Below the pieces are notes generated by a model. It saw only the letters and a list, made by a program, of their open reading frames with translations, was not told the origin of the DNA and did not search any database. DNA of 64,000 bases from Nemopilema nomurai (lineage: Eukaryota; Cnidaria; Scyphozoa; Rhizostomeae; Rhizostomatidae): contig ML133436.1 in NCBI GenBank assembly GCA_003864495.1, forward strand, positions 434,001 through 498,000. The letters are read 5' to 3'. Of this stretch, positions 1 to 64,000 are shown one piece after another; the stretch's first letter is position 1, and every line of letters starts with the position of its first letter. Made by a program: the position numbers and the translations under genes.

Positions 1-106
1 GGTCTTGGTGATAGTTCCTCGCAAGTAGTTCCACATGGCGAACATTCGATGAAAGTTGGCTAAATCTTTCCCTTCTATTTCAGGTATGTCCTTAAGTCTG
101 CTATTT
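1..106 (-). CDS. possible partial exon of an unrecognised gene, cut by the window edge
   Basis: The reverse strand from about 106 down to 1 stays open in one frame and reads as a plausible peptide containing DIPEIEGKDLANFH followed by RMFAMWNYLRGTITKT. The three forward frames all contain stops here. An AG that could serve as an acceptor lies just above 106, but its polypyrimidine tract is poor. No upstream exon was found between 107 and 6300. I do not recognise the family. It could be chance openness over about 35 codons. Confidence 0.25.
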
Positions 107-3100
107 TTTCCTATCGCAATTTTTATGGCAGGGCAATGGTGATTGAAATTATAGCTATTACTAAAGCAATCGATCTTGTTCCATCATTACAATCAAGAGA
201 ACCATCATAGTATAGAAAAGGAACGACCAATGATAATGACACACATCCTGAATCATTATCAACTATCAATCAGTCGATCAATCGCCACTAATCATAATCA
301 CCTAATCATTTATCACATTCGGATCTACCCACGGTATTCACATATAAGTGGCTTTGTTTTCTTTGGTGATTAACATTACATTTATTATTGGCACGCTACA
401 GTAACAAAGTTGATTAGTAATCGATATCATGGTAACGACGCTGATCAATCAGACATTTTCATCTCAATCGCCTACCTACGAGGTAGAAACCACAATGATA
501 CAGAATCAAGCGAAATGCTTAGCATTGAAAATATGATTATATTTAAATCAGGCGCTCATAAAACATTCATATGAGTCATAACTAACAATGAAAACCGGGC
601 TGATGTTTATCATAAGAAAGTTGACAAACTGCATCAAACATTGGTCAGTCATGCGCCAATTTTACATATGCATTTTCTTAGTGTAGGACAAGAAGATATA
701 TTATAGAAAATCCATAGTTGACACTTGAAATTCATAACAAAATTTGCCAAATCAGAACTTTTTAATAGTCGTCAGTGTGTTTAGATGGCAAACTATAAGA
801 AATATCTCACTTTCGTAGAGACCACAACAGTGTGGGGATGTGGTGTGGGGTATGATCACGCAACAGACCATTTGAAAGGGGCACCGATGCAAAGAAAAAT
901 CAGCAAAAAGCTAGTTTTGTACCTCAAATCATTAAAATATATGAAAGACTTCCTTACATAGCTCAAATCATGGTCCAATGAATTTCAAAAAATCCTAAAA
1001 GCAATTTGAAGGAATCATTCTATAAATGTTCTGTGATTTTGTTTTTGAAAAGTATAATGATTGCATACTAAATATCACCAATATCTTTTAGTCATACGCT
1101 CAACCCCCACCCAATGATTCACTGCCCCCCCTCCCCCCACACCCCCTTCTGATGCAAAAAGGCAACCCACAACTGCACTGCAACCCTCTAGCAAAGCAGG
1201 CAATTTCTAGGCCCTTACATAGCAGGGGACACTTGAGTGAACGGAAATTCTTACTAGATGATAATTCATTAATTAGAGCTATAATAAACATTTGTTCCGA
1301 ACAACAATTAAGAAGCACTAGTGCTGCAAGTTTTATCGCTCGATTGTTGAGCAATCCCCTTCGCTCCCATCATTAATTTTGTATAGGAACATGCCTCGAT
1401 GGAAATGCTTGCTGCACCGCATTTTGCTTTAGAAATAGCCGTCTTTCGATGACACTAAATTACCATCTCTTATGAAAACCAGACTTTATCTGCACAGCTA
1501 AAATTTGGCTAACAGCACCGCTCTCTCCACTGTTCGCGTTTATTTGCACGTGAAAGCGAATTCGTGCATTTTGCACAGACCAGCTGAGCTTCTATCTCGT
1601 CTCACGTGCTATCTGCACTTTTATCTGACAGTCTGCATCTTTGAAAGGAAGTAAAAACTTGTTTTTCTTCTCCATGTACTGTCGCAGTCGAAAGACTCTT
1701 TGACACATGGAGAGATATAAGTGTGTTTTGTGGATATGGTCCCTGAGTCTATATAATATGTTTCTGCAGTATGCCATCCGAATTTAGACAACAACATATG
1801 TTCTTTTAAAACTGACTCCTGCAATTCTGCTTCCCCCAATTAGCTTAGATGTAATAGGCTTCTCAAGTGGTTGTATCTACAAAATCTCTTCTTGAATGCT
1901 GGATATATGCTTGCTATTAAAAAGTACTTTTGAGATTTCTCTCCCAACTTCTCGCTTTCCGTGATATTTTACGGATAATCCAAAGCATAATAGGTGGCCT
2001 TCTGTTTTGAAGAATTTTTTCTTGTACACTCCGAGTCTGTCTTCAAATATTTTGGTCAAGTCACCTATTCTCGTTATTCGCCTTTTGCTTCACGAGTTGA
2101 CTTTTTTCTGTCCTAAACAGTATATGCTACAATTGCATAATCGTTTTCTTATAACTATACATGTATTTAACTCTTTATAATTGCAGAACTGCGTTGAATT
2201 GAACGTGACATGCCCTTTCTCTCTCTGTCTCCCCCCCCCCCCCTCTCCCCTTATGCACTTTTCAGTAATGTCAAAATTGGGAATTTTGAGACAAAACACT
2301 TTACAATAACAAGAGAAAGCTGTAAAATGATTTTTGCATGCTAATTGTCCGACTCCCTTCAGAGCAGAAAAACGGAGTGACCTCATTTGTGAAATTCCTC
2401 ATCAGAAATTCAACCCTCGCTTGCTTGCGTCTGTGACTGACCTTGCGTACATGCTGTTGGAGACCCCTGCAGCTCAGAGACAGCTGCTTCGAACAAGAGC
2501 AGAAGTTCTGTCTAATTTTCAAGGGAACCTTGCAATGCATTTCCATTGAAACACACAGCAAGATGAAGACTCTTTGTGATAAATGGTTTTGAATTGCAGT
2601 TTGCACCTGCAACTTCTGTTTGGACAAAAGCAACGGCGCAGCCATTTCGTAATGAAAACATTGACACTGACTCAACGAAGAGAGCGACTGAGATCAATTT
2701 AGAATGAATGCTGTGTTTTCGAACAGCTCGTTTGCAGTAAGCAAGCAAAGTGTAGTTCGTGACCAAAAGTAAAGTTTTTATGGTACATTCAAACTAGATC
2801 TTCGACTTCGCGCTAGCCTCGCTTTAGTGCATGCTATGGGAACTGTGTTTCTCGGATCCCAGCTGAAAAGACACTTTTGCAATCAAACAGGCTGAAAATA
2901 CAAAGAGTTCACTTGAGGCTAATTGTGTGCAAATCAGCATTTTTGCATTAGAAATAAATGCCTTTAGAGACTGGACCTGCATAAAAACATAACATATCCT
3001 AAGCAATTTATCTTTCAGTGTCTTCCAACTAATTGGCTAGCTTATTTATGGCTCTTTTGAAGACCTATAAGGCTCCAATTTATACATAACAAAAATCCAT

Positions 3101-6100
3101 TCAATTTATCGATAAAATTTTCAACGGCTTCAGAAGAATTCCAGCTTTCTAAGTTGAACAACTGGCTCCTTTCCTAATCAAACCTTCAAATTTTAGCCTG
3201 AAATCCGAGATATCAAACTTGTTAGAAGTTTTATAGGATGGTGCATACTGTTTCTGTGTTGTCGTCGATCTTTGACATGTTGGCTTCAGAGTAAAGAGAA
3301 CTGTTTTATTGGATCGTGCGCGAAACCTGAGCACTCTATATACTCCTCTATATAACAATATACTCCTTATATCATATCATTCAAATATCATTACTACATG
3401 CCAAAATTCCATGCATTATATATTTATCAAGTTTCTGCAGCAGCTATGAAATGCCTTTGGATTCTTTGATGAATTTTTTTCTTTCCATCTCTCAATATGC
3501 TTTGGTCATTTTTCACTTTCAACGAATACATATTCTACTGAGACGTGGAAATGGTAATGCCCTTGCATTCTGTGGTAGTTTAGAAAAGAAAAACTGTCTT
3601 TAGTAGCAAGGCTGCCTGTACGCAGTGGGATTTCTAGAGCAATCTTCGCATCAATGGCTTACAAGACACGTCTCTGAGCTACCTACTCTTGTTTCATGCT
3701 AATCTTTGGTGTCTAGTGCCATCTTCTTATTTTTCCTACAGTTAAATGACGTAGGGGTCTTTTGGAATCACTGCAAAGGGATTCTAAGTATTTTGCAACT
3801 GTTGCATTTCTATGCAGCTTGCGTAAAAGCGTCTGGCATAATCTAAGTTCCTGCTGTCCACACTTTTCCAAACGTAGTTGCCAGACGACCGTTATGCATT
3901 CATTGTTTTCTGTGCGTGAAAAGCCTTTTAAAATCTTTCACAATCGCTTTGGCACGCAACAGCAGTTTAGGCAAAACACGGCCTCCTATTAACCCTGAGT
4001 TACAAGTGATTCTCTATTTTGCCAAACAGTCCTGCTAAATAAATTGCAAGTGTTCAGAATGCTTTTACACTGGGGGGCCTAAAGCAGTAAACATTGAAAT
4101 GCACAGTTGTTAGCAAGGAAACCTGTTGAATGGGCCTACGTCGCATCAATGAATTGTCATAAGTACCATCTCACTTGTAGTTATAGTTATAAAGTCTGCA
4201 AGTCTTCATGTTATGACTTTTCGTTCTCTTTCTAGCATGCTGCACATCACACGGGGACCTGGCGCCTAGTTGTCCACTGCGAATTTCTCAAACAAAAATG
4301 GACGCATGGTGAACTGAAGGAAGACCCGGCCATGCTTCCGCGTTGAGGTGTTCCCAGAGTGACAAATTACAGCATCAGAATCATGACCGTTATCTGTGTA
4401 AATGCTTAATTCTGTATTCATACAAATGTATGTTTAATTTTTGTGTACACAATTTATGGGACGCTGATTTATAAAGTATGTTATGGTCACGTGAAGGTTG
4501 CTTAGCGATGTTGACAGTCTCCACGTGACTTCATCTTCGATTCGAGGCCGAGAAAACATGTCTGTCGAGGCGAAGTCAATCCCATAACCGATGCACAGCG
4601 AAACAGTACTTTGTTTTGGTTTATTCAAGGAATGAACCAAGGAATGAAGGGCTATTTGAGCAGCGACAACGTAAATGGGTTCCCTCCCCATCATATTTCC
4701 TATTCAGTACCAATCGCCCAAGCAATACGCATGTGTTATAAGAAGTGCTGACTTTCAGCATAATCTGTAAACTCGGAATTGTCTACTATGAATCGAAGAA
4801 GGCTTTATTTGCCTTAAGCATCATCAAAGTTATATTTAAAAAATTAAAGGAAGTTTAGTGCTTGTATGATAACTTACAAGTTCCTGCTTGCATGAAACAA
4901 TGTCACGAAATAATCAACTTTAGAAATAATTCGAGGTCTAGATTATAACTTAAGTGCAACTTGCCTTAATGCTACTCTCTTTCAATTATGCATCTTGAAA
5001 TTTCTTTTATAGCAAACGCTATTACCAAGATCTTGGGTTACTTACATTTCATGAATAAATATAATCGTAAGAAAAGGAATACTATGATACCTCCCAATTA
5101 AAAACCATCGTTGTTTATATATAACTAATTAGATAGATATTCAATAAGATTTTTTAGCCTGAATTTGGGAAAGCCAATTGCAAGGGTAAATAATTTCTAT
5201 ACTGTTTCGGTGAAATTCTCTCAGTAAACTGACGAAATTAATTCCTATCCAGAAGGTTAAGACATGTTTTAAAGGTAAAAGAGGCTGTTACTTTATTCAG
5301 CTATCGTAGTTTAGTCTCAAAGCTACCAAACATCCCGCAAGAAGCTGCTAGAACATGCTCGTTGCAACACAAAACGGAGCCAAAATCCAATAATCAACAA
5401 GTTGAATCTCATGTTGAGAGGGACCAAAATTAATGTTGTTAGTAACAGAACATGATTGGATGCATAGGTAACTGCCTTTCAGTTAGGATTTGATAGCATG
5501 TTATAAATCTTATATGCCCCTAGTTCCAAGGCTCATTGAATAGTCAAATCATTAAGTGACGTCACATCTTGACAAGAGGTTAAAACATTAAATAATTATT
5601 AGTCGACTGTGCTTTTAAGTTCGACCAAAAGCTTGGTTTCGCTTGGCCTCTCCATTCTGCATTGTTAAATCAATGTTTATAACAATGGGTGTATATAATT
5701 AAAATAGTTATTAAGTTGTATATAGGGTTGCAAAAACTGGCTCATATTCCTATCCGGCGTCCGTATCATGAGTTATAGCTAATACTGTACTTTATTGTTG
5801 GGTGTCTAGATCACCTATTGCATCGTTTTTAATATATTGCGCATGATAGTTACTGCAAATACATCAAACTGGTTGTTCTACTGTACTTTGCGTCTTTTTA
5901 TTCCGTCACATCTTGCGTCGGTGCATTTTTGATGCGGAACTTCCTTGCATCTGTCGATTACAACTAAAAGCAGTGACCGTTTTGCATAAAAGGAAATTGT
6001 CATTTGTAGGACACATATATATGTAAATACTCTGAACAGATGAAATACCTCCGAAAGAGATTCGGCAATGGCAGAACATGAAAAAGATGTGGGTCCATCC

Positions 6101-6309
6101 AATGATAAAGTCATCATCGGATTGAAAAGCCTGCTCTTCTTTTTGTGGCTAAAGAACAGATCGACAAAAGAAATGCGATTCTTGATTAGTCTTTTAAAGG
6201 CCACTTGTCTCATATTGATTTGGAGCCAATACTGAACATGAAGCTTGCAAGCTGGGATCTTAGGCACTGCGTTTGTCCTATGTTCTTTAACGTCCGAGGT
6301 TAACCATGA
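107..6309. other. AT-rich region without a recognisable gene
   Basis: About 6.2 kb in which no open frame resembles a known protein and no chain of phase-compatible exons could be built on either strand. It contains C-rich tracts (around 1103-1148 and a run of C at about 2230-2244) and scattered short frames that read as noise. It may be intergenic, or intron of the putative left-edge gene. Confidence 0.6.
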
Positions 6310-6580
6310 TACACTCTTATAAGGAACCTACCACAAGGCCTAGTTCCAAAAGTTCCTTATTCGTAGACCTCAAATCATCAGATTTTAGTACCAAAACTTC
6401 CTTAAAAGTTCCTTAATTTCACTGCACATCAAATGCCATAAAAATAGTACAGAAACAGGAAAAACATTTCAAATCGAAAGGTTCCTTGGGGATTTCGTTT
6501 TTAGTAGTATAAATTCTTTAAATATTTCGGACTTCTACATGTAGGTTCCTTGTAACGTGGTTCCTTATAAAAAGCGTGTA
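6310..6580. mobile_element. small inverted-repeat element (MITE-like), copy 1
   Basis: The left end reads TACACTCTTATAAGGAACC and the right end reads GGTTCCTTATAAAAAGCGTGTA. These are imperfect inverted copies of one another, about 270 bp apart. The interior repeats the words AAGGAACTTTT and GGTACTAAAA and has no coding capacity. The flanks share ATGA, a possible target duplication. The same interior words recur at 36235-36616, which supports a mobile family. It lies about 300 bp upstream of the EIF3D start codon. Confidence 0.6.
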
Positions 6581-6799
6581 GATGATACCTTATTGCTTTC
6601 ACAACAAAATATTTCATAAAATAAGCATCATCTTTGCATCAATAAATCACCACAATAAATCTTATTGAGAAATTAGAGTATTTCTTTCCTAAGCAAAATG
6701 ATCGGCTCTTTTTGTTGTCGAATATATTAAGCAATTCAGCTTCTACTAGGCAAAGCTTTGCAGTAATAAAGTTGTAATAATTCGTCGCTTTTTGAAAAT

Positions 6800-6898
6800 T
6801 CCAACCGCATTCTGAAAATACCAAATCTTCACCCGCGAGACACGCGGGATCTATCGCGTCTCTGACAGGGTTCTTTCCTTTGCGCGTGGTTGTTCAAT
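6800..6898 (+). promoter_or_regulatory. EIF3D proximal promoter and 5' UTR
   Basis: GC content rises locally just before the EIF3D start. A short palindrome, CCCGCG at 6832-6837 and CGCGGG at 6843-6848, flanks a 5-base loop. The pyrimidine-rich stretch TTCTTTCCTTT at about 6871-6881 could be a TOP-like start, as in many translation-factor mRNAs. No TATA box is evident. The transcription start is not determined. Confidence 0.35.
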
Positions 6899-9800
6899 AT
6901 GGCGCATTTTCGTCCTCCGAATATTCAAGATAACCCAGAAGGATGGGGTCCGTGTGCCGTGCCAGCACAATTCAAGGACATTCCATATCAACCTTTTTCA
7001 AAGGGAGACCGAATAGGAAAGGTTTGTATTAAATTTTAGTAAAAAAACTGTTTAACTACTGATTATATAGCTTGATCTTAGGCCAAAATTTTCTTTCCGC
7101 ACAGAAAATATTAAGTTAAGCGTTATATTTCCTATTTATACCCTGTTAACATCCGAGATTGCGGTCTGTGAAACTAAGATTTATCATCTTATGTTTAGTT
7201 TGTACCTAAATCTTTGGAATAATCGAATTAATATATAATATTAGCATCTAGTCCAATAACACGCTTTGAGACTCTTTTTCCCTTGTTGAAGTGTTGGCTT
7301 CAGCAATTATCATTGTAAGTATGTCAAGTATAAGTGAATTACTTTGTGTAGATTATCTTGACGTGAAAGAATGGCTGTTCAGAATAGTTAACTGATGAAC
7401 TATAAATGAGATATTCTGAAGAAAGGATGACGTGGCTGTATAAGATGTTATTTAAATAATGTACTTCAGGAAAAAGATGTACTTTAACAAATAAAAAAAA
7501 AATGTTGAATATGAACTCAAACTTCCGTTGAGATTTATCCAATCAGCAATCAAACTGCTAATACGTATTAGATTATTTTAAAATTGCTCAGAAAAGTAGA
7601 ATAATACTTAAAGTACTTTAAGGTTAGGACACCATGAATCTCTGCCTTTCAACTATAAATCTTTATGAGATTTGTAGTGCTAAGTTCATTTTAAAAAGAC
7701 ATCTTTGCTCACTATAAAAACTTTTCGATTGTCTAGAATTGTCTTGCTGATATGAGGCTTGGTCAAAAATACACATTAATGAGAAGTAAGGGTAGAAAAG
7801 TGTGTTTGTATGAGTATCATTTCCTGAAGAAGAAAAACAGCTTTCTCAAAGTTGCACATTTTACTTAAATTAAGTTCAGCTATAGCGAGCAATGTTGTCT
7901 TTTCCATTAGAAGTTTTTGAGCTATGCTACACAAAACTTTTGCGACAGAAAGAGCTAGTTTTTCCCTTGCATTCATCTAAGGGGAGATGCTAGTGGAAAC
8001 TGACTGGTTATAATACATCAATAATGTTATAGCACTAATATCTTGTTATTTAATTTTGATGAATTTGAGCCATAATAGTATTTGTAGCTAGCATATTGGG
8101 TGACTATAAATGAATGCAATTTTTTATTAAACATAACTTTTATGCAGAAGGAAGCTGTAAGTTTAAAGAAGGTTACCTAATTGTCTACTTGTGAATGTAT
8201 TTATTCAATCATATCCAGGTCTTCATGTGCCTCTGACCAAATTGAAACAGTCAAAGTTACCTTTTATTGTGTACATATTTATCCAACCAATATTTTAATG
8301 CTAACGCAAATCCAGTTAGTTATTTGCTGATGACTTGAAAAAGTATTTTGTTATGTTCAAGAATAGACAATAACTAGACAATCATTATTTAGAGGTTATA
8401 GAAGTACTCATAATATGACACTAATAATAAGGCACTCATAATAAGGCACTAGAAAGCAGATTGTTACCTTATCAACAAATATGAGATGCGATCCACATGC
8501 TGTAATTGAGGGAAAAGATAAAGCTGTGGTAGCCAAACAACCTACCCCTAAGATCGGAAGGGAGATTGAGGCATTAGGGAGAGGCAGATAGAACATAGCT
8601 TAACCTATGTTATGTCAGATCCTAGCTAGCATTTTCTAGATGTCTATCATTATTAAACAACCTACCCCTAAGATCGGAAGGGAGATTGAGGCATTAGGGA
8701 GAGGCAGATAGAATAGCTTAACCTATGTTATGTCAGATCCTAGCTAGCATTTTCTAGATGTCTATCATTATTAAACAACCTACCCCTAAGATCGGAAGGG
8801 AGATTGAGGCATTAGGGAGAGGCAGATAGAATAGCTTGACCTATGTTATGTCAGATTCTAGCTAGCATGTACTAGTTGTCTATCATTATTAAAAAACCTG
8901 CTCCAAATATTGGAAGGGAGATTGAGGCATAAGAAAGAGGCAAATAAAATAGCTTGACCTATGTTATGTCAGATTCTAGCTAGCATGTACTAGTTGTCTA
9001 TCATTATTAATTTCTGTTTGTACCTCTAATTATAATTTTTTTGTATTTATGATTTTAAAAGTTATGGCATTTCTTATAAGCTGTCAGTCAATTTCCTGTA
9101 TATTAAAGCCAAAAGCTGGTAAGCCTATTAAATAAAATTAGATACATACTGCAAAATATATATACAAATATATTGTACCAAAAAATCATCCACAATAACC
9201 CCAGAAAGCTATTTTTGTAAATAGGGAAAATGTTCCACCACAGTGACTTGCATTTTAATGTTCTTGTTTAATGTTTATTTGGCATGTTTTTACTTAAAAA
9301 CTTAAGAAAGAAAATGTGTGCCTTTAGAAATTCGTTTTTTTCTACTTCAAAGGTTGCAGACTGGACTGGAAATGCATACCAAGACCGCAAATACACAAGT
9401 AAAGAAAAAACTTTTACTTTGCTTTTGAAGTAATGAAATTATATTTTGCTATTTTGATTTTTTACTTTCAAAGTAATGTGGTAAACCTCTTTGATCATAT
9501 ACTTCATACACATTGATGTCAGTTTTGAAGCAAATAATTCGTAGATGAGCGACTTTAGGTAAGACACAGGCTTCAGGAGGTGCTTTGAATTGGAACTGAA
9601 GGAGTTTTGTTACTTGGAACTGAATGCGTTTTGTTACTTGGAACTGAATGACAATGTCAAAGGTGCCTTGTTATTTCATTTTAGACAAGTATGCCTCGCA
9701 GTTTGGAGCTGGTAGTCAGTATGCATACTACCACGAAGGAGACGAATCAGCTTTTCAGCTTGTGGACACCTCAAAGCCTCATAAGACTGCTTACCAGAGG

Positions 9801-12800
9801 AACAAGCAGAGATTTAACAATGTAAGTTGGGAAATTCCACATTTTTGTTTTATATAGTTTGAACTTATTTTGTTTTATATTGAACTAAGATTAGACATAT
9901 ACACTCTGTTGACAAGTTTTTGAAGTAGACTTAAAATTTGTTGCATTCTAGGCAAAGCTGAAGAGAGAAAGAGAGAAGCAGCAGAGAAAGGAGGCTATCA
10001 TGATGGGCCAGGCACAGACGAAGGGCAAGATGAAAGGGAAATTCCAGAGACATTGGACCAGAAACAGATACAACGATCGACAGGTAAGCGAACAGTAGAC
10101 CCTATGGTATACAGAGGCAGCTGTACGCCTTGTCAAGCTGCAAGTTAGTGGATGGAAATGGACCCATTACACGATATTTTGTAGTCATGTCAGGAAATGG
10201 TTAGCTTACATAAACGGTAAATTGTATAACCATGATAAGTTTGACGATATCTTCAGAATGTCTGAAAAAAATTTCTTTTATAAAATGAGGAACCGATGTT
10301 TGTACATGTCTGTAAGCAACGTGTAGTTGGCTCTAAAATCTAGACAATCAGATAATAGATAGATAGGACAAGAATAAATCTTTTGAATGCGATATTGGTG
10401 TCAAATTATTGAGAGATTCTTAGGTAATTTTGCCGCGGCTTAGTCATAACTAGATGCAGGTAGACAAATCAGAATAGATAAGTCAGCCGTGTGACTGATG
10501 AAAACATAGAGAAATTTAATCTATAATCATCCTACGTTCTGCTACGCAATATTTCGGAGAGACATACAGCGACTGTCTGTCATGCAAGGCGTTCACAAAT
10601 TGCTTAACGAATTATGTTTTATCTTGTTATGTTCTAGAACAACCAAAAACAAAGAAATGCATCAGTTGCTATAAGAGAAGACTGGAAAGTTCTCGAGGAC
10701 ATGGACTTTCCCAGGCTGGCGAAGCTGAAGCTGCCTGATGTCTCAGACCCTGTTGACCTGTGAGTTTCCCAGACAATGTGCATTGTGTGCGCTATTTGGC
10801 ATTGAATTGCCAGAGACAAACAGAACGTGGCGAAAGCAGGGTTTTTCTAGTCAAAGTTTCATTTCTCGGAAGTTTTTTTGTTATTGTGTTGGGTATAAGC
10901 TCGTGATAACATAGAGGTTACTTACTAGAATTGAGTCATTCAAAAGTCTGGAAATCCCCCCAATATTGTTCCGCACCAGTATTTTGAATTTTTGGGCTGA
11001 CCCGTTGATTTTGCTCTAGAGAGGGAAATAGATCTGTTTTAGTGATGATCGATCAAATTGCTAATTAATATACTAATAAAGAGAGCATCCCTATTTATTT
11101 TTACTGATGAAGGGGATTGAGAAAGTGAGATTTCCCTTCTTAGGTGTTGCAATTAATTTTGTGGCCATTGCATTCTGCGTAAACAAAAATTTTCTCGTTT
11201 CGTCAAATTCTGAACTTTTTAACGGATATTTTTTGTTGGGTTGACGCTATGCAGCAAGCAAACTTTTGATCAAGTTGAAGCAATCAGAGTGCAAGATTCA
11301 TGTTTATCAGCTACTGCTTGAATGACCAAACGTCAGGATTTCCTACCAAAACAAATGACTATATATCGCATTTTCTAAGCGCAAGCATATTTTAAGCGAT
11401 GACATATTCAAAACAGCTTCTAGGTCTTTTTTGATCATGCATTTTGTTTTTCCAGGTACAACGCGGGAACTGTTGAATATTACGACAAGTCGTTCGACAG
11501 GATTACAACACGCAATGAAATTCCATTAGAAGTGAACAATAAAATATTTCACAAGGTCACCACGACGGATGACCCTGTCATAAGAAAGGTGGGTTGTAAT
11601 TAACACACTTTATTCACAGAAAACTTTGATTTGTCCAGTGAAATGGCGAATGGGACTCCATTCTATGATGATACCACGTCTTCCTCCATAATAATGTTTT
11701 GAGTCTTACAGAAGCGAGCTGCATAGCAAGTCAAACTTGTAGACAAAAAATAGCATTGGGAAGTTGTCCGCCCTGTGTTTCGAATTTGAGCCATAAAATG
11801 TTAAGTTGGGGCAGGATAGCTTAGTTAAGAGAGACTAATGAGTGCATGAATTTATTTTGGTCCTCCAAAATGTCACTTTTACACTTTACTCGGGAGGGTG
11901 TTGATGTTGTACCGCTCTCTATTTCCTCTGTGGAAGTGGTAGAAGAATAGACATGTTTAACACCACTTCGTTTCTATTTCCACAGCTGGCAAGTAAAGGG
12001 AATGTTTTTGGAACAGATACCATTATTAGTACTTTGATGACGTGTACTAGGTCTGTAAATCCATGGGACATCATTGTGCAGGTGAGATTGGTCATCATTG
12101 TCATTATTGGTTCACTATTGTCATTATTGGATCATCATTGTCATTCTTCGGTCATTATTGTCATTCCCCGGTCATCATTGTCATTCTTCAGTCATCATTG
12201 TAATTATTCTGTCATTATTGTTATCCTTCGGTCATCATTGACATTCTTCGGGCATTGTTGTCATTCTTCGGTCATTATTGTCATTCTTCGGTCATCATTG
12301 TCATTATTGGGTCATCATTGTCATTCTTCGGTCAAATAGTTGCGATGGCCTTGCGGAAATCTATTTATTTGTTAGCATAATTTCCGTATTTGGCCAAGGT
12401 TGACTTCTGCCGTTTATACTATATATTACGAGTTTAGTTGTTATTGTATAAATAACATGAACGTTTCTCATTTTATTTTCAGAGAGTTGGAAATAAGTTG
12501 TTCTTTGACAAGAGAGATGACTCAGAATTTGGTAAGTATAGGCATCTTCATGAAGTAGATCGAACTTAAAGAAACATCTGCTTTAGATAAGAAGCATACC
12601 GTGAAGGCTCCTCCGTAGAGCCAAGTGCAGCTACTCCATGGTTTTCAGTAACGCATTTCTTCCTTAACAATGCGGATTTTCTCGCTGTCTTACCTGAAAT
12701 TCAATCAAGATTTGTTACAACAACCTTTCAAAAAGTGCTCCATGCAGCAGAGCTGTTTGTGGTATCTAGAACGCGGCAGCATCTGCTTGGCACGCATATT

Positions 12801-15800
12801 ATGAGCTGCCTCATCTGTCCACCCCCCTTCCCCTCCCTCCCCCAACATCTCTTATTTCACTTTTCATTTTTCACTTTTCATTTTTCCTTTACGTCTTGAC
12901 GTGTTGTTTTTATTTTTCCTTTCCTCCAACTTGCTTAGTTTTCTCTTAACCTGATTGCCTTAATAAGAACGGGCAGTGAATATCGCAATAGCTTTCCCAC
13001 AATGAGACAGCGTTTCTCACTGCTAACACAAGCACTCATCCCAATGCCGTTGTTTATCTTTCCCGATGGCCTCCCGTTAAACTGCACTTTGGTTTGTATC
13101 GTAGATTTGCTAACTGTTTATGAGACTGCCTGGGATCCGTTGGCAGAGGAGGGCCTTAACTCAGCAAGCAACCTAGCCCTGGAAGCGACGTTTATAAACC
13201 AGAATTTCTCACAACAGTGTCTCAGAAAGGGAGAGAAGGTGTCTTTTGATCACCCCAATCCCTTTGTGGAAAATGAACAAGAGCCCGTTGCATCAGTTGC
13301 ATACAGGTAAGGCATTCTGCTTGCATTGTCACGTGACAGCAACACGTGCGCGAGAGGTTTCTGGGGCAGTTTGCATGTTTTATCTTTTTTATGCCGTTTT
13401 TTCTTCATTTTTGTTTTGGGTCATTTTGCTTGTAACCGCCTTAGTGGTAATGGAACATTGGCATGCCTGAAGTCTCTCCGCCCATGGGCCGCAAGGCCAA
13501 CCTTAATTACACACCGGCATTAAACATTAAATTCTGGTAAATTAGGAAGTTTACGTTGATTTTCATGGTCACGTCTCATTAACAGATCAGGCCTATTCAT
13601 TACGAGTCATCAATGATTCGAAAACTTTGCAAGAGAAAGTTAATTCGTCCCAGCTATGAATACGCAGTCATCATTTTATGGGACATTTTCACACCCCTTG
13701 TCCCTCATACAAACCTTCCAAGCTACGGGCATTTGAATTGTTACTTGGCTCAGAAGCAGAGTGACATCAGTTCTCGCTACAGGCTGATTTATCAGCCTCG
13801 TTCATTAGAAATCCGCACGTATTTGTGAATGACCCGAAGGAATGTTGTGCTAGATTTGGCCAGCTGCAAAAAGGAACAGGTGCGTGCGATTATGCGGTTT
13901 CGCTAGGTCCCTCCCATGCTTACGACGTTTAATCCGCTTGGTACCTAGATTAGTATGTAAATAAGCGAAGAAACGGATGATACCCAATCCCTCCGTGGCT
14001 AGGTCTGCTTGAACATATCCGTGTCTCTCCACGCTCCATATTTTTGCAGCCTGAAACGGTTCTTTGCTCTGTCGTTTCTTTCTACGCGGTCGAGATATGT
14101 TTCTCATTGCACTGGAAGTGACGACAAACAGAGTTAGAAAATGATGTATCAAGATATTTCTAGCAAGCAGCTTCTTGTAGTTGGAGAAAATGCAAGACAA
14201 AGTTGTTTCATTGTCGCACACTTGAACATCGAATGTCTGCACTGGATAATTTTAAGGTTATATCAGGGGTGTAGGAACTGCATATCTATGCTTTTACTAT
14301 AGAGTTCCTTATGTAGGTAGAAGGGATGGTCACCCTAGATAATGTACATGAATTGGCAATAGCTATGTTTAGGAAATGGGGCAGCTTGTTTGGTTCTATG
14401 GATATTAATAGTGATACTGCTATTCTTGTGAAAACACAAACTCGAAGCGCTAAAGCATAAAAGTTTTACAACTTTGAACATTGAAACATTTAAAATCTCA
14501 CGCCTTGATAAAGCATATGATGTTTCAAGGCATTATTATATTCGTCATTGACACAAATTTTTATTCATTATTAAAACAATTATATGTCTTATCAACAAGA
14601 GAACATTTCTCAGCAAAATGCACAATTAGTTCTTTTCAAATATTATCTGTGCTATACGAAGCAAATCTATTCGTATTGCCTCGATTTCTAGATGTTTATA
14701 GATGAATGACGGAGCCAAATTTTTCGTATTCTTCCTTTGGATAAAAACAAAGACCAGTTCAATTCTTGCACTTTATCGTAGCTTCTTGCTTTTGACTTAG
14801 AAGCAAAATTTTCTGTTTTTGCTGTGATGTCAGCTGAAATTGCATTTTGGCAATAAATAGTGCACCGTGGACCACATCAAAAGAGCAACTTGCAACCAGT
14901 TTTTAGCTTCTCCGCATTTTCATTTTTAAGCTGTTTTATTCCTAATCGCATCTTTCAGTTTCTATGCTCAATTATCTATGCTCTATGCTAAAAAACGCGG
15001 TCCTATGCTCAATTATTCTCTTCCCTTTTACAATCGACAGTATAGCCATTCTTGGCACATTTTGCAAAACATTTGTCGTGGGCTGCTTGCAGAATTCGAA
15101 TCAGTCGATTCGAGGGAAAACCTAAACATTTCCCAACTGAAAAATATGATAATAACCTGCATGGGTGCTGCTGCTTTCGACAAAGTCAGCATTTTGTCTG
15201 GTGGATTTTGGAGACGCAACTCACAGCAGTGACCTGGGTCAATCACAATTGCCTTGGCGTTATTTCTAGGGCCAGTACGCGATGGTATTCAACAATATTG
15301 GTTTCATTGGGAATTCCTTTTGAAGAAAACTACCAGTGTCTAGCTCCTTACACGGTGCTCTGCCGTCATAACAAATGATTCTGTGGATTTCTGTGTGCCG
15401 TTGGTCGCTTGGCTTTTACAGCGGTATCGCCGTCCGTACGTCGGAAACAGCGGGGAAGTTGTTGTGCTTGGACACCACTTCAAAGCACTGGTCTGCCCTC
15501 GCAATGACAGTGTTGCAACTGCGAATTGGTTTTCTCCTAGTCTCTGCTTTAAGGATCCTATCCAAGCAATTTCTTTGTCCAGTCAGTGTCACAAAACATT
15601 GTTTTCAAGGAAAACTGCGCGACGTTCTTTTCACAAATTCGAGGAATAGACTTTTTTGACTCTGAATCCACCTTGTATGTTTCTTGCCCCTTACTCGGTA
15701 TTTCGTTGGATGATGGTATTTAAACCCAACTCCTATGTATAGACTGCATGTTGTTGAGCGATCCTGAACTGTTTACAACAGGGAAAAATTATTTTTTGTA

Positions 15801-18800
15801 AAATAGGGTGATTTATAAAAAGGTAATAAGTATAGTTCATTGGTTACTGGTCTACCGATTTCTTATGCGAATCCCTAAAATATCGTTGGTTAATGGTAAG
15901 TGAAGGCCACGTAAGCTTATGGTATGATCTGTCCGCCACTGCCACACATAATGACCTGGGTTGTTTCTAAACCTCATTGCAAAACGGTCAAAAATACGAT
16001 TTTCAGATATTGAATTTTTTTTGCTGGACACTTTCAGGACATGCAGTTCTTGTTCCGCTTTCTTTTGACATGGACTATTCAAAGTTTCCAGATACGGCAC
16101 TGATATTTGTCAATTTGTTTCTAATTCAGAATAGTGAGTTTTAATTTTCTGATTATGTTTATTTTTTAGATACCGTAAGTTTGATCTTGGCGATGGCATC
16201 AACTTAGTTGTTCGCTGTGAACACGATTCTGTGTTGCAAGGGCCTTCTGGCGAGAATCTCTTCATGAATGTCAAAACCCTCAACGAGTGGGACTCGAAGG
16301 TAAAACCTAGTCTGGTTGTAGATGCGTGCGTTCACTCTTGGTCCTTGTATACTTTTTCAGTTTTATATATTTGTTTGTATACTTTTTTAATTTTTTGTAT
16401 TTTTGCATTTAGGCCAGTGGTATTGCTTGGAGGGCAAAGCTTGATTCCCAAGGAGGCTCTGTATTGGCTACAGAGCTGAAAAACAACAGTTGCAAACTGG
16501 CAAAGTGGACATGCTCCGCGGTATTAGCTGGTTCCGAATACCTCAAAATAGGGTGAGCTTGAATTGCTTTGGATTTTGCTGGCAATGTAAATATTCTGAC
16601 CTGAAAATCACGTTCGTAAATCGGAATGATTCGTGCTGGTAGCTAGGGGTTTCAGGGGTTATTGGCTCTGAGTAGCGCGTTTGTATTTTGCCAGAAAAAT
16701 GACCTGTCAAGAGATGCTTCCTTATTGCAAAACATTTAAACACAATGTCTCTGTATTATTATTAAATTTATAGTCCCTTTCGTCAGCGCCAAACTATGAC
16801 GATGGCTGGCTGATTTATGTCTCTGTCTTTGAAAAGTACTGCTTTTGAACAGCACGAAAAAAATGTTTGGCGCTTTCAATTCATTTTACTATCCTCTGCT
16901 CACGATATTACATCGCCGTTCCTAGATATGTTTCAAGAATAACAGCCGTAGATTCCTCCAAGCATGTTATTCTGGGCACACAGCAGTTGAAGCCGAAGGA
17001 GTTCGCTGATCAAATTGCGCTGAATATGGACAACGGATGGGGCATTCTCCGCGTCATTATTGACACCTGCATGAAGTTGCCAGAAGGGAAGTACTTAATT
17101 CTAAGAGACCCCAACAAGGTGAGAATGGTCTTGATAATCTTTTTACAGTTTCTTTCAAAAACGCTTAGTTGAATCAGATAGATTTTCAATGGCTGTGAAA
17201 TGTTGGAGGATAAGCATAGAAGGTTAATACAGTCAAATTGGCTATTTGTCAAAGGGATATGATTCATGGGAGTGTTTTTGTAGTAGGCGGTGAAGTAGGT
17301 AGCTTAACGTGTCTGGGTCCTCTTTCCTAATGCTGTTACGCGACAATAGAATGGAGCAGAACGTTGTTGTGCTGTGAACAATAATACTTAAATCAACTGA
17401 CCAGTTCCTAATAAAACTCTACCAGGCCAAGCAATAGAATAGCAAGGATTATCGTGTCATGATATCACGATCCAGTAATCTTGTTAAGTTCATGAGAGTT
17501 TCTTCTACTTGTGTTATGTCATGGTTGATCTTTCGTTGAGGACAGCTTTAATCTTGCTTCGAATGAGCGGATTTTGTCTTTGGTTGTAGTCGTGTTCAAG
17601 GAAGTATGATTGGGCGAATCTCCTTCGTTCGTTTCTACTAAACGAGTTATTAATAATGTCGTTAGTATAATTACATAACTGAATTTTCCAATCTTTGTTA
17701 TGTTTATGACGTCAAACGGACGTTTACATGGTACTTCTCAGGCCTCGACCCACTGCGATAATTTTTTTCTTAATTCATCACATTTTCAATGTATAGCTTC
17801 GGCCGAAAGAATTCCTTGCTAGGTGACTCATTCACAGAGGTTTCCTAACCTCCAAATCGCTCTAACCTGCAGATGCTTTCTTCCTGACGCTATTTGTGAA
17901 GGAGGATATCTCACAGCTCGTTATCATGATTTCATTAGCTGAAATTGGTTTTCTCCTTTTTGACTAACCCTCTTACATCCTAATCGATCAAGCCTAATCA
18001 ATCAAAGTTAATCAATTAAACTTCATCCAAAGATTGGACTACACTACTGCGGCATTGAATACACTATGCGCATAACCCTTCTAAGAAAACAATAAAAGGT
18101 TTTTCTATCGATAGCTTGGCAAATCTGTCTTTCTGTCTTAGCAAATCACCAGTTACAGTTTCAGCGTATCTAACTTTGCATTCTAACAATTCTTTCAAAC
18201 AATTCCTGTACTAATTGTTCATATGACAAATTGGCTTTGTCCCTACTTACTTTTTACACTGTACGTCTAATAAATATTACTTTTTACAGTGTTTGTTTAG
18301 AAAAATGCGTAAATTTATTTATACTTTACTTTCTGAGCAAAATCAGTTCTTATAGCTTTTTACATCATCATGGCAATGACCACTGCAATGACTTTGTTTG
18401 AGTGTTCACAAATACCGGATTTTGCACTCTTCTGCAAACAGCATTTCGTCTGCGAAATAGTCTTCTCAATCAGCTTTCCTGCCCACTTTGTGTATTATTC
18501 TTTAGGAAGTCAAGGCAACCCTCCTTTATAATCCGTGTGCTTGTTTTGCCGACCTTCTCTTCGAACTCTATAACATTCTGTTCGAATACTGAGAATTTGT
18601 ATGGGTGTAAGAAGGATATGTTGTAGCTATACTTGTTCCAGGCTCGTTTCGTCCTGTACTTCCACGTGGCTCCCCAGCCGTATACTCTTTGCAAGTACAT
18701 CCCCTCGAGTGTGTGTATGTTTGACTTCGAGTCTAGGAAATACAAGGACATGGGCACCGCGACCTCTAGGAACAACCGGTTGTCATAGTAGTACTGTGCA

Positions 18801-21800
18801 ATCTTGGCAAAGCGCTCGGCGTATGCCCCGGGAACGTAGAATATATCTGACAATGCGGCAAGGCATACCCTTTTCCGTCTCGTGTTCTCAAGGAATGTAT
18901 CGAACATGCCTGTGGTATTGAATGCTGGGTCATTTTCCATTGCTTCGTAAAGTCTTTCGCAAAGCTGCCCCCTCCCATACCTTGAGAACCAGGGGTCTGG
19001 GACGGAGCCCATAACATGGCCGTCGTCAAAGTTTATCGCTTCGCCAAACCAAATCTTGTCTTTGTCCAGTTGCAGAAAGTTCCACCAGTTGACAATCATG
19101 TCATCATTGACAAGGAGGTAGCCACGGAAACCCGGGTTTCTCTTTATTCCCTCGACAAGGCACTGATAACCGTAGAAGCCGTACTCTTGTTTCGCTTGCT
19201 CGATCTTGATGACGTCAATGTCTCCTTCAGAGTGCCCCTCCGGGCCGCAGAAGCCAATGTTGGGAAACACTGACTTGAAGTATTGCTGGAGAATTTTGAT
19301 GTTAGAGTAGAAGGGGTGGTTAAAGTTGATAGACAGGAAGATGTCTGCAAATACGCCTAATGCTGTGTTCTGCACTGGGTGCTTACAGTGGGCTCCAGAG
19401 AGATTGTGGACTTTCTTGATTCTGGGTTGAGTGTTTGACGGGATCTTCTTTATTGGTACTGAAAGGAAGAAAACAGTCGTCAATCATTGAAATAACGCCT
19501 TTCCCTTTAACTTGGTGAAATTTTCAGCGACGTTAAGCATTGGGTATGCTCAGAATTATGCTCGCTTAATTTCCTGATCAAAGCTAAACAACCCGCCCGA
19601 GGCTAGTTGCCAGGTTACAAACGCGCGTGATTTCAATTGGGTCCTTCCTGAAATGTCTAGATCAGTTAAGGCAGATTTCATGTAAAGTCCCTTTGCTCCA
19701 CGTTGTTGATATTGGCCTATTAGGGCCTATTTTTTCTCCTTTCTTATTGTGGCGTTATTTTGGTGCAGCTTGAGTGTGGGGACTGCCTTTGACCAATCGT
19801 GCAAATTTGAGGGTGATTTCCCCTTGATTATCTATTGCTTGACCATTGTATCTTTTATCCGGTCAATGAATGTTCATCCATGAGGATATATGCATGCATG
19901 AATGCATGGCATATTCCCAAGCTACTTGGAAGTACTCAATGTTTGCGTTAACTTCTTCGCAGAATACGCCCTGTTAGTTAGTTAGATACCCATTTCTGTG
20001 CGGTAGTGCGATATTTAGAAGGAAAAATAAATATCAAGGTCAAAGAGTTCCTTTTTAGAGCTCGAAGCGTCTTCTACATTTAGCTTACAGAAAGAGTATT
20101 GTCATCAATGCACACCTCAGAAGTTTTTTCGCACGGATGAAATCGACCCGCTTTCCGAAATGAAGCTCTCGCATAATATGCCTTGATGTGAATTTCAAGA
20201 CTGTCTTGATGGGAAAGTTGGATGATGTTAAAATTATTCATCTCATAATTTCTATTGTTGTACCATATTTTTGTTCGAGACATATTTTTGTTCGAGACCC
20301 AGTTTGCCTTAAGCTTTCTGCCGGGTCAATGTCATCAACTGTTTTATTCACAAGTTGGCTTTCAATCTCAAAGGCATGCAAGACGGTAATTCTTGTCCTT
20401 CCCCTGTCGTACCTGTGATGTTCTTATTCATAAGATAAGTCTCGAACAAAGGCAGGTTTTCGAACCAAAGATCAGCAGGTTGCTGCGTATGGCAAAGCAT
20501 TTCTCACTAAAGCTACTTCTTTTCACCACCAATTCAATTCCTAAACCCGACCACAGCTCTCTGCCAAAAATCTTGGAATGCTCTAATGATTTTGTGTACT
20601 CCCCTTTCTCTGTGACGCAATGTTGTAATGCGTAATTGAAAGCTAGCTGACCGGAAAACACGTACCTGTGACAAAAAGAAGTAGAACAGCGTTGGCAAAA
20701 AGGAAGAAGCAGATGTACCAAGCACGATCTCTCATCGTTAGCTCCAGCTAATAAAAGCTGCCATAAAACAGTTGCAAGGTGTGCCTTGACAAAAACTGTA
20801 ACCACACTGCTGGAATCTTTCTGTGAATGTAGAATTGTTTACCTATATACCCGCCTGAAGTACAATTTAAGTGGTTCGTTGATTCGCCTGTTTCTGCCTA
20901 TCATGATCTACGGGTTACCATTGCATGTGGCCGGTACAGCCTTGCATTGACGGAATTTCTTCACGTACATTGTTTTGCTTCGTAGGGCACATGTTGATTT
21001 GCATTTCAATTGTTTGTGCCACGTGCCACGTGTTTCGAATTAACATCATTGCCAAAATAATGTATTTTATTTGCAGGTTACTGCTTGTATACTGAAAATG
21101 TGACAATTGCTTCGTTACTTTTTGTTCCGGAAGCTGATCTTGCTGGTCAGAAAGTATGATTTTGTTCCTTGGGTGAATTATTTTTCAATTAATGTGTTAA
21201 AACTTCTGTTTTCATAGGGTGTAATCCTTCTCTACGACATTCCCGATAACACCTTCGAAAGTGAAGAAGATTCAAGCGAGGAAGAATCAGAAAATGAGGG
21301 AGAAGGTGACCAGAATTCCTTACAGTTTGATTTCGTCATATTTGCTCTGCAGCCTCTGTTTCGTGCTATGTCTTATTATGACCTGAAAGAGAGTCTCGTG
21401 CAACAAGGCACTTGCACATTTCTGGTTCAAGTGTTATTGTTTTATCTTCTTGGAGGGCGTGGATGGCGTTCAAAAAGTTTCGTCCCGTGTCATTCCTGCA
21501 TTCGTATCTTCCTGAAACCAATCGTGCATGACTTTCTGTTTCGAACTAGTTAGTTCTGCATTAACATAATTAACTGCAGTCACGTGCAGCTGGTGGTAGG
21601 GTGGTTGTTGTTGTTCAACAATCAGTGCTAGAATTACTTGGAACAGTGCCATTAGCAATGGAGTTGTTCCCATTTCATTCCTAGATATTTAGATTCAGCA
21701 TAACAAGTTTGGGACCATCAATAGTCTCGCATCCTCACGTGCTTCGTCCTTCTTTGCTTTAGCGTTTGCCGTGGCAGCTAAGCGATTTAATCTTCTCTTC

Positions 21801-21849
21801 CTATCTTGCAGGAGACGATGAGGCAGAGGAGAAAAAGAGAGACAAATAG
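6899..21849 (+). CDS. EIF3D: eukaryotic translation initiation factor 3 subunit D
   Basis: eIF3d is the cap-binding subunit of the eIF3 complex; it sits at the mRNA exit channel of the 40S ribosome and can drive cap-dependent initiation on selected mRNAs. Fourteen coding exons join in phase: 6899-7021, 9353-9398, 9685-9821, 9952-10083, 10638-10759, 11456-11588, 11986-12081, 12483-12531, 13105-13306, 16170-16299, 16413-16552, 16926-17118, 21218-21305 and 21812-21849. The product is 542 aa (human about 548). Family landmarks are all present: [17 protein letters not shown] and [11 protein letters not shown] at the N-terminus, [97 protein letters not shown], and the usual acidic C-terminal tail. 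The start ATG follows a GC-rich leader and matches the family N-terminus. Intron 12 (17119-21217) contains a whole antisense gene. Identification is secure; individual borders were placed by eye. Confidence 0.97.
8535..9009. repeat. four tandem copies of a 118-120 bp unit
   Basis: Inside EIF3D intron 1. Units begin with AAACAACCTACCCCTAAG at 8535, 8655 and 8773; a more diverged fourth begins at 8891. The first three copies are nearly identical over their length, while the fourth has many substitutions. This suggests recent amplification from an older pair. Copies abut with no spacer. No open frame is conserved. Confidence 0.9.
12089..12337. repeat. 20-bp minisatellite, about 12 copies
   Basis: The unit is close to GTCATCATTGTCATTCTTCG with scattered substitutions. 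The array starts only about 7 bases after the donor of EIF3D exon 7 (exon end 12081) and fills the first 250 bases of intron 7. The overlapping open frame starting at 11953 is exon 7 followed by repeat translation and is not a separate gene. Confidence 0.9.
18314..18319 (-). terminator. candidate polyadenylation signal of the nested gene
   Basis: AATAAA on the - strand, about 150 bases downstream of the stop codon at 18470. Position and strand fit the nested glycosyltransferase-like gene. The hexamer is common in AT-rich DNA, so this is only a candidate. Confidence 0.4.
18470..20735 (-). CDS. putative Golgi type II glycosyltransferase-like protein, nested in EIF3D intron 12
   Basis: Two exons, 20666-20735 and 18470-19458, join at phase 1 across a GTACGT donor and a pyrimidine-rich TTCCTTTCAG acceptor to give 352 aa. 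Exon 1 encodes only a short basic start (MRDR) and a hydrophobic stretch, residues about 6-23, typical of a signal anchor. The lumenal part has several N-glycosylation sequons (near residues 42, 204, 303 and 344). It also has the segment [14 protein letters not shown] (about residues 136-149), whose hydrophobic strand plus acidic NDD resembles the DxD metal/nucleotide-sugar motif of GT-A enzymes. Later blocks include [18 protein letters not shown] and [13 protein letters not shown] cannot name the family; exostosin-like (GT64) or DUF288-like proteins are possibilities. The 337-codon open frame extends 5' past the acceptor, so its first Met at 19483 is intronic. Substrate unknown. Confidence 0.8.
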
Positions 21850-23033
21850 TCAATATTGTGAAGTAAGCCTAATAATTTAAAGCAAAAACACGTGGCAGAT
21901 GAAATTGTTTTCGTTTTTGACTGCTTATTCGTATATAGTATCGATGTTCAACTGGAACGCTTTCCATGCGTTTTGGGCGATTCTGACCGAGTAATTGATG
22001 ACTGTCATGTCACAACATCAAAAAGAAGTGTCATTGAAAAATGGTCATTCTAAAAACTTTCTGGTAGCCAAGGCTAACTGGCAATTGTAGGGTAATTGTG
22101 ACTAGCTTACCCCAAGACCAAGCATGGTGGAAGGTCAGAAGTATTTGAACCTTTTCCCCAACAGACCAAAGTTTGTTTTCATCAACTAACGTGCATTGTA
22201 TTATTAGCTTGTTTTTGTTGGTTTCCAATAGAATGGCCTCATTTGATGCCATATGCAGTGCTTCGCCCTATTGCGGGACCTTATTTTCTTAAACCCTGAA
22301 AGAAAAGCGGAGTATCAAACGGCCTACACATAGAACGCAACATTCCCTGAAAATCATTTTTTTACAGAACAAAATTGGAAACCACTTTTACAAACAAAAT
22401 ATCGCAGACTCCTTTCGTGAGCCAACAACATTGCTCCATAAACCCCTGCCTTGTATCCATAACCATGCCCCTAGATGATGAATCAGGTGATCAAATTTCC
22501 TGAGTAGTCTAGCAACGCACATAACATGCATCACAAGTTGGTAGTTTTAAGACCCAGTCTTCAGAGATATTGCGAATCTGTCTTATCAGCAATCCACACC
22601 CATTTTTCACTAGAACTCGCGGTGTGAGAAGTTTGAGCCGGAAGATGATGGAGTATAAATTCATAATTTTGGCAAACCTCTAACTGCATCAAAATTTTGA
22701 TTTCGCAACACAATCCGGAAAAGCTTGTTTCTGCAGATAAACAGTGAAACCTTGTTTCGACATATTTGAACAAATAACGTTAAAGCAAAGAAAACAGAAA
22801 AACTATTATTAACGTGTGCGTACTGCATTTTCTGTTTACATACATGGTGCACTTTTTGTGGTTCTGAAAAATGTATTTACCAAACAAATGTTTCTAATTT
22901 AAATATATTAGCCGTTTAAAGTTCAAAAACCATCATAATGGAGTGATGAGACAACATTACTTAATTTATCTAGTTTGTTTGATCCACCCAAACTGTACTC
23001 TGGATTAATCGGATTTTACTTGCTCAAACCTAT

Positions 23034-23100
23034 TTTCTACTTTCCTTGGGTTTCTACTTTAATTGGGGTTCTACTTTTGGTGGGTTTCTACTTTCCTTTC
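23034..23100. repeat. short degenerate repeat of TTTCTACTTT
   Basis: The phrase GGGTTTCTACTTT, or a close variant, occurs four times in about 65 bases (TTTTCTACTTTCC, GGGTTTCTACTTT, GGGGTTCTACTTTT, GGGTTTCTACTTTCC). It is noncoding and lies between the two convergent 3' ends. Confidence 0.6.
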
Positions 23101-23596
23101 TAAGAGATTCAAAGGAAACAGGAAATGTTTTTGTGAGAATATTTTCTTGTACCTGTTAAATTCTGCAAGTGATCGAACTTTTTAAGCGCAACGCGAGCGC
23201 ATACGGCTAATCTCATGTTAGGCCGTAACATGTCTGAACATGTCAGAACAGAATAAAAAACAACTTCCTTTCGGTTGGTGCCTAGATTCGTGGAACTGCC
23301 TAGGCAGGGACAAGTGTAAGAATTGGATGCATGATTAAAAGATTTGGATATTTATTGATGCATGACTGAAAACCAAATGATTAATCATTGGAACTTATTT
23401 GAAGTGCTTATAAGTTGACTAATGCCCTATTTAGGGGATCAATGTGCTGATAATTCACTGAAATAAAATTAAAATTACAGATTAAAATTATACGATATAA
23501 AACAAAAAACTGAGTTATATACAAATGTTTTTGCCAAGGTCTTACTCAAATGAAAACAAGACAATTACATTAAGGATCATTCATCATCACCTGTAC

Positions 23597-23725
23597 GACG
23601 ACAACAACAACAACAACCAAGTCTGCATCACTGACCAACGCACGACAACAACAACAAAGTCTGTGCTTCACTATCGAACGCACGACAGCAACAACAAAGT
23701 TTGCTTCACTGGCCAACGCATCATC
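23597..23725. repeat. about three tandem copies of a 45-bp unit rich in ACAACA
   Basis: Each unit carries a run of CAACAA followed by AAGTCTG, a CTTCACT or ATCACT core and CAACGCA(C/T)(G/C)A. The units read GACAACAACAACAACAACC, then GACAACAACAACAAAGTC, then GACAGCAACAACAAAGTT. The open frame over it is repeat translation. Confidence 0.7.
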
Positions 23726-23838
23726 GCAAGCATATTTTTCCTAAAATTATCTCTTTACAACAACAATCTTCTTTCTCAGTTTAAACGGACCATGACTATA
23801 CCTGGCCCACATATGATATCCAACATGCTGTAAAATTC

Positions 23839-23844
23839 TTTATT
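23839..23844 (-). terminator. candidate polyadenylation signal of TRAF7
   Basis: AATAAA on the - strand about 360 bases downstream of the proposed TRAF7 stop at 24202. Strand and spacing fit. No other support. Confidence 0.35.
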
Positions 23845-24201
23845 ACATAATTACTGTCAAATAAGAAATGTTAAGGAAGTAATTCTATACAAGACCAAAA
23901 GTCTACAATAGTATTTATCAATAAATAGCCAATAGAAACTTAGCTATTAGGTATAGAGTCAATTGCATGCAAATAACATCGTTCTATGGCCCTGAACTTC
24001 CTTCGGCAATTCTCGTCGCTGGTATTCTGGGAAGGTTCTCTCGGTAACAATTATCCCATATGACGGTTGGTTCTTGTAACAGCCAAGAAGTACGGCGAAG
24101 GCAGCAGGCGAACCTCTGGCTGTCCCTTCCAAATTGGTCGACTTCATTGAAAACTGCACATCAGGTGCAAAGATCCATTTCACACACTTCATGCGTCAAT
24201 T

Positions 24202-27200
24202 TTACTGCCATACCTATCAAGATGCGATTCAAAATAACATCTCAAGTAGCAAATAACTACTGCTCATAATTACATAATTCTGCCTTGTTTTGTCAACCAT
24301 GATTTCTTGTCTAGCCATGCAGTACAGAACCGACAGGCTGCCGCGCAGTGCCAAACCTGCAGGCTGCCACGCAGTGTCAATTTGTGCATCGATGCTGTCA
24401 AAGATACAGCTTAGTTTTTCAGTAGCAAGTTTGAACACGAATATAAAATGTACGGTTCTTAGAAAGGTAAATTTTACAATAAAAAAGCATTCGAACTTTT
24501 TTTAAGAAAAGCAAATTATGAGCCAATAGAATTGTTGGTCATACCTTGACCGTGCTGTCTACCGCACCGGAGAAAAGTCGGCCACGTGACACTGCCAGCG
24601 ATGTGACACTTCCCTGATGCCGGATCAAAGTCTGGACACAGTTCATGTTATCCAGACTCCATACCTGCCAAATAAAAAGATTGATTAATCAAATTTGTAC
24701 CTGAAATACCAGGCTAGCGTGGAAACAAGCAACCGGACTAGATCGATAGAGCGGGTCAATATTGTCTTCAAACCGACTCGAAACAGGCATGTCCGGTACA
24801 ACAGACTAAACAACTTGTGCGATTTCGGGCTTTGCACGGGCATGGTAGAAATGGCTGACAAACCTAAGAAACAAAGGATCACTTTTTACTGGTCTGAATC
24901 CTTGAATGCCAAGGAAATGATTCTTTCCGCAAATTTCCTTTACTGCCAAGTGCTAGGGCTTCAGCCTCGTCTCAACCTTGCGAGAGGGAAGCTAGGTCTA
25001 TCAATTCAGCACAATATGTTTCACGCATGCACATGTAGCTAACATTGGCTCTGTTAGGCAGATTAGTTAAGTCTCGATTGCCTAGCGTTAATTTCCATTC
25101 GGCCCAACAAGGCTCACTATGGTCAAAACATTAGCTGGGATTCCACCGTTCACTTCAACTGAGCTTAACTGACTCCTAGAGTTGTTCAAAACAGCGGCAA
25201 ACTTTGAGAATCCATTCGGAAAACGTTGAACTTTAAGACAGTACGTCCGACTTTCGCCTGTGCAGCTGCAGACACTGCCGCACTGCCAACAGCGTTTCAA
25301 CGGTCATATAGTCGTAATGTCGGCACCAGTTCTCACCGGTGTGATGGCAAATTTGTGCATTACCATGAATAAATGTATGAATTTGGATCGTACCCGGAGC
25401 GAGCGATCGTAGGAGGCGCTGATAATCTTGGTCGTGTCAACCATCTGCATGACTACCAAGTCGTAGACTGTCCCAACATGGCCTAGGCAAAACAGCGCAA
25501 AATGATTGACTGCGCCATAAGAAGAACAGCGCCAGAAGTTGCATGCAGAAATCTCTTAGGTGTTTTTAAGTATCTCAGGTTAAAATAGATAGAATAGGGG
25601 GCACTATTTGAATGATATATAAAGGTAGATTTATGATAGAAGATAGGCTAGAAACTCATTTCAACTATTGCTTTGTGCTTTTGCACATCGAGCACTGTTA
25701 AGTCAGAATAGACAACTCAATCTGGAATAAAGATAGATTTATATGTGAATGAAAATAATTAACTAAAGCAAGAAACGGGTAATTTTTAAGGCAATCTGCT
25801 GAGATTAACTGAAGAGAGCATGAACCGTTTATCAATGAGCAATAGTATAAATTGCAAGAAAAGAAATACCTGATAAAGTGCCAACTTTCTTGTAAGTATT
25901 AACATCCCATACCTTGAAAATTACAAAACAGTTTAAAAAGTTGCAGAAGATGTGACAGCATCCGCTAATATGTATACATTATGAATAAGAACATCATTTA
26001 AAAAGGGCTAGAAATATTTTGATAACTTAAAAATGAAAACAGCAAAATATTGCAAGCAATGGTAGAAATGAACAACAAAAATTGGCACTTACATGAATAC
26101 AGTTCTCGTACGTTCCACACGCGATATGTTGCCTAGTAACTGCTATAGAGTACACACTTCCGCCAGATGTCTCAAGAGACCTAAGGCACTCAAGGGTCTC
26201 CAGATCCCATACCTAAAATTCAGATAAATCAAAAATAGTAAATAAATGATATGGGCAGGTTAATACAGCACAGTAACAGGATATTGCACATCAGTTAAAG
26301 GGCCCTGCGAACATATTCACAAGCACATACAATTGAAATAAAGATGTGACAAGTGATTTCAAAAATCATTTTGACTCTGATTTAATGGAATTGAATTGCG
26401 AAAGCATACATGAACAAGAAGAGTACTCACAAGGATAGTTTGGTATGAGCCGCTAAAGAGATGCAAGTCGTTGGTGAATAACGCTCTGACCCAGTGATTT
26501 AAGCCAGTCAGTTCTTTGATGGTTTTAAGCGTCTGCAGGTCCCACACCTAGTGACAAGAGGGACATTATCATGACGCATAAACAAGGGCAACAATACTTT
26601 ACGAAACCCAGGTCTCTATCTAGTCCTCTTTAGTACATATTTCTATCAGATGTTAAAGACACAAATATGTAGTATGTATACCTTAATACTTTTAAGAGAT
26701 CCGCTGAAGAGCATATTCTGTCCAACAGCCAAGGTGCAAATTGGGTTCTCGCCACCAGTGACATTTTCAATCAGTTCCAGTGACTCTAGGTCATATGCCT
26801 AGAAGAGAGCAAAAAGCTTTTAAAAACAACTACCTACAAAATAAAGTCGACTAAAGCAATACCAGTTATATATGTAACAATTGAATGTTGGATAGTGTTT
26901 TGTGGAGTTTATTATTTTATGGGATAGGATGGGATGGGATATTTTATACTAGTATGATGGGATAGGTTTACGTACCAACACTATGTACCAGCATTATAGC
27001 AAGGACTATGTACCAGGGCTATGAACCGAACTATGTGCTAGGACTATGACCAAAGACTGTGACCCAGGACTATCACCAAGGATTGAGACCCAGGAAAATT
27101 ACCAAGACAATGGCCAAGCACTATAGACCAAAACTATAAACCAGCACTATGGTCCAGGATTTTGAGCCGGGAATAACAACCAGGAAGAGGACCCAAGACT

Positions 27201-30200
27201 ATGACCAAGGACTGTGACCCAGGACTATGACCAAGGACTATGACCCAGGACTTTGACCCAGTACTATTACTCATGACTGTGACCGAGGACTATGAACCAG
27301 GACTAGGACCCAGGACTATGGCCCAGGACTATTACCCAAGTCTAGGACCCAGGACTATAATGCAGGACTATGACCAACTCAGGTCTAGGACCAAAAACTA
27401 TTACACAGGACAAGGACCCAGGACTATTACCCAGGATTAGGACACAGGACTATGACCAAAGACTAATACACAAGACTAGGACCCAGGAATATGGCCCAGG
27501 ACTATGACCAAAAACTATTACTCAGGACTAGGACCCAGGACTAGGACACAGGACTATGACCCAGGACTATGACCAAAGACTATTACTCAGGACTATGACG
27601 CAGGACTATGACCGAGGACTGTGACCAAGGACTATGACCGAGGACCATGACCCAGGACTATTACCCAAGACTTTGACCCAGGACTATCACAGAGGACTGT
27701 GACCGAGGACTATTACCCAGGACTGTGACCCAGAACTATTACCAAGGACTATCACCGAGGACTATGACAAAGGACTGTGACCCAGGACTATTACCAAAGA
27801 CTATGACCCAGGACTATTACCAAGGACTATCACCGAGGACTATGACAAAGGACTGTGACCCAGGACTATTACTCAGGACTATCACCGAGGACTATGACAA
27901 AGGACTGTGACCCAGGACGATGACCAAAGACCATTACCCAGGAATAGAACCAGGACTATTATCCAGGACTAGGATCCAGGACTATTACCCAGGACTATGA
28001 TCCAGGACTAGGACATGGGACAATTACCCAGGACTATTACCCAGGACTATTACCCAGGACTATTACCCAAGACTATGAACCAGGACTAGGACATGGGACT
28101 ATTACCCAGGACTTTTACCCAGGACTATTACCCAAGACTATGAACCAGGACTATTACCCAAGACTTTTATCTATGACTATAACCCAGAACTTTTACCAAA
28201 GACTATTACCCAGGACTTTTACCAAAGACTATGACCCAGGACTATGACAGAGGACTATTACTCATGACTGTGACCCAGTACTATTATCCAGGACTACGAC
28301 CCAAGACTATTACCCAGGACTATTACTCAGGATTATGACCCAGGACTTTGACCCAAGAATATTACTCAGGACTGTGGCCCAGGACTATAACCCAGGACTA
28401 GAACCCTGGACTATTACCCAGGACTTTTACCCAATACTATTACCCAAGACTATATGACCCAGGACTATTATCCAGGACTATTTCCCAGGACTATTACCCA
28501 AGACTATGACTCAGGACTATTACCCAGGATTATGACCGAAAACTATGGCTTAGGACTATGACCAAGGACTGTGACCCAGGACTATTACCCAGGACTATTA
28601 CCCAGGACAATGACCGAGGACTATTACCCAGGAATATGACCCAGGACTATGGCCCAGGACTATGACCCAGGACTATGATCCAGGACTATTACCAAGGACT
28701 ATGACCCGAGACTATTACCCAGGACTATGGCCCAGGACTATGACTCAGGACTATGACCGAGGACTATTACTCATGACTGTGACCCAGTACTATTATCCAG
28801 GACTACGACCCAAGACTATTACTCAGGACTATGACCCAGGACTTTGACCCAAGAATATTTCTCAGGACTGTGGCCCAGGACTATAACCCAGGACTAGAAC
28901 CCTGGAATATTACCCAGGACTTTTACCCAATACTATTACCCAAGACTATTATCCAGGACTATTTCCCAGGACTATTAACCAAGACTATGACTCAGGACTA
29001 TTACCCAGGAATATGACCGAAAACCATGGCTTAGGACTATGACCAAGGACTGTGACCTAGGACTATTACCCAGGACTATTACTCAGGACAATGACCGAGG
29101 ACTATTACCCAGGAATATGACCCAGGACTATTACCCAGGACTATGGCCCAAGACTATGATCCAGGACTATTACCCAGGACTATTACCCAGGACTATGACC
29201 CAGGACTATTACCCAGGACTTTTACCCAGCACTATGACCCAGGACTATTAACCAGAACTATGACTAAGGACTAGGACCCAGGACTATTACCCAGGACTAT
29301 TACTCAGGACAATGACCGAGGACTATTACCCAGGAATATGACCCAGGACTATTACCCAGGACTATGGCCCAAGACTATGACCCAGGACTATGATCCAGGA
29401 CTATTACCCAGGACTATGACCCAGGACTATTACCCAGGACTTTTACCCAGCACTATGACCCAGGACTATTAACCAGAACTATGACTAAGGACTAGGACCC
29501 AGGACTATTACCCAGGACTATTTCCCAGGACTTTTACCCAGGACTAAGACGCAGGACTATTACCTAAGACTATGACCCAGGACTATTACTCATGACTGTG
29601 ACCCAGGACTATTGTCCAGGACTATGACTCAGGACTTTTACCAAAGACTATGACCCAGGACTATTACTCATGACTGTGACCCAGGACTATTGCCCAGGAC
29701 TTTTACCCAATACTATTACCCAAGACTATGACCCAGGACTATGATCCAGGACTATTTCCCAGGTTATGACCGAAGGACTGTGACCCAGACTATTACCGGA
29801 CTATTACTCAGGACAATGACCGAGGACTATTACCCAGGAATATGACCCAGGACTATTACCCAGGACTATGGCCCAAGACTATGACCCAGGACTATCATCC
29901 AGGACTATTACCCAGGACTATGACCCAGGACTATTACCCAGGACTAATACACAGGACTAGGACCCAGGACTTCTACCCAGGACTATTACCCTGGACTATG
30001 ACCGAGGACTTTGACCCAGGACTTTTACCCAGCACTATGACCCAGGACTATTAACCAGGACTATGACTAAGGACTAGGACCCAGGACTATGGCCCAGGAC
30101 TATTACCCGGGACTATTTCCCAGGACTATGACCGAGGACTATTACCCAGGACTATTATCCATGACTATGACCGAAAACTATGGCTAAGTACTATTTCCCA

Positions 30201-33200
30201 GGACTATGACCGAGGACTATTACCCAGGACTTTTATCCATGACTATGACCGAAAACTATGGCCAAGGACTTTTACCAAAGACTATGACCCAAGAGACTAT
30301 TAACCAGGACTATGACCAAGCACTATTACTCAGGACTATAACCCAGGACTATGACCGAGGTACCCAGGACTATTACCCAAGACTATGACCGAAAACTACG
30401 TCCAAGGACTTAACTCACGACTATGAACCAGGACTATGTGCCAGGACTACAAACTAGGACTTTAAGCCAGGACTATGTACCAAGATTATGTATCAGGAAT
30501 ATGAACTGGGACTATGACCAAGATCTGTGACCAAGGACTGTCACTCAGGATTATCACCAAGGACTGTCACCCATGACTATGTAACAATATTTTGTACCAA
30601 GATTATGTACCAGGACTATGGATTAGGACCATGTACGAGGGCTATAATCGAGAGACAGGAGCCAGGTCTATAAACCATGCGTACCAAGATTGTGAACCAG
30701 GACGTAGAATTAGGACAACGAGCTAGGACTATGAGCTAGGACTATAAGACAGGACTATGAACCAGTGCTTCCTATTGAATTCATAAATTAGGGCATCGAG
30801 CAGCAGAGCTGCAGAATATATTTTCCTCTTTTGGAAGGAGAAGAAAAATCTTCTATTTGGTCAAAGTACTGTGTACAAAAGTTCTACTGATAGAACTCAT
30901 AACTTTTTTGGAAGGGCTTCTGATTTATTGGGTTTTGAGAACGGGTCCTTTGAAATATTGTAATTTGGCTGTAGTTGTATCTTTCTTTTTATTGGGCAAT
31001 TACAATTACACAAGAACAAAAAACGGTTGTTTTTTATCAAGTTTTGCTGAAAATTTCTTCCAAGCCAAAAAATATCTTGAATTCTAGTTCCTGGGTTGCG
31101 ATACTTTTGCAGCTCTGCCAAGCAGGCAGAAAAACTGTGGAATGTAAATACTCACACCAATGGTACAGTCAGCTGATCCACTGTACAGCCTTCCTCTGTG
31201 ATGCAAAAGGAGAATTAACATCAGCCAGTAAAGTGATTGGAAATTGATGATGAAGAAACATGTACTGTTTAGTTAGGCATCAGCCTAATGTTTTAACGCG
31301 TAAAACAATTAAACTTAAAACGAATTGACCAACTAACAACCAAAAACTGCACTGAAAGTCAACATCTCATCTGATAAACTGCATCATTTATGGCATCAGT
31401 TTTAACGCGTAAAGCAATGAAACTTAGAACGAATTGACCAACTAACAACCTTAAATTTCACTGAAAGTCAACATCTTCACTAATATACTGCACTAGTGCG
31501 TGAAATAATCTATACCTGTGGGCACACAAGGCTAATATCATGCCCGTGTGGTCATTCAGTGTCTTTATGCATTTGTAGTTAGACCTGGTATCCCAGACCT
31601 AGAGAATAAGATAAAAAAGTTCAGTTAAAAACCGGGTTCTTTATGGCAAAACAATTCGACGGTCTTTCAAGCCAATGAAGGATGGAACAGACTCAACCAT
31701 TTGCTGGAAAAGTTCATATACCACAGACACTGCGCGAGTGCTCGAGTTATTTACCTTTATGGTGTTATCCGAAGATCCGCTGAACAGATAATAGCCAAAC
31801 ACAGACAAACACCAAACGGGACCCTGAAAAATTTGCGTAGCAAAGGTCAACACTGGAATCTTAAAGGTCAAAGCACAAAGGTCAGCAAATGCTTGTCGAT
31901 TAAACGTTCTGGGAGGACGTAGATTTGCTCCACTTTCGAAATGCGTTATGACCCAAGGTTCTTTGTAAACAAACGGCAGGAAACCTCTTTATTGAAAATT
32001 CAACTTCAACTAAAACAATGCATGATAACAAAATTGCTCTTACTAGATAAATAAAGGTCCGACTGAAAAATAAAGGTTAAGAAAGAGCAAGGAAATTGTG
32101 AGAAATTAATCATGTTTACGGCCTATGTGACTGTAGACAGTATGTTTCTTTTCGCACTTTCAAGTTCCAAAGAAGTAGCAGACATAAAGTAGCTGAAACT
32201 AGCAACACTAAAATGTCGAACGCCATCAGTCTAAGCTTCCTAATAAATTTTCATTATAAAGATAGCCAGCATGACAAGGAGATTCTAAAGGAAATGAGAC
32301 ATTGGCACCGTACTTGATGGCCAACGAATGTGCCTTTGCATTTGAGGGTTGGCTGCACATCGAAGGAGCCAATGTTAAAGACACGGGCATCCATGCTAGA
32401 GAGTTCTTGCTAAAATGAAAAGCAGATAGAGGTCAGAGGAATACGCGCCAATTTACAAACTACTTCAAGCCTAATAGCCTGAAAACTTCTATGTGATTGG
32501 AAGCTCCATTCAATTGCTTAGCAAACTCAATAGCTATATGCTATTTGAACATTCTACCTGTTTTGAAGGCCTACCTCAATGTGATTTAGACTTCGACGAG
32601 CATCGAGAAGATCTGATGACAATTTGGTCTGCCCCTCGTCAAGAAGGTCTGAAAATGTAATTTATTCAAAGTAAGCTTTCAACACTAATCTGTTTTAGAC
32701 ATTCTTCACATAGACTTTTGATAGGCTGCCATTTACAAACAAACTATTGGATAAAGCACTTGTCATAAAAAATCAGTTAGGCTTGATGAAAAGGATAAGC
32801 TTCCGTAATTGAAGTTTCAGCCTTGTCTGGGCAGTCATCACAATTTGTGTCGTACACAGACACAGCTGGTCTAGAGTGTTAAGCATGGAAGAAAATTGGA
32901 GCTTTAGAAAGGCCATGCTGCAGCAATATTTTGAAGTAATTAATCAAACACCTTGACTGTTTGTTTAACTGAAAAGCCAATTCTACTGTCTTTATGATGA
33001 ATCGTTTGAAATGGGATGAGAATCATCGGGACATCGCCTGCCATTCGAACCAATCATTGGGGCAAACCCCAAGAGTTCCAAGGTCTTGTGACAATCCTTT
33101 ACCTAAAACACCCTAAGCTCTACTTACCTACACGAATCTCTACCGCCTTCTCCATGCGATCCATTCTTTCTGTTACCTTTGCGAGCATTGATTTTAAGAA

Positions 33201-36200
33201 ACTAATTTCCTAGAAATAAAAAAGTTCCTGTTAGCTGTTTTGCTGGCAAACATAGGGAAACGATCTTGATTCAGAACTATAAGACTATGCTTAAATATAA
33301 ATAGCTGGCGCGATAGGTCATGTTCCTCGTAATAGCGCGCCAGACCTCTGTTCTTGATGTCCAAGCTCTTCAGCAAGGATAAGTTATTTTCAAGAAAGGA
33401 AGGAATGCCCGATAAAAAAAATACAAATGCATCACACAACAATAATGAGACCTTGTGGTTTTATTACTGTTAAACTTGCTTTGCTACAAACCTGGTCTTT
33501 TTCCTGGAGAAGAGTCAAGGTACGCTGCATACGTTCTTCTGTGTGTTGAAGAAAATCCTAAAAAATTACGTCACTTTGCTAAAACGCGATCAATGATGGT
33601 GACATCGTTGCAGCTAGCAACAACATTAATTTCAGCTTACATTTCTTGACGCGTCAAGACAAAAATGTATTTGAGACAAGTCAGTAAATCAATTTGTCTG
33701 AGGAAAGGAATGGAAGACGTAGCAGCCAATTAGAAAATAATACGCTAAGGGAAAATGCAGCGTTGCTTTTTGCAACTTCTAACAATTAGAAGGTTAATTG
33801 ATCGTTTGGTCATACCTTGAGTCCTTCAAATTTGCACTCAATCAAATGAGCCTCTACCTGTTCATCAGTTCCTTTGAATGGGCAACTGGAAAGAGAAATA
33901 TAAATCTAAATAAATATCTTGAATGAACTTGCAATGAAGGTGAACGAGAGGGAAGAACTGCATGTCAAAAATTGTGTTAAGAAGTTTGCGATAAAAACCT
34001 AGCTCACGAATACAGAAAAGAAATATTACTTGAATCTTGAATTGGGACATCTCAGATGTTGGCACTGTGCGAGATGTTCTTCGAAGTTCTGGAATAGATT
34101 GTCATACAATTAGTGCTTTTGCTTAAAACACAAGCCAAGCACTTGCTGATTAGGGTAATGCATAATTGCTGCCAAAAATATGTGTACAGCTCACCGTAAA
34201 AATAGATTCAAGACAGATTCTAAGACGAATATGTAACATCAAATACGAAACACCAACGTAAACAAGTAAAAAACAACCGAGAAACGGGTAACAGAAGTTA
34301 GAATCGCTACACATCAGTAGCAAAAACGTTCCGGCTCTAAACACTTCATGATCCATATTCATAGAAATGTACTGGCATCTGGATTACTTGTTTCCTGTCA
34401 AGCCACATCAAAGATAAACTCTATATAATACTGGGCAATTCTATCCGCATTTAATCTTAATTTTCAAAAAAAAACTTCGATATCGTTACCCAGAGGGCAA
34501 ATGCAACAGAAAAATCAAGCCACCCAACACATTTTATCCTCATTTTTCGACGCATTCCATACAAAAGTTCCCGGCAAGCTTATCAAAGGCCCCGAAAAAA
34601 ACTGATAAACATAACAAAGAATGGACTGAATCTTTTCCATACATACCATTTTGATCATTGTTGGACAGGTTGAGCTGTTCGGACAACGGATTGGGGCATA
34701 TTCGCAAAGGGCCTCGTGTTCTCTGTTTGTAAATTAACGGTAAGATTGCGATGAGAATCATTTCTCAAGCAGTTAAAAAATAAAATTTTAGCAAGCATAT
34801 TCCTTCCTGAAGCATTTTAAAATACGATTTTTTGGCTTTCTAATGCTTATAAAGTTTCTTATTCTGAATCAAATTTTTCTTTCTAAGCAGAATCTTTTCA
34901 TGGGACACTTACATTTAACTGAATCAAGTACAAAATGAATGACATATGTGATACCCAAATAAACTGATATACAAGTCAAGGTGTACAGGTCACGGTGAAC
35001 AATGCAACTAACGGTGAACAAAAATCAAGCGTTCTAACGCCACACTGCACCAACTCACAAAGTCAAGAAGATTGTCACAGAACAAGTTAAGGAACAAGTC
35101 ATGAACTTGTTAAAAGTTGAATTGGACACACAGCACGCTTAAAAATCAATGCACTTGATCATTAAAAATGCGAAAAATTATGCAGAGATGGCCTTCAAAT
35201 GTGCTTCGTGCCAATAATTTTTTAGCTGAGTTTGCAAGCTTTAGGCACCAAAAGAGTTTGGTCAAGCTTTTAATGATTGGGAAGTAAATAACAGCTTATC
35301 ATAATACTCACTTTCTTGCACCAACTTTAATTTCCATTGGACAACCTGTGACAAGAAGTGCAAAAAGTGATTCACGAAAACTTTTGGTTAACGGACGAAA
35401 CTGAATGTCTTTGTACATGAAATTTTTATATTAAAAAAACTTAAAACATAACTTAGTGAATGCATTACTACTGGATCGGGGAATGGAAAGAAATAAATAT
35501 AGGTGATAAACATTTTAAGCGGACGTTTTCATTAACAAGATGACAAATAAAAGGAGTGTAATGTACAGAGCTGCGATTTTGACATACCCTCTGGGTTGCA
35601 TTCAAATTCACCCGGAACTCCACTGGAACAAGGGCGGCATCCATACTTGCAATGGATGTATAATTCATTGATTTGCTCGCCCACCTGTCCAGATAGTAAA
35701 TATGACGTAAAAATCGCAGGACGCTAATTTCCTAAACGTACACAGAATTGAAGTTGCCAACAAACTTTGCAAGCAAATAACATGTTAATGGCATCGTTTG
35801 CAGTTATATTGGGTCTTTAAAGCACACTACCAAAGTTCGTCATTGAGCCATGGTATTCATTATAAACTTGTGTATGAGAATATTTGGTAATTAAAACTAA
35901 TTCGATTTCAAAAAAAGCGTTATTCTATTTTTGTTTGCTAGTTGTAGAATTTGGTGGTAAAAAGAGCAGGTAAAAAGAGGCGCAAAAATGTGTTTATCTT
36001 TAAGTAGAAAAATAATGCTTCGCTCACAGCTAAGTTAGCAACGACTGCAGTCAATTTGGCCCCGTCAACAGGACACGGCTCTGCAAGAAAAATGGCTCAC
36101 ATTACAAGGGGGAAAATCAGATTCAAATAGTATTGATACAGCAATCTGACAATCCCAATCCCAAATGGTACAACAATATTTTATGAAATAATCAACAGAT

Positions 36201-39082
36201 TGATGTCAGGTCAAAATATCATGTGACGAACATTCGCGTTTTTTATAAGAAACCAGTTTATAAGAAACCTAACACTACAGCCCTAAAAACTTAAGAAACT
36301 TTTAGAACTAACTCAATATTTTTAAGAAACTCCAATAAAATAAGATGACTTTCTGAGCGGGAAAATAATACGTCAACAATCCATTTTTGCTTGATTTAAA
36401 TTTGATCTAAATAAAACACATTTTTATTTTGAGTAAACTTTTGTGTTATAAACTTTAATACAATTAATATGCAAGGGAAGGCACACAATTTTATGTTAAA
36501 TGCTTATCTAAAAGTAAGGAACTTTTAAGAATCTTTTAGTACTAAAAACTAGTGAAAAATTAAGAAACTTTTAGTACTAGGACGCAAGCTAGATTTCTTA
36601 TAAGAAAAAAGTGTACATAAAAAAGTTATTCTTCGTTGCACCTTAAAGATAGTAAAACATGGGGAGGGTCGAAATAAAGGGCATAACAAATGCTTCTTCA
36701 AGTAGAAAAAACTTTTAATTTCTAAACATACCGTTACTTTTTATGGAGACACAAACTCGACAAAACGTGTGCTACAAGAAAAATAAAACGTCAAATTGTT
36801 GGCATAAAATTTCATACAGAAAAGATTATTACATTGAAAAAAATAAAAACAATTACCGATAGCTATTCTACCAAAAAGATCTTCGAATGATATCAATACA
36901 AACCTAATAGGCCAAGTTATCTTTTCATCTCAAAAGAGAAACAATAAACAATAAGATTTCTGCTAATACTGTATTAAAAGAAATAATTTACTTATGTCAA
37001 GATCTTTTGGAAGTTGATCAAGCCTACAGTTGAAGGTCCCCTTTACTGGTGGAGTTCTTCCCGCTGATAATGCCAGGAAAAACAGAATTGGTCGTAACTC
37101 ATCTAAACTCAGGAAGCAGCCTATCATAAATACACGAACACAGCCTGTGATGAATGCGAATTTCGAAAGCATAGATTTAGATGTCTTACCCCGCAGGATG
37201 CAATAACTGGCTCTTTAAAAACATTCTCACAGAGCGAACAAAGCAGCTTCTTGGATACTGGCTGTACAAACAATGTTATTTCCTTCTGAAAAAAAAACAG
37301 CCAGCATTAGGCTCGCAAACAGATTTCGCTCTATGCATTTGCTGACAAAACAATGCAAAACAGTTCAACCAAGGTTTAATTAAGGGCCCAACCTCATCAC
37401 AGTCATCGCTTCCACTGCCATGGGAAATGCTTCTGGACCTTGAGGATCTGTCAGAGACGTTTGAAACTGTTCTCGCGTGCCTTTTTGGCTGAAGAAAAAT
37501 AATAACCAAAAATTAATCCAAAGCAAAAGCAAATAGTCACCATGTTAACAATTGAAAGGTTACTTTGGACAATGTTGAGGTCGCATTTCGGAATGCTGAA
37601 CTTGGAGCCCAGATCATAAATTTTCAGTTGGCAAACGTGAGACATAAATCTAGTGACGAAGGTTTTTAATAAAAATACTTATGCATGATTCCTCAACTAA
37701 GCCTGTCTAAAAGCGCTTGTTTTTGGAAAAATTAGCAGCGTATACTCCTATGGAACCGTTTGCAATGGAAACAAACGCATGCAGATTGAGTTAAAAAACA
37801 CTCTAAGCAGTTGCAAACTCATTGCTCTCAAATCCCACCTGCACGTCTTCTTGTAAACTTTGCATGCTTCAAAATATCTTGACCAATATCAATAAAGTCA
37901 AACGGCACCTCCACACAAAAAAGACGTTCTCTACTGACGATACATACGCCTCGACATTCCACCGTCCACACGACACGATTCCAAAATTAGAAAATTACTA
38001 ACGCGGTGCGGTTATCGAATTATATGAGCTTTGTGTGAAAACAAATCACAAGTTTCACATTTCAGCACATCGCTCGCAGCTCATATAGTCGCAGAACAAC
38101 AGTCGACGGGGGAGGGGGCGAGAGGGTTGAGAGGATTTTCAGCAACACTGCGCACACTTTGTTCCTCTTTGGCGGCCAAAATAAAATAATTTTAAGAGTT
38201 TTCATTAAATTGAACAATTTTTGCCAGGGCCTTTCATTTGATAATCTTAGGAAATTTTATACTAAGAGGGCGACTTGCGTCTCTTTTGCCAACGCTCTAC
38301 CCTTAAGACCTAGTAGTATTGTATGTAATGGACCCGCCTTTATAAACAACCCCCAGTTACATTTGCATAATCAGCCAGTCAATAACCTCAACGCAAGTCG
38401 CCCGCTTTCTGTGTTCATTCTTAAGCCAAGTTAATAACCACTCGAAGTGACAAGGGACTCCGAGGAAACATAATCCCTGATACAGCAGCTAGGGGGAGGG
38501 GGTTGTTCGGCTGTCAGTGAAAATAGGCCTTACCATGGTGCTCGACTTGGTACTGAACGCAATGGCGTTCTTGTAACTATCATTAGGACTGCCTGTGTCA
38601 CTGCTGGCATGGCTCGCGAAGTAATCCTTGCCCAGGCTACCGGTGTATGAGCAGGTACAAGCATTGTTGTTCGACGAGTCACTCATGCAGACATCTTGCT
38701 CCCGTTTCATGTCCGGCATTGAGGCATTCTTGAACCCTCCTCAAAACGTACAAAACAAGACGTTAGTCCAGTGTTACAACGCCTATTTCTGGCAAAACTA
38801 GCTTTCTTTGGTAGCATAAAGTGAGAAATTAACTGGCATATCTTTTTGCTAAAATCTTCTTTCAACCTATTTTCCCCTTGACTAACTGACCAATCACTTG
38901 GAATAAAACTCTGAATACATTAAAAAATCTGCACCACGCTTAGCATCGTATCTCTCGTATTTCTGGGTGAAAGAAAATTCCTTGAAGTCAAAAAACTAAT
39001 TATCATTATATTTAAGCCGACGAGGTCTACCTTTCTTGACTGTAGTGATAGAAGCTGATCCTATTCCAAACGTGGTTTCCAT
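24202..39082 (-). CDS. TRAF7: E3 ubiquitin-protein ligase TRAF7
   Basis: RING/TRAF zinc-finger E3 ligase with a C-terminal WD40 propeller, acting in MEKK3 and NF-kB/JNK signalling in vertebrates. Twenty-five exons (- strand, 5' to 3'): 39031-39082, 38534-38736, 37393-37488, 37190-37285, 36732-36771, 36028-36080, 35588-35684, 35312-35345, 34647-34722, 34030-34088, 33816-33885, 33492-33557, 33128-33209, 32575-32648, 32314-32409, 31755-31823, 31516-31598, 31156-31195, 26682-26798, 26431-26547, 26093-26212, 25870-25912, 25394-25482, 24545-24664, 24202-24213. All phases match, giving 667 aa (human about 670). The RING is at residues 133-168: CSLC, CGHTFCRVC, then CPVD. TRAF-type Cys/His fingers follow at about 190-290, a coiled coil at about 293-365, and seven WD repeats from about 388 (e.g. 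[28 protein letters not shown]-type strands). METTFG matches an internal human segment, so the true start may lie upstream (see 41869-42003). The last exon encodes only VWQ-stop and is less certain. Confidence 0.95.
26980..30765. repeat. 13-bp minisatellite array, about 3.8 kb, in a TRAF7 intron
   Basis: The + strand unit is GGACTATTACCCA alternating with GGACTATGACCCA and many one-base variants, about 290 copies. It occupies most of the intron between TRAF7 exons at 31156-31195 and 26682-26798. Edges are degenerate (ACTATGTACCAG-type) and the centre homogeneous. Larger duplications are visible: a block starting CTCATGACTGTGACCCAG recurs at 28261 and 28770, and ACTCAGGACAATGACCGAGG recurs at 29081, about 29302 and about 29805 (221 bp = 17 units for the first interval). 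Because 13 is not a multiple of 3, all + frames read the same 13-residue phrase [13 protein letters not shown], which explains the many spurious frames here. Confidence 0.97.
31279..31495. repeat. tandem duplication, unit about 115 bp
   Basis: Two adjacent copies share TTTTAACGCGTAAA, ACGAATTGACCAACTAACAA and CACTGAAAGTCAACATCT in the same order (about 31290-31375 and 31399-31475). They lie in the TRAF7 intron between exons 31156-31195 and 31516-31598, close to both splice sites. Noncoding. Confidence 0.75.
36235..36616. mobile_element. small inverted-repeat element (MITE-like), copy 2
   Basis: The left end CGCGTTTTTTATAAGAAACC resembles the reversed right end of the element at 6310-6580. 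The right end TTTCTTATAAGAAAAAAGTG is its imperfect inverted partner. The interior shares TAAGGAACTTTTAAG and TTTTAGTACTAAAA with copy 1 in the opposite orientation. It lies in the TRAF7 intron between exons 36028-36080 and 36732-36771. Exact termini are uncertain. Confidence 0.55.
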
Positions 39083-40191
39083 TTCAAGTCTGCCAAACAA
39101 GAAAAGATGAAAATTAATACAAAAAGCGAATATTCACTACCTGGTTACTGTGCATTGCCAGAACTGCCGTTGTTGTCAATTCAAAAAAGCAGAACTCTGG
39201 ACAATGTGAGAAAGAGACAAAGGAAATAATCAAAGCATGCATTGTCAATATTCCATTGAAATAAGTGGCGGCCTATTTTGATTCCAGACTCTTTTCTGGC
39301 TAGATAATAAAAGCTGATACTATGAACAAGATTGTGGGCTACTCAACCAAAGCAAAGTTGGCTAATCTTTTTGTGCATTCTGTTTGGAGAATAACACTAC
39401 CACATGGTCACAAACACACTGGCCTATTATTTTTACTCTATTCATTAACATCTTAGCTACCAGGCAACGCTACAATAAAAATATTTTGTACAACCGCATG
39501 GTTGCACACCAGTGACAGCAAATCTGGGTTAATTTCCACTGGCGCTCGGTAGAGATATTATTATTATTATTCTAATACTAGGTGTTGTTGGTAGTGGTTT
39601 CCAACTTAAATTTCTCCTTTATTCGAAGAGGTTTATGATAAACAAAGAACAATACTGAGTCAATATGAAAAGATGCTTACAAAGCATCATCCAATAATCA
39701 AATGTAATGTTCAGATTATGCTGTGGCCATTAATAATTAATAATAAATTGACAATAAAAGCTGCTACGGTATCTCAATAAAAATAACAACTTTGTTTTGA
39801 TTTAGCTTCTAAGAGAATAGAACTAGTCTATTTGTGTGAAGCATGAAAATTTGATATATGTTTGAAAAGTCTAAACAGAAGCCTAAATAATCAACATCCT
39901 GTCTCAAACTGTTATTCAAAGTCCAACCTGAGACTAGATTTTAAGGATTAGGACATTATTGACTTTAGATCATGTCCAAGTAAGATGCATTCTTTCACTT
40001 GCCATTGAACCCAGAACAACAACCACGATGCTAAGAATGCATAAACCTGAAGCGCCTTTACAGCAGACTTCTTGAGCTGCCCAAGTTGTATGTTACAAAT
40101 ATGCATGTTGTCTTGGTAAGTATGGGGTTTGAGACTAGCAAGCTCAGTGTTGCTAGCAAAAAATGCAATTTTCTGTAAAAAGGCCTATAAT

Positions 40192-40450
40192 TCCTGCCAA
40201 AATTGTTGAAACACTAACAACAATTCTTTGAATCATATTCATTTATCCCCTTCTCCTACTAACCATAGTCCTGCTCCCAAACAAAGCGTTTTTTGTGCCA
40301 AACTTTTCCCCCCCAAATCAACTGGATACCAACTTTGTTTTGGGGGTATGAGGGTAATGAACAGCCATTGGGGCATTGATGAAATAAAAAAAAAAAAACT
40401 GGAGAAAATACTGAGGTGTTTATTAAGGATCCTTGGTAGGCATTGCAGCC
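40192..40450. repeat. dispersed repeat, copy 1 (matches 61809-62056)
   Basis: The segment begins CCTGCCAAAATTGTTG, passes through AAACTTTTCCCC, AACTGGAT and a G-rich run, and ends GGCATTG. It matches 61809-62056 in the same order and orientation. It lies in the long TRAF7 5' intron. On the - strand both copies contain an ATG followed by a similar short frame (QRIVVSVSTILAGI here), but copy 1 soon hits a stop. Confidence 0.7.
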
Positions 40451-41868
40451 TTTTGGTTTCCTATCGTGCTCCCACAATCTTCATGCTTTAGTACCATGCC
40501 CGAAACCTTCTAACCATGCTTTAGGCATAAAAATGCCCCACTGCACTTGCGTGCTGCTTAAGATAAGCACAGCTCCACAACCAAGAATGTTCCTTCTGAC
40601 ATGTAAGTTCATTTCAATGTAAATGTTCTTAGAGCAACCTAAAGTTAATCGTTGACCAACACCCATAGTCATGGTCAACTTGAGAAAAACAGTTGATTAT
40701 CTCACTAGGTTGGAAGAATCAAAAGATTTGTGATTGGCATCAGAAGACTATGTAATCTTTTGCATCAGACTTAGTAGGATTTTTAAAAAAAATTAAAGTA
40801 AGGTAGTAATAAGAACATTTTAATGTTTTTCTTTCTTATGTGCCTGGTAGGTTCCGGGTGTAAAATGTTGAAATTATGTTCCAATTATGAATTTTGAGAG
40901 CTCTTAATCAACTGTAGCTTTGATATATAACTTAAAAAAATTCACAACTGATACTACAAAGTACTCATTAGCTTGTATATCATTTACACTTTTAGTAACA
41001 AGTCTTCTTAAGGGGGCCTTGGGGACTTGTAATTAACTCTAATTAGATAAATTGGACAAAACTTACATTTATCAAATAATGAGAGACAAATTAAAATAAG
41101 TTGACCAAACTGTTTCAGTGGAATCACATGCACAAATATACAAAAATTGATTGGACCCAAAGAAATCATTGTGTGTGTGATTAAACTAAACAATGTCATT
41201 AAACATTGAAGAAACACTTGAAGCTATGTGAGATGCGTGGTTTTGGCGACATTTTGAGTTCATCTTGTTCTGTTCCATTGCTTACTCATCAGAACATTCA
41301 TAATATATTATATGTCTATATACGATGTAACATATCGGTTGTAAGCAACCGTCAACTCTCATTCTGTAACAGACATCAACCCAGCAACGAAATGATCATG
41401 TCATTTTACTAATGTTGAGGAATATTGCCTTAGTGATTTAAATAAAGATTGATTGGTTATTATAACTATAAGAAACGATGGATTCGATAGCTTTTACGAG
41501 TGTTGCTGTTCTCCCATGTGACAAATTCTCGATTTCATGGCTGCATTTGTTGTTGTGCAAAGCTTTAGTTATCACAGTAAATGATATTCGCAGGTAATCC
41601 CTTTAAATCATCTACACTGTGACCAATATATTAAAAGGGCCTTAACAACACAAAGCCACTGTTTCCGACTTCGACACGACGTGAGATTACCCACGAGAGA
41701 TTCGTCCATAACGTTCTAAGCTTTAACATAACATTGCAGATTTGTAATTATCTGCAGACTCGAAATTTTAATCGCAAGCTTTAAGTAGAAATATCTGCTA
41801 CGTACATGCAAAATCACCTCGTTCATAGCAGATTCTACAATTCATAATTATTCTTTTGGCAGACTTAC

Positions 41869-42110
41869 TGTAACGAATTGTGGCGGAAGATCACGAACGG
41901 CCTAAAATGATTAATTCATTGAACATAAAAGTAGCTCCTCAAATAACTCTAAAAATAGATTTCCGTACACGTTTTCTTACCTTTGACTCAGAAAGGCTTT
42001 CATGAAATAAAGAGGCCAATCGCTTGCTTCATTTTTGTTCGAGATCACCAAATGAAAACATGCAGAATTACTTTTCCACCATTCGACGGCGTCACGATCG
42101 GTATGCTGGA
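41869..42110 (-). promoter_or_regulatory. TRAF7 5' exons and probable promoter side
   Basis: Two probable upstream TRAF7 exons: one ending at 41981 with donor CAAAG|GTAAGA, and an internal 33-base exon 41869-41901 (acceptor TCATTTTAG, donor GTAAGT), joining to the acceptor at 39089. An ATG at 42003 would be in frame through both splices and would add 21 residues before METTFG. A short upstream frame (MKQAIGLFIS, stop) ends in a TGA that overlaps that ATG as ATGA. Whether translation starts at 42003 or 39082 is not decided by the sequence. Confidence 0.45.
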
Positions 42111-43776
42111 GGATGCTGCGCAGCGTCCTGTTTATCACACTGCGTGGCTCCTTCATTCATGACCCTGGCGAAACTAGAGGGGAATCTGTGAGAAATGTTT
42201 CCCATCTTCCAACCTACTTTGTGTATCGTTTCGGCTGCTCAATTAAGATTTATAAGGTATTAAGTAATGCTTTATATAAGCTGCCAGATTATTTATATGC
42301 TGTTGCATAAGCTATGGCAAAATGCTCGATTTACATGACCAAACTTGCATTTCTTAATGAAAGAAAGATGATTACTTTTTATGTTTTACTTGATTAAAGA
42401 TGAGCTATTTGTCTGGTAACCCCTGCACTGCTGAAGCCGGGATTTTGATTTTAAGGTTTTCTAAACACGGAATGAAATAAATGAATGTTGTAGCAAGAAA
42501 GAAAGTAAGCCAGTTAAGAGGTACTAATGGCTTCAGATAATAAAAATTCATAATTGAAATCACTTCACTGTCATTCTGATTTCAATAGAAACCACGCTGG
42601 TATGATAGAAACACTGCGGCTTAATAGTTCATCACACTTATCAAATGATTAATCGTTAATTATCAGTTAACAAAGAGTGCCAGTTAATCGTGGCAATTTT
42701 ATTCCAATAGGCCTTTTGACAGAACAGCGTGTTCAATGTCGTTGCCTAGAAACCTTTCTGCAGATATTAGCAAAGCATTGTGGGCGATGACTTTGATGCT
42801 AATCGCCGTCCACTGAGCGAATTGGGTCTCTCATCTATTCTGTCTCTCATTACCATTCTCCCCCTCCTTTGTATGACTTTTGTGCGTATATAGCTTTAAT
42901 AAATAATTTTGTCATCAAGTTAAATTATGTTTATTTCAATACAGCCCTAGTTTCAAAATCTCTAAACTTCAAATCTTTTCCCGCACTATCAAGTATTTTC
43001 GCTTTGATTTTCAAAATTTTCAGGTCCTTCTTCCCCTATTCTTTTCTTCTTTTTTCCAACGCTTTCTAAGACAAAGTTCTCTAATGTTGATGGCATAATT
43101 TTGATATTGACCCGCCTTTTTCACATGAAACGAGAAATCGTCAAATTTTCTTCAATAACGTTGGCTAACAAGTGATGCCCTGGTTTCTCCAGAGATGTTT
43201 TTAACAATTATCACTCGGGCAACTCACTGTTCCCATTACATTATCAAAAGATTGCTGGTATTACATACCCTGCCAATCTTCTCAAACCTATGACGTAGCA
43301 ATATGTTAATACTGCTTCTCTTGAAAGAGACCCTGGTACACGTTACATTATCACTTTGGGACATATAGCCCCAAGTCAGATAATGACCCCATTCCAAAAC
43401 CACTAACGTACGTGTTCCAAATATCTGTCAGCTGTCACAACGAACTAAACTGTCAATACTTTGAAATGCCCCATTAGGTATAGGGAGCTTCTTTGTGCGG
43501 GTCAAATCGCCTATAAGAGTCGTGTTTGCCAATGCCAGCTGATTTTAAGCTTAGCACAAAAAACTCGTAATTAAGATTTGATATTAATCTTAAACCAATT
43601 CTTGCATAATAAATCTGCAGTCTCAGAAAGGCAAGGTAGAAAAATGTTAGAAATTCACGCTCAAATACATCACTATAAACATATCGCATTCATTTAGCAT
43701 TTCAAATACAAACTAACGATCAAATTAAATCAAAGTAGCAAGCTGCAAAGCAGGAATCCTTCAAGGCCGGTGAATG
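42111..43776. other. intergenic region between TRAF7 5' end and HMOX 3' end
   Basis: No coding exon or RNA gene recognised. It should include the HMOX 3' UTR; an AATAAA on the - strand at 42930-42935 is one distant candidate signal. Small frames here look like noise. Confidence 0.5.
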
Positions 43777-45317
43777 CTATTTCTGATTCATGAAATTCAT
43801 GCAAACACCAACCAGAACTGCGATAGCAATGGCCAGTGCGGCCAACGCTTTGAGCCAATCAAAACTAGAAGCTTTGATCACGTGGCTCGGAGGGTCGACC
43901 TTTTGTTTGCGCTCCTGTGCAGTATTTTGGCTAGGTGCTTCATGCGGCACTGTTTCGACATCTTCGTGAACAATCTCTTCTTCGAAGCCGGCAAGCTTGT
44001 CTAGTTCTTTGAACAAATTGATATTCAGGACAAAAGACACCTTCGCCTCTTCCACCAAAATGTCCGCTGTTTCTTGGTCAACCCTTAGGCCATCCAATTT
44101 CAGTCGGTAGCTGTTCTTGAATTCCACGTGATCTTCAATATTCTCGAACTCATAGAAACGAACGCCATCGCCATTTTCTGGCAACTCGTATGCTTTCACT
44201 GCCATTTTCTTAAGGATTTGTCCGCCAGAAAGATCACCAAGATACCTTTTAAACAGAAAAATAAACAAATTTCAAAGCAAACTTTAATTTAAAGCTGCTA
44301 TTATCAATTCTGGAACAAGTTCCATTTTCCCAGCGCAATGCAGAAGATCAAGTAATTTGTATTATGTTTCTTCATTTAATGCAGAAAATATCAATGAGTC
44401 GGCGTATCCAAGTGCTTCTTCACTGTAAGACACAGCCTAACCGGGCTTATTAAAGCTATGTTCCCATTACATGAAAGCGGATGATAATGTTTTGGGCTTT
44501 GCCTTTCCATTAACACGCATGAAAACGGGTGACATTTGAAAATGCTGTTGAAGGCGGAGTGATTAGAAAGAGCAGACATTTGAAAACGGAGTAATGGTAA
44601 CCTGGCCTAAAATTCACATTATTACTCATAATCCTGAAATATATGTAGAGTTGTCCTGACAAAATTTTTGCATAACCACAAGTGATGATGATGACTTCCA
44701 TGCCTCCCGTAGTGATTGGCATCATAATCATCATCACCATCATTATAATCATCATTATCATAATCATCAAAATCAGCATCAGCACCATCATCATCATAAT
44801 CAAAACAATCATTCTAGGCCAATCAACCAACCTTGTGTAGTGATGTGAGATGAGCAGTACAGGATCTCGCTTTGCAACAGCGTGAATGTGATCAATGTAT
44901 TTCTGGGCAGCATCCGAGACTTGAATCTCATCCTCCCAGTCGTCGCCATAATAAAACTGAAGATCTTTTTTAAGTGATTCAACTCTTGATAGCTCTCTTG
45001 GAAAGTGAATGTTTTTGAACACTGGATGATCACAGTTTTTGTCCGACTCCTCTTCCAATGCACTGAAAAATTAAAACAGAATATAGCGGTTTTCCAAAAA
45101 GTGTTGTCAACTACCCTTTTAAAAAGAACACCCTTTCGTCTTAACCGAATCAAAGCAACTAAACCCAGTGCCTTTTTTCCTAAAACCACTTTCTTTCAAA
45201 TCACATCAGTACCATCTCAAACCTCTCATCAACATCATCATCATCATCATTATCATCATCACCAATAACATCATCATCATCATCACCAATATCATAATCA
45301 TCATCATCATCATCATT

Positions 45318-45354
<37 letters not shown>

Positions 45355-45497
45355 CCAATATCATCACCAATATCATCACCAATATCATCACCAATATGAT
45401 CACCAATATCATCATCATCATCATCACCAATATCATCATCATCGTCATCATCATAATCATCATCACCAATATCATCATCATCATTATCATCACCAAT

Positions 45498-45543
<46 letters not shown>

Positions 45544-47064
45544 ATTTCATCATCATCATTATCATTACCAATATCATCATGATCATCATCACCAATATCA
45601 TCATCATCATCATCACCAATATCATCATCATCATCATCATCATCATTATCATCACCATCACAACCATCATCATCACCATCATTGTCATCATCATCAACGC
45701 TGGCACTCACTTATTCATGGGCTACCAAACAAAGATCTGGTATAGAGGTCTTCAAATGAAACAAACACCGACTGAACAATGTACCTGTATATGAAGTATA
45801 AAGCAGCCACTGCCTCTCTGTATATTTTTTGCTCCACCCTGCCTTTAATAAACTCCTTGACAAAGTGCACTTTTTCTGCTTGCCTATGTACCTTCATTGT
45901 CCCTTTCTTCAACTGATCTGCAAGCTTTGCAGCTTGATTCTCAATTTCGTCTTCCATGGCATCCACTTTTGTTGTGCTGGTTGTGGCACTACCAGTTTTT
46001 AAATCATTCTCCATTTCCTCTTTCACCTAGAAAACATGTAACAATTATTGACTAAACCTGATTTATGACACTGGAATCTTTAATAGATTTCATTCCCATA
46101 TAATGTGCCAGTGTAACACACACGTATATCTACACAGTTTAAAGGGATGCAAATACCTTAAACAATGACTAAATTTTATTATGGATAAGAATGTATACAA
46201 AAAACCATGTGAACAGATAGTGTCACTATAAAAAATTAAAAAACCTAATAATATATTGCATATCTGTGACTTTTATCCCATGTTAGATAAAATCATTATA
46301 CACTTGTTGGGGTTGGCATTTATTGCATTTATGCTATCTAGAATATATTTGTTAATATGACTTTCGTAACTATATGGATATGGCCCTTTGATCGTACAAG
46401 CCTGTAATATTTTCAGATTTAATAAGACTCTTGTACTAGCTTATGATAATTCATGATAAATGCTACACACTCCTATTGAACAGGCTGGTCAGCCATAAAA
46501 TATAAACAATCTTGAAATTTGGCAATTAAAATCTAACATCAACATAGCTGTCCCATCGCATCAAAAGTTTTGATTGCTGCTTACTATAACCCTAGAAAGT
46601 TCTTGAAATAATCAACTCACCTCAATCACAGATCTATTAATAACAGAATCTGTCTTTAGCATATCCAGATTGTGTACCAAGGGTTTTCCACTTGAGGTTA
46701 GAGTCTTGAACGGGCAGCCTTGTTTGGAGGAGAAAGCTGGACACTCTCCAATATTTCCCTTCAGGTCGCTTGAAACAGAGTGAATTAACTTCAACAGCTG
46801 AGTCATTGCTTTCTGATGGTGAGACCCTTCAGAAACATCAGGCATTTTTGACAATTTCTCATAGACATCTTGAATAGTAACAGCATTTTCAAAAGTGCAC
46901 CCATTCTTGAAGGCAGGACACTCCTTTGCCTGTTCCTTCAATTCTTTGGCTTCAGCAGTATCAAAAGGACATTTTTCCTTGAATGCTGGGCACTTCTCTT
47001 TCAAATCTGTCACATCAGTAGCTACGTTTTCCTGAACACTAGATGATCCAGCTTCTGCTTCCAT
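43777..47064 (-). CDS. HMOX1: heme oxygenase with N-terminal Cys-Pro motif extension and C-terminal membrane anchor
   Basis: Heme oxygenase cleaves heme to biliverdin, CO and iron at the ER surface, using electrons from cytochrome P450 reductase. Four coding exons join in phase: 46621-47064, 45785-46026, 44832-45062 and 43777-44245 (461 aa, against about 290-315 in vertebrates). The catalytic domain starts near residue 185: KVHRQAEK carries the proximal heme-ligand His (residue 195), ALYFIYSALEEE follows, and RYLGDLSGGQILKK (306-319) is the distal-helix signature. The C-terminus has a hydrophobic tail anchor at about 437-458. Residues 1-148, all encoded by the first coding exon, are unusual: they hold three paired motifs, CPAFKEKCPF (25-34), CPAFKNGCTF (49-58) and CPAFSSKQGCPF (108-119), resembling heme regulatory motifs. 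The ATG lies 4 bases inside an acceptor-bounded exon, so a noncoding exon precedes it. The vertebrate HMOX1/HMOX2 split does not apply here, so the symbol is by family. Confidence 0.95.
44690..44810. repeat. imperfect CAT/ATC triplet tract
   Basis: CATCATAATCATCATCACC-like sequence in the HMOX intron between exons 43777-44245 and 44832-45062, ending about 20 bases from the donor of the latter. Noncoding. Confidence 0.8.
45225..45706. repeat. CAT triplet microsatellite with regular CACCAATAT interruptions
   Basis: About 480 bases of (CAT)n broken many times by CACCAATAT, TTATCAT and CATAAT blocks. It sits in the HMOX intron between exons 44832-45062 and 45785-46026, within about 80 bases of the latter. 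Translations of Asp, Met or Ile runs across it are artefacts of the triplet. Confidence 0.97.
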
Positions 47065-47068
47065 TTTC

Positions 47069-49532
47069 CTAGAAATAAGAAAATGAAGTCAGCACCAGTC
47101 CGTGATTAGAAGAGAATCAAACTGGCAATATATACCAGAGATTTATTGATTATCTAACTACAGTACTTGAAAAGGTCCAGATGATGAAAAATCTTCATAT
47201 GCAATGTAGGTTAATTCTGAAGAGTTGCAAGTATCTTTGATAAGTAACATGGCATTATATCATGAGCACATAATCAAAGATCCTCAGTTTAATGCCCCAA
47301 ATCAAAAGACTAACTCCAAAATTCTCAAATGAAGGAACTAGACAGTTTCTATAAGACTTGACAGGCATAATCAAGAGTTACAGCTTCAAGTTTATGTACA
47401 GCTCCAAAAATTCAGCAATTCCAAATTAAATCTCAAAATTGGAAATGAAGATATTGCTGTTCTCATTGAGACAATTTGTGCTTAAAGCCAAGTGACCAAT
47501 TCCAAATAATATCTTAAAGCATCAGTATTGTATTGATCAAGCCCTTGAAGAGCCTCTTCGAATAAATAAAGTTGAGCTGCATTAAAAACCTCTGGCAAAT
47601 AATGTGCCAGTTGAAATTATTTTAAAATAACTATCATTGTCTAACAAGCTTGCTTTATATTGTTGCCTGGTGAATATGCTAATGTAGAAACGAGTTGAGA
47701 TGGGTTTCTACAGACGGTGTTGCTCAACCTTGATGGATGATCCCAGCCAAAGTTGACTTATTTAAGGTGCAGAGAACACAAAGCCAAGCTGAGAGACAGA
47801 GATACAACATGTTGCCTGTTTATGATGATGAATGTGACTCTGTTTCTGACTGACTGACTGAACTTTTCAATTCTACTTACATTTGATTATTTTAAAATAA
47901 ATTTGCTGACAAGGGACGAGAGAGGCTGATGATGCAATGGGGAAGAAAAATTCTAGGCTGAGGAGTGAGAAAAGATGTGTCAGCATGACATGGTGTGCAA
48001 TGAAAAGTATACAAACAAGCCACTACACTAACAGAAAAAGCAATAATAATTTGAATATCATAACACTTGAACTGATCATATGCTTATCTTTTCAGCTGCA
48101 GAAGTGATAAAGTGGGATAAACAACTTTTGTGGACACCACAAGTGGCAAACAATAACAAATGCGAATTCATAGAACATATGAACAGCTGCACTGGTGAAT
48201 TTCTTCAGGTTCTAACATAAGACTGCTTCTTTTAAAAGAGTCATCTAGAACTGTTTAAAAAATTATCTACCTTGTGAGCAAAACAACAAAAACAAAACAA
48301 AGTAATAAGCCAAATAAGTTCTTTTACAGTATAAAGCTGTACAGTACATACTCTAATATGACTCTAATTTCAATACAGAGTATATGTGAACCATTAATTA
48401 AGAGGATAATACATTAAGTTTAATGAGCATTGGGAGAAACCCTACCAAAGTTACATCTAGATGATAGAATATAAAAAAGTTTTGTGAAGGATGTTAAAAT
48501 AAGAAGTTTTCCTCACTTTTTCTTGGTTATAATGGCAGTATAGAAATCACAACTGACATATATTTATTAGTTATGCTCCATTTGCTGTCTCCATAAAAAC
48601 AATAATAATTTTCAGGCCTTTTTGTTACACAAACAATGAGAATTGTAAAATCTTGTGCATTTGTTTTTATCAAACTCTTAAACTGATTGCAAACCTGTAA
48701 GCAAGCTTTCCAGGATTTAAATGTGTCCAGCCCTAGTTTCCAACTAGCTGAAGGCTTACGTATTGAAAACATTGCCTAGGACACACTGTGCATCATGTTA
48801 AATTTTGCCTGCTGTATTTTAAGCATGTTATTATCCAGAAAAAATGGCCCCACTGTTCAAATTTCATTGAATCAGATAGAAAACAAATGAAAAGAAATAG
48901 GGGAAGTGTCATTGAACTTTTTAGGCACTATCAGTTGTGAGAAATATCGTCGCAAAATTCTGCCACATGTTCTTAGATGGGCGTTACCCGTGAACAGTGC
49001 ACGCAGCATCTGGTGGCAGGACTTGCAACACAACACCAGGACATCTCAAAACATCAACCTTTACACTTCTCTAAATATATTTCTCGTTTTCTCGATGTAA
49101 ATTTTTAATTCTACACTTAAAACCCGAAGAAGAACGCAGAATAAGTACAATAACATGAAATATTCACGCATGACGTCATAAAATAGGTCCTTCGCGTCGT
49201 TATCTTTGGACTTATGCTCCGATTACCCCTATTGTATGGTGCGTTTTGAATTTCCAAATACCCAATAAACTTAAACATCAGAACGCACGAAACGAAATTT
49301 CCGCATAAGCTACAACTGAAATAAATTTGGGCAATGCAATGAAACGAAAGAATGTATTAAAAGCGAATGACCAGTGATATAATGGACTCCAGCTCTGAAC
49401 CATAATAGAAAACTGGCCTAATTAGTGCGTCAACAAGTTTTATCATACTTCAAGATTGCAGCTTGTTAGGAGTGCATTGTCATTTAGAAATCTTGAAGTG
49501 GTTAGGAATTACATTGCAAATAAATGACTTAC
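47069..49532 (-). other. HMOX first intron
   Basis: AT-rich sequence between the HMOX start-codon exon (acceptor at 47069) and the noncoding first exon (donor at 49532). No gene, RNA or clear repeat seen. Confidence 0.6.
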
Positions 49533-49660
49533 CTTTCTTTGAATTACTTCTTTTTGTAGATGCTTTACAGAATGGCTCGTTCGTGTCCTACCTCTCAACA
49601 GTTTATCTTCTGTCTGTCTAGAAAACTTGAAACATTGCGAAATGTCTGCCCTCTCGAGCT
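49533..49660 (-). other. noncoding first exon (5' UTR) of HMOX
   Basis: The donor AAAG|GTAAGTC at 49532/49533 on the - strand is strong, and the acceptor of the start-codon exon at 47068 has 4 UTR bases before ATG, so a 5' exon is needed. The region upstream carries promoter elements. The 5' limit is a guess placed below an inverted CCAAT (ATTGG on +, 49669-49673). An open frame here (49509-49727) is cut by the donor and does not continue in phase to the HMOX ATG. Confidence 0.55.
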
Positions 49661-49727
49661 TCGATCTGATTGGTAAATCGCATTCCCGGCGCCCACCTGA
49701 GCTACCACAAGATTTACCGGTTTGCAT

Positions 49728-49757
49728 GTGACCTTGCAGGCTGCTTCTGGAACATTC
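49728..49757 (-). promoter_or_regulatory. heat-shock element and antioxidant-response-like element upstream of HMOX
   Basis: TTCTGGAACATTC at 49745-49757 (+ strand reading) is a perfect three-block heat-shock element (TTCnnGAAnnTTC). GTGACCTTGC at 49728-49737 fits the antioxidant response core RTGACnnnGC. Both lie about 70-100 bases upstream of the likely start of the HMOX 5' exon, beside an inverted CCAAT box. Heme oxygenase is a known heat-shock (HSP32) and NRF2/BACH1 target in vertebrates. Use here is inference from motif and place. Confidence 0.55.
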
Positions 49758-49760
49758 TTA

Positions 49761-51028
49761 ATTATTCAGGAAATTACATGTCTTTCGCAACAGGCAATGT
49801 GAATTTCGACAGGAAATCGGGTGCCACTTGTTGAGAAATTGAATGGCAAATTTCGATGGTTTTAATAAGTATTATATAGGCAACTGGAGATGGGCACACT
49901 CTCTATCTAAAGGAATGTTTTTCCAGTACCTTGTCTTAATTCTAATTCAAAATATTTACTGACTTGTCCCTATTTCGAATTTCTGGTCATGTTTTTACTG
50001 ATTTTGAAGCTTTATTCAATGAGTGTAGATAACAAATATCAATGTATTGAGATACATCATGTATATATCTGGCATTATATTTTTGGCATTTAGTAAGCAA
50101 ACTGAACAAGTACTAAAAAATAAATATCAAGCTGCCTTGAAAGATCAACCAGCTTCTTAGTGATTAGAAATAAAGTCAAATTCATAGGATGCTAAATTAG
50201 AAATGAGATCATGCAAATTTTGTTTCCCTTTTCCTGAGACTTTGGCATCAGTATGAATAATTTACAGTGAGTAGAATGTTTAAGCCATGTCTAGACAGCA
50301 TGTCAAGAGTGATATTTTCCCAACATGGGTAGTTCAGTGTTTTTCAATTACACATGCACAGGTGTCTAATCAAGACTGCCATGTTCCCACACCGCATGAA
50401 CTTGTTTTCAAACTTCAAGGTCAATATAAAAAATTTTATTTACTTCTCCAGCCTAGAACATAAGTTATGCTTCTAATTAAAAATCTAACAACCATAGACG
50501 AAGGGAACAAGGAGCAAAAACGTGACACTCCTGTTGTGTGGCCTAAATATCCCTCACACTTTACATAGAGTCCTTCATGCCATTTTTAAACTCTACTTTC
50601 ACAAGCAAATCTGCTGTTCATCAGTTTATTTAACACATATTATAAACTAATTTCTAGGGCTCCTTGGACTCATTTTGAGCAAGATCAATACATTATAGTG
50701 TTTAGATTCCTTGTCCTTGTTCCTTCCTCGCTTGCTTCCACTAGACAGAAAACATGTGAGCAAAATTATCCTCTCTTCCCACAGTACGACAAGGGTAGCA
50801 GAAAGGAAGTCCAAAGGTTGCCTTAACTTTCATTCACATCTAGAGTTTCAAAACGTCTTCTGGTGACTATTTAAAAGGCAACACCGTGGCAACAAGATCC
50901 GGATTCAAAACAAACTAGGCCAACAACTGAAGGACTACAAAAATTCGTATGTCATATAATTTGAACATAAGTAAGCAAATACTGGCAGAATCGTGTGTGT
51001 ATTGGTAAAAAACTAAGAATGGCTTTTT
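49761..51028. other. intergenic region between HMOX promoter and RMRP
   Basis: About 1.3 kb, AT-rich. No coding exon, RNA gene or repeat recognised. Confidence 0.6.
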
Positions 51029-51033
51029 AAAAA
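51029..51033 (-). terminator. RNA polymerase III terminator of RMRP
   Basis: TTTTT on the - strand 5 bases after the 3' side of the P1 stem. A T run immediately after the RNA is the standard Pol III stop. A second T-run follows a few bases further down (near 51023-51027 the + strand reads TTTTT, so it is A-rich on the transcript strand and does not contribute). Confidence 0.8.
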
Positions 51034-51307
51034 TCGGTGGACACGGTAAGAATGAGCCCCGTCGTGTTGAAACTGCAACCTCATGCAGCTTTACCTCGCA
51101 TATCTTTGCTACGACGACCAATCCCTCGACGCTTCTTGCTCTTCCAGTAACTGGAGTCTTGGCTCAAACGAAGCTAGGAGAGATTGTATTCCATCACGGA
51201 TGGCACTCTCTGCCTAGGGTCCGGGGACTTTCCCCAGAGGTGAACTGAGGAGGGCAGGAAATCCTACCTCCTGTATGTACCTCCGAAAGCAAGTCTTTAC
51301 CGTGTCC
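51034..51307 (-). ncRNA. RMRP: RNA component of RNase MRP
   Basis: RNase MRP RNA forms a ribonucleoprotein with the RNase P-type proteins and cleaves pre-rRNA in ITS1. The - strand carries the most conserved MRP blocks in order: GGGGAAAGTCCCCGGAC, GGCAGAGAGTGCCA, AAGAAGCGT, and near the 3' end ACGGGGCTCATTCT. The 5' end GGACACGGTAA pairs perfectly over 11 bases with the 3' end TTACCGTGTCC, forming the closing P1 stem and fixing the limits. Length is about 274 nt (human 268). A TATA box lies about 30 bases upstream and a T run directly follows, as for a Pol III type 3 gene. The similar RNase P RNA was considered; the AGAGAGTGCCA and GAAGCGT blocks favour MRP. Confidence 0.93.
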
Positions 51308-51333
51308 ACGAGGTGGATGTTGCACGTGGTGGG

Positions 51334-51340
51334 TTTTATA
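51334..51340 (-). promoter_or_regulatory. TATA box of RMRP
   Basis: TATAAAA on the - strand, 27-33 bases before the RNA 5' end, the spacing expected for a gene-external Pol III promoter. A CACGTG E-box lies between it and the start. Confidence 0.75.
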
Positions 51341-51350
51341 ACAACGAAGG

Positions 51351-51380
51351 GCATTGTGGGTAGAGCTGCATGCTGGGATT
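51351..51380 (-). promoter_or_regulatory. two ZNF143/Staf-like sites upstream of RMRP
   Basis: On the - strand, TACCCACAATGC (51351-51362) and AATCCCAGCATGC (51368-51380) both fit the Staf/ZNF143 consensus, which commonly activates snRNA-type and MRP promoters. They lie about 45 and 60 bases upstream of the RNA start. That is closer than the usual distal element, so they may overlap or replace the proximal sequence element. Confidence 0.55.
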
Positions 51381-53090
51381 GAGACAGGGCTTCTAGTAAC
51401 TAAAATTAGCGGAAGTGTTTCTCCGACCCCAAGTGTCTATGTCAACATCGAAATTATTAGATGGTTAATTTATCTTCTACCTTGGACCAGCTTTCCCATA
51501 GTATTATAATTTATATATACTGATTATTATTTTCTGTCAATCCTCGTAATTTCACTTTTGGTAGAAGTGTTTACGACACTGAAGAAATCCAGAAGACCAT
51601 TTAAGACAAAAGCTGGAATAATGGCTGAGAAGGTTTACGGTTCAAAAGGAATTTGAAAATAGCAAATAAACCTTGTAGGTAAATGTTAAATAGGAGAAAT
51701 TTGGTTACAAGTATACCATCATTTATATGTATAACTTTGCAAACGATGTACTAGCGTTATAACTTCTATGATACCATGACTTTTTAATACTTGGTACTTC
51801 TACGTACAATCCTAGCCTAGTTACAAGTTAATGTTGAGAAAACACTTCAAATACTTCAACTTGGAGACTGTGGAAAATATAATGAATCAATATCCCCTTG
51901 AGAGATGAAGAATCGAAAAAGTATAATCCATCAAACTAAAAGTAATTCGCTACTGCAGAGAAGAAAACTTTGACAAACATTCTATTCATCTCAATGCATG
52001 ATCGAACATGGAGATATCTAAAAAGGCTTCATTGTAGGTAAAAGCCCAAACGGAGATACATCAAAACCAATTATATAATGAATTGTACAATTAATACATT
52101 TGAATTTATGATCATTTATGATTTAAAAATGTACGTAAAGATTATGTCAAAAGCTACCAAATTATCGTGTTTGCCATGAGAACCCAGTAATGAAACAAAT
52201 AAAATGGCTTTAAGAAGGCAGCAAATTTAAGGAAGGATGAAAAGAGTTAAAAAACACTCAACAAAAAATTTCGAATCTATTCAGATTCTTTAAAGAATCA
52301 GCAGACAATACTAAACTTCATAAAATGCAGGATAGCATACGGAATGTGGCTTTGTAAAGGTGCTCAGATTTTGGAACATGTTCCGCCCAAAGGTAAAAAA
52401 TCTCTTCTTATAAAAAATATCAACAAGAGATTCCAATGGGAGAACTGCAAACTTGCTAAAGAGAAGCAACATGATGACATTATCGTAATTCATAAGTAAC
52501 AAATTAAAATAAAACTACCACTAACAACAATTAAAAGTTTGATACTCTGCATATAAGAGGGTATTAAAACGCTCGAAGCACACAGTAAGCCAGGCAACAC
52601 AGTTGATTTAGCAACTGCAAGGAAGCTGGGTTGCCCTGCGGAAAAGCGGGTTTGTCACGCGGGTTGATACTGACTTCAAGGGGAGAGATAGGGGTAGACT
52701 ATCCCTAAATAATTAAGGAATCAAAGGGTGTATTGAAAAGAACACTTGTAACGTATAAACAGTAACCCTGGTTTTATGAAAAGTCTCTTCTGAAAAATTG
52801 TTTGCAATCATTCTTAATGTAAAACGTGATGCTTTATGCCTGGCACTACATTAAGATTTTTGAAATTTAAATTTTTGAAACCCTTTGATGATATTATCCT
52901 TCTCTTTGCGAAATCGATCAACATTTATGGTTTAGACACAAGATTTAAATTGAAACATTCTTTAAATTATCTTCTGTGACGCGTGAGTTTTTCTCAATTA
53001 ATACATGCGAACGTATAGGTTAATTTTTTAGCATCAGGCGCTAAACAAATCAGGGGGGTGATCGCTAACAGATTGACGGGGGTTGTTGAC
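51381..53090. other. intergenic region between RMRP promoter and WIPI2 3' end
   Basis: No coding exon or RNA gene recognised. It includes the WIPI2 3' UTR; I found no convincing AATAAA on the - strand close to the stop. Confidence 0.55.
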
Positions 53091-56000
53091 TTACTCATTG
53101 TGGACAGTTAGAGGAGGGTACTCAGTTTCATCATTAAGCTTCAAATTGCCTTCAGTAAAACTTGACCCCCTTGCACTATTAGGTGATTGTCCTTCGAGCG
53201 AGCGAGGTGACGAATGAGTGGCTCCAGCTTGACCCGTTTTTGTGCCACTTATGGCCATTCCACTTGAGGCTCTGCCTGAGTCCTGGGACAAAAGGAAGTA
53301 AAACGCTTGTTATTAATAACATTCACTCACATAAAAGCCAGCCTAATGCTTCTGGGGTTGAACTAACTAGGTGGAAATTCAAAATTATTAAAGCTCTTTT
53401 TGAGAAGTAGCGCTATATTAGTGGCGGACTAGTGAGGAAATTCAGAGGAAATCTTTCTGCAGAAGTTCTGTAGAGTGAGAGTTTTGTAGAAGCTCATTGG
53501 CAAAACAGGCTGGAAGTCTAAAGCAGTAAAATAATGTCTAGTAATGATATCAAATAATAACTTATAACATATATATTATATAATAAGAAGCTGAAAGCGA
53601 CGTCTGGAAAAGCTAAGGAGTATCTTTGGAACAAGGGTTGATGCAAAAAAGGAACATAGGGTATAGCATTTACCGAAGAGCCAGATCTCTCGCGTCCGTC
53701 TGGAAGCAATCTAAAGTAAACAAAACAGTGTTGAGCTTTAAGAATTTAGAGAGGTATCTTGATGTAGCTTGGCAAATCAAGGCGATCAATAATGTCTGTA
53801 CAAAAGAGACAGAGCTTGAATACGACAGGCTCGGTTTGGAGTCGCACGGCTAGGCCATTTAACTTAGACGGAACCTCTTGCTACCATCAAGACTTATCTG
53901 TTTCGATTTGGCTGCCATGTGTATGACATAGCAAAACAGAAAGGCCTCTTTATTGAAGACATACTTGTAATTGTATAAGATTCAGCAGTAAGAGTCCCTA
54001 AAATTATGGAGAAAAATAACAAAATTGAGTTACTGATAGTCCGCTAAGTATCAAAATATTGTGATGTCATGAATTTTTTTATGGGGTGATATGGTTTCAT
54101 TAGCGCCTGGCAATGCGTGGAAGAGAGTGACACAATGACAACGATGTATTCGTGCGGAGGCGCAACTAACCTGTATTGTCTTAATAGAGAGCATTCTCCG
54201 CCTTCGTCGGGGTCCAGTTTGTAAACATATAAATATCCATCTTCATTTGCAACCAGCACGCGAGGCAGCTTGCCTATCCTGAAAGAAAACAGGAGACTCT
54301 TTTCATTGGCTGGCTTTCAGGGCATCAAAAGCAAACGGAACGATTCTTATTCAATGTCAAATGCACCCATACAGGCCATACCTATAAACAATCCTACACA
54401 GTATTATCTTTAATATTTTTGGATGTGAGATAAACAGATTTTGCTAAGGAAAAAGAAACATTAATTAATTTTAGACACGAAAAACCCCTTGGAACCTTAT
54501 TAGTGGGCTCCGCAGCAGCAATTAGCAGATTCGAGACTGTTTTACACAGAGGGTTCTCAAGCAATTTTTCTCGCCAAATTTGTATACAATATGGATGCTT
54601 CAAGTCACTCACGTGGCGAGTCCACAAATGTTTCGATGTCCTGAAAAAGATAATCACAGTTCTCAATCTGCACACAGAAGCAAGCTACCATTCATCCACT
54701 GACACTGAGATTTAAATGCTTTAATATAGCTTCGATATGACGCTGACTTACATATACATCATACAAATACTGTTCAAATTTTCAAGTAATTGAGAGGATG
54801 CCTTTGCAAGTTGTGAACGATATACGTTTAGGATATACACTATACACTCAATCCACAGCATTTTGGAATGGCAGCATTGTTTTTCTTGCACTAATCATTA
54901 ACAGGAACCAATCGATTCTCATCTACTATGAAGCAATAACTTGGCATTGCAAACCCACGTGAAGACATCTCACGTTGAACACAGCTTTTTAGCAACATCT
55001 GCTTAGCTTATGCTGGTGTGACGTCAAATTTTGAGCTATTAATTGAGAATTTACTAGTGATAAACCCTGCAAGCTTAATGTTCTTTCAATATTCATCAAG
55101 CAATTTCATAGGAAAGAAAAGCCTCTTCAGAGATGAAAATGACTATGAGCCTTTATACCTTCTAATTTGATATTCATGAGTCAAGAAAAGTTTATTATTT
55201 AATGCTATCACAATTAATATGCTACAACCATTTATGCAAGCAATTTTATACCTCCGTGTCCTAGTTTAATGGTGGCAAATGCTCTTTCCTGTCCCAAAAC
55301 TTCAGTAAATTGGGATGGAAGGAAATTGGATGGCGTCATTAAAGCTTTGCCAAAATAGCCAACCCAGGTCTGTGGCTCTTCTGCAGTTCTGAAAACGACA
55401 AAAATAGAAGAATAAATCAAAAGTTCGGCTTCCAGAATAATAACTTCTATCAAAGAAAAATAATACAGATCTTATCATAACAATAAGTAAAACTCCTTCT
55501 CACATTTAAACAACTCTCGCGAGAAAGGGCAAACAACTCCATTAAATTCTTGGACCAAAATGTATAATACATTAAACGTTATCTGAATCAATATGAAAAA
55601 TGTGGGGGAAAATTAAACTGTAGGGATTTTAGCTTGGACAAATAGCTAGTACAATTGAACATCAAATTCAGTAAAATTTAGCATCACATTTTAAAGGTCT
55701 CAAAACGTGTAAAATGATAATGTAAAATTAAACTACTTACTTTTCCTTAGGGGCTTCCAGTTTGAAAATGTGAACAGTTTCTGTATTACTTGAAGCAGCC
55801 AAAAACAAGGAATCCACACTGAAGGACAGCGAGTAGATGTGTGCGCATCTAGAAAAAGAGAATGGAGAAAATCAGAAAAACTTTGAGGTAACGACAAAAA
55901 CTTACGAAAGACAAAGCTAAGAAACTATCATTAGAAGAAACTGACTTTCTAAACTCGTAAAATTTTACGATGCAAATGAGAGAATATGATGTAAAAATAC

Positions 56001-59000
56001 AATTTTTTTTAGTATTTCTATGCATGATGGTGACATACCTTTTCACCCCTCTTCGAAATTCGAACAGCTTCTGGCCACTTGGTATAGAGAATACCCGTAT
56101 TACAGTTCCCTAGGGGATATCAAAACAGATCAAGCTCGCAAGATGGTGGCAATGTAGTAGCCTACATCAAAGAACCAGATGAAGGCAGTACAGCAAATGC
56201 AGTCTCTAAAACCCAAGGCTTGAAGCACCAATAAAAGTTCGGACATAAACTACAGTGTAAATTATGTAAAAGACATTAATAGCAGTTTTTTGCCAACAAG
56301 GAAATACTGTTGTTTATCACAGCACAGCAGTTCATTATCACTTTCTGTCATTAGCTTAAATTCATATAGATCATACAAAAAGATATGAACGTATCTTGAA
56401 GTGTTTAGCCTCATAAGTGTTCACTGTTTGAGACTTTTCGATTTACAGATTTGATCGAGTCACCTTTAATGCTGAAAAATATGCATCATTATAATGTAAC
56501 GAAACGGGGTTCTTTGTTAGCGAGGGAGAAGATGGCGTGCTTGCCAAAACTATAGGCCAATGGGCCTAAGTCCCCAATGGGTATAGACACGAGAGGGACT
56601 CTCCTTTAATGTTGTCTGTATTCATTAAACAGCAGGACTGACTAATGATCATGAAAAACACTGAATATAATTAGAGATGAGAATCAACAGCGATACGTCA
56701 CTCTACAACAATTAACAGATCATAATAACGGAAACGACACATTGACATAAGACAATACATACTTGTTAAGAAGATTAAAATCAATCACAAATACTGCACG
56801 TAACACAACCTATTAAAAAGCTCCTCACACGTTACAATAACAACAACCAAAGGAATGAGATGCATGAAAAACTCTTGATTACCTTTTCAGAAGCTGATGC
56901 AAGTAAAGTTGCGGATGCGTTGAAAGTCAGACTAGCAACTGGCGAATCATGGGCTGGGATCATCGTCACTGCTCGCTGGAGAAAAATATCATATAATTAA
57001 TAATGTATGAAATATTGTATAATACATATGATTATGCTATGTACAGAATATTTTTGAGCCATTCAAATCTTGGATAATGGCTTAATATATCAGTGAATGT
57101 CAACAATAAATTAGAGATTAGGATTGCAGATAAAAGTAAAGCCTTTCTCATTTACTTAGATGTCCTTAAAAGCCACATGTGCATAATGATGGGAATCTTT
57201 GTAATTAAATTGATAAATATAGGCAATTGGCATGACTCACTTGTTTCATGTGTGTAAGTGGACACAATTAATCATTTAGTAAGCTTTTTTCCTTAAAAAT
57301 CACAATTATCTATTCGGTTGCAGCTTGAAATTTTACAGACGTCCAATTTTTTTTAGTTGATAAACAAATATTACGATTGACTGTTGAACAAATAAGGCTG
57401 CGTTCACACTGCAGCGAAAAGCGAAACGAAACGAACGGAGCATCATGCAGCAAGCGAAAAAGAGCAAATCAGATAGCTGTGCATGGTAATTTTCATGCCG
57501 GAATGGTTTTTTAAAGCAAAAAAGAATACTTCTATCTGAAAATTGTTCTCTGAAATGTTCAAAAATTTGGAAACGCTTGGATTAGCGTCATTTGACGAGG
57601 CACAATGATTACTGACGCACATATCAAGGTGTATTCACTCAAGGGAAATTTCAAAAGTTTTTAGCACAATGCTTGTTGCAATAATCAATGTTAATTGCTG
57701 CTACAGTTTTAACTTCTGATGAAACATTACGCAGAAGTTCTATCTATTAGTAAAGTTTCTGTCCCTCGGAGGCCCTACAGTTCGCCATAGTTCGCTCCGA
57801 CTAGTTATCTGATAAGTAATATGGTGGCTCCATTTTGTCTTCGCTCCAACATGCTGTGAATAGATCCACTGCTTTCAGTGCAAACTATTTTCCTAATTCA
57901 CTCATTCGCTTTGTGTCACTTTTTTCGCTCCTAGTGTGAACGCAGCCTAAGCCAAATGTGAGACATACCAGATTAACTGCATCAAAAATTTGTATCTCTC
58001 CAATCTAACGAAAAGAACAAAGTTTGAATTTAGAAAGATAAATCATCAAAGTTCTGATGTTGAAGTATTGAAATGGATTTAAAATTACAACGATTAAAAA
58101 TTGCAATGTAGATGTATGATGCAAAAAGGAGCTAGAGACACTAGGTTTACAATGGAGATCTTCCAGGGTGTTTGGGAAAAAAAAGATAAAATTAACTTTT
58201 TTTTCTTGAGAAAAACTTCTTTACAAAGAAATTGGACTTTAAATAGAAAGTAAATGGCACAGAACCTGGAAGCGCTACAAAGCAAATAACAAATACTACA
58301 GAAACCCACTATATACTTTACTAATATACTCCATATAAACAAAAGAAGCATAATACTTGGTATTCCACATAGTTAGCATATGCAATAAGAATTTTATTGG
58401 AAGACTACCTGATTGCTTCCAGGATATGCAAGATAACAATTATCTGAATGTGATGACAATGCACAAAGACCTGCAAATTGATTGATTGATTAATTGACTG
58501 AATGAGTGATTAATTGATTGATTGGATAAAGAAACCAGAGAACAAGTGACAGAAGTCATATGAGAATAAACAAGTGCTTGAATACAATCAAGTTAAATAG
58601 AAGGAACAGGATTTTTCTATGTCAAACCTTTGACAAGGTTGAATATGATATTTTAAGAGAATATCAGTTATTGGAAACATCCAAAAACCAGAGTTTATCT
58701 TTCTGGCTTCTATTTTTACAGTCAAGACTAAAAATTTTTGATATACCTGCTACAAAAAATTATAAAGCAAGAACACGAAATCAGATTTTGCTACAACTCA
58801 GTGAAATCAACTGATAAAACTTTGTATTACTTACCACTTGGGTTTGGAGGGGTATCTCTGATTGTATGTAAGACCTTGAAATATTTGGAGAAAAAAGCTA
58901 AGAACTATTTCTAATTTTTCTTCAAATTAACCTAACTATCATATAAAGCAATATCAAGTATCTGTTGTCTTTGTTACAACAACAAGCTATTTTCATTAAT

Positions 59001-61434
59001 AGTATTGATTGCCATTAAACTCTGTGAATAATAAGAGTTACATGCATGCAAGAAGTAAAAATAAACATAAAAAGGTACAGGTCAGCAATGCTGTTTCACG
59101 ACAGTATTGTATATTTCAGTCCTCTAAAGAAATGATTGCTTTTTTGTCTCCATGCAGTTCACAGATATCTCCAGATTAACAATTCATTGATATACCTTTA
59201 TAAACATTATCTTGTGTGTTTGGTGCAAAATGCAAAGCCAACAAGCAACTAAGAAAGGATTAAAAGCAGCATGACTATGATTTGACTCTCGATAACTGTA
59301 CACATATTTCAATGGTTCGTAAACTTCCTTAACAGCAAAATGCAAAGATAGTAAATAAAGCTGCAAGCATTACCTTCATGTCTCTTATGTTGTGAATATA
59401 TAAACTCTCCTCTAAAGTAACCAAAAGTCTCTAAAAATTAAATGAAAAAGCAAATGAATGTTTTATTATACTTGCAATGTGTGCTCTAGACAAGAAGCAG
59501 TTTAATATATTAATTTTCAGTGAGAGATTATTTCAAGCGCCTATTCAGCAGTGATGCTAAAACATTGACAATTACACTCATTCCCCTAAATTACTAGCTT
59601 AAAAATTAGATCCTTATTTTCTTGAAGAAAGTGGTCACACAACATAATCTGCAAAGAGAATAACTGAAGTTAATAAAACTTACCACTCTGTTGAGTTTTA
59701 CTGCTAGGATTGTGTTTGGGTAGCTGTAATTGCATATCTCTGTTCCTTTCTGCAATTCAGAGCAAGCAAGCAAAGTCTTAATATTAAAGATTGAAAATTG
59801 GAAGTTCAAATGAGAAAATATTAGACTTGACTGAGCATATGCTGACAAATTGTTCAAGAAAAGAAATGATAATAAAAGTCAATTACTTTGAAATGACAAA
59901 CTTTGAGCTTCCTGGGAGCTGATAGGCTTACAATAGCAACAAGACTGCTTGAAAACAGGCGCTCCACAATGCAAACATCATCTTTGTCTAGAATGAAGAT
60001 AATTAGACTATGCTTTCCAGATTAAATTTCAAACCACATAAATCATACTTAGGTTATACTGTATAAGATATTTAGCAAATCGTTTTTAAAATCTGAGTCA
60101 AACTTAGAACCACAAGAGCGATGAAAAAGATTTCCTGACAATAGTTAAGGACAAGGAATAACTTCACACAAACTCAATTTGCTCTTGCTATTTACTCTTT
60201 CTTACTCTTGCTCTCTTGCTCATTGAAAAAAATATGACATAATTAACAGACTTAAATATGTAGTCCTATATAAAACCAAAAAGTCTTTCTCATAAGCCCC
60301 AAGACAAATATTTCTTGTATTGTTCTTAAAAAAGAATAATAGGATTCTACAGCCATATTTGCTACAAGTTGTTATAGATATGTTATACCATAGTCGTGTA
60401 TTTCTTCCAACTTTTCAATGGAACTCAGTGAATAAAGCTTGTAGCCTGACCGGGATCCAACAGCCAATGACCTAAGATGAAAGATAATATTTTCTTCATA
60501 AAGAAGATAAACATATGTCATAAAGATAAACATAAGAACAAACCAACAACATACCATGAAATGTGAATAAGAAATTATCAACTTCACCCAGCAACATTGA
60601 CAGGAAATTATAGGTGCTAACTAACAAATTTCACAAGAAAACATCTAAAAACACACAACAGATAAACATGCAACAATCCTGTTCAGGTTATACTTGTGTC
60701 ATCTTTCATTTGATCAGTAACCCTCTGCCAACAATTTGGGATCATTAAATATGATAAAAGCTCCATAAATGGTTACTATAATAATTTCTTTGACAAGCAA
60801 AACCTTCAACATAGTTTCAGAAATGTTAGAACAAGTGTTACTTAAAGACGATCACAGAAATGTAAGTAAAAGTACAGTTGATGGTTATCTGATCGGAAAA
60901 TTAATATCGTTTCCATAAAATATAACTACCAAAATATTGAATATCAAACATTTTATATACATGCAATAAACATTTTCTAAAAAAAATCTTGAGGCACCAG
61001 CTTTTGATTTGCCTGCTACTACTTGCTATCAATACTTTAAACTTCCCACCTAGCAAATTTGATAAATAATTTTCTATTAATTGCATTTTTGTTTACTAGG
61101 TAAATTTCTCAAGAAAAAAACGAAAAAAATCAAGACACTGAAAGAGTAAAAAATTCAAACAACTAACACTGTAAAAATATTTTGAGTCATATTTAAAGCA
61201 CATGATGTTTTCCATATGGAACAATACAAAGTGAAAAAATATAAACAAGCATGTTGTCCTAATTATTATGATGATAATATTATGAATGAAGCACGAGAAA
61301 GGTGGGACAAAAAGACACGTGATAAGTTAGCAAAACTAGCTACAAAAAAATCTGAAAACTCACGTCACGTCTTGATTAAAGTTAGCAAACAGCAAGTCTC
61401 CCGAAGGATCACCTCCATTTGCTGCCAGATTCAT
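53091..61434 (-). CDS. WIPI2: WD repeat domain phosphoinositide-interacting protein 2 (Atg18 family)
   Basis: WIPI2 binds PI3P on nascent autophagosomes and recruits ATG16L1 for LC3 lipidation. Sixteen exons (- strand, 5' to 3'): 61364-61434, 60389-60471, 59887-59987, 59684-59749, 59374-59430, 58835-58874, 58409-58470, 57969-58004, 56883-56975, 56039-56109, 55741-55848, 55252-55388, 54613-54640, 54171-54278, 53674-53710, 53091-53282. All phases match, giving 429 aa. Landmarks: FANFNQD and [17 protein letters not shown] at the start, [57 protein letters not shown], the phosphoinositide-binding FRRG at residues 221-224, and a C-terminus ending [10 protein letters not shown], like WIPI2. Arg106 (KLNR) and Arg123 (HNIRD) correspond to human WIPI2b R108 and R125, needed for ATG16L1 binding. 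The Ser/Gly-rich C-terminal tail differs from vertebrates. One exon is only 28 bases. Confidence 0.95.
57396..57947. mobile_element. 552-bp nonautonomous DNA transposon with perfect 15-bp terminal inverted repeats
   Basis: GGCTGCGTTCACACT at the left end and AGTGTGAACGCAGCC at the right end are exact inverted copies. Both ends are flanked by TAA, a 3-bp target duplication of the type made by PIF/Harbinger transposases (inference). Subterminal sequence is also roughly inverted (GCGAAAAGCGAAACG near the left, TTTTTTCGCTCC near the right). No transposase frame. It lies in the WIPI2 intron between exons 56883-56975 and 57969-58004, ending 21 bases from the donor of the latter. Confidence 0.88.
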
Positions 61435-61497
61435 CGAGAACACGGTGGCCTAATCTCTAACAGATGGCTTGTGTTCTAAAATCCTTATCAAACCCCT

Positions 61498-61519
61498 ACT
61501 TCCGTGCCTCCTTCCGTCT
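61498..61519 (-). promoter_or_regulatory. paired ETS-type motifs upstream of WIPI2
   Basis: On the - strand the sequence reads ACGGAAGG then CACGGAAGTA within 22 bases, about 65-85 bases before the WIPI2 start codon. CGGAAG pairs are typical of ETS/GABP-driven housekeeping promoters. No TATA box is evident. Motif-based inference. Confidence 0.4.
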
Positions 61520-61636
61520 TGTAACTTCGAAACTTAGACTTTTATATTCTTATTTCTGCAATCTCCAAGAGTGACGAAAGTTATATTCCATGCATCACAT
61601 TTTGAGCTTCAATCTTTGTTTTTATTTTTGAAGTTT

Positions 61637-61858
61637 TTAATTAGAAGCGTTAGCTGGTATGTGGGCATGCGCACCGCTGCAGCTGCTGACCATGGATTGC
61701 GTCATTGGAAGTAAGAAGACCGTGTCTTTCTCACCGTTCACCACAAAGAGCTCCTTCGTTTTCCAGTGTGGGTGAAAACAGTTAAGATTTACGAGGGTAG
61801 CTACAATGCCTGCTAAAATTGTTGTAACACTAACGGAAATTCTTTGACTCGCGTTCAT
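61637..61858 (-). CDS. doubtful small open frame, possible secreted peptide or repeat-derived
   Basis: A 73-codon frame starts inside the dispersed repeat. Its first 20 or so residues (MNASQRISVSVTTILAGIVA) look like a signal peptide, and a homologous start occurs on the - strand of copy 1 (ATG at about 40231), where the frame breaks after about 27 codons. The remainder (e.g. CFHPHWKTKELFVVNGEKD) matches no family I know. Because the flanking noncoding bases are equally similar between copies, the shared frame may simply reflect the repeat. Confidence 0.2.
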   Translation of the reverse strand: MNASQRISVSVTTILAGIVATLVNLNCFHPHWKTKELFVVNGEKDTVFLLPMTQSMVSSCSGAHAHIPANASN

Positions 61859-62056
61859 TCTTCCCCCCTATGTTGACTGCTGCTAATCGTAGGGTCGTTT
61901 TTGCACTAAACTTTTCCCCAAGAGTAACTGGATGCGTTAATTTGTTACCAACACTGTTTTAGGGGGGGGGGGATTAACAGCTTGTGGCGTGTCAAAGAAA
62001 TGCAAAAACCAGAGAAAATGCTGAGGTCTTCCAAGGACTTTTCGCAGGCATTGTAG
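61809..62056. repeat. dispersed repeat, copy 2 (matches 40192-40450)
   Basis: Begins CCTGCTAAAATTGTTG and ends GGCATTG, with the same internal words as copy 1 in the same orientation (AAACTTTTCCCC, AACTGGAT, a G run, then CTGAGGT). No terminal inverted repeats were seen. It lies upstream of the WIPI2 promoter. Confidence 0.7.
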
Positions 62057-62060
62057 ATAT

Positions 62061-63531
62061 TGCTCGCATTCAACAATTTTGACTCTGCCAGCAATTTCTA
62101 GGACAGCAATAGCGATTTCTATGCAATTCTAAGTTACACGTTAAATGCTGTTATCAGTGAACTTTGACCTAAGCTAATTTTGACAAAATTTAGTTGCAGA
62201 TATCTTCCCTTGATTTCATAGTCTTTCGGTGCCACTCACCTTGCTTGAGATATCTCAGAGATCAATCAACTCTCCACAACTTTGTGTACTTTTTGTCAAA
62301 CGAAGACACCTTCATTTCGACTCAATATAGCACAAGGGGTTCAGTGACTACAATAAAGTTTACAGTGCAAGCCAGATCTAAAATCATATCCTTCGAAAAG
62401 TCTTAAGAGCCACTGATATACGACTGTTTTCATTTATGTTTCAGGATAAGGTAAATAGCAACTGATTTCTGATATAAATACTTGCTTGTGAGACCTTTCT
62501 TAAATGCCAGAATTACCCTTGCCATTCTAGACTTTTTCAGAAAGATAACAGGAACATTAGGTCTTTGCTCAATTTGCTTGGGGTGAGATTTGGGCTTACA
62601 GTTCTTGATAACTAGATACATAGCTGATATCTTTAGACGCTGGTATATAAAATAGCTGATATATAAAAAATCGAAAGAAGTAAAGAGGAATGGTGGCTAA
62701 GAAAAGTTGGGTCATAACAGACAGCTGGGGTGAATTAGTGACGTCAATGGGAATGTCATATAATGACACATGACATAGAAGATAACTTGGTTGTTGTAGC
62801 AGTCAGGTTTTCTGCATAACATCATCTGTTGAACTGATACTGTATATCATTTAGTCATTGTTTTCAGAACGTTTTCTCTAGTCTCAGCATAATTTAAATG
62901 TTAAAATTCAAAAACAAATTTTGAAGACATGCAAGAACAAGGTACGATCAAATTCCTAATGTGTGCAATATTGAACGATTTGTGCAAGAATCTTGCGAAA
63001 CCGTTATCCAATTTGACATTTGAATGGTGTTTTTAAAAAAACGTTTTTGTCGTGTGAAACATCGATAGGTCTATAGGCGGTGGACTTTTGATGACATACT
63101 TAAATGGAAACAACATTGTGATAATGACAGGTACCAGAATTAGTACCAGAATCTCTGAAGGAAACTACAAGCAATTTTAGCCGGTACCGATCTTATAATG
63201 ACCCACCCACGACATCCATGTTTATCGCCCCGTTATAGTCCAACTCGCAAAATGAGCCACTAAAAGGCGCGTTAGTCATATCGCTTCAAATTCTGATCAG
63301 CGGAAGACAACAAAAGATTGCAAATATCTGGCAAAAGTCAAACGAGACAAGGCCGATGATACTTAAAAACTCTCCAGTTGCATCGAGTTTACCAACATGT
63401 GTCTTTGCATCAAATATTATAATCCACCTACAAACACATTTAACTGACTACCACGCACTGATTGTACACAAAAACCCACTGCAAAACTGCTTCTGTAATG
63501 CAGATACCAATAGCGAGATGGAGACGCCAAT
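62061..63531. other. intergenic region between the dispersed repeat and the GSPT1 3' end
   Basis: AT-rich. No coding exon, RNA gene or repeat recognised. Confidence 0.55.
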
Positions 63532-63537
63532 TTTATT
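63532..63537 (-). terminator. candidate polyadenylation signal of GSPT1
   Basis: AATAAA on the - strand about 370 bases after the GSPT1 stop codon. Strand and distance are reasonable; no other support. Confidence 0.4.
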
Positions 63538-63906
63538 CTACTACCAGTGTTAAGAAACAATTATATGAATATCAATAGCATGCAATGGAGCTTCTGTTAC
63601 TAGGTCGGGACTAGGAACAGCTGAAGCCTTAAATAGCATTGGCATTAACCCGGATGACAGGATTCGATCACTATTTTTTGGTTCAATTTTGCATTTACTT
63701 TACCAGCCTTCATAAGCTGTAATAGCAGCCGATTAACGAAGGCAAGTAGTTGTACTAATAGCGAAAAAAACTTTGAAATTTGGTGCATCAGTGAAATGTT
63801 CCTGCGACCAAGATACATCTCTGCTTTTAAATACTCAATTTGCAGGAAAAGTCTTCTTATTATTTCTGAGAAATTTCTTGATCTTGCCACCACAAGAAAG
63901 CAGTTA
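63538..63906 (-). other. GSPT1 3' UTR
   Basis: Sequence between the GSPT1 stop codon and its candidate polyadenylation signal. The 97-codon frame on the - strand at 63645-63938 overlaps the coding exon in another frame and is not a gene. Confidence 0.5.
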
Positions 63907-63971
63907 TTACTTGCTAACCTGTTCTCGTTTCTCGGCAATTTTTAGTACCTTGCCGATTGCAATGGTCTTTC
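63907..63971 (-). CDS. GSPT1: eukaryotic peptide chain release factor GTP-binding subunit eRF3, last coding exon (partial gene)
   Basis: eRF3 is the GTPase partner of eRF1 in translation termination. The exon starts after a TTTTTGTAG acceptor in phase 1 and encodes (G)KTIAIGKVLKIAEKREQVSK then TAA. The block GKTIAIGKVLK is characteristic of the extreme C-terminus of eRF3; this protein ends about 4 residues later than human. The rest of the gene lies to the right of the window. HBS1L and eEF1A end differently, so eRF3 is the best call despite the short length. Confidence 0.8.
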
Positions 63972-64000
63972 CTACAAAAATAAATGCAAGTCAGTAACGT

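Follow-up and report, generated by a model that had tools for sequence, protein, structure and literature searches.

A conserved N-terminal module of paired Cys-Pro motifs fused to a heme oxygenase of the scyphozoan Nemopilema nomurai

Introduction

Vertebrate heme oxygenase 2 (HO-2) is tail-anchored. Paired Cys-Pro (CP) motifs are present at the N-terminus of mitochondrial cytochrome c heme lyase. In cells, HO-2 acts as a buffer of labile ferric heme (PMC8808069). Its heme regulatory motifs (HRMs) take up a second heme, which may be passed on to the active site; their cysteines form a redox-dependent disulfide, and the heme-bound motifs lower activity in vitro (PMC11900463). The CP motifs of heme-binding proteins are described as lying mostly in helix-joining loops, with predominantly five-coordinate heme (PMC10377097).

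It is an open question by which route labile heme reaches heme oxygenase (HO), and another why HO-2 has heme-binding motifs away from its active site. Both are touched by a gene of Nemopilema nomurai located in a 64,000-nucleotide stretch of contig ML133436.1, hereafter called the window. This gene encodes an HO with three Cys pairs in an N-terminal module. A search of titles and abstract openings, covering few subscription journals and preprints, returned no published description of this module.

Gene structure and heme oxygenase identity

The translation of the window shows a single open exon of 148 codons without a stop on the minus strand (47064-46621). It ends in GAG followed by gtgagt, in phase 0, and ttttctag precedes exon 2 (46026-45785). 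Four exons join in phase, all with GT/AG borders, to give a protein of 461 aa (Table 1). As the ATG is found 4 nt past an acceptor-like ttcttatttctag, a 5' UTR intron upstream of exon 1 is likely. Residues 1-148 contain six Cys, five of which are followed by Pro and one by Thr (C25P..C32P, C49P..C56T, C108P..C117P). The first-pass annotation had reported a 148-residue N-terminal region with paired CP motifs, five Cys-Pro and one Cys-Thr, and the translation of 47064-46621 bears out both the motifs and the count. The paired spacing that it described is also present in the form of three Cys pairs, except that the third is Cx8C and not Cx6C. Chance is excluded as the origin of these pairs: none of 200,000 shuffles of the 148 residues reached five CP or more, 111 of 200,000 gave three separate Cx6-8C pairs, and a degenerate DNA pattern for a CP pair, with at most two mismatches, occurs twice in the window against 0.02 expected.

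Table 1. Features of the heme oxygenase gene (positions in the window)
Feature	Residues	Position	Strand	Remarks
Exon 1	1-148	46621..47064	-	N-terminal three-pair Cys module, conserved core 20-139
Pair A	25-34	46963..46992	-	CPAFKEKCPF, Cx6C
Pair B	49-58	46891..46920	-	CPAFKNGCTF, Cx6C, Thr in place of second Pro
H95	95	46780..46782	-	Candidate heme or metal ligand, or structural
Pair C	108-119	46708..46743	-	CPAFSSKQGCPF, Cx8C
Exon 2		45785..46026	-	Acidic linker (residues ~149-180) and start of HO catalytic domain
His195	195	45886..45888	-	KVHRQAE, counterpart of the HO proximal heme-ligand His
Exon 3		44832..45062	-	Catalytic domain
Exon 4		43777..44245	-	Catalytic domain end (GDLSGGQ at 309), CP-free linker, C-terminal anchor, stop
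Hydrophobic C-terminal segment	~436-458	43789..43857	-	Predicted tail anchor, by eye

Judged by its sequence, the gene encodes a complete HO with a predicted tail anchor. Residues 182-386 match PF01126 with 248.9 bits (cut-off 23; profile positions 2-204 of 204), and the best PDB match is HO-2 2q32 (E 2.5e-69, residues 167-391), to which HRQAE at 195 and the distal-helix GDLSGGQ are aligned. His195 presumably has the ligand role of its counterparts in HO-1 and HO-2. A C-terminal helix is also present in the model of a relative, P0058. After the module, the only Cys residues are C239 and C454 (VCMNF), and there is no CP past C117; with a CP-free tail, the N-terminal module is the sole Cys-Pro equipment of this gene. 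The feature that defines the HO-2 subtype, a C-terminal Cys-Pro HRM between catalytic domain and anchor, is absent from the window HO.

In the organism's own genome (212.9 Mb, 226 contigs), PF01126 matches just the three catalytic exons of this gene. Queries with P0001 (the window protein), P0011, P0014, P0051 or PF01126 yielded no second HO or module gene there, counts from these searches being lower bounds. One candidate for a second module (L006, E 0.21, chance level) was discarded by eye, its translation being that of an unrelated enzyme-like ORF.

Several other features of the window were recorded. The HO intron between exons 2 and 3 harbours about 470 bases of an ATG/GAT-type microsatellite (45226-45696; period 12, 39 copies), whose long ORFs of poly-Asp, poly-Met, poly-Ile and poly-His carry no meaning. 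For MARE/ARE-like sites, the window holds one match with two mismatches against 1.3 expected, which is nothing notable. At 11905-12336 (plus strand), a 31-residue match to translation initiation factor eIF-3 zeta (E 3.1e-10) is probably one exon of that gene. A 337-aa open frame at 18473-19483 (minus strand) has a weak match to STELLO glycosyltransferase, at 20.5 bits below the cut-off of 27.8.

The splice junction between module and enzyme is predicted from genomic DNA, and a gene-model artefact, the exon being part of another transcript or not translated with HO, has to be considered. We regard it as extremely improbable, given the phase-compatible GT/AG borders and the proteins with the same organization. 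P0013 has 442 aa, a 69% identical module and a contig of 2,123 bases; P0058 has 452 aa, its longest contig measuring 2,369 bases. Both encode module, HO and anchor in one open frame, and as their contigs are transcript-sized (2.1-2.4 kb), they support the splicing of exon 1 to exon 2. Furthermore, the coral-type ORFs P0002-P0005 (contigs of 0.74-1.4 Mb, closest to the named coral protein P0008) pass from three modules directly to the HO domain and stop just past the counterpart of the window exon 2 donor; they would represent unspliced reads of one exon. That an N-terminal module is fused to HO, as first proposed, is therefore upheld by the in-phase exons and by homologues with the same domain order.

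Distribution of the module

Residues 1-148 used as a query returned 16 proteins at E <= 1 among 121 candidates, PF01126 being present in 10 of them. The protist-type P0017 (residues 1-150) gave 38 proteins, including itself, among 428 candidates. They include P0041 of Prorocentrum cordatum, LOC116294377 of Actinia tenebrosa (P0051), which has no HO, and an HO of Balamuthia mandrillaris with partial modules (P0052). We built a module HMM from 34 rows, including P0001. It matches 73 of the 170 proteins compared, P0001 included, and the weakest best domain has an E-value of 1.5e-8. The window module itself matches at E 1.6e-42, as one of the training rows, and relatives were also found independently of the HMM by the two single-sequence searches. 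The window module shows the marks of the family, which are three Cx6-9C pairs formed by its six Cys, the CPxF and GCxF motifs and the HMM match. In each of the 97 proteins without an HMM match, the first 150 residues contain at most one CP.

The module is present in 23 of the best 120 of 792 HO matches, which are ranked by likeness to the window HO and as such provide neither a sample nor a frequency; animal phyla other than those named here are hardly represented among them. The carriers include Actinia P0070, Actinostola P0071 and Basidiobolus ranarum P0053, with a partial module and three tandem HO domains. No named vertebrate HO with a module occurs among those best 120 of 792. Coral and anemone HOs have up to three tandem modules N-terminal to HO, and the module is also free-standing, in 2 to 5 copies per protein without HO. 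The module, which the first-pass annotation had envisaged in other cnidarian HOs or on its own, is found in both settings. The cnidarian or invertebrate scope given to it is correct for cnidarians but too narrow, since the module also occurs in dinoflagellate-type proteins, an amoeba, a fungus and protists. The label 'dinoflagellate-type' is based on P0041 and on sequence likeness to it. In a narrow test of prokaryotic or viral origin using one peptide pattern, there were no viral loci, and none of 28 prokaryote stretches was a relative.

Other architectures were observed among the proteins compared. P0014 (389 aa) and P0015 (577 aa) have no HO domain, at least 12 CPAFxxGCPF-type pairs each, 25 and 24 CP dipeptides, respectively, and many His between the pairs, making them candidate heme or metal stores. 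The free-standing two-module proteins P0009-P0012, consisting of modules 1 and 2 alone with their own C-terminal tail, resemble the duplicated 5' part of a three-module HO gene. Catalytic domains may also occur in tandem, two or three per chain; three are confirmed in P0053, and those of the shark proteins P0054 and P0055 are deduced from length and score.

Conservation, structure and possible functions of the module

Out of 107 module matches at E < 1e-9, 92 near full length (from 62 proteins) were counted, and 15, including all those of P0052 and P0053, were dropped. All six Cys are kept in 89 of the 92, a set that contains the 34 HMM-training rows. The exceptions are P0080, whose N-terminus is missing, P0115, which has lost C49, and P0013, which has lost C117. 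Pair A follows the Cx6C spacing in 78 of 91 cases and pair B in 90 of 91; in pair C the spacing varies from 6 to 9. H95 is found in 80/80 HO-type modules (eight of them from the free-standing P0009-P0012), as against 0/12 of the P0051 type. C56 is likewise present in 80/80 HO-type modules and is followed by Pro in 62 of these; as the Cys is better kept than its Pro, it is the Cys and not the CP pair that is selected at that site. The consensus reads CPAFxxGCP[FY] - CP[AE]FKxGCPF - helical stretch with LkxxHxxS - CPVFx(2-6)CPFKtxxSxGxPL. By its sequence, the window module is a slightly eroded example of its family: pair B reads GCTF, and C32 follows a Lys where Gly is usual.

The AlphaFold2 model of the module, computed from a 34-row alignment, is helical (mean pLDDT 66, pTM 0.47). 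In a model of full-length P0058, the module is mostly at pLDDT 57-74 and the HO domain mostly above 90. In the middling-confidence module model, all six Cys are found in non-helical stretches between helices, while H95 is inside a helix. No significant fold match was obtained with this model. The window module gave neither a significant PDB sequence match nor a metal-domain match, and no Pfam or NCBIfam family scored above its curated cut-off.

We favour the idea, which we see as evenly poised between right and wrong, that the module might be a cytosolic thiolate heme reservoir or sensor tethered to HO, analogous to the HRMs of HO-2 with no kinship implied. The tail anchor would keep the module in the reducing cytosol, where its Cys-Pro thiolates, perhaps with His95, would bind ferric heme reversibly, with at least one heme per module. 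Through the flexible acidic linker, the module could buffer heme, pass it to the catalytic pocket, or report the heme and redox state. In this picture, the role of the free-standing multi-module proteins would be to buffer heme or metal. In favour of the heme model are the fusion itself and its recurrence in homologues, the conservation of the six Cys and of H95, the Cys-Pro motifs at both ends of most module-HOs, the buffering of ferric heme by HO-2 (PMC8808069) and the predicted location of the Cys between helices, as the loop position is usual for heme-binding CP motifs (PMC10377097). The function guessed in the first-pass annotation, heme or redox sensing or heme delivery, is plausible. 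On the other side, the retention of C56 over its Pro suits a metal or disulfide role as well, and H95 is absent from all 12 P0051-type modules.

The HRM consensus provides a further counterpoint. The HRM_t and HRM_r patterns were taken from PMC3904948, with 'hydrophobic' rendered as a regular expression of our own. With these strict patterns, 0/243 CPs fit in 44 modules, including that of the window. Of the 86 CPs that lie in module-HO tails, 16 and 14 fit the two patterns, compared with 0 and 2 of 74 in the tails of HOs without the module, which are mostly HO-2. Since the patterns thus also miss accepted HRMs in HO-2 tails, the negative result for the module is a weak one. By this consensus, the tail of module-HOs, absent in the window HO, looks more HRM-like than the module.

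Tail CPs were counted in the 72 module proteins with a domain match below 1e-8, of which 19 lacking a readable HO end were dropped. A CP is present in the tail of 49 of the remaining 53, the exceptions being P0013, P0053, P0058 and P0115. As this is where HO-2 has its HRMs, these enzymes have Cys-Pro clusters at both ends. Among the 97 proteins without the module, 58 have a readable HO end, and 55 of these have a tail CP. A cruder count of the same 97 proteins finds a CP within the last third of 77 and none anywhere in 19, which are mostly fish HO-1-like.

The main rival of the heme model is metal binding. Together, the three Cx6-8C pairs would bind zinc or an Fe-S cluster, or take up the Fe(II) from heme cleavage, and the module would be structural or iron-accepting rather than a heme sensor. 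The retention of the six Cys in nearly all modules, even where Pro is lost, is in keeping with such a role, as is the fact that HO frees iron on site (PMC11900463). Some relatives also have faint similarities to metal-related profiles: P0051 to DUF2284, described as 'predicted metal-binding' (E 1.7e-5; 25.1 bits for a cut-off of 25, though no individual stretch passes), P0047 likewise to DUF2284 (17.8 bits), and P0009 to a 4Fe-4S domain (E 0.0026; 18.4 bits for a cut-off of 26.2). However, the NCBIfam matches of these proteins are far under cut-off, and the window module itself matches no metal domain. To our knowledge, three Cys pairs 17 and 52 residues apart, usually with a Pro after each Cys, correspond to no Zn or Fe-S signature, and single Cys have been lost in P0013 and P0115. 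On the whole, we consider metal binding a possible but doubtful function.

Alternatively, the module might be a thiol/disulfide switch that dispenses with heme, the Cx6C pairs being oxidized under stress and altering HO access or P450 reductase binding. The strict pairing and near-constant spacing of pairs A and B agree with this idea, and so does the redox-dependent disulfide of the HO-2 HRM cysteines (PMC11900463). Nevertheless, a lone partner has been lost in P0013 (pair C) and in P0115 (pair B), and a pure disulfide does not demand a Pro after nearly every Cys. We find such a switch distinctly unlikely, more so than metal binding, and we retain the tethered heme reservoir or sensor as the preferred explanation.

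History of the module and of the enzyme

In the HO tree (40 rows, midpoint root), the window protein groups with P0013 and P0058 (99/96), adjoining the Desmophyllum and anemone HOs (87/74, not firm). This placement, together with an HO identity of 58-59% to Actinia and Desmophyllum, is the basis on which the sequence analysis assigns the window to cnidarians. The same side also holds vertebrates, Basidiobolus, Balamuthia and P0049. The opposite side (95/96) comprises P0048, the dinoflagellate-type and the P0076-type proteins, so that modules are found on both sides. The module tree, with 44 modules, is poorly resolved at depth; Basidiobolus and Balamuthia were left out of it as partial. Most protist modules form one group (94/91), which P0049 joins although its HO does not, and the window-type modules do not join those of corals and anemones. 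Coral modules 1, 2 and 3 pair with anemone modules 1, 2 and 3 (bootstrap 99-100, 99 and 96%). This pairing by position indicates that the triplication predates the coral-anemone split. The free-standing P0010 holds copies of modules 1 and 2 in this tree.

The simplest reading of these trees is that of an old HO-associated domain, which would have been lost in vertebrates and multiplied in corals and anemones. The proposal that a one-exon module would be easy to shuffle is not borne out by the data: exon 1 opens the coding sequence and has a phase-0 border on just one side, the three modules of P0002-P0005 are read into the catalytic domain in one frame, apparently without the intron, and the module tree points to tandem duplication among corals and anemones. 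Transfer between cnidarians and dinoflagellate symbionts is disfavoured, and no more than that, because the best tree separates the groups (95/96) but a joint cnidarian and dinoflagellate HO clade, with a p-AU of 0.095, is not rejected. For cnidarians with vertebrates, the p-AU is 0.285; the groups for these tests were named after the tree had been seen.

Discussion

Our analysis points to an undescribed accessory domain of a known enzyme, conserved over about 120 residues and built on three Cys pairs. The novelty resides in this accessory domain and in its presence across corals, dinoflagellate-type proteins, an amoeba and a fungus, the enzyme itself being known. A deeply conserved, repeatable domain fused to HO would offer a testable system for tethered heme delivery or sensing, and it may be the vertebrate HO that has the reduced architecture. 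HO is mentioned in papers on coral and anemone stress; if HO matters there, the role of the module matters too.

One may go a step further, very tentatively, and imagine that the ancestral eukaryotic HO was two-ended, with the module, the core, a C-terminal CPF and the anchor. HO-2 would then be a remnant that kept the C-terminal motif, its HRMs would be half of an older heme-acquisition device, and the free-standing repeats, with at least 12 Cys pairs, would form a class of cytosolic heme or iron stores not seen before. We deem this scenario unlikely as a whole, if somewhat less doubtful than metal binding by the module.

Vertebrate HO-2 and the window protein have in common the catalytic family, a tail anchor, which is predicted in the latter, and Cys-Pro-Phe motifs on the same polypeptide. 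In the HO-2 proteins compared, however, one or two CP follow the catalytic domain and no pairs precede it, whereas the window HO carries six N-terminal Cys within a conserved domain, and its C-terminal tail is free of CP. The coral and anemone HOs (Desmophyllum P0008, Actinia P0070, Actinostola P0071) similarly have the module directly before HO, and their HO domains are 56-59% identical to that of the window protein. They differ by having up to three modules and a C-terminal CPFAT, unlike the window HO with its one module and no C-terminal CP. The dinoflagellate-type HOs (P0041 and relatives in P0016-P0046, not P0033) also have one like-patterned module before HO, but most of them bear additional CPF and CPWPF motifs in their tails, and they belong to separate clades in both the module and HO trees. 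Finally, the free-standing proteins (P0051; P0047 and P0050; the coral-type P0009-P0012; the pair repeats P0014 and P0015) share the Cys-pair units, in repeated form, but have no HO domain, and their P0051-type modules are without H95.
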